DNA from: Daphnia pulex | Taxonomy: Eukaryota; Arthropoda; Branchiopoda; Diplostraca; Daphniidae | Assembly (NCBI RefSeq): GCF_021134715.1 | Contig: NC_060023.1 | Span: 9,796,001-9,860,000, forward strand | DNA: 64,000 nucleotides | Direction of reading: 5' to 3' | Part shown: positions 1-64,000 of the stretch, one piece after another | Layout of the letters: every line of letters begins with the position of its first letter | How positions within the stretch are numbered: the first letter of the stretch is position 1 | The notes under the pieces: generated by a model | Seen by the model: the letters and a program-made list of their open reading frames with translations, nothing else | Database searches by the model: none | Told to the model about the DNA's origin: nothing | Translations under genes and position numbers: made by a program

Positions 1-2713
1 TTTCGGATTTGAGTCCGTGTCCTCGAACGAGTGATGTAAGTTTAATTGCTTTAAACAGATGTTGTTTCATTTGCCAATTACGTAATATTGATCTGTATAT
101 GAACAAACACGACGAAGACCGAAACGTTGCCGAACGATCCCGTTGAACGCGCCGTCCAAAAATTGCTTAAAGCCGAAATGGAATACATAAACATATTAAC
201 AGTTATGGAAGAAACAATGTTCAAGCATCTATCCAAAATTTTGACCCACAAAGAGCAAACGATTATATTCTACGGCATCAAGGTAAGCAGCATGCTTATT
301 CCAACCAGTATACCGTATGACAATGTTAAACGCGGATCCGCATCGTTTTTGGCAATAGGAATTGAACCAGATTCACCAGCAAATTCAGCGAGAATTACTT
401 AGCGTCACAGGGAATCAAGAGAATAAATCTCTAACAAAGTTGTACATTGTCTTCCTGAATTGGAAAGACAAATTAAACATCTACCACAGGTACGCGGCCA
501 ATTTGCCATCCGCTCTTCACGTTGTCGGAGCCGTATACCGAGGGAAAAAAGAAGTAGCGAGAGAAGTTGAGGTCTGTGATTCATTACGCATCGATAAAAT
601 TACTTGAGAAAAATGTTTAATGTCGCAAAAAAATCTCTTTATCCTAAAGCTTGCACAAGCTAGTTTGCGGGATCGATTCAAACTGACAAATCTTCTCCTT
701 AAACCGATTCAACATGTCAGCCAATACAGTGTCATACTTGAAGAATTACGGAAGTACATTCCTGAGGTAGCACGATTGATTATAAACACCAGACTCATTA
801 TAAGGACGCCTTTTTCTGTTAATTTGCTCATTGCAGAATCACGAGGACTACAATGGCTTGAAATATGCTAGCCAGTCGATGTCAGAACTTGAGCAGCATG
901 TGAACGCGATTAAAAAAGACAGTTTCTTGATACAATCATTAGAACACGTTCAGGTAAATTTATATTATTTCAAGTGCTAAACACCAAACGCTCTTGTGTT
1001 ATGCTTAAAAAAAAAATCCCTAGTCAACAATATGTGGCTGGAAGTTTAGTAAACCCCCCTTAACATCCTTCGGACGTTTCTTCAAAGACGGTTTATTGAG
1101 AGTCAGTGGCTCAACGGCAAATGACAGTAATCAAAAAATAAAATACCAAATATTCCTCTTCAGCCGGACGGTTATCTTTTGTGCTCCAAAATCGGGCGTA
1201 AGTATAGCTTGATAATAATATTGATGAATCGAGTCAATACTAAATATTTAAATGTGATTGATAGATAAGAAATCTAAGAAAATTATCGCGCGTTGAACAG
1301 TTTTCCTACCAGTTCCGACTTTTTCTGCAAAATTGCTCCATCGATGAACAAGTCGGCTTGACTGGTTTTTTCGAGGATCCGACAATTCCGTGGACAAGTT
1401 CTTGGCGGATTCAAGGACCAAAAAGAAAGACAAGTTTAACCTTTTACAGCAAGACCCCCGAAGAACGACTGAAATGGATTGAGAGTTTCAAACTTGTCAT
1501 GTAACGTAGCAGAAATAATGTTATAAATGTGGTGAAATTAACATATAATAGATATAACAGATTCTTTTATAATCTATTATAGGGCACAACTCCATCCATC
1601 GTTAGATAGTACCGATGCATCCACGCACAAGTTCGAACTTCAGACATTCTCTCCTGTTGTGGACTGTCACTTTTGCCACCAATTGCTCAAAGGGCTTCTT
1701 GATCAGGTATAGCTAAATGAATTTTACAAGTTACTAGGGGTTTCAAATATTTTATTTGGAGTAGGGTTATCGATGCTCAAAATGCGGAGAGTCTTTTCAC
1801 AAACAATGTTTGGAATCTTCACAAAGGTGCTCTGATGAAGCGATATATGAAGAGATTTTGAGTAACGAAACGGATCGGAGCGGAATGTCGGATTTTGAGC
1901 AAGAATCGGGCATTCACGAAATGCAGTCGTTAGATTCATCGTCTCAATCGGGGGAATCATCAAGCCGGACTGAAGAACCACCAGTTAGAGCTTTCAGTAC
2001 GTTAGCTATTGCTCAGCAGGTTGAGCAATCACTTGAGCCTAAAGAAAGTCTAGAATCTCAATTGTGGTACGTTATATTTTCTGATGTTTAAGTTATCTAA
2101 ATGTTCTGATTTAATTTTTATTATTTACTAAAAAGGTTTGCAGGATCTATGAGCGCCCTTGAAGCCACAGCTCATCTTATTGGGACTCAGCCGGGGACAT
2201 TTCTTGTCAGAAGGAGGAAAACGGAAGATAATTTATCAGCTCCTTTCGCACTTAGTGTCATGTAAGAGTTTTAATTTCAACTCACTTTTATTATTTATTT
2301 ACTCTCATTTAGTTCACAACTCGCATCACATTAAAAAAGCAGTAACAGAAAATTATTGCCTTGTTTAGGATGGAATGCGGAGTAAAGCACATTTTAGTGC
2401 AGTGCTTCAAATCACAACCAGAAGATAGTGACTATCTTACTCTTAGGTCAAGTTTGGGTAAACAAGATTTTTTTTTGGTTCCTGGACACACTTTTCCCAC
2501 CATCAACGATCTTGTTTCCTACTATACGCATACCTTTCTTAGCGAAGAAGTCTCAGTGTAAGTAGAAAAAAGCATGTCCAACATCGATCTGGCACAGTGC
2601 GTTAATTTCATAGCCTAATTAAATATTTTTTTATCACTTAAAGGGCGATGGATATTTACCTGAAGATTCCGTTCAAGCTGACAAACAAAAAGATAAATTA
2701 TACGACTCTATGA
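1..2713 (+). CDS. Vav: Vav-like Rho guanine nucleotide exchange factor, 3' part (DH-PH-C1-SH2)
   Basis: Exons: <1-35, 118-282, 359-571, 650-766, 837-953, 1045-1197, 1265-1500, 1583-1706, 1765-2066, 2136-2261, 2369-2557, 2644-2713. Phases agree at every junction. Exons 2-5 encode a DH (RhoGEF) domain, including KPIQHVSQY, the conserved PxQR-like segment. Exons 6-7 give a PH domain (GRFFKDGLLRV, IFLFSRTVIFC, KTPEERLKWIESF). Exons 8-9 form a C1 zinc finger with the pattern H-x12-C-x2-C-x13-C-x2-C-x4-H-x2-C-x6-C. A Ser/Glu-rich linker follows, then an SH2 domain starting WFAGSMS with the phosphotyrosine-binding motif TFLVRR. This domain order is typical of Vav, which activates Rac/Rho downstream of tyrosine kinases at the cortex. 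The N-terminal CH domain would lie outside the window. The last exon closes the SH2 fold (DIYLKIPFK) and stops, so no C-terminal SH3 is seen. The acceptors before 118 and 1265 are the weakest. Confidence 0.85.
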
Positions 2714-3762
2714 TTGATCGGTACTTGAACCGTTTACAAACCTATTTGTTTCAAATAATTTAGCAATGTGTGAGCTTCAATAGATTGTGCAATTGGGCAC
2801 ACTGTTTTCGAACTTTCAACTTTTTACTAAGCTGCGGGTATTTTATATGATACCCGGTTTAAAAATTTGTCGGGTATCAATTGAATACCTCTTTCCACAT
2901 CTTCAGAAAATGTAAGTTATTTCGGTTTCGTAATTTGTGAGTTTTGTTGGTGTAATAATTTTACTATATAAGTACATAATTGCGTTGTTATTTAAAGTTT
3001 AAGTTGGAATTTCCTAGTCCGCGTGTTTGTCCCGATGGCATGGGTGGACACGATTTTATTTCGCGGATTTCCATCAATTTTTAGTTTACGTTAGATCACT
3101 ATTAGGGTTATATAGCCTAGACTTTGAACGACCGCTACTTTGTTCGAAAAATTCTTTGCATATAGAATCTGCATAGGCCTATTAAAGTAATTGATGGCAT
3201 TGACTAATGTATTAAGGAAAGTCTTTGATAATCTTTTCCAGCAAACTGTTTCGATCATTGAAGATTATAGGCAGACGTCACGCATAAGAATTTTCTGCAT
3301 TCCCACATTATTATATAATTTGGTTTCTTATTCTCCACACTGAGGAATTCGGACAAAAAACGAGCGATTGGCTCTGTTGTGCCAAGAAATAGTCCACAAA
3401 TTTAGGGTTCTACATGTCCTTCTGGAACACGAATTTTTCAATGTACTTCAACAGTATAAAAAGTTAATTACTTTGAAAATTTAAAAATGAAAAAGAACTG
3501 GTAAATGAGAGCTGCATGACCGGCATGAGAAAATCCGTTAACAAGGAGAAACGGAAAGCTCTATCATGGGCAGAGAGAGGTTCTCACTCACTATTATATT
3601 AAATTTCTCATAAGGTATCCGTTCATTTTACTAAAAGATCGAGTTTACAATCGTGCCACCAAACCGGTGTGTAAATGAACGTAATATAAATAAAATCACA
3701 AACGAAGGACCGACAAATCAGGACAAACGTTTGGAAATCGAAACTCAACTAAGTTACGGCTA
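2714..3762. other. Spacer between Vav-like gene and palindrome
   Basis: AT-rich intergenic DNA. I see no exon with splice signals and no recognisable repeat here. It ends where the left arm of the palindrome begins. Confidence 0.5.
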
Positions 3763-3849
3763 TTATACGAAGGCCAAATGGGCGCTTCCTATAATCCAAT
3801 TTGCAGATTTGAAAAAAGTTTAAAATTTTCTTAACTCTGTTTATCTTTC

Positions 3850-5440
3850 TTCCCACTAGATGGTGTAGAGTGTCATCATGGCCTAGCAGACAAAATGTTT
3901 TCTATTGTCTTTTGTATTGTATTATTTGTTGTCAGTCTTTTCGTGCTCATCGGCTCAATGTGATTTTCAGTTTTGCTATTTTATACCTGTTCACACGCAC
4001 GATACTACTACTTTCTATGATACTACTACCTTCATCTCTTCCTCTGTGGACTATCAGACAGAGAGTGTCAGCTGTTTTCAACACCCTCTTTGCCTCGTGT
4101 ACAACTGCCGGTGGTCGCTGTGAAAAACACAGGAGAATGTGGAGGGCTCTGGTCGAACGGGGACTTGGAAGGCGCATGATCAGAGTAAAACTTTTGGAGG
4201 GTCATGGGTCTAAACTAGAAGCCTACCTTGCACTCTTCTTTCTTCTTCACTGACCAGGTAATCTCCACATAGGTATCCTTGCACATGAACCATAGGATCT
4301 TTTCTGAATCTTGCAATTTTGGTGGCGTACCTTGCAGGAGCATGTTTGTTGTTGTGGCTGTTTTTACGTTGGTTTAGAAGGCAACCCAGCTAAGAGTTGG
4401 GTAGAGTTTTATTTCTTACAGGTAAATTTGTGCAAATTTGTAAATAACATAGATAATATCCTTGTCCCATTGCTGCTTAGAGTTTCGTGACATGAAGAGT
4501 GTGAAGTGAATAATCTTCAATGTGTATGTACATAGATCTGTACATGACACATGAGTACAGATATATAATAATAGGAAACAATTTATTTTTTTAAATCCAT
4601 GTAGCAATAATCATTTTATTCTTTCCAACAGATGTGGCAAACACGAATGTTATGAATTTCGTTTTTGGGGTCAATGGATTTGGCGCTGGTTGCTGTTACT
4701 GGCCTTTTGCGACGTCTTGATATCAGTTTGGAATAATAGCTCTGGACTCTGGGGAATCCTCACTCATACTCAGGTAACCTTGAAGTCAACATATGTGAAG
4801 AGTTTTCGATTCGTTGTAATTTTTGCATGCAAGTCAACCTGCAGGCAGGTCGGCCAGTTTGTCCAGACAGGATGTCCTTCTCGCTTGAAGGTCAAGAGAA
4901 ACATTACGTAAAACTGGCATGCGGTGGTGTAGAGGTCGGGTGAGAATGACACGTGTTTCATCATTATCAAGAAGGTAAAATAGCCGCAAGGGTAAGCTAT
5001 TTGGTATTCACTTTGAAGTCTTTGATATTGGTTTTTGTAGACCCATCCCCCAACCTGCAGAAGGAAAGGCCAGTTTGCATTTTCTTCAATCGAAGGTCAC
5101 GGAGATCATTAGGTAAAACGTTTCATGCAGTGATGTAGAGGTTGGGTTAGCACGGGAAGTTTTGCATCATTATCAAGAAAGTAAAATAACCGCAAGGCTT
5201 AAGAGGAGGGGTGAGAAAAAGTCGTATAAAAGGCGAGAGAAAAAGTTGACAGGGATCACTCGAGCGAGTATCTCCGACACGGTAAGAGTTGCAGTGCACT
5301 ATTGTTATCCACTGCATTCTTCATCGTATTGTCAATTCTCAGTCATGGGTAAATATTCTGCTGTATATGGAGTTATGTATCGATTTCTATTTTTGTTTCT
5401 CTTTGTTAACATGCTAGATATTTTTGTATATTAATTGTTT
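3850..5440 (+). other. Exon-like modules in left arm, no intact gene
   Basis: The stretch has several short open segments ending in plausible donors. One, around 4630-4770, encodes a Cys/Trp-rich hydrophobic peptide (CGKHECYEFRFWGQWIWRW then LLLLAFCDVL) followed by a CAG|GTAACC donor. Two tandem, diverged units follow (about 4930-4995 and 5135-5200), each with the phrase TCATTATCAAGAA and a GCCGCAAGG or ACCGCAAGG donor-like end. A signal-peptide-like start near 3895 is cut by a stop after about 22 codons. I do not recognise the family. It could be a decayed multi-exon gene or lineage-specific exons. Confidence 0.35.
4270..4530 (+). repeat. Four-copy module, outer left copy
   Basis: Contains GGATCTTTTCTGAATCTTGC, then GGCAACCCAGCT, AGAGTTTT, and GAAGAGTGTGAAGTG in that order. 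The same order recurs, diverged, at about 10840-11070 (+) and inverted at about 9985-10212 (-) and 16525-16785 (-). Each palindrome arm is therefore itself bracketed by inverted copies of this module. Confidence 0.75.
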
Positions 5441-5695
5441 AATTATTAATTGTTAAGTCGTACATAAGGTCAAAGTAAAGGCTAAAGAAATCAGTCGGAG
5501 TGAGCATTTCCGATATAGTAAAAGCAAATCTGCAGTGCACCATTTGTCACTAACTGTCGAATTCTTCGTCGAAATGCTAGTTTAAATCATGGTTAAACAT
5601 TTTTACATGTAGTTGTGAATCAACTTCTTATTTGTTAACATGCCAGTTATAATTTCATATTAATGTTTAAATTGTTATGTGTATAGTAAATTAAG

Positions 5696-6024
5696 GCGTC
5701 GTGCTGCACTTGTGTATTGTATCGTTGATGGCTGGTTTCAGCCATGATGTACCGATGTCTCCTGGGTATGGCGGATAACAAATCGCGACGCCGCCGTTTT
5801 ACTACACAACACACGACACGACCAGTTGCTACGCCGAGGCCCCCACGTACTGCACTAAGGCTCCAGATTATTGTTCCACAAATTATGCTGCCCTGAGCTA
5901 CTACACCGAATCCCCGCTATATTACTCTTCCCCGAGCTACACTACCAAGGGTCGATTACTGCACCGATGCTCCGAAGTACTACAACACCAAGGCAATGGA
6001 GTACTGTACAACTACATATCATGG
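5696..6024 (+). pseudogene. Tyr-rich repeat pseudogene 1, left arm
   Basis: Reading across stops gives a relic signal peptide (VLHLCIVSLMAG), SPGYGG, then repeats such as CYAEAPTYCTKAPDYC and YYTESPLYYSSPSYTTKG. The start codon is lost (AAGGCG where related copies have ATGGCG). A stop directly follows SPGYGG, and a frameshift falls near 5955, after which the YYN-TKAMEY frame resumes in another register. The ancestral product was probably a small secreted Tyr/Pro/Thr-rich structural protein. I do not know a named family. Confidence 0.6.
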
Positions 6025-6163
6025 GTAAATATTCCGTTACATAGAGTTTTAAATCAATTGCTATTATCTAAATTATTTACTCTAATTGTTAAAAAAGGGA
6101 GAAAAGGCGAAAGAGATCAGTCGAGTGGTCATCTCCGACACGGCAACAGCAACTGCAGTGCCA

Positions 6164-6376
6164 AGGCTCAGTAATACACCTCTACTTATGTTGCTCCGAT
6201 ACTCTACACCAAAGTGCCTGAGTGCTGTACCGAGGGCACTAATTTTTACATCACCAAGGCACCGGAGTACTACACTGAAACATACGCTGCTCCAGCTTAT
6301 TACACCGAGGCTCCCCAATACTACACCACCAAGGCACTGGAGTACTACACCACTACATATCATGGTAAATATTCTG
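6164..6376 (+). pseudogene. Tyr-rich repeat pseudogene 2, left arm
   Basis: This copy keeps the longest clean repeat run, with YITKAPEYYTETYAAP followed by AYYTEAPQYYTTKALEYY in one frame. It lacks the signal-peptide exon seen in copies 1, 3 and 4 and has a stop near 6171 at the 5' side. A donor-like CATG|GTAAATATT closes the run, a junction also found near 6024 and 7014. It may be a surviving internal exon rather than a whole gene. Confidence 0.5.
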
Positions 6377-6663
6377 TTATGTGGAGTTTTAATATGGCAT
6401 CCACTAAATGTACAAATTATTTATTGTCTAGTCGTATGAAAGGAGAGAAAAGGTGAAAGAATTCAGCAGACGAGTGAGCATCTCCGTTACAGCAACAGGA
6501 ACTGCCGTGCACTTAGTCATCAACTTCATTCTTCGTCCTGTTACAAGTTTTAAATAAAGGTAAAAATTTTTCCGTATAGTTGTGAATCAACTCTACTTTT
6601 TTCTATTTGTTAATATACCAGAACCATATTTGAATATCAAAATTTATTAATTGTCAAGTAAAC

Positions 6664-7015
6664 AATGGCGTCGTGCTGCTGTTGGGTGTTGTATCGTTGA
6701 TGGCTGGGTCGACCACTGGTGTATTGTCTCCTGGGTATGGCGGGTACCAAAGCACAACACTGTCTTACTATTAAGCATCAACTTCCGCTGCTCCATCTTA
6801 CTACACTGAGGCTCTCAAGTGCTACTCCATCAAGGCTCCAGATTGTTACACCACAGCTCATGTTGCCTCAAGCTACTACGCTGAATGTCCGAAGTATTTG
6901 TTCCCCAGCTACACTACCAAATGGTCGAGTACCACGTCGAGGCTCCCAAGTTCTACATCACTAAGGCACCGGAGTACAAAAACGGTCGAATACTACACAG
7001 AAGCAGTCATGGGTA
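6664..7015 (+). pseudogene. Tyr-rich repeat pseudogene 3, left arm
   Basis: Begins ATGGCGTCGTGCTGC. The hydrophobic frame VLLLGVVSLMAGSTTG is out of register with that ATG by one base, which implies a single-base deletion in the signal peptide. It continues SPGYGGYQSTTLSYY and stops, then YYTEALKCYSIKAPDCY resumes after the stop. A further frameshift lies in the TTKW region near 6920. Confidence 0.6.
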
Positions 7016-7099
7016 AATATTGAATCTCTATTCTTTTTTCTAATTGCCAATATGCCAGTTATTATTTTATATTAATGTTCAAATTATTTTTTTAGTACA

Positions 7100-7834
7100 C
7101 TATGGCGTTGTGCCATTGTGAATGTTGCAACGGTGATGGTTGGTTCGACCACTGGTGTGCCGATTTCTCCTGGGTATGGTGGGCGTGAACATTCCGCAAC
7201 AGCCGGTTACTACACTGAGGTCCTCCAAGTGCTACACCACAAAGCCTCCAAAACGTTACAACACGACTTATGCTGCTCCGATGTTACTACGCAGAAGCTC
7301 CGAAGTATTTTCCTTCCCCGAGCTTCACTACCCTCACCACGCCGCTTACTGAACAACAACGTCAACATCTTCTTGCTATACGAAGGTCTTCAGTACTACG
7401 CCACAAAGGCTCCTGAGTATTAAACTTCAACCTACGATCTTCCAGCTAGCTATAAAAATTCTTCCATGTACTAATATGTTCCCAGCTACTACACCGAGGA
7501 TTGTCACACCACTGAAGCGTCCAAGTACTGCACTACAACCTTCGTTGCTCCAGCTTACACCACGAAGGGAGCCGAGTACTACACCACGAAGGGAGCCGAT
7601 AATTCGTACCACGTTGAACCGGATTACTAAACCGATGATCCAGTTTACTACACTACAACCTGCGCTTTCTCCCAGATACTACACCACCAAGGAAACCGAG
7701 TTACATCACTACTTACGCTACTACCACCTACTGCACCGAAGTATTACTCTGCCCCGAGTTATTACACCACTAAGGCAGCCGACTATTACACCATAAACTA
7801 CGCTTCCGCAACTTACTACATGGAGCTTCCTTAA
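7100..7834 (+). pseudogene. Tyr-rich repeat pseudogene 4, left arm (longest)
   Basis: Starts with an ATGGCGTTGTGCC leader. The frame VMVGSTTGVPISPGYGG is preserved, followed by YYTEV. The reading frame then shifts several times: KCYTTKPPKRYNTTYAAP, YYATKAPEY and later YYTTK-like stretches lie in three different frames with intervening stops. Some 730 bp of repeat are recognisable, making this the most extensive member. Multiple lesions make a functional product unlikely. Confidence 0.6.
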
Positions 7835-8268
7835 TGCCAGAGCCGACTATTTGAGTATTATTATTTGTCGGTTGTCTTCATGATCATTGGTCACTGGGAG
7901 TTAATTGTTGATCTCAAATGAGTAAATAAAAATTTTAATGCGGGTAATTCTTTTGCAAGACTTTGGTAGTAACTTCAAGCCTGTGTTGTTTCATGTCTCA
8001 GGGGTGATTACTGCTATAGTCACTCTACATACGGACATGTTCTAGCGGTTTAACGATGATATTTCAAGGGTAAGTTACGAACAAACTTGTAACTGTTGGA
8101 TCTGTTAAAGGGAAGTGGCTGATCTTGGTATAAATGAAAGACTTTGAAGTTGAGATAATTTCTAAACAAGACTTGATATTAACTAAAAGACAATAAACAA
8201 AAAACTTATAAAAAGAATTGTGTTATATTGTCCCACCTCCACCCACAATTCCACCACATTTTACAGTC

Positions 8269-8296
8269 ACATACACATATACATACATACATACAC
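8269..8296. repeat. ACAT/ACAC microsatellite
   Basis: Short run of ACATACAC/ATAC units beside the piggyBac-type MITE, mirrored near 12756-12783. Confidence 0.7.
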
Positions 8297-8305
8297 TTGA
8301 GTTAA

Positions 8306-8568
8306 CCCGTTGGCTGCCACGCCATACAACCCGTAGGTTGCTTTCTACTAATCTACGTGCCACGTCTGAAGGATCCATGACCAAGTGGGACTTGCCATTG
8401 CTGACAAGTCCGTGCTGACAAGGGGAGGACTAAGGTGCATTGCCTTTTAACAGGCTTGCCTTGCGGCAAAGTTTGGGCTTGGCGACTCCCCGGCCCCGCG
8501 GCTTTTAAACCACGAGACCGAACAGCGCGGCCCGTGCAGTGGAGAACAAAGGTGTGGCAGCCAACGGG
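8306..8568. mobile_element. piggyBac-type MITE, left arm
   Basis: A 263-bp element with 15-bp perfect terminal inverted repeats, CCCGTTGGCTGCCAC and GTGGCAGCCAACGGG, flanked on both sides by TTAA (8302-8305 and 8569-8572). TTAA target duplication and CCC...GGG ends are hallmarks of the piggyBac superfamily. The interior is GC-rich for this region and has no transposase reading frame, so it is non-autonomous. Confidence 0.85.
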
Positions 8569-8916
8569 TTAACTAACACTAACACAATAATACCAACAAT
8601 ACGATGATCCACGTTGATGACGAGTCTCGGTGTCGGTCGCGATTTCACCGAGTTTCGTTCGCACCAGGAGCAGGGGCAACGTCCGACGGAGACCGGTGAC
8701 GATTGTTAAAGATGGGAAAATCCATCTTCTCGACGTCTCCTCTGCATTACCTGAATCAAGACAAACAATTCTTATTAAGTGACATGCCAATAACAGTTAC
8801 ATAATAGTCACATAATACATATGGGATCATTGATCTGTTTTTTTTTTGCTCAAAACTTCAAAGGTGCGCTTTAAATTGCTTAAAATCTACCTAACAATAT
8901 TGAGAACTGTACACAT

Positions 8917-9306
8917 AACAAAGCTCACTTGCTAGTCTAAAAAAAAAAATTCCGGAAGTAGACCGGAAGTAACCATAGCGCCTCAACCATTGAGCTGTCA
9001 TCAAATTAAACCACATATTCTTGATCTCCATGAAATTTGGGGTCGATTAGGTGTGATTTAAACGAAATCCAAAATTTGGCCAAAATCGAGAATTTTCCTG
9101 AACTATAGTTCAGGAAAATTTTCGAAACCGGAAGTACGAAAACGTAAAAAAGATAACATGAACTTTACTTCAAATTTTACGAGGATCACGAATATGTGGT
9201 TCTTTTGCTCCTCAAATGAATATTTACTGAACTACAGACTGAAATGAGCAAACCGGAAGTAGAAAAAAAAAGCGAAATATCGAAAATTTAACAAGTGAGC
9301 TTTGTT
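8917..9306. mobile_element. Second MITE-like element with CCGGAAGT motifs, left arm
   Basis: A 390-bp element with 15-bp terminal inverted repeats, AACAAAGCTCACTTG and CAAGTGAGCTTTGTT. It has no coding capacity. The interior has about five copies of CCGGAAGT (near 8952, 8963, 9127, 9253 and similar sites) and a 30-bp perfect palindrome at its middle. I could not see a clear target-site duplication, so the superfamily is unassigned. Confidence 0.65.
9091..9120. repeat. 30-bp perfect palindrome inside MITE
   Basis: The sequence AATTTTCCTGAACTA is followed at once by its exact reverse complement. The mirror copy is at 11932-11961. Confidence 0.9.
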
Positions 9307-9984
9307 GCTGGCATAGTAATCGTCAGTTATCACTAAATATTTCAAAAAAATAACTGCCGATAAATGTTAAAAGACATGTGCAAAGTTTCTGAAACTGACT
9401 GTTTTGACAGCTGCAAATTTTCAAAAAGCCATCTAGCGTTGGAAAAAAGAAACTTCAATGTTAAACTTCGTTGGCGCGTAAGAAAGGCCTGATTTTGGAA
9501 ACTACTACACAGACAGAGTCTAACACTCTAACTCAACTAGACGATTGGTAGATAACCTACGAAAATAAGTCAAATGTTGGGTACCTGGGCATAATCCCAT
9601 GGTGAATGATGACAGGTGTGTCACAGCGGGCGGAAGCGAACACTGAAGTGATTTAATTCGCCAATGAAGCACAAGAAGCACCGTACGTGGTGAAGATAAG
9701 GACCCGAACGTTGGTAGAAGTCCTTCTTCTGTCATGGACAAAAACCAGCGTTGGCTCAGGACTCACGATTCCATGAAGAAACTGCGTTGTAGATTGAAAC
9801 TGGCGGCCGACTGGCGATCTCAGAGGACGTTTTGTAAAAATGAGTTGGGAATTAAAAGGAAGCTTAAACAAAATTAACTCATAGTAGCATGGTAAAAGGT
9901 GATAATGATGTTTACCTTTATCATTTGGGTGACGAATTCAGTAAGGCATTTGACTTTCATCAAGCAGATCTGGTAAATGTACTA

Positions 9985-10212
9985 AATACACTTCACACTC
10001 TTCATGTACATTCACTGAAACTGGAACTGTAAATAGCAATTGGATAAGGAAAATTTTCTATATTATTTACAAATTTACATATGAAAAACAAAACTCTACC
10101 TATTTCTCAGCTGGGTTGCCTTCTGAACGGCTGTAGAAACAGTCATACACTCGACAAACATTCTGACACAGGTTACACTTGCAAGATTCAGAAAAGATCC
10201 ATGGTCCATGCA
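9985..10212 (-). repeat. Four-copy module, inner left copy
   Basis: Inverted, diverged relative of 4270-4530, recognisable by CACTTCACACTCTTCAT, AGCTGGGTTGCC and GCAAGATTCAGAAAAGATCC in reverse order. Confidence 0.75.
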
Positions 10213-10432
10213 CAAGAACTTTTGTCTAATTCCACTGTATGTAGGCTTCAAATATGAGTTTCAGGCTTTTGACACTCATAACGATCTAATAGGATGGAAA
10301 GTGACTGAGCACTAAGTCAACTTAATTGTTGGAATGACGGACTGACTTTCTAGAATTTAAAGAGATGGATGTAATATTTCAAAATAAAGAAACTAGGTCA
10401 AGATAAACTTACACAAACGAAGTTCAATTGAG

Positions 10433-10608
10433 AATTCACAGAAAAATAAGTAAATAGCAAGTTAGCAACAATTTGTTTCGCCATGTTTCATGATGCAGGC
10501 TGCTGTATGACAAAATCAATTGAAGACAGTGGCATCTAGCGGTCAGTAAATAAGGGTTGATGACAGAAGAACTCCACCGTTAATAGAACCCTTTTGTGAT
10601 TCCGAATA
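10433..10608. other. Unique spacer at the centre of the palindrome
   Basis: About 176 bp without an inverted partner, bounded by AGTTCAATTGAG on the left and CTCAATTGAACT on the right. It has no recognisable gene or motif. It would form the loop of a cruciform or hairpin. Confidence 0.85.
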
Positions 10609-10839
10609 CTCAATTGAACTTCGTTTGTAGGTTTATGGTGTAGGTTTATCTTGACCTAGTTTCTTTATTTTGAAATATTACATCCGTCTCTTTAAATTCT
10701 AGAAAGTCAGTCCGTCATTCCAACAATTAAGTTGACTTAGTGCTCAGTCACTTTCCATCCTATTAGATCGTTATGAGTGTCAAAAGCCTGAAACTCATAT
10801 TTGAAGCCTACATACAGTGGAATTAGACAAAAGTTCTTG

Positions 10840-11068
10840 TGCATGGACCATGGATCTTTTCTGAATCTTGCAAGTGTAACCTGTGTCAGAATGTTTGTCG
10901 AGTGTATGACTGTTTCTACAGCCGTTCAGAAGGCAACCCAGCTGAGAAATAGGTAGAGTTTTGTTTTTCATATGTAAATTTGTAAATAATATAGAAAATT
11001 TTCCTTATCCAATTGCTATTTACAGTTCCAGTTTCAGTGAATGTACATGAAGAGTGTGAAGTGTATTT
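10840..11068 (+). repeat. Four-copy module, inner right copy
   Basis: Mirror partner of 9985-10212, in the same orientation as 4270-4530 and clearly diverged from it. Confidence 0.75.
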
Positions 11069-11745
11069 AGTACATTTACCAGATCTGCTTGATGAAAGTC
11101 AAATGCCTTACTGAATTCGTCACCCAAATGATAAAGGTAAACATCATTATCACCTTTTACCATGCTACTATGAGTTAATTTTGTTTAAGCTTCCTTTTAA
11201 TTCCCAACTCATTTTTACAAAACGTCCTCTGAGATCGCCAGTCGGCCGCCAGTTTCAATCTACAACGCAGTTTCTTCATGGAATCGTGAGTCCTGAGCCA
11301 ACGCTGGTTTTTGTCCATGACAGAAGAAGGACTTCTACCAACGTTCGGGTCCTTATCTTCACCACGTACGGTGCTTCTTGTGCTTCATTGGCGAATTAAA
11401 TCACTTCAGTGTTCGCTTCCGCCCGCTGTGACACACCTGTCATCATTCACCATGGGATTATGCCCAGGTACCCAACATTTGACTTATTTTCGTAGGTTAT
11501 CTACCAATCGTCTAGTTGAGTTAGAGTGTTAGACTCTGTCTGTGTAGTAGTTTCCAAAATCAGGCCTTTCTTACGCGCCAACGAAGTTTAACATTGAAGT
11601 TTCTTTTTTCCAACGCTAGATGGCTTTTTGAAAATTTGCAGCTGTCAAAACAGTCAGTTTCAGAAACTTTGCACATGTCTTTTAACATTTATCGGCAGTT
11701 ATTTTTTTGAAATATTTAGTGATAACTGACGATTACTATGCCAGC

Positions 11746-12135
11746 AACAAAGCTCACTTGTTAAATTTTCGATATTTCGCTTTTTTTTTCTACTTCCGGT
11801 TTGCTCATTTCAGTCTGTAGTTCAGTAAATATTCATTTGAGGAGCAAAAGAACCACATATTCGTGATCCTCGTAAAATTTGAAGTAAAGTTCATGTTATC
11901 TTTTTTACGTTTTCGTACTTCCGGTTTCGAAAATTTTCCTGAACTATAGTTCAGGAAAATTCTCGATTTTGGCCAAATTTTGGATTTCGTTTAAATCACA
12001 CCTAATCGACCCCAAATTTCATGGAGATCAAGAATATGTGGTTTAATTTGATGACAGCTCAATGGTTGAGGCGCTATGGTTACTTCCGGTCTACTTCCGG
12101 AATTTTTTTTTTTAGACTAGCAAGTGAGCTTTGTT
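11746..12135. mobile_element. Second MITE-like element, right arm
   Basis: Mirror copy of 8917-9306, with the same terminal repeats and internal palindrome. Confidence 0.65.
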
Positions 12136-12483
12136 ATGTGTACAGTTCTCAATATTGTTAGGTAGATTTTAAGCAATTTAAAGCGCACCTTTGAAGTTTT
12201 GAGCAAAAAAAAAACAGATCAATGATCCCATATGTATTATGTGACTATTATGTAACTGTTATTGGCATGTCACTTAATAAGAATTGTTTGTCTTGATTCA
12301 GGTAATGCAGAGGAGACGTCGAGAAGATGGATTTTCCCATCTTTAACAATCGTCACCGGTCTCCGTCGGACGTTGCCCCTGCTCCTGGTGCGAACGAAAC
12401 TCGGTGAAATCGCGACCGACACCGAGACTCGTCATCAACGTGGATCATCGTATTGTTGGTATTATTGTGTTAGTGTTAGTTAA

Positions 12484-12746
12484 CCCGTTGGCTGCCACAC
12501 CTTTGTTCTCCACTGCACGGGCCGCGCTGTTCGGTCTCGTGGTTTAAAAGCCGCGGGGCCGGGGAGTCGCCAAGCCCAAACTTTGCCGCAAGGCAAGCCT
12601 GTTAAAAGGCAATGCACCTTAGTCCTCCCCTTGTCAGCACGGACTTGTCAGCAATGGCAAGTCCCACTTGGTCATGGATCCTTCAGACGTGGCACGTAGA
12701 TTAGTAGAAAGCAACCTACGGGTTGTATGGCGTGGCAGCCAACGGG
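12484..12746. mobile_element. piggyBac-type MITE, right arm
   Basis: Mirror copy of the element at 8306-8568, with the same TTAA flanks and terminal repeats. Its presence at the exact mirror site means it was inserted before the palindrome formed. Confidence 0.85.
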
Positions 12747-13217
12747 TTAACTCAAGTGTATGTATGTATGTATATGTGTATGTGACTGTAAAATGTGGTG
12801 GAATTGTGGGTGGAGGTGGGACAATATAACACAATTCTTTTTATAAGTTTTTTGTTTATTGTCTTTTAGTTAATATCAAGTCTTGTTTAGAAATTATCTC
12901 AACTTCAAAGTCTTTCATTTATACCAAGATCAGCCACTTCCCTTTAACAGATCCAACAGTTACAAGTTTGTTCGTAACTTACCCTTGAAATATCATCGTT
13001 AAACCGCTAGAACATGTCCGTATGTAGAGTGACTATAGCAGTAATCACCCCTGAGACATGAAACAACACAGGCTTGAAGTTACTACCAAAGTCTTGCAAA
13101 AGAATTACCCGCATTAAAATTTTTATTTACTCATTTGAGATCAACAATTAACTCCCAGTGACCAATGATCATGAAGACAACCGACAAATAATAATACTCA
13201 AATAGTCGGCTCTGGCA

Positions 13218-13952
13218 TTAAGGAAGCTCCATGTAGTAAGTTGCGGAAGCGTAGTTTATGGTGTAATAGTCGGCTGCCTTAGTGGTGTAATAACTCGGGG
13301 CAGAGTAATACTTCGGTGCAGTAGGTGGTAGTAGCGTAAGTAGTGATGTAACTCGGTTTCCTTGGTGGTGTAGTATCTGGGAGAAAGCGCAGGTTGTAGT
13401 GTAGTAAACTGGATCATCGGTTTAGTAATCCGGTTCAACGTGGTACGAATTATCGGCTCCCTTCGTGGTGTAGTACTCGGCTCCCTTCGTGGTGTAAGCT
13501 GGAGCAACGAAGGTTGTAGTGCAGTACTTGGACGCTTCAGTGGTGTGACAATCCTCGGTGTAGTAGCTGGGAACATATTAGTACATGGAAGAATTTTTAT
13601 AGCTAGCTGGAAGATCGTAGGTTGAAGTTTAATACTCAGGAGCCTTTGTGGCGTAGTACTGAAGACCTTCGTATAGCAAGAAGATGTTGACGTTGTTGTT
13701 CAGTAAGCGGCGTGGTGAGGGTAGTGAAGCTCGGGGAAGGAAAATACTTCGGAGCTTCTGCGTAGTAACATCGGAGCAGCATAAGTCGTGTTGTAACGTT
13801 TTGGAGGCTTTGTGGTGTAGCACTTGGAGGACCTCAGTGTAGTAACCGGCTGTTGCGGAATGTTCACGCCCACCATACCCAGGAGAAATCGGCACACCAG
13901 TGGTCGAACCAACCATCACCGTTGCAACATTCACAATGGCACAACGCCATAG
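13218..13952 (-). pseudogene. Tyr-rich repeat pseudogene 4', right arm
   Basis: Mirror copy of 7100-7834. The peptides readable in it are identical to those of the left copy, so the lesions predate the duplication or were homogenised. Confidence 0.58.
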
Positions 13953-14036
13953 TGTACTAAAAAAATAATTTGAACATTAATATAAAATAATAACTGGCAT
14001 ATTGGCAATTAGAAAAAAGAATAGAGATTCAATATT

Positions 14037-14388
14037 TACCCATGACTGCTTCTGTGTAGTATTCGACCGTTTTTGTACTCCGGTGCCTTAGTGATGTAGA
14101 ACTTGGGAGCCTCGACGTGGTACTCGACCATTTGGTAGTGTAGCTGGGGAACAAATACTTCGGACATTCAGCGTAGTAGCTTGAGGCAACATGAGCTGTG
14201 GTGTAACAATCTGGAGCCTTGATGGAGTAGCACTTGAGAGCCTCAGTGTAGTAAGATGGAGCAGCGGAAGTTGATGCTTAATAGTAAGACAGTGTTGTGC
14301 TTTGGTACCCGCCATACCCAGGAGACAATACACCAGTGGTCGACCCAGCCATCAACGATACAACACCCAACAGCAGCACGACGCCATT
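14037..14388 (-). pseudogene. Tyr-rich repeat pseudogene 3', right arm
   Basis: Mirror copy of 6664-7015 with the same signal-peptide deletion and internal stop. Confidence 0.58.
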
Positions 14389-14675
14389 GTTTACTTGACA
14401 ATTAATAAATTTTGATATTCAAATATGGTTCTGGTATATTAACAAATAGAAAAAAGTAGAGTTGATTCACAACTATACGGAAAAATTTTTACCTTTATTT
14501 AAAACTTGTAACAGGACGAAGAATGAAGTTGATGACTAAGTGCACGGCAGTTCCTGTTGCTGTAACGGAGATGCTCACTCGTCTGCTGAATTCTTTCACC
14601 TTTTCTCTCCTTTCATACGACTAGACAATAAATAATTTGTACATTTAGTGGATGCCATATTAAAACTCCACATAA

Positions 14676-14888
14676 CAGAATATTTACCATGATATGTAGT
14701 GGTGTAGTACTCCAGTGCCTTGGTGGTGTAGTATTGGGGAGCCTCGGTGTAATAAGCTGGAGCAGCGTATGTTTCAGTGTAGTACTCCGGTGCCTTGGTG
14801 ATGTAAAAATTAGTGCCCTCGGTACAGCACTCAGGCACTTTGGTGTAGAGTATCGGAGCAACATAAGTAGAGGTGTATTACTGAGCCT
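14676..14888 (-). pseudogene. Tyr-rich repeat pseudogene 2', right arm
   Basis: Mirror copy of 6164-6376, with an identical readable peptide. Confidence 0.5.
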
Positions 14889-15027
14889 TGGCACTGCAGT
14901 TGCTGTTGCCGTGTCGGAGATGACCACTCGACTGATCTCTTTCGCCTTTTCTCCCTTTTTTAACAATTAGAGTAAATAATTTAGATAATAGCAATTGATT
15001 TAAAACTCTATGTAACGGAATATTTAC

Positions 15028-15356
15028 CCATGATATGTAGTTGTACAGTACTCCATTGCCTTGGTGTTGTAGTACTTCGGAGCATCGGTGCAGTAATCGA
15101 CCCTTGGTAGTGTAGCTCGGGGAAGAGTAATATAGCGGGGATTCGGTGTAGTAGCTCAGGGCAGCATAATTTGTGGAACAATAATCTGGAGCCTTAGTGC
15201 AGTACGTGGGGGCCTCGGCGTAGCAACTGGTCGTGTCGTGTGTTGTGTAGTAAAACGGCGGCGTCGCGATTTGTTATCCGCCATACCCAGGAGACATCGG
15301 TACATCATGGCTGAAACCAGCCATCAACGATACAATACACAAGTGCAGCACGACGC
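15028..15356 (-). pseudogene. Tyr-rich repeat pseudogene 1', right arm
   Basis: Mirror copy of 5696-6024 with the same lost start codon, stop and frameshift. Confidence 0.58.
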
Positions 15357-16524
15357 CTTAATTTACTATACACATAACAATTTAAACATTAATATGAAAT
15401 TATAACTGGCATGTTAACAAATAAGAAGTTGATTCACAACTACATGTAAAAATGTTTAACCATGATTTAAACTAGCATTTCGACGAAGAATTCGACAGTT
15501 AGTGACAAATGGTGCACTGCAGATTTGCTTTTACTATATCGGAAATGCTCACTCCGACTGATTTCTTTAGCCTTTACTTTGACCTTATGTACGACTTAAC
15601 AATTAATAATTAAACAATTAATATACAAAAATATCTAGCATGTTAACAAAGAGAAACAAAAATAGAAATCGATACATAACTCCATATACAGCAGAATATT
15701 TACCCATGACTGAGAATTGACAATACGATGAAGAATGCAGTGGATAACAATAGTGCACTGCAACTCTTACCGTGTCGGAGATACTCGCTCGACTGATCCC
15801 TGTCAACTTTTTCTCTCGCCTTTTATACGACTTTTTCTCACCCCTCCTCTTAAGCCTTGCGGTTATTTTACTTTCTTGATAATGATGCAAAACGTCCCGT
15901 GCTAACCCAACCTCTACATCACTGCATGAAACGTTTTACCTAATGATCTCCGTGACCTTCGATTGAAGAAAATGCAAACTGGCCTTTCCTTCTGCAGGTT
16001 GGGGGATGGGTCTACAAAAACCAATATCAAAGACTTCAAAGTGAATACCAAATAGCTTACCCTTGCGGCTATTTTACCTTCTTGATAATGACGAAACACG
16101 TGTCATTCTCACCCAACCTCTACACCACCGCATGCCAGTTTTACGTAATGTTTCTCTTGACCTTCAAGCGAGAAGGACATCCTGTCTGGACAAACTGGCC
16201 GACCTGCCTGCAGGTTGACTTGCATGCAAAAATTACAACGAATCGAAAACTCCTCACATATGTTGACTTCAAGGTTACCTGAGTATGAGTGAGGATTCCC
16301 CAGAGTCCAGAGCTATTATTCCAAACTGATATCAAGACGTCGCAAAAGGCCAGTAACAGCAACCAGCGCCAAATCCATTGACCCCAAAAACGAAATTCAT
16401 AACATTCGTGTTTGCCACATCTGTTGGAAAGAATAAAATGATTATTGCTACATGGATTTAAAAAAATAAATTGTTTCCTATTATTATATATCTGTACTCA
16501 TGTGTCATGTACAGATCTATGTAC

Positions 16525-16785
16525 ATACACATTGAAGATTATTCACTTCACACTCTTCATGTCACGAAACTCTAAGCAGCAATGGGACAAGGATATTATC
16601 TATGTTATTTACAAATTTGCACAAATTTACCTGTAAGAAATAAAACTCTACCCAACTCTTAGCTGGGTTGCCTTCTAAACCAACGTAAAAACAGCCACAA
16701 CAACAAACATGCTCCTGCAAGGTACGCCACCAAAATTGCAAGATTCAGAAAAGATCCTATGGTTCATGTGCAAGGATACCTATGT
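16525..16785 (-). repeat. Four-copy module, outer right copy
   Basis: Mirror partner of 4270-4530 at the outer part of the right arm. Confidence 0.75.
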
Positions 16786-17320
16786 GGAGATTACCTGGTC
16801 AGTGAAGAAGAAACAAGAGTGCAAGGCCGCTTTGCTGGAGAGCGATTAGTCATAGTAGGCTTCTAGTTTAGACCCATGACCCTCCAAAAGTTTTACTCTG
16901 ATCATGCGCCTTCCAAGTCCCCGTTCGACCAGAGCCCTCCTCATTCTCCTGTTTTTCACAGCGACCACCGGCGGTCGTACACGAGGCAAAGAGGGTGTTG
17001 AAAACAGCTGACACTCTCTGTCTGATTGATAGTCCACAGAGGAAGAGATGAAGGTATTAGTATCATAGAAAGTAGTAGTATCGTGCGTGTGAACAGGTAT
17101 AAAATAGCAAAACTGAAAATCACATTGAGCCGATGAGCATGAAAAGACTGACAACAAATAATACAATACAAAAGACAATAGAAAACATTTTGTCTGCTAG
17201 GCCATGATGACACTCTACACCATCTAGTGGAAGAAAGATAAACAGAGTTAAGAACATTTTAAACTTTTTTCAAATCTGCAAATTGGATTATAGGAAGCGC
17301 CCATTTGGCCGTCGTATAAT

Positions 17321-17704
17321 CTCCTTTTAAAATTCATTATAATTGTTATAAATTACACTAGATAGATTTTTTAGGTGTTGAAAAATAAGCACAAATGCAG
17401 CCATATTAATCATTAACACTAATGATTCAGCAGTGGAAGTGTTGAACAGACCCCTTTCCTATGAATGAAGTAATAGATGAAGGAATATTAGAATTGAACA
17501 CAGAGAACAAAGATATTTAATTGAAAACACTCAGCTGATACGAATTTTTATTTCAGTTGCTTGTATTTATTGCCATCACCCAACATTTGAAACCTTCGAA
17601 GCTGTTTAACAATTAACTTTATAAATTCATTTTTTTTTTGCCAATGATTCATACAATAATGTTGAAATCTTAGTGGTAGATGAAAAGCTTGATTATGTAA
17701 TTAA
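17321..17704. other. Spacer between palindrome and peroxidase 3' end
   Basis: AT-rich, probably including the peroxidase 3' untranslated region. No other feature seen. Confidence 0.4.
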
Positions 17705-20700
17705 TTAGAATAAAACTTCGTTTTTCCACATTGTTAAGTTCAAACTTGGGATAGTGGTTCCAGTGCAAAGGACTTTGGCATTCCTGTATCACAATGGAGA
17801 CAAATAAAGGTTGTAAGTGTTTTACATAATTTAAAATAAATAATCATAAAATTGATATATTAAAGTAGCGGAATAATAGCTATAACATCTCCAGTTCCAT
17901 CTACTCAAATAATTTTTCTAAATGTAAATACTTACGTCGCGCTGACTGGAATGAAAGCTTTGGGCTGAACGCTCAAAACTGTGCCGTCACTGTTGTCGCA
18001 AAAAATGCGTGCCAAACCTTATTTATCGAACAAAATTCAGTTGCATCAAATAGATTCGCATTAAGTTAATATACAGCACAAGTTTGAAACTTACTAGCTT
18101 TTCTGATTTCGGATAACTGGGCTAAAGTAACCAAAGAAAATAGTTGTTTAAAAAGACGAGTTTTTTAAATAATAGTTTTTATGGTCATCTTTAATACCTG
18201 AGGAAAATGAGTGAGCTTGACCACCAAGTTCGTAGAAATAGCGATCGGCATACTTAATCTGATTGAATTGTTCACCCAGTAAACAGTTTAAAGTTGGTCC
18301 GGCGATGGAACCACCGAGAGGCGCTTCCAAAAGTCCAGCTACGTAGACATCAATATCATCAACAGAGTTATACACCTGCTGTAGAAGAGGAACCAACTAC
18401 AAAGACAAAAAATATGCATTATTTTTCAAGAATTCAATCTGTTTAGGCAGAATTATAGTAGAACTCTATAGAAAAATGAAAAAAAGAAACTACATCTGGC
18501 TTGATAACTGGATTAGTTGTCGATGGAACGCTCAAATCAGCGAAACTGGTGGCTTTCGTAAAACCGCAAAATTGGCGATAGGTATTGTAGCTTGGAATAC
18601 CATGATCGCGGCCGCGTTGGATGTTTAAAGCAACAACATCAAACCGGATGTTTCTCGCTCTATAGAAATATTAGTTAATGGCGTCTGGGTAAAATTATGT
18701 TAAAGAAAATGATATATTTTAAAGCTATTTTAATTGTACCTAAAGAGCCGATTCCACAACGAGTCGTCCACATTTTGGTCCACTGATTGAGAAGGTTCGG
18801 TGAGAAGACCCCGAATAACGGCATCCAAATATGTTTTGTCATTGACGAGCATTGCCGCATTGTTAAAGGTATCGCTCATGGTATAAGAACTCGTCAGCAA
18901 TGTGCCGTTTTCAGCAAAAAGTCTACATTGAATAAATGTCAATGATTTCTTTCTTAAAAAGGTTTTAAATTGTTTTACTGGACTGATCCTTGAACGAGAG
19001 AATGACCCATACGGAAAGCAGCAGTGGCAAATTCGTTACTGATGGGTCCGGTAGATACTCTGCTGGTGTTGGCATTCGTAAGAAAACCGGATGCCAGTGG
19101 AGCAAGACTGTACTTGGTAATGGTTCCCGGACCTTAACATTGACATTGACCATAAACATCACAATGAATTTCCCTGATTGCAAATATAAACCGAAATTAA
19201 ACTCACTCAACAAAGCAGTGATGAATTCTTTGTAGGTAATATGTTGCATTTCTGCGATGACGATTCGTCTGGCCTCCTGAAACAGGATTGTGTCATTCCA
19301 TGTTGGATTAACAACAGCCAATGCCTTGGCGATTCGGTTGTGTTCACGAAGCCAGATGGTATGCATGACAGTTAGTTGTGGCTGCTCAGTAGCTCTCGAA
19401 TCACCTACTCATACAAACGTATAGTATTTAAACAGATATACAAATTGATGGATAATATTTACCTGCCAAAAAACAAGCACCAGTGGTGCAGGGAGACGTC
19501 AATGGAAGTAAATCTCGACTGGTTGTTGCACTAATTGCGTCTTTGGTTGTCAATAAAAGACCGCCGGTGAAACTACGGAGTGAAGCGGCAGTTGCCGGAG
19601 TCGATCCGTAAACCGTGGAGGCATCCATCCAGTGCGTGTTTTGATTGAGCTAATTGTATAGAAATAGTTAAGCATTCATTGTCTGAAAATATAAACGCAT
19701 TTACTTGGTCGGCGTATCCAATGCTGCAATCCAGTCGCGGACCGGAGATGGAGCGAACAAAGTTCATGCAGGTTGTGATGGACGGTGAGTTGACGTTCCA
19801 GAATCTATCGTTGGTTGGTACGGAAACGGGTAAACAAGCCGGATGAAGTTGGGAAGCGTTCAACGTGCCACCGGTACTGGAACAGCAGCTGATGTCCGAT
19901 CCGTTTGCTGTTAAGTAATTATTAGTATGAAACTAAAAGAAATTGTTCAAAGTGAAATAATTACTAAAGGTGAACTGAGTCGTTGATTCAAAATCGTGGT
20001 TAATAAACTGTCCAAACTGCATCAGTGCTAATGTAGTGGTACTGAGGGGTCTGTCAGCACCTCCGAAGATGGTGGTGCTTATAAGACGTGCACTGTTCAA
20101 CTCTGAACCGTTACTAGACACACGGGGAGATTGAATACCTGGCATTCCATTATAAAGTAAGAAGTTCATTTTTGAATTTTAAATGTCTGCGTAATTTGTT
20201 AGTATTATTGAGACTTGCCATCTGCGTATGCGGGTGAACTCAAACGGCGATAGTCAGTGAAAGATTTGCCAAGGTTTGTGAGTGTCAAGCTGTTGCAAGA
20301 TCCATCAAACGTACGGTATTTGGAAACTGTGGGGCACGTTGTCACACCAAGGCAAGTATTATTGGTGCTGGAGGGACTGGTGGTAGTGCTTCCGATTGTA
20401 GTTGACGTCCTTGTAGAAGTTGTTGCTTTAGTTGTTGTTGTGGAAAATGCTTTAGGAGTTGTTGTGGAAGTTGCTTTAGGAGTTGTTGTGGATGTTGCTT
20501 TAGTTGTTGTTGTGGATGTTGCTTTAGTTGTTTTTGTGGATGTTGTTTTAGGAGTTGTTGTGGTTGTTGGTTTAGTAGTTTTAGTGGTTGGTTTAGTTGT
20601 TGTTGTGGTTGGTTTAGTTGTTGTTGTGGTTGGTTTAGTTGTTTTTGTGGTTGGTTTAGTTGTTGTTGAGGTGGGTTTAGTGGTTGTTGTGGTTGGTTTA

Positions 20701-21386
20701 GTAGTTTTTGTGGTTGGTTTGGGAGTGGTTGTTGTTGTTCTAGGAGGAGTTGTTGTTGGTTTAGGAGATGTTGGTTTAGGAGAGGTTAGCAATTGTCGCA
20801 GATCTGCTTTGACTTCACCCGTCAAGCTCATCCTATAATTATTTTTTAAACAAAAAATTTACTTCACAATTTGTTTTCTATGAATGAACAATTGGCACTT
20901 ACTGCGCTTTGAGGTATCGAGCGGCTTCCAACATAAGGAGGGATTTGCGTGAGAGTTCCTGGGCTTCTGGCTGAGGTTTCTTGAACTGCGACATGCGGTA
21001 AAAGGGTGAGTCTTCCTTGACGTATTGTCCCTGTGCGAAGAGGTCCTCTTCCAGTTGGGTCAATCGATCGACGTAACTGTAACCAGCTTCTTCGCTCATC
21101 CTCATTTCGTCCTCGGAAAATTCACGAAGAAACGGTTGTTCGTCTTCGGTTATTACAGGTAGAACAAACAATTGACATTACGTTATGTTTCTTCAGTTAA
21201 TATTGAAAACTAAAATGTTAAACGTGTCACTTACCAACTTCATTTTCAACGACACCGGCGATTACCTGAAATGTAAATGAACAAATAATAAAGCAAATTA
21301 ACATTTCAAAAAGATAGCGAGTTGTAAAACCAAAATGAACTTACCGCAACCAGCACAATAGAGAAAGTGATCCAGCGTAGCATCAT
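17705..21386 (-). CDS. Secreted animal haem peroxidase with Thr/Lys/Pro-rich linker
   Basis: Exons, 5' to 3': 21345-21386, 21235-21265, 20903-21143, 20219-20832, 19965-20138, 19705-19907, 19463-19649, 19207-19404, 18979-19132, 18740-18922, 18494-18659, 18198-18396, 18095-18121, 17936-18017, 17705-17783. Phases agree and give 859 codons. The product starts [18 protein letters not shown], a signal peptide. A Glu-rich propeptide and a [12 protein letters not shown] linker (about residues 115-260) follow, then the peroxidase domain. This has YRTFDGSCN, the distal His in [52 protein letters not shown], the proximal His in FRMGHSLV, and [18 protein letters not shown]. It resembles arthropod peroxinectin/chorion-type peroxidases, which oxidise substrates with H2O2 in cuticle, eggshell or immunity. 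The boundary near 19132/19207 is the least certain. Intron 4 has a GC donor. Confidence 0.9.
20410..20780 (-). repeat. Coding minisatellite (Thr-Thr-Thr-Lys-Pro)
   Basis: Imperfect tandem repeats of 12-30 bp within peroxidase exon 4 encode [13 protein letters not shown] and TTTKATST variants. They form a likely O-glycosylated, extended linker. The complementary strand has a long Val-rich reading frame that is only a shadow. Confidence 0.85.
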
Positions 21387-21448
21387 GTTGAGCTGTTGTA
21401 CTGCTGGAGAAACAGGAGAGTGTGGACCAACAAAGTACTTTCAACCCG

Positions 21449-21456
21449 TTTATATA
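21449..21456 (-). promoter_or_regulatory. TATA box of peroxidase gene
   Basis: TATATAAA on the minus strand, about 63 bp upstream of the ATG at 21386. This spacing suits a short 5' leader starting near 21420. Confidence 0.6.
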
Positions 21457-22077
21457 CAATTGTGCTTCATATTATATAAATCTAGAATATTCTATTTGGC
21501 CACCTTGTTTGGATCTTTTATCACGTTACCCGGATCTAGTACTGTCGTTGTAAACTGCGTGTGTAGCATACGTACAATAGGTGCGCACATATGGGAACAC
21601 ATATGCTTAGTCTTCCACAATCCAGCTGAAGATTTATTATGTCATAACTGATGCTAGCTTGTCATCCTTCCGAATTGGTCTCCATCATATGCAGCGCTTA
21701 TCGAATAAATCAGATGCGTTATACTTTGTCACAAGTGTTTTGTTAGGGCTGCACCGGCTGCGCTTCTACTGTTCCTCTCTCCGCCAATGGGCTTTCTGTT
21801 AAAAGAATATAGGGTGGAAAAAACACTGTTACTGTGTACAAACATACGGCTCTCCTTTCGCGTTGGTTGAAAAACAACACGCAAACTATACAATTATTTT
21901 ATATGTCACTTTTTTACAGCTTTGTTAACAACGGTTATCAACAGGTGTTTCTCAAACCGGATCTAGCTACTTATAATTTTGTACAATACAAGCTCAGTAG
22001 GCTACTCTCATTTTCTATTCCCTCTTGTTACTAATATTGATTATGATTAGCATACTGATGAACTATTTTTAAAGATT
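21457..22077. other. Spacer upstream of peroxidase promoter
   Basis: No exon or repeat recognised. The decayed second peroxidase copy begins at its right end. Confidence 0.4.
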
Positions 22078-22510
22078 ACTTACAATAGGTGATGACGTAG
22101 CTGACGATTCATAATCATCAGTGCTAAATTAGAGTTCGTAGAAGACGTGCGCTAGGCGCAGAGCTGATTAGTTACCATACGTGAAAATAATGAATATGAA
22201 TGAATAATGAATTCCTAAGAAGTATTTAAATAATTAAATCACCTTTTGATTGGTATCATATGTGGAAATGCTCACCATCGAGTCAGAAGCAGGTGAAATG
22301 AAGCGACGATAATCAGTAAAATATTTTAAAAGTTTTTAGACTGTCTGCTAGACTGTTTAAAACGGAGTGTTAATTAGTAAAGTGTATCATGATTATTATT
22401 ACAAATTGATTTATCTGTCGTTATATTTTACTAGTCAAGATCTGGATTCCGGGTAACGTCGACTATTTTGTGACTGTGGGCAGAGCATCGTTCGGATCGG
22501 TTCATGGTTT
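22078..22510 (-). pseudogene. Decayed relic of a second peroxidase copy
   Basis: Three segments in the right order and orientation match the neighbouring peroxidase. 22085-22185 resembles the exon 5 region (19961-20125), for example AGGTGA...GATTCA..ATC, CATCAGTGCTAA and AAGACGTGC, with about 36 bp missing. 22285-22335 resembles the end of exon 4 and still reads KYFTDYRRFISPAS against [14 protein letters not shown]. 22440-22510 resembles the YRTFDG-coding part (ACGT..TATTTTG..ACTGTGGG). Frames are broken by small indels and stops, and no Thr-rich linker or downstream catalytic exons are seen. It is a truncated tandem duplicate lying directly upstream of the live gene. Confidence 0.65.
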
Positions 22511-22798
22511 AGCTTCTAATGAAGCGACAATTAAGGACATGACATTCCGGATGTATTAGAGTTGCCCTTCTGATCTGCATCTAGAATTAAACAGCAATTT
22601 TGGTTTTAACTTTTAAAAAATAAACAAATGAAAGACGAAAACCAAATACACCCAAATTAAGGACATTGGGGAATATTAACTAAAATATTAAATATTATTG
22701 TTTTCATTGATTATGAGTAATGAAAGAGTTAAATTTTACAAATTGCAAGAATAAGTAAACAATGATGATTCATACAGTGATACCTTCCGTACGGGTGT

Positions 22799-22806
22799 CC
22801 AATCAG
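22799..22806 (+). promoter_or_regulatory. CCAAT box upstream of SIL1
   Basis: CCAATCAG lies 125 bp before the SIL1 start codon in an otherwise AT-rich spacer (22511-22923). A full ER stress element (CCAAT-N9-CCACG) is not present here. Confidence 0.35.
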
Positions 22807-22923
22807 AATCGAGCGAGTCATCACTTGCGTCTTCTGCTAGTGTATACGTTGTTCATTCGAAACGAAACGTAAGTTCAAAACATCCAACTGAAGTTGTACG
22901 TTGTATCGAAACGTGTGTGAATA

Positions 22924-24707
22924 ATGGACAAATTCTTTGCCATTTGTATTTTCATTTCCTGCTTTTGTGCAAAACTTAATGCCGGCGAGGATGCGGTACC
23001 GCCAATAATGTCTGAGGTCAATGCAAAATCAGAAGAAAACAAATTTATCCCAACAAACGAATGGCAAGTTATCCCCGAAGGTAATATTTAGTTTCGCAAC
23101 GTTGAAATTATGATTGCATGTAAATTTTTTCTTTCTTAAACCAAGGTCAGGGAATACCTCGAGGCTTGCATGTCAGAATTGATATGCAAACTGGGCTGAA
23201 GGAAGCCAAATTGCTAGAAGAAGAAAATGATGAAACAACTGCAAAGACATCATCAGCTTTAATCAGCACAGGTGCTGTTGAAGATGGAGAAGAAGTCAAA
23301 GCTGAGCTTAATCATTCGGAAATAAAGGAAGCATTAAAGAAGATCAAGAATGATGCTAAAGATACGAGTGAGGAGAAGACTGGAAGAAGTTTTCGTACTT
23401 ACGATCAGATTAAAGAAGAGATGAAACAAGTTGAGCAAAGCATCAAAACAGAATATGAAATCGTGAAAGAACTTGTTGCCAAGTACAAAAGCCTTGAAGA
23501 TGATTCAGAGCGTCAGTACATTCTGAATGATCTGGAATTTTATGTCCACCAGTATGACAATGCACAGGATTTTGTGAAAATGGGTGGTTTCAAAGATGTT
23601 GTACTCCCTGCATTAAATTCAACCAGCAAAGACCTAAGGAGTTCTGCAGCATTCCTGCTAGGTAAAAACAATGCAATTAAATCAGAGTATACCTTTATGC
23701 CAAAAGAGAAACCTCTTCTAACTCTGATTTTATTTTCTCAGGTTCTGCTTGCCAAAGCAATCCAAAAGCACAAATTGCTGCAATCGAAATTGGTTCGCTG
23801 CCTCATTTGATCCGACTCGTTTCTTTAGATCTGAATCCCGAAGTTCGCAATCGAGCATTGTAAGAGACCCATTAGTTTTTGTTCGAATTTAGTCATCAAA
23901 ACCAAAATGGTGACCTAAAAAGAAATATTTTCGAACAATAATTTCAGGTACGCGATTTCCAGTATTGTTCGTAATTTCCCGTTGGCCCAAAAAGCTCTCG
24001 TTCAGCATGGAGGAATGACAGCCTTCGCCGATATCTTTCTCACGGATTCGGCCGACCTGATCAAACTGCAACTGAAAATCGTTACACTGCTGGGAGACAT
24101 CATTTTGGAGAAGGACATGGCAGCCCAGCGTTTACGAGACCACCAGACGGACGAGTCGAGTGAAAGTACCAGCAGCGATGCCGAGAAGGACATGCTGGTC
24201 GAAAAACTGCGTCAATACGAAGCTGCCGGCGTCGAGAAAGTGCTAGTCGAGCAGAGCTTTTGTCGTCTTTTACCTCGACTTTTGAAGAGCATTCGCAAAG
24301 AAGATGACAAGCAAACTCGCCGCGAAGATATGAGCTCCGTCCAAGGCCGTCCATTCAGAGAAGAACACGACGTGGTCGAAAAGGTCCTTCAAGCGATGCT
24401 GATTCTAACGCGATCATGCAAGACGGAATTTCAATCTTTCCGCAGTCAAATACAAACCTTGGGGGAAAGGTGGGAATCGCTCCCAAGTTTTATTAACAAT
24501 TTCTAGTTGTGAGAAGAAAAGTTAACGTCCAGATTTCTCTTTTTTTCTTGTTGTTTAATTACCAGGTACCACAAGTTGAAAAGTCTGGAAGAGGCCGACG
24601 TGAGTTCCAAGGCGGACCAAGACTCGATCGATTTGTATTACAGCAAAATTCACGACATGTGTCAGAAGCTTTGGTCGGAACTCGAGCTGGAGAGAGATGA
24701 ACTTTAA
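22924..24707 (+). CDS. SIL1: SIL1, nucleotide exchange factor of the ER Hsp70 BiP
   Basis: Exons: 22924-23080, 23146-23661, 23742-23859, 23948-24469, 24566-24707, giving 484 codons, close to the size of animal SIL1. The product begins with a signal peptide (MDKFFAICIFISCFCAKLNA). The SIL1 signature EWQVIPEGQGIPRGLHVRID then crosses the first intron, followed by an acidic Lys/Glu coiled-coil-like stretch. Armadillo-type helical repeats include LRSSAAFLLG, GSLPHLIRLVS and ALYAISSIVRNFPLAQ. The C-terminus is ELERDEL, an ER retrieval signal. SIL1 binds the ATPase domain of BiP in the ER lumen and releases ADP. The start codon is the first ATG and has the context ataATGg. AATAAA lies 42 bp after the stop. 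The gene is convergent with rhotekin. Confidence 0.92.
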
Positions 24708-24748
24708 AAGATTTCAATTGTTGTATTTTTGTTTCTAAATTAAATTGT

Positions 24749-24754
24749 AATAAA
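24749..24754 (+). terminator. Polyadenylation signal of SIL1
   Basis: AATAAA just after the SIL1 stop codon. Confidence 0.7.
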
Positions 24755-25066
24755 GGCAGACTTGTTTTTCCTTTTTACGTAAACACGACTCCTCGATTCG
24801 TGTGTGAATTTGTTTCCTCTAAAAATGCAATTTGTTTTTTTCATCTCGTCGTCCATTTTATACATGCACACTCACTCACACACAAGAAAAAAAAAACAGG
24901 CACGCTCTGTAAAATTAAATTTTTCGTAACGAGTCGGTAGGGGAAAGATGAGGGGAGGGAAAAAACTGGGAACATGATAAAATGTTTCTCTATGTCTATC
25001 ATCTGTCACTGTACACTCACACAAGGCCCCTGATTAATAAAGTGGCGGCTGGCGGCTCTGCTGTCG
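24755..25066. other. Intergenic spacer between convergent SIL1 and rhotekin
   Basis: Contains CACTCACACACA and poly-A tracts and probably the rhotekin 3' untranslated region. No gene seen. Confidence 0.4.
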
Positions 25067-28000
25067 TCATTTGCGAATGCTTGTGCGAGTGAAACGGAAA
25101 AAGTTGGGCAAACCCCTCATGGAGCCCCAGCTGGGCAACGATCCCGACGACGTTGAAGTGCTAGACGACCTGGACCGGGTGTTGGGAGGCGACGGTGGCG
25201 ACGGTGGCGGGTGCATGGCCGTTTGACTTGGTAGCCTCGAGCTGCTTTTATAGCCGTTATCCAGCCTGAAGTCACGAGCAATTAAAATCAATTCAATTCA
25301 AGAGGGGAAACCAGAAAAAGAGAACGGAACGTTCGACTTTTACCACCGGAAAAAACAAAAAAGAAAAAAATACCGTACCCGTCCACGATTCCGCCAGCCG
25401 TCGATCGGTTGTGAGATAAACTAAAGACCTCGTGCACGGTCGGTCTCCTGCTGTATGACTTTTGTGGCTCTTCTGTCAAAAGCCGAAAAACAAGTAATGC
25501 CGGTTAAGTCAATTGAACCGTGAACGAGAAGACGACGAGCCATGAACAACACAATACAACAACAAGAGGAGGACACACGAAATAATTGATCTCAAAGAAG
25601 AAGAAGTAGAAGAAGAAGAAACGCAGATGTCGAACGTACCGAAAAGTGGAATATCTTCGTAGAGCGAACCGGTTCGAGGAGCCCACCGGCTGTTTGGAGA
25701 ACCGTTGGTCGGCTGAGGCGAATGAATAACCATTTGACTGCGAGATACTTTCGGGCCCCATCTGGAATCCAGTCAAACGAATAATCCGATTAGTTTATCT
25801 CAACAACACCAACACAAGACAATCGCCAGCCAACGGCGGCCAGCTGAAAAGAGAACTAATCATGATTCATGATTCAGTTAAATCATTGCTTACGCGCTGG
25901 CGTCAACGATGCGCTGACTCAGGGCCGAAATGAAATGAGCGTCGGAGCACCGGAACTCGACTCGCTTTTCCTCGTCGTCGTCATCCATGGCGGTGAGGAC
26001 AACCTCGCCGCGCTCCTCGGCCATGGTCGCGCCCTGATTGTCAAAGAGAAATTGAAAACATGTGTTTCCGGAAGCGGTAAGTAAGGAAGAGAGGGAGAGG
26101 AGTGTAGGCAGCACGTGGCGGCAGGAGCAAACAGACGCACATGCAGTATATAAGCTGATTATTACTTGGCCAAGCGAGACGGAGAGAAGAGGGCTACGAT
26201 TCTTGTCTTGTCGGTGCTCTTTCTTCTTCCAGAGAGCCAAGTTGAATCCGCCCAGAGCGGCCCACACGGGCGGCGGATCCGATTTGCTCGACTTGCCGCT
26301 TTGATTGGTGCTGGGTGGAGACTTGAGCGTGACACTGGCCGTCTGCTCCAGAGACAGGCACTCCGGTTCAGCGGCAAGCCGGCAGCAGAAATGATCAAAC
26401 AGAGGCAACTGGTGACAGGGATTCTCCAAATTCTCAAGCACCAGATCGTGAGACTTGACGGAATCGTGGACCTCTTCCAGGCCCAGCGTTACAGTCGCCA
26501 CCAGATCGAATTTCGGCCCACTAGAGATTTCGAAAGAAATGAGAAAGCGTTAGCCTCAATCAACGTCAAACCGACCGCAATGAATCCAGACGAGAAGAAA
26601 ACAAAATCAAGAGAAGAGGAAGGAAGTGAACCAACAGAAAAACAAAAAACAACATTAATTGATAACCAAATATTTACATGGCGTCGTTTTTGAGCCCGTG
26701 AGGATCTTTCAGCGTGGCAGATAATTTGCGGCCGAGCGTCCGGGAAATGGACGAGTGCAGCGACTTTTGCAGCTTGCGGGGTGTTGACGCAATAGACAAA
26801 TCATCCTGCAGCATGCACGAATACACTTCCAACTTCATTTTGAAGTCCGGCTGGGCAGACGTGCTGTTTGAATCAACACACCAACGTTAACAAAATATTC
26901 AAATCAATTCCGCACAGGCAAAAAAATAAATAAATGGAAATTTCATTAAAAACTCACAAGACGAGGGCGTCTGGAAAGGTGATGTCAGTTGCGGAGCGGT
27001 CGACGGGCGTGATGAGCGACGTGTCCATCACTTCAGTGCCGACTTTGGCCAGGCAGAAAACGGCAAAGCGTCGATAGTCGCCGCGATTCTTGAAGTGATC
27101 CGTGTCTTTCCACATGAGCGGGAAGCGTAAATCCGTCAAACCCAGTCGAGCCGGGCAAGCCGATTTCCTACACAAACACAATCCATATCCATCAAAAAGA
27201 AAATGAAATAAAAAATGTTTTTATCAAAATAGATGTTTTGTTTTCTTTCTTCCGGCTGACAACATTTTCTGCCGTCTGTGACGTCACGCGCGGCTATTAA
27301 TACACGCGAAATCTACACACGAATGACAGGCGAAAGAGAAAATGTGTTGCGAGTTGGCGGGGGGAGGGTCCGTTATTTTTAGTTCGCTCGAAACAAAAGT
27401 TCAAATTGCCGCTATATACACCACCCACTTTGAAAGTTTATTTATCTCTTCTTTTGGCTGTTGTATTAAAACGAAATAATAAAAGAATAAAAACGAAAAA
27501 TCGACCAGGCTCTGCAAACTGCAACACTAAAAAGATATCTAACAATTGGGCACAATTTCTCGGCTCCACCACACCCGCACAACTCCCCTCGTCACCTAAT
27601 TGGCTACGTCCTTATTTTTCGCCGGCCCAGTAGTGGGAGAGAGACTGGGAGAAGAGCCCAGCAATGATTAGAAATGTCACACATACCTCGAGCGGGATGA
27701 CGACGTTGCCGTGACAATCGACGCTGGCGGCGGCCTGGACTGCAACAAATCGCGTTTTCGAGACTGCAGTTCCGTCATGTAGACATTCATGCGCTCGTTG
27801 GAAGTGTGCAACGTCTTGGCCGCTTCCAGGGCTTGACTGGGATGTTGGCAAGCGGCCAGCAGCTTTGTCGTTCCTTCGCGAATGCGAATTTCAACATCAA
27901 TCTTCTGCTCCAGATCGTATTCCTGCGTTAAAGAGAAACAACAACATCATCATCATCATCATTCCAATCATTTTCACAGCTCCTCCCAGAACCCCCCCCC

Positions 28001-29267
28001 CCCCCCTCCCGCCAGTGAACGGAATACAAAACAAACTAGAAAACAATTGAATCGGGTTCTGCGCTAATTTCTAGAGTTGTTCTGATTATTGTTAGTTTTT
28101 AAGCTTTTGGATAAGAATGGACGACAACCAAATGAATGGCGGAATTCTTTTTGGTTTTTAGTCTAAACGCGTGGGAAGTGGAAAGAAAAACAGGAACGAA
28201 AAGGAGGCGGGTGAAGTGTGTGTGTGTGGGGGGGGGGATGGTGGTTTTAGTAGTAGGAAGACGGCGCCCAAATGATGGGAAGATGACGTGACAGGTTTTT
28301 ATACCTTTACGGTATCAAAAGTTCAAACTGACAAGTCTCTAGTGGCTGGTAGTGGTGCGAACGAGTCGAGCCACTCCCAAAGTCAGTCAAGTGAAAAAAG
28401 GAAAAAAAAAAAGGAATTCAAATTAAATTTAAAAAACCAGATAAGCTTTTTTCTACCGACTCGTTTCTGCTATCAAACAAAAACAAAAAAAGAAGTCGTA
28501 TGCGCTAGGACAAACGCACCGAGCATTTGCCCTTCAAAACCAATCATTCTACAGTCCATCTCGCCGTGTATAGAGTAGTTTGAGTTCATTCTGCACACCT
28601 GTCACGTCAACTCGGGACTGATGGTGACCGTCATGAAAATGGTCGCATTTTTGTTTTATTCGGGAGAAAAAAGGCGAGGTCGAATTAACTCGAAAATTCG
28701 GCTCACGATCACGGTCTTCTCGTTCACATTTTTCTCGTCAAAGGCCACCTTTGCACACACACACACACAAGTTTGTAACTCGTTTCTCAAAGTCATTCTT
28801 TTACACACATAAACCAGCGGAGGGAAAAAAATGAGAAAAAAAAACACAGTTCGCCTGCAGCGGGTCGGTCTTTTTCTCTCTCACGTAAAAATTTCGGGAG
28901 AGAGAGAAAGAGAACCCCCCACACAACCTCAAATGGCACGGTAGTGTGGCACACATGCATACACATTATGCACAGAATCCGTTTAAGGAAACGGAGCTGG
29001 GAAATTCCAGACTGGCAAAATAAAAAAAAAGAAAGAAAATGTTTTCCCATTTCACCAAAATTATGAGCTAACCTTCATATGACTGGCGATTTGTCGAATG
29101 TAGTACAAATCTAGGTCGTGCGTTAGCGAACCGAAAGGAGATGACGATTCAGGGATGATGGACTGATGGTGGTGGTGGTTAGCCAGGTTATTGCTGCGCT
29201 GAACCTGCTGGTTCGACATGAACAGCATTGGCAAACTCCGACGACTTGACTTTCTGGCACTAGCCAT
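25067..29267 (-). CDS. Rtkn: Rhotekin (Rho effector with HR1/REM and PH domains)
   Basis: Exons, 5' to 3': 29073-29267, 27687-27922, 26958-27167, 26678-26863, 26166-26520, 25894-26033, 25640-25761, 25379-25472, 25067-25265, giving 578 codons with all phases consistent. The N-terminus is MASARKSSRRSLPML. The Rho-binding HR1 region spans exons 1-2 (LDLYYIRQIASHMK, EYDLEQKIDVEIRIREG, KLLAACQHPSQALEAAK). The rhotekin/anillin-like core follows (LTDLRFPLMWKDTDHFKN, FAVFCLAKVG, DFKMKLEVYSCMLQDDLS). Exons 5-7 give a PH domain (VWAALGGFNLALWKK to RIVDASAWGP). The tail has GSLYEDIPLFG, as in vertebrate rhotekin, then Ser/Pro-rich sequence. Rhotekin binds GTP-bound Rho and links it to septins and the cortex. 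The first intron (29072-27923) is 1.15 kb. No ATG lies in frame between 29267 and the nearest upstream stop. Confidence 0.9.
27946..28010. repeat. CAT microsatellite and long C tract in rhotekin intron 1
   Basis: A run of CAT triplets (about 27948-27963) is followed by a run of about 15 C (around 27990-28006). Confidence 0.8.
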
Positions 29268-32200
29268 TTTTGTGTTTTGTTTTGTACAAATTTTTTCCGT
29301 TTGTTTTACTTTTCTCAAATGAAATCTTTTGCTATTGCGTTATCCGTTTTGTTTTGACAAGAATTGAAATAGGCACGGCACAGCGAATCACAAAATCAAC
29401 ACGACTTGGAGTCGTCTACCACTGAGTGACTTGGCGGCAAGAGAGTTGGCAGCCGCGAGCACGTCCATCTTCGACACGGGCTCGTCGAGCACTGCCAAAA
29501 GAATTGGAAAGAGGCTACCCCCGTCGTTCACGGACGGCGTAGAGAGAGAGAACTGAACCGAACCGAACCCGAACAACCCACAGGCTAGGAGGATAAGAAC
29601 CAACACAAACTGTACACACACAGGAGGAGCACCACCACCAACAACAACAGAGTGTGTTATTTCTTCTTCTTCTTCTTGCCTTTATGCTATAAGCACACAA
29701 CAACAATTCTACTTCTTCTTCCGACGACTCGAGTCACGCACTGCTGGCCAGTTAAAGAGGGAAGAAAACTCAAAAACCGGTTTCCCCTACGTTTCAATTC
29801 CAGATGCTTTGATTTTTTCGATTCTTCTTCCTTCTTCCACTTTTTTTGTGAAATGTTTTCTTTTTTCGATTTCTCTGAGACTGCGGCACCAAGCGATTTC
29901 AGGAAATAGAAAACTGTCTGTTTGTCTGTCTGCGCGTGAAAAAGGACCGAGAGAAGAGAGTTAGAGAGGAACAGAAAGAAAGAAGCCAATTAACGTGCCG
30001 CGGTCGTGACGGCCGACGATTTAAGAGAAGACGTAATCGCAGAGTTCTGGCAGCTGGCACGGTGGCAGCAGTGGACTCGGAGCGGAGCAGCGTAGAAACG
30101 TGAGGTGGATAGGTGGTGGGGGTATATATACCTTTTTTTCCTTACCATCACGTTACATACGTCGAATACCTAGTAGTGGGGGGAAACTGGTAAGTTACGA
30201 AATAACAAGGGAAGAAGAAAAAAAAAGGTATTTTTTATTTTATATCTATTTTTTCGGGGCTGAATGGCTGGCGGCGGCGACGTCGTTGGGAGGGAGGAGT
30301 GTAAAGAAGGTCTCTTTAACCACACTATATTTCCCTTGGGGCCCTTTTCATCCTTCCTTCTACCCTCCCTGTCAGCCGTTCACTTTCGTTCGTGAAATAC
30401 GGAGGGAGGGAGTCGTGAACCAACTAAATCAACATTGGGTTTAGAGAGTTTTTAACCAAATTTTATTTTTATTTTTTAGAAAAGGGGGGCGCTAGAAAAT
30501 GATAATCTCATGGCAGATGAGAGCGTCACGGGGGGAGAATCGTAAATTAAATAGTCAACTGTTTAAATCGTATTTCTTCTGAATTTGTTTTTTAACTCTC
30601 CTTTCGGCATTTTCTCTCTTGGCTGATGCCGTCTAGATTTTGACGCAGCATGTTTTGTGAGCAAGAGTATAAATATAAATGATAATATACGAAGGCGACG
30701 CACGCGAGAGAATAAAACAGCCACCGAGACCCTTCTTTTTTTTCGCCCTGAATCCCGAACAACTTGGAAGCGGCAGCAAACAACAACAACAACAACACGC
30801 AGCAGCCAAAAGAGCAGTTGGAAAAACGTAACAGCCGCCGCCGGTGCCGCCAGGGTGACGAAGATGCCAGTTGTGTTTTATTCTATTCTTTTTTCTTCTT
30901 TCCAGTGGCTTCTTCTATAACCATTGGGGTCCTATCTCCCGGCAGTCGGCACACACACACACTCTCACGATATCTTTGAGCAAAAGTCAAGACTGAAAGC
31001 TTTCCTCCTCCTCCTCCTACTTCCCAGTCAAACACAAAAAAGTTTTTCCTTAACAGCACAACCTCCCCAAGAAAAGAAGAAGAAACAAGTTATTTCCATT
31101 TTTGTGCTATAATTGAAACGACAAAGATCATCAATCTCTTTTATCCACCTTTTTTTATATCCATTGTTTTTCCTCCCGTCTCTTTTTTTCTTTTAACCTT
31201 TATCAAGATCCGGTGGTCAAATGAGCCATTGACAAAAAAAAAACAAGTTGCGTCACGAGAGATCAACATCATGTGTCTATAACGACCGAAAGTCAGTTGA
31301 CTCATTTCCGGTTGATTAAAAACAAATATAAGAAACGGGGAAACAGCTGGCCCAAGAAGAATAACAATGAGTGGTCAGTAAAGTATGCATGAAGAAATCC
31401 CCCAAACAAAAAAAGTTTTTGATGACGTTAACACCAGAATCTCTTTTTATTTCTTTATTATTTCCCCCCCGAAAAGTCTTAATCTGGGAAAAAATATCTT
31501 CAGTCTCAGACTTTCTATTCCATTTTGGCCAGGGTTAGTTGCGTGTGTCTATACTCTAGTAAAAATAACTCGGGTTGATACTAAAAATAAAAATTGACAC
31601 ACTACCGCCGTTGGTGGTCTCTCTCTCTTTTGCTCTCGGCTGTGCTTCTCGCATGTTTTTCCAAGTTCAGTCTCTCTCAAAAGTCCTAATTCCGTGAGAA
31701 AAAATAAAACTTTAAATCGACACACACACACACACGGGCGTTACGTATTGTAAAGATTCTGTGTGTCGACTCGGAAGGAAGAAAAAGCAAAAGAGGTATT
31801 CCTGGTATCTTGGCATACAGCTAAGAAGAGACCCTCGTTAAATACATTTTTTCTTCTTCTCCCGTCTTATTCCTTTAATCTCAACAAAGTCTTCAAAATT
31901 CTTCAATTTATTTGATTCCCTCCTTTTGTCCAAGTTATTCATAGAAGAAGAAGAAGAAAAAAAAGTGGAATCCCAAAAGAAGAAGAAGAAGAAAGTCATT
32001 ATGGGTTTAAAATGTTCCAAGACCCTTGGTTGCTTCCTTCTGTAAGTACTAGCACATCATCGATCGTGTGCGGATAGTCAGGATCTTAACACATGAAACA
32101 GGAAACCCCCCCCCCCTCTCTCTACTACACCCACTGTATACCCCCAACACTTCACACACTTGTGGACTCTCTCTGTGTGTTTTGTTTCTTAACTTTCCCC

Positions 32201-33389
32201 CCGGCGCGTTAGCACGTCCACCAGCCCAGCAGAAGATTCTATCCAGATGTTTTGTGAGTACGCCTAACGCCTAGAAGAGAGCCCTACCCACCAGAGAAGA
32301 AGAAGAAAATCAAATAGGGAAAATGGAAACGGCCGAGGACATCCCGCGGCCAGAATTTCAATATTTGTCGCATCCATAATCTCTTTTCTCCCATCTCTCT
32401 TCTTTCATTCTCCTCTCACCGTGCTGTGTCTAGATAGGGACATATACGGCCTAAGTGAAATTCAGACAGTTTTCTCGGGAGAAAGAGAGAGAGAGAGGGA
32501 CCATCTTCGTTTTCTCATTTGAATATGCAAATCGCTATATAGGCGTATCTAGTGATATTCTCGTTAAGAGAAACGTGAAGTCAAGAAAGAAAAAAAACCT
32601 CAGAAAGAAAAGAGACACCCACAGTTTTCTCCGCTATTCTCTCGCAGCAAGTCAAGCGGACACAAAAAATTTCCCCCCTTCGCTATTCATAAATCACTCG
32701 TCCGGCGCACAGTGTACACAGCAGAGTCGGTGCTGGTCAGGAGGAGGCCCCGAACGGCATTTTCCTCCGCCAACACACACAGATGTGTAGTCAATTTCTC
32801 TCTCAGCTACGCTGCGATCGGATGGTCGATTGTCGTCTCTTCCCTGTGTGTAGAGAGTGTAGAACCCTGAACCCCCGAACGGGTTCGACACTTTTGGCAG
32901 CTGTCCAGAAATCATAAAGTCAAAAAGTTAAAAAAAACTAAACTAAAACAAGGATAGAGTGAACGCCACGCACAGATGTTGGACGGGGTTATTGGAAGGA
33001 GGTCGATACATTAAAAAAAAAAAAAAAGATGAAAAAGGGGAAAATCCATCTGCTGTTTTGTTTTTTGGACCGCCCCGAAACCAGGGGCGTCTACTCACAT
33101 TGGCGTGTGTGGCCCTGTATCATCAGCTGGGACATGATAAACGCGCTTCGTTATACAACACACACACAGAGAGATAGCCTTTACACATAACAACACGCAG
33201 ACATTTTCTAATTCAAGCGGAACGAACAACGCACCCATGTCGTCCCTATAGCCTCTTGTATACGATGGAAATTGCACCGCGCTGTGTGTAAGCTCTACAA
33301 GGATTCTGTTGTTGTTGTTTTCTGGGAGGGCTGGGCTCTCTCTCAGCTGGGCATCTCGGCCCTTTCGCTTTTTAGTTTTTATTGCCTAC
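29268..33389. other. Gene-poor region upstream of rhotekin exon 1
   Basis: Dense microsatellites: TTC/GAA tracts near 29662 and 31935-31995, ACACAC near 28755 and 31725, and AAC near 30785. Several short reading frames look like composition artefacts. It is probably 5' leader plus intron if the upstream exon is used. Confidence 0.4.
30121..30132 (-). promoter_or_regulatory. Possible TATA element of the proximal rhotekin promoter
   Basis: GGTATATATACC, itself a palindrome, about 860 bp upstream of the rhotekin ATG. The intervening DNA (29268-30120) is Tyr/Ser-codon-like microsatellite-rich sequence that could be a long 5' leader. The assignment is tentative. Confidence 0.25.
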
Positions 33390-33728
33390 CTTAGTTACAA
33401 GTTGGGGCGGTCGTCTATTCGGTCGTTTGGGGTTCACGGCAAAGAAGCGATGCTCCTCCTTGGAGGCAACTTGGATTGTTGGTGGCCGGTCATCTTGCAA
33501 GATGTTAAACAGGGACCTACTGCGATGGTGGAGCGACTGATATGGCGGCCGAACCAAATCCAGTTGACTTTGATGATTTTTCATCAGCAGCAAATCGATG
33601 GAAACGCGCAACCTGCCGGCCCAGTAGAGTTGCTGGGCTTCGGAATTGGAATCGAACTGATAGAGAACCACTTGGCCGCCAATGTCCGTCGAGGACGAAA
33701 AAGAAGAAGGCCCCGAATTGAGTAGCAT
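33390..33728 (-). CDS. Candidate alternative first coding exon of rhotekin
   Basis: The minus strand reads 113 codons from ATG (MLLNSGPSSFSSSTDIGGQ) with complex, non-repetitive composition (VVLYQFDSNSEAQQLYWAG, SQLDLVRPPYQSLHHRSRSL) amid microsatellite DNA. It ends at a donor ACTAAG|GTAGGC in phase 0. That phase matches the phase-0 acceptor of rhotekin exon 2 (27922), so VTK would join directly to EYDLEQKIDVEIR. A spliced isoform would have 626 codons. The idea rests on position, strand, phase and composition; no known rhotekin N-terminus resembles it. It could also belong to an unrelated transcript. Confidence 0.4.
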
Positions 33729-36540
33729 CTCTGGCTATCGCGATGGACGCAACACGACTGAGGCTAACCCCCTACACTGGAACATAAAGTAGAAGAAGAA
33801 AGAAGACGGTCACAAGGGCCGGAAACCCAAGAGCAACAACCAAGAAACATTGGCAGAGGAGCTAGTCTTCCGAAACCGTTCTGAATACGATACTCGCTCG
33901 AGTGGCTTCTTGGCGTTCAAATTAAAAAGGGAGAGTTGAGGGGCCTCGAAAAAAAAAAAAAAAAAACGGAGTTTAGACGGACATTTTCAGCCTTTTTTTC
34001 TCTCTATGATTATGTCCGTTGGTGTTTATTCATTTCACTTTTAACTTTTTTTTTTCTTTTTCGTTTGAAAAAAGAGCAAAAGCGACAAAGAAAAACAGTT
34101 ATCGTTTTAAAAGTTTAAACTGTTTTCTTTCCTTTTTTTCGAGGGGAGTGAGTGCATCCTCCCTTTTTCTCTGTGTGGTTGTGTAACCGCGACAGGCCAT
34201 GAACGCTATCGGGCCCTGTCAACATGGTTGTCCGAACCGGGCGGTTAAAACAAAAGAAATAAATAAAAATCAAAGGGGAGAGAGAAGGAAACAAAAGAGA
34301 AAATCGGGAGTGTTGGGGACGACGAGCTGACTGCTGATAAAGGAGAGTTTTGTCGGTCGAAAGGTTTTCCCAAATAATGTGGTGGTGTGTCTGTCTGTCG
34401 AGCGCTCGTTCGTTTACTACTACTACTAACGCCAGACCTGTGGCAGCGCCAGGGGAAAATGCGCGTCCAAGACGTATATATTTAGAATTGAAACATTTTG
34501 TTTGGTTGCGTGCCTCACGACAGGCCAACGATCAGATTACGATTGTGTGAACAGGTTCTTCGACTCCCGAGAACGAAAAAAGAAAAGAAAAGACAGTCCG
34601 GTAAACGACCCCATCAGTAGTTAAAAATAGAGACGGGGTATTTGCATGGGCCAGGTTGGAGTCCCCATTTTGCTGGCTGGTTTGACAAGCTGAGGACGGT
34701 TATTACATGGCTCAGTAGTTGTCAAAATGATTCAATAAGCCTGACTGGTACCGTAATCAACAGCACACAAAAGTGCATGTGCCCTGGCAATGATTCCCAC
34801 AATTTCAAGAAAAGATTAAAGCCGGTCTGCACTGGATAACTTTGGGTAAGCTGATAAACAAGCATCACATTTCGGGTGAGGTGACTTATCTAAACAGTTA
34901 TCGTCATCTGAGCACTTGACATGAACTTGTCTGAAAGGGACTCATTGGCCGGGGGGAACTCGAAGTGGCCAGATATAAAACCTGAGATAAGATTTGGTGA
35001 CTGTGTTTCTTATTCTGGGCCAACGGCAAGGCTTCCCATGTTTGATAAGTGAGGTCGACAAAGTGCTACATTAAATCAAAAGTAATGTGGTCTACTGTGT
35101 TTCCCTCAGAGAATTTGGAATGGAAAAAAGTAAAAGGTCCCAGACTTCCTTTAAATGACGCAAGAAACCACAAAGACCACAAAGGGTTTTATCGTTTTCC
35201 TGTGTGCACTTCTGCACACAGTCATTGGCATGCCAGCTCCACATGCATGTAAATACATATGGAGCAGACCAGTAAAACGTTTGATATTTACCTTGGTTCT
35301 GAGGAAGCGTGCAGAATCACGACGCCTAAGAGAAGCCTTGAAGTTGGACACATGTTTCAAATAGATGGGGCTCTGGTGTTCGACAGTTTCGGCTTTGCTC
35401 TGCTTTCGCGGCCCCATTTCGGGAAGAAAATATTTAAGACAAACAAATAGAGATGGTCAAGGCAGCACACCTGATCTGTGGTTGGTGAGGGGGACAAAAA
35501 AAACGGTTATTTTCAAAAAGATTCCATGACATTCCCGAGTCGGGTATTCAAAGTGAGAAAGAGCATGGTTGCCAAATCTTATCCAAATACGTGTGTAACC
35601 GCATGAAGGTCTCCCACCTAATTGGACTAGAGAATTGGACATGGACACATAAAATTTCCCCCATTGCCATTGCCTTTTGCCTCATTATATACGCACAACG
35701 CACAATTCCTTGTGTTCGTTTACGAATATACCTCGCTTTTGTCTTGCTATGGAGTGTGACGATAAATATTTTTAGTGCTGTCAAGTGCCGTCTTCCAGAA
35801 TTTTTACAGCACATTCGAAACGATCAATAAAATAAATTTTTATCGCCTTCGTGAGGCAATTTGCACTCCTTCAGCATTTTTTCGAGAATAATCAGACAAC
35901 TATTCAGATCGAATTTCTTCGGGATTTCCCAATTTCCCGAGATAACGAAATTATTAAAAACGTGAATGAAATTCTTTAAATCTTCAATTTCCCCGATTTC
36001 TCCATACGCTAGCGCCACCTAGGGGTCATATTGCACAACACATTTAAATGGACAAAACGCGCAAGGCGCAACAAAACAAAAGTAAAAAAGAAATAAAAAT
36101 CGAGAACTTTCCGACACATTATTCTCAATGCCATTCACATTGCCACTTACTTAAGGACGCAACGTCCTCGAAAAATTTGTTTACATTAATCGCTCAAACA
36201 CACACAGTCACACACACAGCAGACAGCAGTGCAATTTGAAATCAACAAAATAACTACATCAAACAAATCACGCCAAAAGTCGATCACGAGATTAGACGGT
36301 TGGCGCATCGCAAAAATAGGCGTTCCCGGTGTATCCGCTTCGACTGTGTGTGTGTAAATAAACTGTACACACACACCCAAACTTAAATCCAGAAATAAAT
36401 ACACACCCAGAAATGTAGTGAGAAAAATGTCCCAGTCGAATTATTCGCCTAATAATTCTAGAAAATTCGTTATCAGCGGGAGCGGGATTTTACAGTTAGA
36501 AAAGTTTTGCTGAGATTTCACACGATCGGGCGGCAAAAGT
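33729..36540. other. Intergenic region, no supported gene
   Basis: Holds short uninterrupted frames only. One at about 35155 (+) would encode a hydrophobic, signal-like segment (GFIVFLCALLHTVIG). One at 35824-36018 (-) reads KNFIHVFNNFVISGNW. Neither has splice partners or a recognised family. CA-rich tracts occur near 36195 and 36340-36375. Confidence 0.4.
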
Positions 36541-36962
36541 TCATTGGCTCGTGATATCATCTCAGAGACTTGTCAGTTCCAGAGGACAGAATTCCTTATT
36601 GGAACGCGCGGTTTGCGGACGGCGTGGGACGTGCGACTGCTGGCGGATATCCCCCCATGCAGCGTGCTGTGTGCAACACGGTCAAGGGAATATCCAATCT
36701 GTTAAACGAATGAAAGATTCAGCCGAGCAAAAGATCAACAGACGTGAAAGAGCGGGGGGGATGAAAATGTGAAAATGAAAAAAGAAGAAGAAGATTCCAG
36801 ACAGCGAAAAATGTCTGTGGTTTTTTAGCATCGACCATCAAACTGCACTTGAGATTTTCGGGACCGACAGTCGGCTGGAAGTAATAAGGCGTGCGAGAAG
36901 CTGAGAACTTGTAGCTACCGCAGTTGATTACTAGTTTTCCTGCTCCCAACTTTCCATCATCC

Positions 36963-37067
36963 GTAAGTTTCGCTTAAATTCAAATGTTCTTGATACCTGT
37001 CATTTCGAGATGCCAGTCGTTTGTTTGTTTTTATTTTAAATTTTGATCCCGTCATTTTGTAACCAAG
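36963..37067 (+). other. Probable 5' UTR intron of the IGFBP7-like gene
   Basis: The sequence has a donor ATCC|GTAAGTTT after 36962 and an acceptor AACCAAG before 37068. Together these would place a noncoding first exon within about 36550-36962 and leave 38 bp of leader before the ATG at 37106. Confidence 0.45.
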
Positions 37068-37105
37068 GGCGTGGAGGAGATCATCATCAACGTCTAACAT
37101 CCGTC

Positions 37106-39214
37106 ATGTGGAAATTCACCATTATTTATTCGCTGGCCTTGCTGGTCATTGCGGTGAGCGAAGTGAAGGCTGACGAAACGGTTGATGAAACGGACCTTGA
37201 CGACGAAGCCATGGGCGAGTGCGGCATTTGCCGCAAAGAGGAATGTTCGCCAGCCTCCGATTGCCGGGCCGGCCTGGTCCTGGATCGCTGTGGATGCTGC
37301 AACGTCTGCGGACGCATCGAAGGCGAAAAGTGCGACAACTACACTCTGCCCTTGCAGTACAAGGATCGCTACGGATTCTGCGGCGACAATATGGCCTGCC
37401 TGTTGCGCAACGATATGGAAGACTTGGTCCGTATTTTTTAATTCAATTTCGTATTCATTCCAACCACCCGCAATCGAATGGTTACATCAGCGCTATTTTG
37501 ATTTAAAGAAATTCATAAAGGCTCTCAATATTCTGGCGCTATAACTTTGCCATTTACGGGAGTGTTTTGATTTATTGAACGATCGAAACCCGATCTTTTT
37601 ATTGTTTCATCCTAGCGATCGATATGGGCGCTCTTATCCAACATCGCAGTCAAATAACATCAAATTCAAATATAGAAGGTTCTGATAGCTTTTTTCGTCG
37701 CGGTTTAAAAGGAATTTCACGATTGTTTCAAATCTAATTTGGTTATCGCTCGTTTTGTTCGTGACAAGTCTCTCGTCCGACATTTTAAATTTTGTTGTGG
37801 CCATGGCGAAGTTTTCCGTATCATTGAAACATTTAAATCTCAAGCGTCAGTTGAGTCCCTGAGGCCGGTCTGAACCAGTTAAAACAAACAAGTAGATAGA
37901 TGGACTACACTAATACAGTAATAATCTGTAGACGTAATCGCCATTTCAACCTTGATGTGTCCTCTTGTTGCCTGGCGGTCATTATACGAATTCTTTTAAC
38001 CAGTCTCAATTGCGTACATTGCAAAAGGAAAAGAAAAATGGCCATGAAACATTTCCAGTTTTCCTAGAAAATAAAAAAAGAATTCATCAGGGTTAAATAT
38101 AACGACGACGACCACTGATTGACTTTGATTATACATTATCCCTCCTCTTATTTCTGTTGCTGTCGGGATTACGAAATATGTTTCCTTTGGGAAACATATT
38201 TATTTTTTAAAATTTATTTCTTTTTTTATTTTCTGGGTCACTAAAAGGACATTAACGAAGCGCTGTGTTATTGCAAGAAACCGGGGGCGGTCTGCGGGAC
38301 GGATCTTCGAACTTACGCCTCCGTTTGCAAACTGCGCCAAGAGGCCATCCAGCGGGGGGACGACGACCTCGCCGTCAGAGATTGGGGGCCCTGCGAAACT
38401 CGTAATCCCAAACCCACTTGAATGGGGAAAACAAGGTTCAAATTTGTGTTGTTTTAATTCAATTCATTTTGTTTTTTTGGTGTTGGGTAGACCCCGTCAT
38501 TTCGTCGGCGCCGGAAAACGTGACGGCCAACATTCACGACGATTTGGCGCTGAGTTGCGAAGCCAGAGGCTACCCGATTCCTAGCCTGATTTGGGAATTT
38601 GAATCAGCCGCCACCGGAAAGAAAACGAAATTGCCCGGTAAATATTCGAAAGTTATAAAATAATTGGGGTTTTGAAGCGGGATCAGTTTTCGACGTTGTT
38701 ATTTCCGGCAGGGGACGATCAAATGATCGCTTTACAAGTTCGTGGGGGACCCGAACCTTACATGATCTCCTCCTGGATCCAGATCCTTCGGGTGCGCTCC
38801 ACCGACGCTGGCATCTTCAGCTGTACCGTAGTCAGTAAGAAGGGCATCGTTCGTGCCGAAGGCACCGTCACCGTTGCCAAGGTAAACAAAAAAACATGTA
38901 TATGACGTAAGCCTCATTATAAAATAATTCAATTTAGTTTTTTTCTTTTTTATTTCTGCTGGAAATGTCAAAAGTATATTAAATTTTCTATTTTTCCAAT
39001 GAAGCGAGTGAAAATTAAGTCATCACAGTCACAGACTAAACCCCCGACGCCTACGACTCCGGTTCCGGTTTTTCTTCCTTTGCCGCCATCTACCACCAGC
39101 ACCGCCAGCCATAACAATCCAAACGGACCCAAATTCAACGGCCCCAGAAGGAGCAACAACAACAACAGGAGCCGAGCGCCACGCAAACAACCCGTTTACG
39201 AACCGTCAGGATAA
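37106..39214 (+). CDS. Secreted IGFBP7-like protein (IGFBP-N, Kazal and Ig domains)
   Basis: Exons: 37106-37426, 38248-38401, 38491-38637, 38712-38881, 39005-39214, giving 333 codons with phases consistent. It starts MWKFTIIYSLALLVIAVSEVKA, a signal peptide, with an acidic spacer. The insulin-like-growth-factor-binding (IB) module has CGIC, CRAGLVLDRCGCCNVCG and the later GFCGDNMAC. The Kazal module has VCGTDLRTYASVCKLR with WGPC. The Ig domain has LSCEARGYPIPSLIWEF and STDAGIFSC. The tail is basic and Pro/Thr/Asn-rich (PPTPTTPVPVF, RRSNNNNRSRAPRKQP). The order IB-Kazal-Ig is that of vertebrate IGFBP7 and IGFBPL1. In arthropods such proteins are thought to bind insulin-like peptides or matrix in the extracellular space. 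The first donor (TTG|GTCCGT) is weak. Intron 1 is 821 bp and holds nothing recognisable. Confidence 0.87.
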
Positions 39215-41301
39215 AATCAGCCAAAACCAACAAATAACAAAAGGTCGACTCTCTCCACTTTTTTGTTATTTATAGAAAAAATTGCGTCACTTAATAATAG
39301 AACCGTCATATGCAACGTTATTATAAACAAGGACGTCATGCTGTGTCTAGTCGGCTGTACGTCATTTTATATTTTCCGCCTACGCCATTTTCAATCGGCC
39401 GGGAAAAAATGTCATGAAAAGGTTCAAGCGCCCGCTATAAAGTTTCGAGAGTTTGATAGGATTGGAAATGCTGTTGATGGCATTCCGTCTCTTCCGCGCT
39501 GGATCGATAATCCAATTAATTCCGTGTCGGCAACCGCTGCTTACAGCTCATCATTATTATAGAGCTAGAAGAAACTGGGAGGCTACATCTGGGTTTAATA
39601 ATGCGTAATAAAAGATTCTCTAGCTGTTGTTATTTTTTTTAAATATTTTTTGTCGGATTAGATTGTAATTCCACTCTTATACGCTAGATGCCATCGTGAT
39701 TGTCTTTTTCACCTGAATTGTTTGAGACGCGGGCCTCACCTTTTTAGTCATATATCGTATAGTCAACTAATCAAGTCTGAATAACGGGAGTCGGAACCTT
39801 CTATAAATCGATCGGAGAAATGTCGAATCATTTGATAATCGAATTGACAATTTTTTTTTCTTTTAAAAAATAAAACAGGGACAGGATATGAACCTAGTTG
39901 GCGATTCTTCCAGTCTGGGACACACAAGAGTGGCATCGATCGAAGCAATTAAATGTTAACACAAAAAAAAATTTTTTTTTAATGTTTGAACTCTATATAA
40001 TCTTATTGATTAACAGCTTTATTTCTCCTTCTTCTTCTTTCCCTTGTTGAGTGACTTTGAAAATTCGTTCTCCAAGCGGCTCCCCCTCATTATATTCCTC
40101 AGGAGAAATCTCCCCCAATCGATACACTACCCCCCAAAAATAAGAATTTCTCCCATTTATAACAAATGATTGAATTTTCTTCTTTTTTTCCCCACTGCTA
40201 TATAACGCCGGTATGTTGATGCAATCAAATAATATACAAGAACAGAAAATATATATATCAGAGTTATACGATTTTTATTTTGAACGTTGTTATATACGTC
40301 TCTCCCGATTAATCTTGTTATTCCGGTCCTTCCCAAATCTGCCCAGCCATCCAAAATGTACGATGCGAAAAAAACTGCTGACATTATTGATTGCGCCGAT
40401 TGGAGCTGCACGCCAGACCGGTCCTTGCGATCGTCTCCAGACTTTTTTATATATGATTGCACAAAATACAACATGAAGCGTTTGATCTCTCCCCCCGCCC
40501 CTTTCACTTTTCGACGTCGTTATTTGACGATGCCGAACTCAATATCAAACAACACGGCAATTATTTTATTTCGCCAAAATAACAGCCAAACCTTTTCCAA
40601 CAGAGTCTGACGAGTTTGCCGTAACACAAAGTCGAGGAACAACTTGGGTAGGTTCGATGCTTTTATATATCTGCTTGACCGATCAACGATCGTCGCTGAC
40701 GGTCGCTGACCTATATTGACAAACAAGGTAAAGGACCTACAGGACAAAGACTGAAATTTTAAAAAAATAAAAATAAAACTAAATAAAAAGAAGTTATTTT
40801 TTAAAAATAGTCGACAGAGATAAAATGTGTTGGAAAGGGAAACGTTCAAACCGTAGATACCTGACCTGACTTGGTCCCAGTCACGTGATGGCGACGTTGT
40901 TGTCACGTGGAATTGCCCCCAGGTTCTCTTTTGGTTATTATTACCTGGAAAAACCCCCAACAGCATCCACCGGGTGGTTGCAAATAGGTTGTTCCTCCCC
41001 TTCTTTTTTTAAAATATTTTTTTTTGTCTTTTACTAAGGGAAGAGAAAGGAAAAATTTAAGTTTTGTCTTTAAATACCAAATGACACATTCTATAATGGA
41101 GAAAGAGAATAGAAAAACCAATTTAGTCAGTTGGCAGTTGTCGAGACTGAAAGACGTGCGCTCTTTCCTGTTTGTTTTTTCGTTACATAACCCTCCCTTC
41201 ACCTTTTTTTTTACCCAAGTTAGTGAGTTACCCGCTCTCTGTCCCGACGTGAAAGTCGGTCAGAATATTCATTTGTCTAATTGACATTTTTAACTGAAGA
41301 A
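39215..41301. other. Intergenic region upstream of P5CS
   Basis: AT-rich, with homopolymer runs near 39966 and 40770. The paired CACGTG sites near its right end are listed separately. No supported exon. Confidence 0.4.
40882..40909. promoter_or_regulatory. Two CACGTG E-boxes upstream of P5CS
   Basis: GTCACGTG occurs twice, with CACGTG at 40882-40887 and 40904-40909. The starts are 22 bp apart (about two helical turns) and 393-420 bp upstream of the P5CS ATG. CACGTG is the site for Myc/Max, MITF/TFE and USF bHLH factors, and Myc is known to raise proline-synthesis enzymes in mammals. Confidence 0.4.
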
Positions 41302-44300
41302 ATGGCTTCTATGAGCTCGGCTTGGCGATTTGGTGACAAAATGATCGGCCAGAAATTAGCGACGAAAACGCGTTTGCCCGTCTATCGAAATGTCAGGACT
41401 CAGTTGGGTGAGTAAACACAAATTTAATTTATTTTTCTAAATGATAATAATCTCAAATGGTAATGGGAAAAGGTGGGCGGATGCCTGGCGTGTTGAGTGG
41501 CGTCTACCGGCCATCGGCGTCGGGACGCTACAATTTGAGAGAGCTGATGACCGTTGGCCGCATTGGAACTACGAGGAATCTCTCGACGATGAGCAACTTT
41601 GAACGATTTCCATTCAAAGTAAAAATTTACCTTTTTTATTCAATTAAATTAAATTGAAATGTTCATTTTTTAAATACCTGATTTTTTTTAAATCCAATTA
41701 GAAAAAGTCGTTTAGTGAGAGACCCATTCACGTGTCGTTGGAACGGTCGTTGAAATCTCCGTTCGCATTGCGCAGTCAATTGAGGAACGCCAAACGAGTT
41801 GTCATCAAGTTGGGTGAGTGAAAATCACTTTCGTCACTTATGAAATTTTCATGACATTTTGACACGATGAAATCAGGGTCGGCTGTCATCACGCGGGAGG
41901 ACGAATGCGGTCTGGCACTGGGCCGATTGGCGTCCATCGTCGAACAGGTGGCCGAGCTGCAGAACGAAGGTCGTGAATGTCTGATGGTGACGTCTGGCGC
42001 TGTCGCCTTTGGCAAACAGAAATTGGCTCACGAGCAGACGCTTTCCATGTCGATGAGAGAAACTCTGCACCAGCGTGACCGGGTACATTGCCAAATCATT
42101 TTAAAGTAACGTGTTGAACGACAAATTCATTTTTTGAATTCTATAAATGTATGCAGCAACAAAGTAGCGCCAAAACGTCGTTCGTCATCGAGCCCAGGGC
42201 TGCGGCCGCTGTGGGCCAGTCTGGATTGATGAGCCTCTACGACGCCATGTTTTCCCAGTACGGCGTGAAAATCGCCCAGGTGCTGGTGACGAAACCGGAT
42301 TTCTACAACGAGGAAACTCGACGCCACTTGGCCAGCACCGTCTCGGAGCTCATCAGCCTCAACATTGTGCCCATCATCAACACCAACGACGCGGTTTCCC
42401 CTCCGCCACTGGCAGACGAAGACTTGGCTGGGGTACAAGTGAATTAGTCTTTGCCCAACGTCGTGAATTTCTCGTGAATATGAATGGGCTAAATATTTTT
42501 TTTCATTTTTCCTCCAGGTGATTAGCATCAAGGATAATGACAGTTTGGCGGCTCGTTTAGCTGCCGAAGTGCAAGCGGATCTGTTGATTCTCATGTCGGA
42601 TGTGGATGGCATTTACACCTGTCCGCCGTCGGAGGAAGGTGCTAGACTTATCAACACTTACAGCCCCCAACACGCTGTCAGCATCCAGTACGGCAAGAAA
42701 TCTCGGGTCGGATTAGGCGGAATGGATTCCAAAGTAACACAATTTTTATTCAACTCCTAAATTGTCAAAATTTACAAATTTGATTTTTTTTTATTAATCA
42801 AAGGTGCGATCGGCTTGCTGGGCGCTGGAAAAAGGCATTTCGGTCGTCATTTGCAACGGAATGGCCGAGAACGCTGTGCGCAATATCATCGCCGGCCGTA
42901 AACTGGGCACGTTCTTCACCGACTATAAGAACGGCGGAGTCAGCATCGAAAGTGCCGCCGAACACGGTAAGATACATGGTGACACTTAATATCCATCATG
43001 TTTTTTGGGGTCGTGCAAAGTACTATATAGCATAGCTCTGAATAAGATTGGGTTACCGCCTGATCGCGTGTCCATCACCGAGACGATCCATCAAAGTTTT
43101 GTCGGCCAAAGTTATTGGGTACGAACAAGATCCGGTTATTTATTTATTTATTTATTATTTTTGTGGGTCATTTCGAGCTCGACTAGTTCCGGCCCTAGTT
43201 TGATGTTGCCATCATCCACATTTTCCTTTTGCTCTGATATTATTAACGTCGATAAGTTGCTGCTGGCCATCGCTGTATAGAATGACACGCATGAGGGGAA
43301 AGTTTCGTATCATCTGGCGTCTACCAATCACGTCCCAAAAGACGAGCTTAACTTTTGTGAGTAGCTTTTTATATTTCGGCGGGAGATATGAAATATCATC
43401 GGGGTTGGGTTGGTAAGGCGGCCGGGAATCTTATTTCTTTTTGAAATGTCGACCGGTGCAAGTACGTAATCAAGTTTGGGTTATTGTCGTTGCCCGGGTT
43501 GCATGCCGTTAGAAATTTTAGACCGGTCCGGTTTTGACTGGCAACTTTTGATGGCCGGCCGTCCGCATTGTTTTCCACTGAAATTCGTTGATTAAAACTT
43601 TGGCGTTTACCAGACGAAACTCGTATGTGTTGGGCATTTGGTTATTTTATAGTTTCACTTGATGTTTTGAATCATTTCCTCAATTTGAATTGGTTGGGAA
43701 TAGTTTAAGTTTGAAGCTATTTCTTTTTCGGGACAGTCTATTATGTTCAAAGAGCTTAGAGCTTGATTTATATGTTTACTACGTTCACCTTATATGTATT
43801 CCCATCCGAGTGTAATATGTCTGACCTTCTGGCCACCATGGGGGGAGAGCTCAAGCGCTTACCAGAAACTTTGGTGCGTGTCCGCTATAATGAAATTCCT
43901 TGCTCATATTAGAGCTGGCCAAGGCGTTTTCCCTGGCTCAGGTGGCTCAGTCTTCCTACTTCTCACACCCTACACCTTTTGTGCCCAGCTGAGACTATCG
44001 ATCGTAATTTACTACGCAATACCAAATCGTCTACGACGGTTATTAGCCCCGCAACTTAAACCTTATTTTTAAGTGATTCAATCAATCACTCAATTAGGAA
44101 ATTTGTCTTTGGCCAACGGATATCAACCGACAATTTCGGTTGAAGTCGATTGGATCAGGTGTAATTGATTGTCGTGTGTGCGCTATTATTAATAATTAAA
44201 GTCGGTCGATTTTGACAATAGCTCGGGATGGTGGCCGCCAGCTGCAGAGCCTGACGGGCCATCAGCGCTCTGACATCATTCAAAATTTGGCCGAGATGCT

Positions 44301-47240
44301 GCTGGAGCGGCAGCCGCAGATTTTGAAGGCCAACGCGGAAGATTTGAAGGTGTTGAGCGAGACGAGCACGACGAAACACGGCGGCGTCGGTCCCTTGCGC
44401 GGCCGTCTCACTCTGACGCCAGCCAAATTAAAGAGTTTGAGCGACGGGCTGAAGCAGATCGCCGACAGCAGCTCCGACATTGTCGGCCGCGTCATGCGGC
44501 GCACTCTGCTGGCCACCGGACTCGAATTGACTCAGGTGACGGTTCCCATCGGCGTCCTGCTCGTCATCTTCGAGTCACGACCAGACGTCCTTCCCCAGGT
44601 GAATTTGTCTATTCTCACAATCGAATGATTAGATTTTCATAATAATTTTATATTAATTTATAATGTTTGATAATAATGATATGATAAATAATAATAAATA
44701 AAATATTGCGCATTGTATTGATTGATTGATTTTTCATCTTGAAGGTGGCGGCGCTGGCGATTGCGTCAGCTAATGGATTACTGCTGAAAGGCGGCAAGGA
44801 GGCGACCCATTCCAATCAAATCCTGATGGATGTCGTCCGACAAGCTCTGGAAACGGCCGGTGTTCCGCAGGCCGTGTCCCTGGTAAAACTTTATTTATAT
44901 CGCCATAATCCTTGGAATACTTTTTTGACAACAAAAGGAGACTCTTTACTATTTGACCTTATGTAACTCCATCCCTTTTTTATTTTTCTATTTATAAACT
45001 GGGTAAAAGATGAGAAGAAAAATGATTGATGGTTGTGGGAGAGTGGGGTGGGTGGGTTTGTTATAAAAGAAAAGATGGCCAACATCCGAACGTTGATCAA
45101 AGTCATTTTTTAAAAGACATCTAAAGGCTAGTAGCTATATAGTTCTCCCTTGATGGTTGGAAACTTTTGTGCTGGCTCGGTTGGGTTGACTATCTTTAAA
45201 AAAAAGTCCTTCTTCTCAATCATGGCCCTCAACTGTGAAATTGCATCAAAAAGTGTCTTGTGATTGATGTCTTCATCAAAGTATTGAGCGGACTGAACCC
45301 TCTTCTTTTCTTTCCCGCCAAAATTTGAAAATCGAAGATGGGATGTTTTTGAAAAAATTTGTATTGATTTGTGATTTTGTATTTTAAAAAAAAAGGTGTC
45401 GACTAGAGAAGAAATCAGCGACTTGTTGACGATGGACCAGTACATTGACTTGGTGATTCCTCGAGGATCGGGCGAGCTGGTGCGCTCTATCCAGCAGCAG
45501 AGCCGCAACATTCCGGTGCTGGGTCACGCCGAAGGCGTTTGCCACGTTTACGTCGACAGCGAAGCCGATCCAATTAGAGCCCTGAAAATAGGTATGTGCA
45601 CATGCTTCAACGACGCCTACTGCTTAATTAACTTCTTAATTCTTTATTCAAAGCGCAAATTACGTCTACAACAAAAAAAGAAATGAGAAACTTATTAAAT
45701 AGAGGCTGCTCTCGAGGGTATAGGAGAAGTCGTCTAAATATATCGGGAATTCTCTAGTCTAGCGTGACTAAATCATTTGAATATTCAACAAAGGCGTGCG
45801 CTACTTGGAGCAGTGAGGGGGTAGTAGTAGTCCAATCTGTTGGATGATTAGATTGTCTAGTTTGTAGGCGTCGGGGACTTTTGTGTGTGACAATTTGAAA
45901 ATGATTTTCCCTGGCCGTCTTCCTTGAACTGGGACGAACAATCAACTTTTGACTGGGCAAAGTACAAGGGACTTTTATGTCAGAACTCTGTGCCCACCAC
46001 AAGAGGATCCAAAACTGTCTTAAATGGGCGGGGTGGGTTTCCACTTTTGAGTGGATTGTTCAAGTTAGGCGGGCAGATGGGCTTAATTTCCCTCGATTGG
46101 ATTGCACAAGATGAGACGCTGTTAACCTTTGCACGTACACGCTATGAGGCTATGAGCCCGTCTAATTTGTTTTTCTTCTTTATTCTTTTTGCCAATTTTG
46201 TGCACACGTTGAAATTGTTGATTAGTGAGAGATGCCAAATGCGACTACCCGTCGGCTTGCAACGCCATGGAAACTCTGCTGATTCACGAGGACCTGCTGG
46301 GCAACACTGGAGGCAATGGCACGTCGAGTTCCGGCACGTTCTTCTCGGAAGTCTGCACCATGCTCAAGAATGAAGGGGTATGTGTGTTGTGTGTTGGGCA
46401 ACTATATTGTCTGCTGCTGATGAAAACATAACTTGAATTGTCCATTTTCCATGTCCCCCGCCCTTGTGCAGGTGAAGATTTTCGCCGGTCCGTCATTGAG
46501 CAAACACCTGACGTTCGGTCCGCCGCCGGCCAAATCGCTGCGCACGGAATACGGAAGCCTCGAGTGCACCATTGAAGTGGTCAAGGGATTGGACGAAGCC
46601 GTAGAGCACATCCATCGCTACGGAAGTTCTCACACTGAGACGATCGTCACGGAAAACCGTAAAATTCAAAAAATTTCAAATTTCAAATTTCCCGCCAAAA
46701 TATTTTTAAATTCAAATTTGTTTTTTTCTCCGGATGCGCAGGAGAGAAAGCGGAACGATTCCTTCACGCGGTGGATAGTGCCTGCGTCTTCCACAATGCC
46801 AGCACGCGATTCGCCGATGGCTACCGCTTCGGATTGGGTAAAAGAAATTCCGCCATTTTGTGGTGCCTCAGTGATATTGGATGGAAATAATCTCCGTCAT
46901 GATCGTTTGATCATTTTCTTTTGATTATTTTTTTAAAGAGCTTTGTCTTTTGTTTCATCTTTTTTTAAAATTTCTTATTGATTTCCTAATGGCTTTGTGT
47001 GTTGCGCAATGATCAGGAGCCGAAGTGGGGATCAGCACGGGGCGGATTCACGCCCGCGGACCCGTGGGCGTCGAAGGTCTGCTCACGTCCAAGTGGATCC
47101 TACGCGGGTCGGGCGATGCGGCCTCTGATTTCGCTCCCAATTGCGGCAAAAGTTTCCTCCATCAATCGCTGCCACTCGATGCCTCGACGCCTGAACGTCG
47201 TCCCGCCGTCACGACAGACTCAGATCCCCGGGCCAATTGA
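41302..47240 (+). CDS. ALDH18A1: Delta-1-pyrroline-5-carboxylate synthase (glutamate 5-kinase / gamma-glutamyl phosphate reductase)
   Basis: Exons: 41302-41407, 41473-41618, 41702-41813, 41877-42082, 42157-42432, 42518-42733, 42804-42966, 44222-44598, 44745-44882, 45396-45591, 46226-46377, 46472-46658, 46742-46837, 47017-47240, giving 864 codons. The Arg/Ser-rich, acid-poor N-terminus (about 85 residues) fits a mitochondrial presequence. The kinase domain has [56 protein letters not shown] and GLGGMDSKV. The reductase domain has [45 protein letters not shown] and [17 protein letters not shown] with the catalytic Cys. It ends near [18 protein letters not shown]. The enzyme turns glutamate into P5C with ATP and NADPH for proline and ornithine synthesis. 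The 1.26-kb intron 7 falls between the two enzyme domains. Confidence 0.95.
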
Positions 47241-47435
47241 CGTCATTTCATCTCCAACAATTTTGTGCGTAACCGAAACTTTTCTTCTTTTTCTTTTCCG
47301 TTTTCTTCCGCACCGGAAGAAGGACAAAGATTTTGAGTTATTTTCTTCATCATCTTTTTTTGGCTGCAATTGTATACACCTGAATGGGCCGTCCGTTATC
47401 TCGGCGGACCCGCAAAAATTAAAAATCACTATACG

Positions 47436-47441
47436 AATAAA
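47436..47441 (+). terminator. Polyadenylation signal of P5CS
   Basis: AATAAA about 195 bp after the P5CS stop codon. Confidence 0.6.
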
Positions 47442-50400
47442 CATTTACAAACGAAAAGTAACCAGCAAAGACTATTGACGTTATAACTGAAAATCTTATT
47501 TGATTAATTATTATTCCTGAGTTGGACAATGTATTTTTGTGAGCCAGAGGGAGAATCAGATATTTGGCTATAGGTCGGGTTTCTATTGAATGTTATCTCC
47601 CGAGTCCTTGTGTGTGTTTACCTTTGGCATACGCGCATCTATACTAAGTCCGGACTCTGAAAACCTTTTCTCGAGTTACAATTGCTTTGACGTCGGTCGA
47701 ATCCCTTTGTAGAAACAAGGAGCCCGAAAATCAATTCGTTATTTCTCCCTTTCAGTCTACTCTGTAGTAGGTATACTGTATGTGTACAAATCCCCCCCCC
47801 CTTCTCCTTTTGTGTGCGATTGATATAAGATATCCGTTGATAGGGACGCTGATGAATAAGCCGGGCGGGATTTTGTTGACATGTTCAAAAACGGAGTCGA
47901 CCAAACTAGGGAAAAAAAAAGACGTTCGTCAAGGATCAATGACTAACGAATCAAAAAAGATCCTTTTTGGAACATAGAGAGTTGGGTTATAGAAGTAGGG
48001 CGAAAGATGATGATGTACAGTAGTAGTAGCGAATGTAGGTCGATTCGGTATATAGGCCTGCAACCGGAGTAAATACGTAATCATTTTTTTTTTTTTTAAA
48101 CATGGATAGCAACAGAAAATGTCCCCCCGCATTTCTCTATGCCAGTCGAGCTGCTGGGCTGGATGGGTGGGTGGATGTGATTCGATTTGGGTATAGCCAA
48201 AATCAACGCACACGTCACACATAGAGGCAACTGCTGGGCCTCCATGCGGGTGGTATATAGATCTATACTCTTATCTCTTTTTATTTTAGTTTTCGTGCAG
48301 AAAAAGCTTTCAATGGGATTCACATGGAGGCCTAATAGTGTCCCCACACAGTTCAATGGACTCTACGCCCCTATGTCATTGAAGGGGGGCGGGGGCATTC
48401 ATCCCAGGCTTCCAAACGTCCCTACAGCATCTCTCTTTTTTAGATGTCTTTGTTACTTATTATAGTAGTCCTTATTACACCTTTATTTGACGTAATAGTG
48501 TACAATTGTGTACATACGCCTGGCCCCCTTTTGGCTTCCAATATTTCAGCGCAGTATTACAAAACGAATTAGGCAAATTCATTCAAAAGAGGCTTTTTGG
48601 GCATCGCAATTTAGATTTCTAATTAGAAAACGGAGGCGTGTGTGTCACTCCTAGAATAGTTTAGTTTTAGTATCAAATAATTACGTCAGGCATTGTACAT
48701 TTCAACTATACATAGAACAGGGAGGGGCCGTCGTCGTGATGACATAGAGATAGGGCTATCCATTCCGGCCCTTTTCGTTTTCCTTCCTTTTGTCTTTCCC
48801 TGCTGCAGTTCCCCCAGCTCGAATTAATTGAAAAATAAAAAGGATATAGATGCGCATATTGAATTGTGCAGAGTCGAATGTCAAACGGGAGCACAGCTGT
48901 GCGAGACGTCTGAACGAGATCAGACAAAAGGATCGTTTTTGCCAATAATCAGCACAAATCAAGTCTATATTACGTACAAAACAATCGCTAAACAAACAGA
49001 AAGATTTTTGTTTTGTGTGTGTGGCGGATCGGCGGCGGGGATCCGCCCTGATTGATCGCATCTAAAGCCATCGATTGCTGATTGGTGAACTCAAACTATT
49101 GATGATTTCATTATCCATTGAAGAAGGTCGGCACGTGGAGAATGTTTCGTGCGGTCACTCTCGGGATTTCCGCGAATCGTTGGGTTTTCACCTATCGAAA
49201 TAATGCAACGAAATAAAGGGTGGTGGGGGGGGGGGAATCTTACATGAGTAATCTGATCAACTATTAGTCTCTTTAAAAATAAGAGAGAGAAAAAGGGGGA
49301 TTGAATTTCCATTCGCCCTATAGAAGCAAACAGGGGGACTCGTTCGGGGATTCCGGCGGATTCCGGCTCACTCCAGTTCACGTTTAATATGTAAACAGTC
49401 AAGTGGATGGTGTCTAGACTAGAGAGCAGAGTGCATCTATCCAAATACTAATATTTAAAATGACTCCCCAAAAAAAAAAAAAGATAGGGTGGACGAAAAA
49501 ACTATAAAAAAACAATAATATCATATGTATTCAAGTAGTACTGATTTGCATGTGACAAATATTTGATATTTCCACAGATAGATTGTGTCTCTTTCTTTTT
49601 TGTTTTCCTTCCCAAGATAGATAGACTACCTGTCGCATTTTTACGGCCTCCGGATAACTCTAGACTTGTATTTGGTATATGTAATAAGCTCTGACCTTTT
49701 TGTAAGTTTCCTCCCGTCCGACTTAATCTTCCATATCATAGAGACCGAAGGTATTAACCGAACGTCTGTATAACAATTGCAACCAACAATATTAATAATT
49801 GGCCTCCGCGCATTAATATCAGACGTTGTAGATTGGACTACGAATGTTGGGCTCGGTCTTATTTTTCGACGTGGCCTTTTCTATTTCTTTTTCTTTTGTT
49901 TTATCGATTCGTTTCCTTTTCCTATATAGACTCGTGTGAGCCCACTCTCTCCCAGCTATATTGGCCGTCGAGATCCTCCCACCGACTGGGACCGTGCCAA
50001 ATAAGTACGTGATGGATTAGTGTCTCTATTGTAATTAGAAAATGGGAAAATAAGCTTTTGATATTAGAGGCTCTGAACTATATACATGTTATATATACAG
50101 CGAGCAGTGGCCTGGGCCTGGGCCTGGGACGATCTGGCTTACGCATTCGTATTATTAATACCTTGCGTACGGTACCAATTTGACCGGGTCCTGTTTTGCC
50201 TGGTCTCGTATTATTTAAGTATATGTATTATATAGTACTATATGTATGTATGTACTATCAATAACACAACATCCAGGCTGTGTATTTTATATAAATCTGT
50301 GACGTGAGAGGGCGGAATCCACCGAGTCCGAATTCTAATTAATATCCGTCGCATGGGCGCCATGGCTGCCCTTTTCATCAGCGTTTCTCCACAGGATCCT

Positions 50401-53400
50401 GGATCCTTTATACGTGTCCAGTATACATAGCCAGACATATACATACCTGCGAGTCCTTGGATATATATCTATGTGTGTGTCACAGTTATTACTATTATTA
50501 TTATCAAGCTCTCTTGATGATATTTCTGTATCATATGCGATGGCCCCCATCGTATCAGGGGTCTTTGTAATTGACTCGGATGTCGCCAAAAGGGCGCAGA
50601 GTTACGAACGCGGGACACACTATACGAGGATTACAAAACCTCAGCATCTGAATCACATAATAGCTCTCGCCCACTAGTAGTCGTCATCTCTTTCGGTTGG
50701 CCAGCACAGCGTGTGTGTGTATTACGGTCTCTCTTATTTGTTCTCCGCACTTGACTGGATGTGGACGCGGGACGGGTCTATATTTTAAAAAACCCAACCC
50801 GGGATGAGACCTGCTGCTGCACACGATATCCACATCTCCTCTCCCGAAATCGCATAATAAGGCGCATCCGAGCGGCTCTCTCTGTGTCGTCGACGATGTC
50901 GTCCTAGTATACTGTACATGTCGACTGAGAATAAGTTTTCCATGTCTTTGATGTGTCTTTGAAGTTGTCCTCCATCCTATGTATATAACATGGCGTGTTC
51001 TATAGTCATTAACGTGAAGATAGAGACCCAGCTCCGGGAGGGAGGTTAAAGGACCGTGTTCACGGATCATATAGACATGTGTGTGTATATTTATATATCT
51101 ACTTCCACCTGAAAGGGTGGAATAAAGAAAATCCCAATTTTTAAAAATCAATTCGATTTAGAAGAAAAAATAAAGCTGTCAGAGCCTATACATGATAGAC
51201 GAAATCGATTTTGATTAACTGGTACATGTTTGAACATGGCGAAGGCGTTTGAATCTACAATGGATCGCTAATGAATGACTTGATTAAAATCCTTGGCAGG
51301 GAAAACTTAGTGCTCAGTGAAAATGTCATTTGATTTTCAAATATTTAAAAGATATGTTTTTTAATTTAGATTTAAAAAAAAATGAAATTGAGATCCAATT
51401 TTTTTAGATTGGAAAATGTTGCCGGCGGCGTTGTATGCGCAGACAACTAAATTGGGAAATAAAAAAGTGGCGCGTCGTTTGAAAATGTGAGAAATCGCCA
51501 AAGATTTCCGTCGTGACAGTTGAATGCCTCGGTGTCGATCGTCCTTTTGGACCATTTCCCCGCATGATCCGCACACAGTTCTATATAGCTCGTCTGTATA
51601 AATGTAATCATGTGGCGACAATGTGTGCAGGACACATCTTTGCTTGCAAACGGACCCGCTGACACGACTGATTTGTGTCTCCCTCTGATGTCCGTGCCTC
51701 TTCTCTGTCCAAATTCTCCCTCTTCTTTCGATTAGACGTGCACAGTAAGGAGAGAGCTAGGCATATCGATCGGCAATTGCGTCCCACATCAGCAGCAGCA
51801 GCCCCTATATAGATGTGGAAAACTCGACGTAGGTACCCTGGTAGCATATCCAAAGTTGCTTGTGTCTCCGCAATTTATCTCTTTGAACTATTCCCGTTGG
51901 CATCACGCCTACGTCTATGTAGGCTGCGTGTGTAGGCCTACCACCTACTACCAGCAGAGTGAGGTATTCAATGAGAAAAGTCACGGTACAACACCCTTAG
52001 CATTTTGATTTTTAAACGGATCGTCGTTTTCTATATATAACGGAGCTTGAAAAACAAAATCTAATATTATATGGTGTCTCCTATAGTTATAAGTATAGTC
52101 TTCTAGATTTCATTTCCCAGAAATCCGTTCAGAACCTCCGTGAAAGATTTTTTTGTTGCGTGTGTTTTGGAGCTGTCGGTTCTTTCACGTTTCACGGAAT
52201 TCTTGTTTTATATTTCTCCCGGCCGCCAAGACGACGCCGACGCTCCGTCAAACTGAAATCGAATTGTCGCATCTCGTCACTCTTGCGCGCAACCCAAAAG
52301 GAAAAATTATGTCACTTTTACATTCTAACGTGAATTTGGATACTACATACAGGCTCGTGAATTCCCGGAGATTTTTTGATTTGATTTATTTTTTCTACCA
52401 CACTAGCAGCAGCAGATCGATGGAGACAATTATTTCGATTCCGCGGCGGCCTGTGACATTCACATGTTTATATGAATGCAATCCATCTCCATCACTGGTA
52501 TTACGTATAGATATAGCCGCGCGGCCCTCACATGCTAATATTACCAAAACAGACGTTGAGATCTTATCCTGCCCCCCCCCGTGATCCTCTTATTTCTGGC
52601 CCTATCTTTTTATAGCTTCTACTATAATACTTAAATGTGATTTCAGGGAAGAGCTGACATATTTATCGATTGAAAATCAAATAGGGCGCTATTCATTCCA
52701 ATTAATTCTTGATCAAGCTACAAAAAAAGTCTAAAAGGTTATGTAGCATTTATTCGGTGAGCTCAATGCGAAGCTGTTTATAACGTTACATAGCAGACGC
52801 GCATATTATATACATAGTTATCAATTATGTGTATACGCACTTGACAAACCGGAGGAAACAATAAGACAGTCGGAAGAAGAAGTTTTTATCCACCCTTTTT
52901 CTTATACTGCTCTATACACACAAGTCGAGACCGATATATATAACCCATGATGCAGATTTCCCAGGGGCTGCATTGTTTTTCGTTTGGTTAGTTTTTTCTC
53001 TTTCTCTTTTCTTGACTTGCCTGCTGATGCGCTTTTTATAAAAACAGTTGCCCGTTTTTCTTTTTCTCTACTACGTGAATGATGGTCCAGCTCATGTATT
53101 GCATTTGTCGGCTGTAACTGCTGTATCCGGGACGCAATATATATATATGGCTTCCCTTTCTTAACAATCGAATAAAACAAAAGATAAAGAAACGAACCAA
53201 ATGGGGACTCACATGCTACATGGCAATACGGAACGTGATGCGGTCATCACGGTGCCCATAGCTAAAAAAGGTTTTTGTTTTGTTTTGCTCTAGATGTGGG
53301 CTCACACGTAACACTCACGGAGATCTTTAACCCCATGAACATGGTGGGGGATTATTATATCCCGACAAGAGTGTAAAGGCTAAATATAGAACGTGATTCT

Positions 53401-54573
53401 TTTTTGTTTCCTTTCTGATGGGCTGAGCGTCGTGACATCATCACGGCAACGATCTTACGCAACCCGGAAACACATTGAGCGTCGTCTCAGCCGTGTGTCT
53501 TTATTTGATTGGATTTTCACGAGATAGGGTCTCTTTAAACTATGCGTAATAAGCTGTTTTGTCATTTCGAGCCTCTGCAGTGTACATAACATTTTCATAA
53601 CAGCGTGGGAATAATAACAGATAATAGTTGTCTCGGCTGTTTTCTAATGGTTTTGACAACGCGGTAGACGATGGCAATCAACGTGAGTGGGAGACTATTT
53701 CTGGAATTCGGTGAATATAAACCACCGAAATGCAATTAAGTCGCTTTCTTTTTTAAAAACAAACTTGCGGAGAGACAACCTTTTCACCTGGGAGCTCTGA
53801 TGTGAATGTGAAAGGCATACAAGTCTCAAATAGTCAAATTACTCGAATATCTTTGGCTGAATTTCCAGGTAATAAGAACCAAAATGAATACCGGGGGTTG
53901 GGTAAGGAAAAAAAACAAAATGGTTGTCAAATGGTTTTGCTTACCCTCCCCTTTTTTTCTTAGAAAAATAAGAACATGCCTAGACAATAGAAAAAATGCA
54001 AATTGCCGATTGGAGGGAAAAACGATCCCCCCCCCCAAAAAAAAAAATTTTTTTAGTCAAGTACAATGTTGGGTCAGTTCTCATTTTGTCGTCTGGGTGA
54101 AACGTTAGCCAAAATGTTGTCCGACTGGCAGTCATCTTTTTATTTAATTTCATCTTCGCCATGTGACTTTGTGACTGTCTAGTATCGATATCAGAGCGTT
54201 AGTATCTGATTTGTCAAGAAAAAGTGAAAGATTTGATGGAGAACTAGAGACAATGGTGGCGAAATAATGGCACGCAGTGAAGGGACCAAAAACGTGAAAA
54301 TTGCCAGAGGCTTTCGTGGGAGTTCGTCGTGAAAAGAATTTTCGTCAAAATAAATGTGAGTATCGTTTTACTTATTTGCTGATTTCGTCCAATTTTAATT
54401 GAACTATTTCCATAATTAACAATTTGCTTTGCCCTTTTTGTGTGTTGGCATTTTCGTGTGAAACCTCGTGTTTCCCTTTTCACGACGTTCAATGTGTACA
54501 TTTGTGTACATTTTTTAACGAAGGCGTCGTCTTGTTCCAGCACCTGAAATTCTCAAGCCTGTTTCATATTCAA
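47442..54573. other. Gene-poor region downstream of P5CS
   Basis: AT-rich sequence with microsatellites and homopolymers: CCTGGG repeats near 50107-50127, TATATA/TGTATG near 50225-50255, and a poly-G run near 49226. Reading frames here are short and low-complexity. I see no exon with matching splice phases. Confidence 0.4.
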
Positions 54574-54690
54574 AATGTTTAATCGATTATTTTCGGTAGA
54601 AGCAGAGGAGACATCCACCTGTCCGCCCACGCCGCTCAACTTTATTGGACAATCAAAATGCGCGCCAACGCCATCGAGGATCTTCTTAAA
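54574..54690 (+). CDS. Candidate first coding exon of an unrecognised gene
   Basis: ATG at 54574 (context tcaaaATGt) opens 39 codons of non-repetitive sequence (MFNRLFSVEAEETSTCPP, LNFIGQSKCAPTPSRIFLK) that end at a consensus donor AA|GTAAGT in phase 2. A possible phase-compatible acceptor with a long CTT tract lies near 56020, after which about 34 further codons stay open to a stop at 56127; that tract could be chance. I do not recognise the peptide. It might also be a noncoding exon whose reading frame is accidental. Confidence 0.3.
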
Positions 54691-57600
54691 GTAAGTGCTG
54701 CTTAAGTCTATTTTTGTTGCCTAATGGGTGCATAAACTTGAGGGAATATGACGTCATGTAAGAAGAAGATTTGAGCTCGATTTTCTTGAGTTTTGTTTGC
54801 GTTCTTGAACGAGACCCGACACTATTGATAGACGTTTTGTCTGTCAGCTTTTTCGTTCGATTCTTTGCTGTCTCGGACTGGGATTCATGTTTGCGTTTGA
54901 ATCCATGCTTTGTGTCGATATTATCCAGTTAGGAATCTCTTTTAGGGCAGAGTTTTTTCACGTTTTCTTGATTACACGCAATTGACTGTTCGATTAAAGA
55001 ATTTACCGGGGCTAAAGCGTAAGTCTAACATGATCTACTTACTCTTGTGCACCTTGTGCAAATTTTTTCATGGCAAAAGTTCGGAACTGTACTCTTATAT
55101 AGGCGCCTATAGGGCCTACATTGTAACTAACGATGTCCACGAAAGAAATCTGAACTGTATTTTTTATAGAAATATGCTGCTTCCGTCTCTTCTTTCCATC
55201 GGCAATAAGACGTGGGCGTGGGGGGGGGGGGGAGGATGATAAGTAAGACTGGAGTCAGCCCAAACAAGTTTGGACTGTCTGCCACCGAAGTAACGTAATC
55301 TTCCAAGAATTTTGTGATTAGGTTGGAGAGTGAGATCAATTCATTCTTTACATCGGCAGTGTGTGTGTGTGTGAGTTACAAATGGATGGTGCGACTGCGT
55401 TGAACTCTCTGAAATCCGATTAAAACTTGAATGTGATGGAACAGTATTGGGAACGGCGGGCAGATGACGAAACGGCTCGTTAACCCAAGGACTCGCTGTA
55501 AGATAAAGAAAATAAATTTGAACCGGTTGAGTGAATACAGTCGCATGATCGTAATCGCGTAACCGTGTTAGGGCTCGGCATCACTCGATCCCGTTTCAAT
55601 CTCTAGAGCCTAGACACACACACAGTAGGCGTAATCTCCAAAGTTTTCCATATTATGGATACAGTAGGCTATCTTTTATTTTATCTTTTGAGGAATGCAG
55701 TTTAGCCGTTTTGAATAAGAAGTGTGTTTTTCAGTTTGGGCGTCCTTCTCACTTACATGCGGGCCATCAAGCGTTGCCGGAATGGGATTCCCAATGCAAA
55801 TCAGGCGAATATTCGTGTGCACTGGTGGAACGGGTCGCTTTTTTTCTTAGTCTGGGAAAAGCAGCAGCAAACTTTAGAACGTGCACGTTCGCATTCCATC
55901 TCTCTCTCTGCGCTGTTGCTCCCTCTCTTTGCTTCAGTTTCCCATGCACGAAAGTACACACACAGGGCCTTGATACGGTGCAGACTGCTGACTTCTTCTT
56001 CTTCTTCTTCTTCTTCTTTAGAGCTCCGAATACATATGAATATCTAGCGTTTCCGCTCGGATTGTTTGCACCAGCTCGAGTGATTTGGAAATGCGGAATA
56101 AAGACAGAGCGCCCTCCGATCGCGTAACTTATAAATTCTCCCTTTTTCTACTGCTGCTGCTGCTGTGTACACGGGGAATATCAAGTCAATGCTTCGTGCT
56201 CTGTGACTCGTATGCATATCTGAATCCTTATTCTCAAACAATTGCAGACTGTATAGGGAGGACGGCGACCAGGAAATCCGGGGTGCTTTATATATATACA
56301 GACATATTCGTGCCACAGCTATGGAACGTATGTGCGTACGGTAGATGTGGGGGAGAGAAAAAAGAAGAAAGCTGAAAAGAGAGTAGGCAAATATTGAATA
56401 ACGCGCTTCAGATCTTATATATGTGCGTAGCGCTAGATATATTTGATTCCTTGTTTGACGCCGGGCTTTGACTTGATTTTCTCAGCCATCGATTGTTTGT
56501 TTCACTCTTCCGACTTTTTTTTTTCTCTTTCTCTCAGCCACTTCTCTTGAATGAATGCCTTTCATCCGTTTATCGCACACGCCTAACATTTTGCCAGACT
56601 GCACGGGTGGCAGAAGAAGAGGGGCATTGATTTTTCACTCCAGGAGTCCATTGATCGCGGCTGGCATTATTATACGAAGCTCAAGCGGAGGAGGATTTTT
56701 TTTTAAATAAAGGGACGACTGGTGTGCCGAGGATCGGTCAAAGTGATGTAGCACTGTTCAAAAGCCACTGTGCGAACCTTTTTTGAGGGCTAGTGGTGCT
56801 TAAGTCACGGTTATCTTATGCAGCATTTGGCTCCAGTGGCTCAAGATGGATGGCTTATTCATTCTTATATTCCTTCACTCTAAGGAAAAACCCTAAAAAT
56901 ATCGTCAACTTTTTTCTCTTTGTGGCCGTGTGGTAGCACAAAGCCATTGGGTGCTATAGGCTGTGCGCTAATCGACGGACTCTGGGGCAGAGTCCTCGAC
57001 ATGAAATAGTGCCTTCATCATCTCTAAATGCAATTCTAATAACAAGCGATGATGACTGGTAATTTAGTGAAGAGTCCATAAGCCTAGAAGTATCTGTATG
57101 GGCCTGACGCCGCCAACTGCAGTGCTGCTCGAGGGGGAGGGGGGTTGGAGAGTAGTGTTGACACTGCCGATTAAGTGACAAAACGAGGCCGTCGTAAAAC
57201 TTTTTCCTGATCCTCTCTCCCGTCTTTCAATGTCTATTCACTCGCTCGTCCTTTTGACGTAATCACTGGGGGTGGGTGGGTGTGTACAAGCAAACTATAT
57301 TTGAAAGGGTGGACGTCTTCTATTTGCGCTCGTCGGCACTGCTATTTATTACGTAATATGGGATCCCCGTTACTGTACTGCATAAAAACAAATTTTTATT
57401 TGATAACTGCGCTATATACTATATTACACACGATATGACTGCCATAACCGCGAAACCACTATGCACTCTCGCCTGATTTGGACCGGAGCCCGTTTTTATA
57501 GTTCCGGCAATATAGAGAATGAAGAAGAAGATGGAATTAACTTTGGGTCGAAGACAGAACGGGAAGTAAGAGCACTCAGCCACAAGAACCCTTCGCCTCT

Positions 57601-60600
57601 ATCTCCTCAGCAGAAAGAAGAGGAAAAAAAAACAAACAAACAAAAAATTACTTCCCATAACAGCCAGAAAATTCCTCCTTTTTTTTTTGTTTGTCCTAGC
57701 TCATGTCGAATTTGTATAGGTTGTTGTTTTTATTAGTCTTTTGGGGTTTTCATTTTTTTTCTCTTTGCCAACATCTTGACAGTAGACAAGTTGTGCAAAT
57801 TTGAATTTAATAGGATCGCAAAGGCTGACAAGTTCTCTTGAATTTGAAATAAAACGATGATAGATTTAAGCTTGAATTCTCCCTGACGATGGCATCAATT
57901 AGGTGGACCCTTACTCCCCCTTTTTTTGTAGTCGAGAGTTACCGGAAGGAAATTCCCTTTTCCGGATGATTTCGACGTCTCTTTTTGTAAATGCTGGGAT
58001 AAAAGTGGATGAAGAAATGTGACAGAGACTCAATCAATCCAATAATATGGGAATCTCTTTTCTTCCTATTGGTGGATGTTGGCAGTTCCGTTCCAGCCAC
58101 GGTTGGAGGGATCACCAGCAAGTTTTTTATTATTATTTCTCGAGTGTGATTACAATCGTTATTTCTTTACAAAACCTTTGTGCATGCTACTGCTCTAAGT
58201 CGTGCCCTTTTGTGAATGAACGTAATCATCTCTTTGCCTGTCGCTAGCGCAGTCGCGTGTTCAGTTACATTTCAATCCTGTTAATTACTATTGAGTGAAT
58301 ATGCCAAGTGAGACGCAAAGTAAAGGAGCTGGGCGAAGATGATGGCACGTGGGGAGTTTTCCAAGAAAGAAACACGCAGCTCTCTCGCTTTTTTTTCCCC
58401 GCTCCCGCCCGCTGCACCATTCATGGATTGTGTTCCAGTAGGTTATCGATCCCTCGGCCACACCCATCCATCCATCCATAGTATAATGAGTCATCACAGA
58501 CAGCATCTTAGTAGGACATATGCAGTTGGCGTGATCGATAAATAAAGACTACGTACGGATGAGACGATGAATTAAATGCAGTTCACCCTTCACCGGCTCT
58601 TGTTAGCGATTGTATATCTGCTCGGATTTGTCGCCACATCAGCCGTCAGCAAAGGATCTGTCACTGTATAAGGATACATCCTATGTGATAGCAGCAGCCG
58701 CAGTGCGCCATTGCGCGATAGTCTTATTTCTTCTTTCACTTCCGCCCACCGTTTCCCGGAAGTAAATAAATATACCAGACACACAACAGCCATCGGCACC
58801 GTAGGGAGTTAGGCAAGTTCCGGTTTTCATTCCTCTGTAACATCCGACGACGTTTCATTGGTTGTCGTACAGCAGCCATTGGCAAACTCCTCCCAAAGAA
58901 AAAAACCCTCACACTTTGACTTTCCTAATGGCTTTTATACTTTGTCCAATAGTCTTAAAGTTTTCGAAGGTCTTTTTTAACGTCTGAAAAGAAGAATAAC
59001 TTGGGCTAGTTATTTTTTGAATTTTTATTTTGGTTTTTATTTGATTAATTTTAGTCCATGTCATAGTATAGACGTTACTTGTAATATTTACACATACATC
59101 ATATTCATATATAGAAATAGAAGACACGGAATCATGTACAGAGGTGTATCATATAATAATATCGCTATGTAAATGTATGCGGGCTAGAAACTCGCCCAGT
59201 TCCATTTCATTTTTTTTTGGTATCGGCAGCGAGACCGCGGGTCATATCATTTTTCATCACGTGAGAGGAGGACCGGGGCATATCTGGGGGTATGGGGTCG
59301 AAAACACAATTTGAAAACAAGAGAGAAATCATGTCAGCATCGATGATGAAAAATGAAATCACAACATTAGATACCAAGAGGGGAGAGGTGTTACGCATTA
59401 TAAATAACCATCGAAAAAATTATTATTTTATTCACTTTTTTTTTTTCATTTGAAGTTTTTTGTTTGTTGTTGGGTGTGGTATATTTTGTTTTGAGATAGA
59501 CGAGGATCGAATAATACGGTATTAATATTTATTCGAACAATTGAATCCGTGGGAACAATAGCGCCAATTTAGAGCGTGATGTTTCGTCAGATGTTAGTTT
59601 CGCAGTGTGTATAAAAGGGAAAACAATTGACTAGAATGGTGTGGGAGGGATATGTGCGTTACATACACACACAGACACAATATTGTATTACAAGTGGCCC
59701 AGTTCTCATTTAGACGAATTTCTGTTTTCTCGGTTGGGCTAAGTTTCTTGTTTCAATTCAATCGGTTTAGGAGGGAAATACAAAAACTTAGAAAAAGGCG
59801 GAGAAACAGGTGGAAAAGAGAGATTAATCGTCATTTGTGTCTTTTATAGTCGAATGCGTTTGGGAAAGAACCTATGACTATTAAAACTCGTTATTCTTCC
59901 TCTTATTCAGCACACTTGAATTGCCACATTTGCTTTTTTGGGTAACATTTGTTTCAGTTAACGATCAACAGACGACAGCTCACTTCACACACCAACGTTA
60001 CGCTGCACAGTAATAATAATATCGGTGTGTTTTATAATATCCCTTTGATTCGAAAATATATCGTCATATATGTCGATAAATATAAGCGCGTTTCTTTCCC
60101 CAACTTTTTAAATTTGATTAGGTAACTAGTTAACTTTTTTTTGTCTTTATTTTTTAAGTAAATCAAAAACGTGAACCATCGTCTTTGGGGCGTGTATAAA
60201 ACGTGTGATGTGTTAACCTTGTTTAAAAACATTGAAAAAATATATCGTACAGATTAAGCTTTTTTTGCGTGACGCGAACCCGGATCGACACATCACTGGG
60301 AAAATCTTTCTCTTCCTCTCCTTTGTTATCTAATATTTACAAAAGTTTTTTGGGGTCCCTGTAATTTAGTACCAACAATTGCCGAGGGTCAAAGTCGAAG
60401 ACACAAATAAATGGGAATGGTGTCGGATCAACAACGTAAAATCAATAAAAGAAACGGGTGACGTAACGAATGAACGGATGTCGAACACAAAATGCCTTCA
60501 AAGCCTTTTTAAATTATGTTTTTTTTTTCTTTTAGCAAATTTTACACGACGAGAGAAGCGCAGGCGGAAGTCTTTGCACACACTATCGAACAAATAGATT

Positions 60601-60704
60601 TTTCGACATGAAATAAATTATAAGCTCTTTACGTTTTGTTTTTTTTCTGTTTTGGTGATGTTGTCCGTTTGATTTTTATAAGTCGTCTAATCCCGAAATA
60701 TTTT
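54691..60704. other. Gene-poor region downstream of the octopamine receptor
   Basis: Contains a poly-G run (about 55221-55232), a CTT microsatellite (about 55993-56020), and other simple repeats. The right end (about 60.2-60.7 kb) is likely the receptor 3' untranslated region. No supported exons apart from the weak continuation described for 54574. Confidence 0.4.
55993..56020. repeat. CTT microsatellite
   Basis: About nine CTT units ending in TTTAG. It could double as a splice-acceptor polypyrimidine tract. Confidence 0.8.
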
Positions 60705-62541
60705 CTAAAGGTTCTCGACAGCAACGCCGGTCAGTCGCTTGTGCTCGATCCGCTCAATGCCGGCGATGGTGTCGCCGCTGGAATGCCTGATCGTCCTGCT
60801 CGTCTGATTCTCGGCAGAAGCCACACTGAGTCGCCCCATGTTGTTTTTGCCGTGCTGCTGTTGGTGGTGAAAGCCGAGGGCCGCCTGCTGGTCACGCTGC
60901 TGCTCCCGGGGGTCTTGACAGCGCGTGCAAAACACACAAACCAGTGTGTTGCGAAAGGCTTCCCGGAAATCCTTATTGAAGTAGGCGTAGATAAGCGGAT
61001 TGAGGGTCGAATTGAAATAGCCGATCCAGAAGAGGACTTCAACGACGATGTCGGGACAGTAGCAGAGGTCACCACACAAGGTGACGGACATATACCAGCT
61101 GAAGAACGGCAACCAGCACAGCACGAAAGCCCCCATAATGATGCCCAGCGTCCGGGCCGCCTTGTGCTCTCGTCTGATCTTCTGCAGGTGTTTGCTGTCT
61201 TTGCTGATGGTCGGTGTGTTGCTGCACGTGTCGTCTCGACACTGGTACCGACATGTGTCCGACGATCCTTCCAGCAAAGCGCTCCGATCACCCGCGCTGA
61301 TCCTCTTGTTTTCCGGCTGGGGTGGCGGCGGTGAAGAAGAAATCGAAGTGGAAATTTGTGCACTGCCGTTTTGTTGCGGCGATTTGCCGTTTGTTTCCAG
61401 CAAGACATCCGGTTTGGTCACCTGGATAGCCGGCAAAACAATCACCGTATTGTTGGGTCCGTTAACAGCCGAATTTACGACTGCAGTGGCCGCCGTCGAG
61501 ACGGGATCCTGATTAATCTGCTGCTGTTGCATGTGGTGGATTTGGTGCTGCTCCATCTCGGCACTGCGACGCTGGTTTTGCTGGCGAAACAACAGGGCGG
61601 CGTCGGCGTTCTTGAGCAGCATCTTTTCCTGTCTAGAGGCCATTTCGTAGATGCGGTAATACGTGTAAAGCATAATGGCGCAGGGAATCCAGAAGGAGAT
61701 GCTGGAGGAGATGAGGGCGTAAACTTTGTTGACGACGAATCGACAAGTGTTGGGATTCTGCACACGGTAAAGTTGATGTTCTTCCGTCGTATACCTATTA
61801 CATTTCATTTTCAATTTCAATTCCATGTTTAAAGATTTTTATTTTTTCCAAAAATAGTTTACCATCCGAGGAATATGGGCAGGTAGGAAATGAGTGCCGG
61901 CCAAGTCCAGATGTTGGCCAGCATGACGGCCACCTTCTTGCGGGTGATCTTCATCGGGTACATGAGCGGCTGTGAGATGGCGTAGTAACGGTCAACGCTG
62001 ATGCAGCACAGGTGCAGAATGGAGACGGTGCAGCAGTAGACGTCGAAACTGTTCCAGATATCACCTGATTGGTAGTCGTAGAAATTTAAGTTAATTAAGT
62101 CTATTCACTAATCAAAGATTTATGTTGCAGACTTACACATGGCGTAGCCAAAGATCCATTGGCCGAAGATGATGACGCTGGCGTTAAACCCCATGGCGAC
62201 GAGTGCCACCAGGATGTCGGCCATGGCCAGCGACACGACAAAGTAATTGGTGATGATGCGCAATTTGCGGAAGCGCGCTACGCTAATGATGACGAGCAGG
62301 TTGCCGAAAATGGAGGCGGCAATGATGAGTCCCATCAGGAAAGTCTTGACGACCAGAGTCAGTGTCAAGAACCAATCGACGGCAGCGTCGGCGTCGTCGC
62401 CATCGTCGAGACCTCCGCCCAGCTCAGCGTCCATTATCGAATAACTAGTGGCGTCGAACAGCGACGAGCCGTTGTCTATCAACGCAGACAATTCCGTATT
62501 AACGTCCATGGCCATCCCGACCGCTCCTATTGGTAGGAGAC
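60705..62541 (-). CDS. Beta-adrenergic-like octopamine receptor (class A GPCR)
   Basis: Exons, 5' to 3': 62137-62541 (coding from ATG at 62515), 61863-62064, 60705-61794, giving 556 codons. An acceptor TTTATAG before 62541 implies an upstream noncoding exon. The N-terminus carries an N-glycosylation site (DNGSS). TM1-TM2 read [17 protein letters not shown] and [21 protein letters not shown]3 has the amine-binding Asp (NSFDVYCC) and the DRY motif in [12 protein letters not shown]4 ends [19 protein letters not shown]5 reads [17 protein letters not shown], characteristic of insect Oct-beta receptors. Loop 3 is long, with [18 protein letters not shown] and Ser/Pro-rich parts. TM6 has [14 protein letters not shown] and TM7 has [19 protein letters not shown]. 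Oct-beta receptors raise cAMP through Gs in nerve and muscle. I cannot tell the beta1, beta2 and beta3 subtypes apart. A second ATG lies at 62509. Confidence 0.92.
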
Positions 62542-64000
62542 CTATAAATAGATAAAGAAAAAGCAATCAATTGAAAATCCCGATCGAAACGATATCAACG
62601 GCAAATGCACAACAGACAGAAATAGATCTAGAAATTGGTCCTGATGTAATTTTCTGTTAGTCAAAAATACAAAAAGACGTTTTCAAAGAAATTTTCAATG
62701 TTCTATCTAAAGATTTTTCTTTGTCAGAGGTTTTACAGTGTAAAATTATACATCTGCATCGAGTATTGTCATGGTGATTATACATGTCGGAAAAGACGGT
62801 GCGCTGAAGTTTGTCGTGAAAGGACGAAAGATGGAAAATCTATATGTACCACCAGGGCTGTGTCTAACATATCCCTATTGAAGGAGCCCCTTTTTGTACA
62901 GAAACTGGCCGGCTGCAGTCGACTGGAGATGATCTCCCTTTCATTTTCCATGGTATAGAGTCTCCTTATAGTTCACGTCGCCTTTGATGATGACTAGCTA
63001 GCGTGCTGGTTTTCTTTAGCCAGCGCAGAGTCCTATATAAATGGATACGTGTGTAACTTGCTGGCAAGTATATAGGGAGAGAAACAGCGGGGGGAAATAA
63101 AGTATGTCGACCTGCATTCGGTTGCCGAGTTCTAAATATATTACACGAGGAAAAAAAAAGTTCGAAAGCTCTATGAACCCTTAAAGTGCACTAGCACGCC
63201 ACACGGAATATCTTCATGAATTCACCCCTCTGATTGTAAATACTGTAGAAGTTCGATAACATTGCGATCGTGCCTCGAGCTCTAGCGATTTTACGTTCCA
63301 CACCCGCTGTGAATTATTGACACAAACGTTGGGGGGATGCGTCAAATAAGATACCGAAACCAGGACCCAAAATATCTGAGATACAGATCGATACTTGATA
63401 TTTGTTCATATTGTCAAGCCACTGGCCACCAACACTACAAAGAGAGCAAGAGAGTCTAGTCTATTATTATGGCCAGTGGTTATAAGATTTTCTCACCTCG
63501 GGTATCATACGAGCTATCGATTGAGATCATATTGCAAAGGCGGCGGCAGCAGCTGTGATTTGATCGCTAACGCCAGCCAATTTCTGCTGAACCTGCACAG
63601 GCATAATCTATAATAAGTATAACGACCCTATCGCCTAACATATGACTCGGCACGCAATACCCAGACTTTTCACGTGGGCCAAGTTTCTTTTTTTCGATTT
63701 TAGCCGTCGATTCGGGAGTTGCCAAACCGCTGGCTCTTCTTCAGCAACGACGGTTCGAAACGTAAACACAAAAGAGAGTTATTTCTATAAAACAACAACA
63801 TCCGCATGATGTAACCATTACAACGTTGCACCACCAGCTCAAATTTCGCAACCGGAGAACGTGTAGAAATGAGAGGTTGTTTACAAGGGTTAAAGAGTAG
63901 TATTGAATAAGCCATGGATGCGACCGTAGCGGCAGTTGGCTGCAGCGTCGTCCGAAAAAAAGAAGAGACCGAGGGCCGCACGGTGACCAGCAACAGCAGC
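62542..64000. other. Region upstream of the octopamine receptor coding exons
   Basis: Likely first intron and possibly leader exons of the receptor. A reading frame on the minus strand at the window edge (63700-63993) has no domain or splice support. Nothing else recognised. Confidence 0.4.

Follow-up and report, generated by a model that had tools for sequence, protein, structure and literature searches.

Introduction

What keeps the two arms of a long palindrome alike when the genes that they carry are dead? This question is raised by a mirror-image stretch of 13.6 kb in Daphnia pulex, an animal not known to have sex chromosomes. The palindrome lies in a 64,000-nucleotide stretch of NC_060023.1 (positions 9,796,001 to 9,860,000, forward strand), which we call the window and whose own coordinates are used throughout. 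Discussions of palindromes usually treat gene conversion as a means of preserving genes on chromosomes that lack recombination. Here, we describe a comparison of the window palindrome with related loci in the same genome. The sequence evidence indicates that it is probably a degenerate member of a genome-wide set of tail-to-tail pairs of Tyr-rich, putatively secreted-protein genes, and that its arms have probably been kept alike by gene conversion.

Results

Alignment of the arms to each other places the left arm at 3762-10437 on the forward strand and the right arm at 10604-17320 on the reverse strand, on either side of a central spacer of 166 bp (10438-10603). The arms are 99.76% identical over 6673 aligned columns, with 16 mismatches and 5 gap events, and their differences, which comprise both substitutions and indels, are graded along the arm. 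An inner block (4226-10414, mirrored at 10638-16826) extends for 6189 bp with 8 mismatches and no gap (99.87% identity), and a 29-bp indel separates it from an outer block (3762-4226 on the forward strand, mirrored at 16855-17320 on the reverse strand) in which identity falls to 97.0%, with 7 mismatches and three gaps totalling 7 positions. Only this locus has the outer zone, apart from 4116-4225, which belongs to a short repeat that is abundant. A chance model is unnecessary for a 6-kb match at 99.9%. The first-pass annotation had described a near-perfect palindrome with two 6.7-kb arms at 3763-17320 and a spacer of 176 bp; the palindrome is real and its outer limits stand to within 1 bp, but the alignment shortens the spacer to 166 bp.

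Homology with many related loci reaches its outer limit at segment A (4267-4510, forward strand), and a diverged inverted copy of this segment, A' (9986-10216, reverse strand, about 71% identical), lies in the inner part of the same arm. An exon-like open stretch of 47 codons (4633-4773, forward strand; mirror copy 16279-16419, reverse strand) has 34 matches in the genome, several of them containing stops. Neither this stretch nor a 131-codon frame of the window matched Pfam, and an RNA family was rejected as the identity of the sequence since Rfam, searched at the gathering threshold over 3400-17700, returned no match. The array of degenerate Tyr-rich gene copies occupies 5441-7843 on the forward strand, and its mirror copy, convergent to it, occupies 13209-15611 on the reverse strand. 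Each arm also carries two MITE-like stretches with inverted ends judged by eye, at 8302-8572 (forward strand; mirror 12480-12750), flanked by TTAA and piggyBac-like by eye, and at 8917-9307 (forward strand; mirror 11745-12135). An inverted end of the former was recovered by sequence comparison as well, and the latter has an inner inverted match in the alignment. The earlier reading had reported both a degenerate Tyr-rich array and MITEs; the array and MITE-like stretches are found here as well. The genome holds 228 occurrences of a 22-base word from the outer/central region, versus one of its reversed control; the abundant segment around this word belongs to some larger repeat or segmental duplication, which is also present near contig ends and adjoins frames resembling a duplicated gene.

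The window palindrome had been taken for a lone oddity, a view that we rejected on finding that related loci form a genome-wide family: the inverted pairs of this Tyr-rich family number at least in the dozens, the window palindrome among them. The same genome (133.2 Mb) holds 39 candidate inverted pairs, with arms of about 4-7 kb and members on at least nine contigs; both arms were read in 15 of these pairs, which came from high-scoring matches, a choice favouring similar arms. The repeated unit consists of a Tyr-rich, signal-peptide-like gene and its 3' flank, facing its mirror copy. Three queries returned 11, 8, and 11 inverted pairs, all in the order plus then minus, against 2, 2, and 1 same-direction neighbours, and shuffling of strands equalled these inverted-pair counts in 0, 3, and 0 of 20000 trials. 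When Tyr-rich neighbours within 16 kb were counted, 28 of 31 were convergent, 2 divergent, and 1 same-direction (107 clusters, from 150 listed of the 156 matches to the Tyr-rich query). Among the open-access journal papers found that combine Daphnia with palindromes, with inverted duplication, or with tyrosine-rich proteins, none dealt with this family.

The central spacer recurs at six palindromes besides that of the window (C7:11.595, 11.754, 11.859, 11.991, and 12.071 Mb, and C11:3.016 Mb), and fold-back therefore predates their dispersal. At the fold-back junction (10592-10608), the bases past 10592 reverse-complement sequence near 10440, and five relatives with no partner in the flank examined follow the left side and end no further than 10592. 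Four palindromes carry the junction word with one mismatch or none, and by eye C11:3.016 Mb has it with one extra base. A spacer common to seven palindromes and a junction word common to at least four, at a divergence of about 4-13%, together with the grouping of arms by palindrome, therefore show that the inverted state is older than the differences between arms. Spacers elsewhere in the family measure 13-19 bp (two loci) or about 0.8 kb. The family bears on how long, nearly spacerless palindromes, as at the two former loci, endure in an animal genome.

For an outer segment, the two arms of a palindrome group together in 6 of 6 cases, and for an inner segment in 5 of 7; sister arms are absent from the inner tree for C7:11.859 Mb and C7:11.754 Mb, where arm identity is 96.8% and 97.3%, respectively. 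Divergence between loci is 3-12% where divergence between the arms of a locus is 0-0.7%, and 4 of the 15 read pairs have arms that are only 79-97% alike. GC-biased substitution was absent from the core segment (25 G/C-to-A/T versus 12 A/T-to-G/C changes, polarised only by six partnerless copies); such a bias is not a necessary feature of gene-converting palindromes. The best-matched part of the arms is the centre in the window and the outside at C9:8.48 Mb and C9:1.63 Mb, and no simple distance rule therefore holds.

Likeness also extends between palindromes. A conversion-like tract of 538 bp (9022-9559, forward strand; mirror 11493-12030) differs by 1-2 bases from either arm of the palindrome at C7:10.62 Mb, 0.8 Mb distant, amid homology that is much more diverged. 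Its edges are abrupt on the right and softer on the left; the sharing is between palindromes, and no tract edge was resolved within the arms. One aligned sequence from another palindrome, C7:10.93 Mb, matches C7:10.62 Mb at 98.7%, and identity between loci can therefore come close to that within a locus.

The family contains both live and dead members. The pair at C9:1.63 Mb looks intact, with two identical 311-codon frames (0 coding differences) whose protein has no match in Pfam or the structure databank, and intact frames also occur in pairs with unlike arms at C7:2.08 Mb (85%) and C7:9.31 Mb (79-86%). The intact-looking genes of the family measure 311-557 codons. The Tyr-rich copies of the window are dead, and their lesions are held in common with other loci: the frameshift is present in 10 of the 10 loci covered on both sides, and the premature stop is common to the window, C7:8.55 Mb, C7:10.62-10.63 Mb, and C7:10.93 Mb. 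The first-pass annotation had contrasted palindromes elsewhere, in which conversion protects genes, with the broken copies seen here. The copies are indeed broken, but the contrast dissolves, since the signature of conversion appears in dead and intact members alike, and the process therefore needs no working gene. The window palindrome bears the same signature though its genes died before the family spread.

Several other origins were considered. The whole palindrome could be a foldback-type mobile element, with very long terminal inverted repeats that carry dead gene pieces and with arms that are alike since each insertion is young. Dispersal over many contigs, an outer limit that recurs near 4267 with a recurrent outer region, the abundance of the 22-base word, and the diverged inverted copies that bound the unit (A and A') all speak for such an element. 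Several loci have an outer limit in common, the window does not, and still others extend outward. Against such an element, the 22-base region reaches beyond its presumed end at several loci, and C12 and C3 remain similar for kilobases. The outer 470 bp of each arm are peculiar to this locus, and the ends of the window palindrome have no target-site duplication, the longest shared word being 6 bases and off the junction; a clean transposon with a target duplication was rejected on this ground. The divergence between loci whose arms hardly differ argues against young foldback insertions, and we regard this origin as unlikely. Recent, independent inverted duplication of each palindrome would make conversion unneeded, and fold-back readily gives rise to inverted duplications in other systems (PMC3907307). 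Such independent events are hard to reconcile with seven palindromes that have one spacer, at least four of them with the same junction word, and yet lie about 4-13% apart, and they seem very improbable. By analogy with the hairpin-RNA loci of flies, the convergent dead pairs might be sources of hairpin RNA that silences live Tyr-rich genes, an idea that fits the long, near-perfect inverted pseudogene copies and the intact members in the same genome; it too appears most improbable, for dead-to-live identity in the Tyr-rich part is just about 65-88%, and known hairpin-RNA loci are far shorter than these arms. Finally, although scaffolding errors are known to create artificial palindromes (PMC7953838), a mirrored join in the assembly was rejected as scarcely credible, given real-looking, graded substitutions and indels between the arms, different flanks beside the two arms (the right one single copy), recurrence of the same junction at other places, and tandem repeats that differ in length between the arms of other members.

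Discussion

Read as an old, dispersed inverted pair with probable gene conversion between its arms, the window palindrome stands beside several known systems. Palindromes of the human Y and X and of the willow W undergo arm-to-arm gene conversion (PMC7023750, PMC8981503). Like the window palindrome, these sex-chromosome palindromes are large inverted copies in concerted evolution, with arms that are more than 99% alike, more than their age predicts; unlike them, the Daphnia family comprises dozens of small copies, all from one gene family and spread over at least nine contigs, its dead members are probably homogenised too, and exchange probably occurs between palindromes. Palindromic gene blocks are also known in another arthropod, the springtail Folsomia candida, and in the rotifer Adineta vaga, but these are 15 and 19 unrelated collinear blocks rather than one family; the authors state that concerted evolution does not explain the F. 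candida palindromes, and D. pulex was left out of that screening for want of annotation (PMC5490193, PMC7953838). Human fold-back inverted duplications likewise join an inverted copy through a single-copy spacer that represents the fold-back loop, but they are megabase-sized, one-off events with spacers of 766-70,466 bp (PMC3907307), whereas here the spacer is 166 bp and the product has been dispersed and kept. The foldback transposon Tetris is similarly dispersed, with very long inverted repeats and a short middle, but it has 8-10-bp target duplications and inverted repeats of up to 1,735 bp (PMC4079207), in contrast to the window palindrome, at which no target duplication was found and whose 6.7-kb arms contain gene remains.

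The simplest reading of these sequence comparisons is that the arms stay alike by repeatedly overwriting one another, whether or not their genes still work. A fold-back duplication at a short loop would have given an ancestral gene and its 3' flank an inverted copy, and the resulting pair would subsequently have been duplicated, by one route or another, to other sites. Gene conversion would then keep the arms of each copy alike, in dead and intact pairs equally, and rarer conversion between palindromes would spread patches of sequence. The window copy would thus have lost its genes as homogenisation continued, its outer 470 bp lying beyond the well-converted zone. As a more tentative proposal, which we consider quite possible though short of probable, the tail-to-tail palindrome may itself be the unit that multiplies and persists. 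Live and dead members over many autosomes would form a network that exchanges sequence within and between its members, with conversion purely mechanical, proceeding at an ordinary cellular rate independently of selection, and dead palindromes would be both witnesses and potential donors. Live and dead pairs side by side offer a natural control for whether the rate of homogenisation differs between them. Strains of Daphnia that already exist, genomes of sister species, and mutation-accumulation lines put that question within reach of a test.

The expected difference between arms at equilibrium may be approximated as 2u/c. With 2.30-4.53e-9 for the mutation rate of D. pulex and 6.47e-6 for its loss of heterozygosity of the conversion type, both per site per generation (PMC12926508), 2u/c amounts to 0.7-1.4e-3, the same order of magnitude as the 8/6189 = 1.3e-3 observed in the window.

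Structure of the palindrome

The first-pass annotation had described a giant near-perfect palindrome at 3763-17320, with 6.7-kb arms and a 176-bp spacer. Repeat search, BLAST and local alignment all confirm the palindrome and its arms; the spacer size is revised, as local alignment pairs 3762-10437 with 10604-17320 and leaves 166 bp between them. Repeat search of the window places the arms at 4226-10414 and 10638-16826 (6189 nt) and finds two further pieces outside them. By BLAST, this 6189-nt inner block has eight mismatches and no gaps, and an outer block (3762-4226/16855-17320) is 97.0% identical. Across the arm alignment, 6657 of 6720 columns are identical with gaps counted, and the paired columns alone hold 16 mismatches in 6673. 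Divergence is heaviest at the outer end, where the outermost 470 bp and their edge hold eight substitutions and all but one of the five gap events. No target duplication was found at the palindrome's ends.

The boundary between 97% and 99.9% arm identity coincides with the edge of a 110-bp fragment (4116-4225) of an abundant repeat. Thirty-eight of the 40 best-scored matches to this fragment are other places, at 87-88% identity, several of them inverted pairs 4-9 kb apart on contigs C3, C4 and C6 of the same genome. Outside the palindrome, 20205-20858 holds a Thr/Lys/Pro-rich tandem repeat frame with 24-bp-type repeats.

A family of convergent gene palindromes

The window palindrome belongs to a large family of convergent gene palindromes and is one of its dead members. 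The genome searched comprises 133,188,837 bases in 13 contigs, the window being C7:9796001-9860000; each DNA search scores the best 40 candidates, so pair counts are lower bounds. The spacer has at least 27 matches, six of them long (79-96%), at C7:11.595, 11.754, 11.859, 11.991 and 12.071 Mb and C11:3.016 Mb. Four further queries (inner arm, outer arm, a 47-codon exon-like stretch and a further inner piece) found many places in inverted pairs. When matches less than 16 kb apart were listed as neighbours for the outer arm, the 47-codon stretch and the further inner piece, respectively, + then - neighbours formed at least 11, 8 and 11 pairs, same-direction neighbours at least 2, 2 and 1, and - then + neighbours none among the matches listed. 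As many + - pairs arose in 0, 3 and 0 of 20000 strand shuffles, and the three queries together give at least 20 distinct inverted pairs.

A search with 52 residues of the Tyr-rich translation, in which the best 150 of 1389 candidates were scored, gives at least 156 matches, the 150 listed falling into 107 clusters. Among the matches listed, 28 of the 31 cluster neighbours within 16 kb are convergent (+ -), two divergent and one in the same direction; none of 20000 shuffles reached 28. Both open frames are equally long in 21 of the 28 convergent pairs, and 19 of the 28 were new relative to the DNA queries, which by manual merging yields at least 39 candidate pairs, a few of them weak, with two frames that differ much (e.g., C7:8.55 and C7:10.78 Mb). 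The divergent neighbours, C7:9300389-9305386 and C1:4613777-4615810, have long intact Tyr-rich frames (461/399 and 357/357 codons) and are the sole departures from convergence among the matches listed.

Live and dead gene copies

Some pairs retain intact frames. At C9:1629777-1638397, 3.9-kb arms that are 99.1% alike carry two convergent 311-codon frames with identical translations and no differences within the frame; of the 40 columns that differ, 38 are at 1633417 or inside it, on the centre side. At C7:2.08 Mb, the arms are about 85% alike overall and hold frames of 548 and 557 codons; at C7:9.31 Mb, frames of 399 and 437 codons lie in arms 79-86% alike. The intact-frame proteins begin, by eye, with a hydrophobic, signal-peptide-like stretch and are made up of YYTEAPKYYTTKAPEYYTTTYAAP-like repeats; no relatives were found in Pfam or the structure databank.

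The Tyr-rich copies in the window had been described as broken, and a frame switch and a premature stop bear this out. The switch follows SYTTKG in all ten loci covering both sides (of 14 loci compared, two gave no match and in two more the match spanned a single side). The stop in SPGYGG* is common to the window, C7:8.55, C7:10.62-10.63 and C7:10.93 Mb; the same position is Y in the intact pairs and at C11:3.016 Mb. These copies thus died before parting.

A shared fold-back junction

Five relatives with no inverted partner in the flanking sequence covered (C6:2.06, C4:2.51, C9:7.67, C1:4.04 and C9:7.745 Mb) run along with the left side of the window, continue through the spacer and diverge at 10553-10592, and the window sequence past this exit is the reverse complement of a stretch from near 10440. 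A 29-base junction word occurs with 0-1 mismatch in four palindromes (the window, C7:11.859, 11.595 and 11.754 Mb) and was not found elsewhere in the genome with up to three mismatches allowed. C11:3.016 Mb has, by eye, the word with one extra base; at C7:11.991 and 12.071 Mb the evidence is spacer similarity. A single fold-back probably came first, with dispersal of the palindromes afterwards. Other family palindromes have different centres, with 19 bases between the arms at C7:10.62 Mb and 13 at C9:8.48 Mb. By eye, the latter centre (C9:8482100-8482300) looks rearranged, in that it contains a short inverted fragment of the unit's end. Adjoining one partnerless relative, a 271-codon open frame (stretch L018, 3191-4003, - strand) resembles, by eye, the terminal portion of a protein from a non-LTR retrotransposon.

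Probable arm-to-arm conversion and exchange between palindromes

Fifteen pairs had both arms read, a sample drawn from high-scoring hits that leans to similar arms: arm identity over the part read is 98.5% or more in 11, 96.8-97.3% in two and 79-86% in two. Tight homogenisation is absent in four of the 15, two of these with intact frames. In the outer segment (4590-5200, 21 rows), the arms are sisters in each of the six palindromes represented by both, at 99.3-100%, and identical in four. Thirteen rows from different loci, one arm per palindrome and C7:10.93 Mb left out, are 88.4-97.2% identical, and their 78 comparisons average 92.0%; the C7:10.93 Mb row is 98.7% alike to C7:10.62 Mb, as are C7:11.316 and 11.380, 64 kb apart, to each other. 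In the inner segment (9690-10250, 20 rows), which covers seven palindromes and omits four other loci of insufficient row coverage, arms are identical in three and sisters in two more, and are not sisters at C7:11.859 and C7:11.754 Mb.

In the spacer-sharing set, the inverted arrangement predates the divergence of one member from another, so the arms must have become alike afterwards, and gene conversion is the plain reading of their likeness. Arm-to-arm conversion is the most likely reason that the window palindrome's arms have stayed alike. At equilibrium, arms differ by 2u/c. PMC12926508 gives a D. pulex mutation rate of 2.30-4.53e-9 and conversion-type loss of heterozygosity of 6.47e-6 per site per generation. 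As an order-of-magnitude check only, these rates put 2u/c at 0.7-1.4e-3, near the inner block's 1.3e-3, and an ordinary conversion rate would therefore suffice.

By tile-wise comparison, the window palindrome is a mosaic in its nearest relatives: its outer and middle part is closest to C7:10.62 Mb (about 76-91% per tile) and its core to C11:3.016 Mb (90-98%), with identical runs at 8494-8837 and 9275-9518. Against C7:10.62 Mb, 818 kb away, the tract 9022-9559 has two differences to the left arm and one to the right, and the 100-bp bins beside it have 53 + 35 (right) and 9 + 35 (left) differing columns. The tract is present in both arms of both palindromes. Such tracts probably represent sequence exchanged between palindromes.

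The 22-base word AAAACTCATTACTAGATGTCGC has 228 copies in the genome with up to three mismatches, versus one for the reversed control. Of 100 matches listed, 83 are exact and nine lie less than 1 kb from a pair centre; others among them are close to the ends of contigs (C9:51 kb, C12:42 kb, C2:23 kb). Three near-end segments (C12:37-42 kb, C3:13.267-13.272 Mb and C9:52-60 kb) have kilobases in common at 83-96%, with similar open frames beside the repeat, and look like a subtelomeric segmental duplication.
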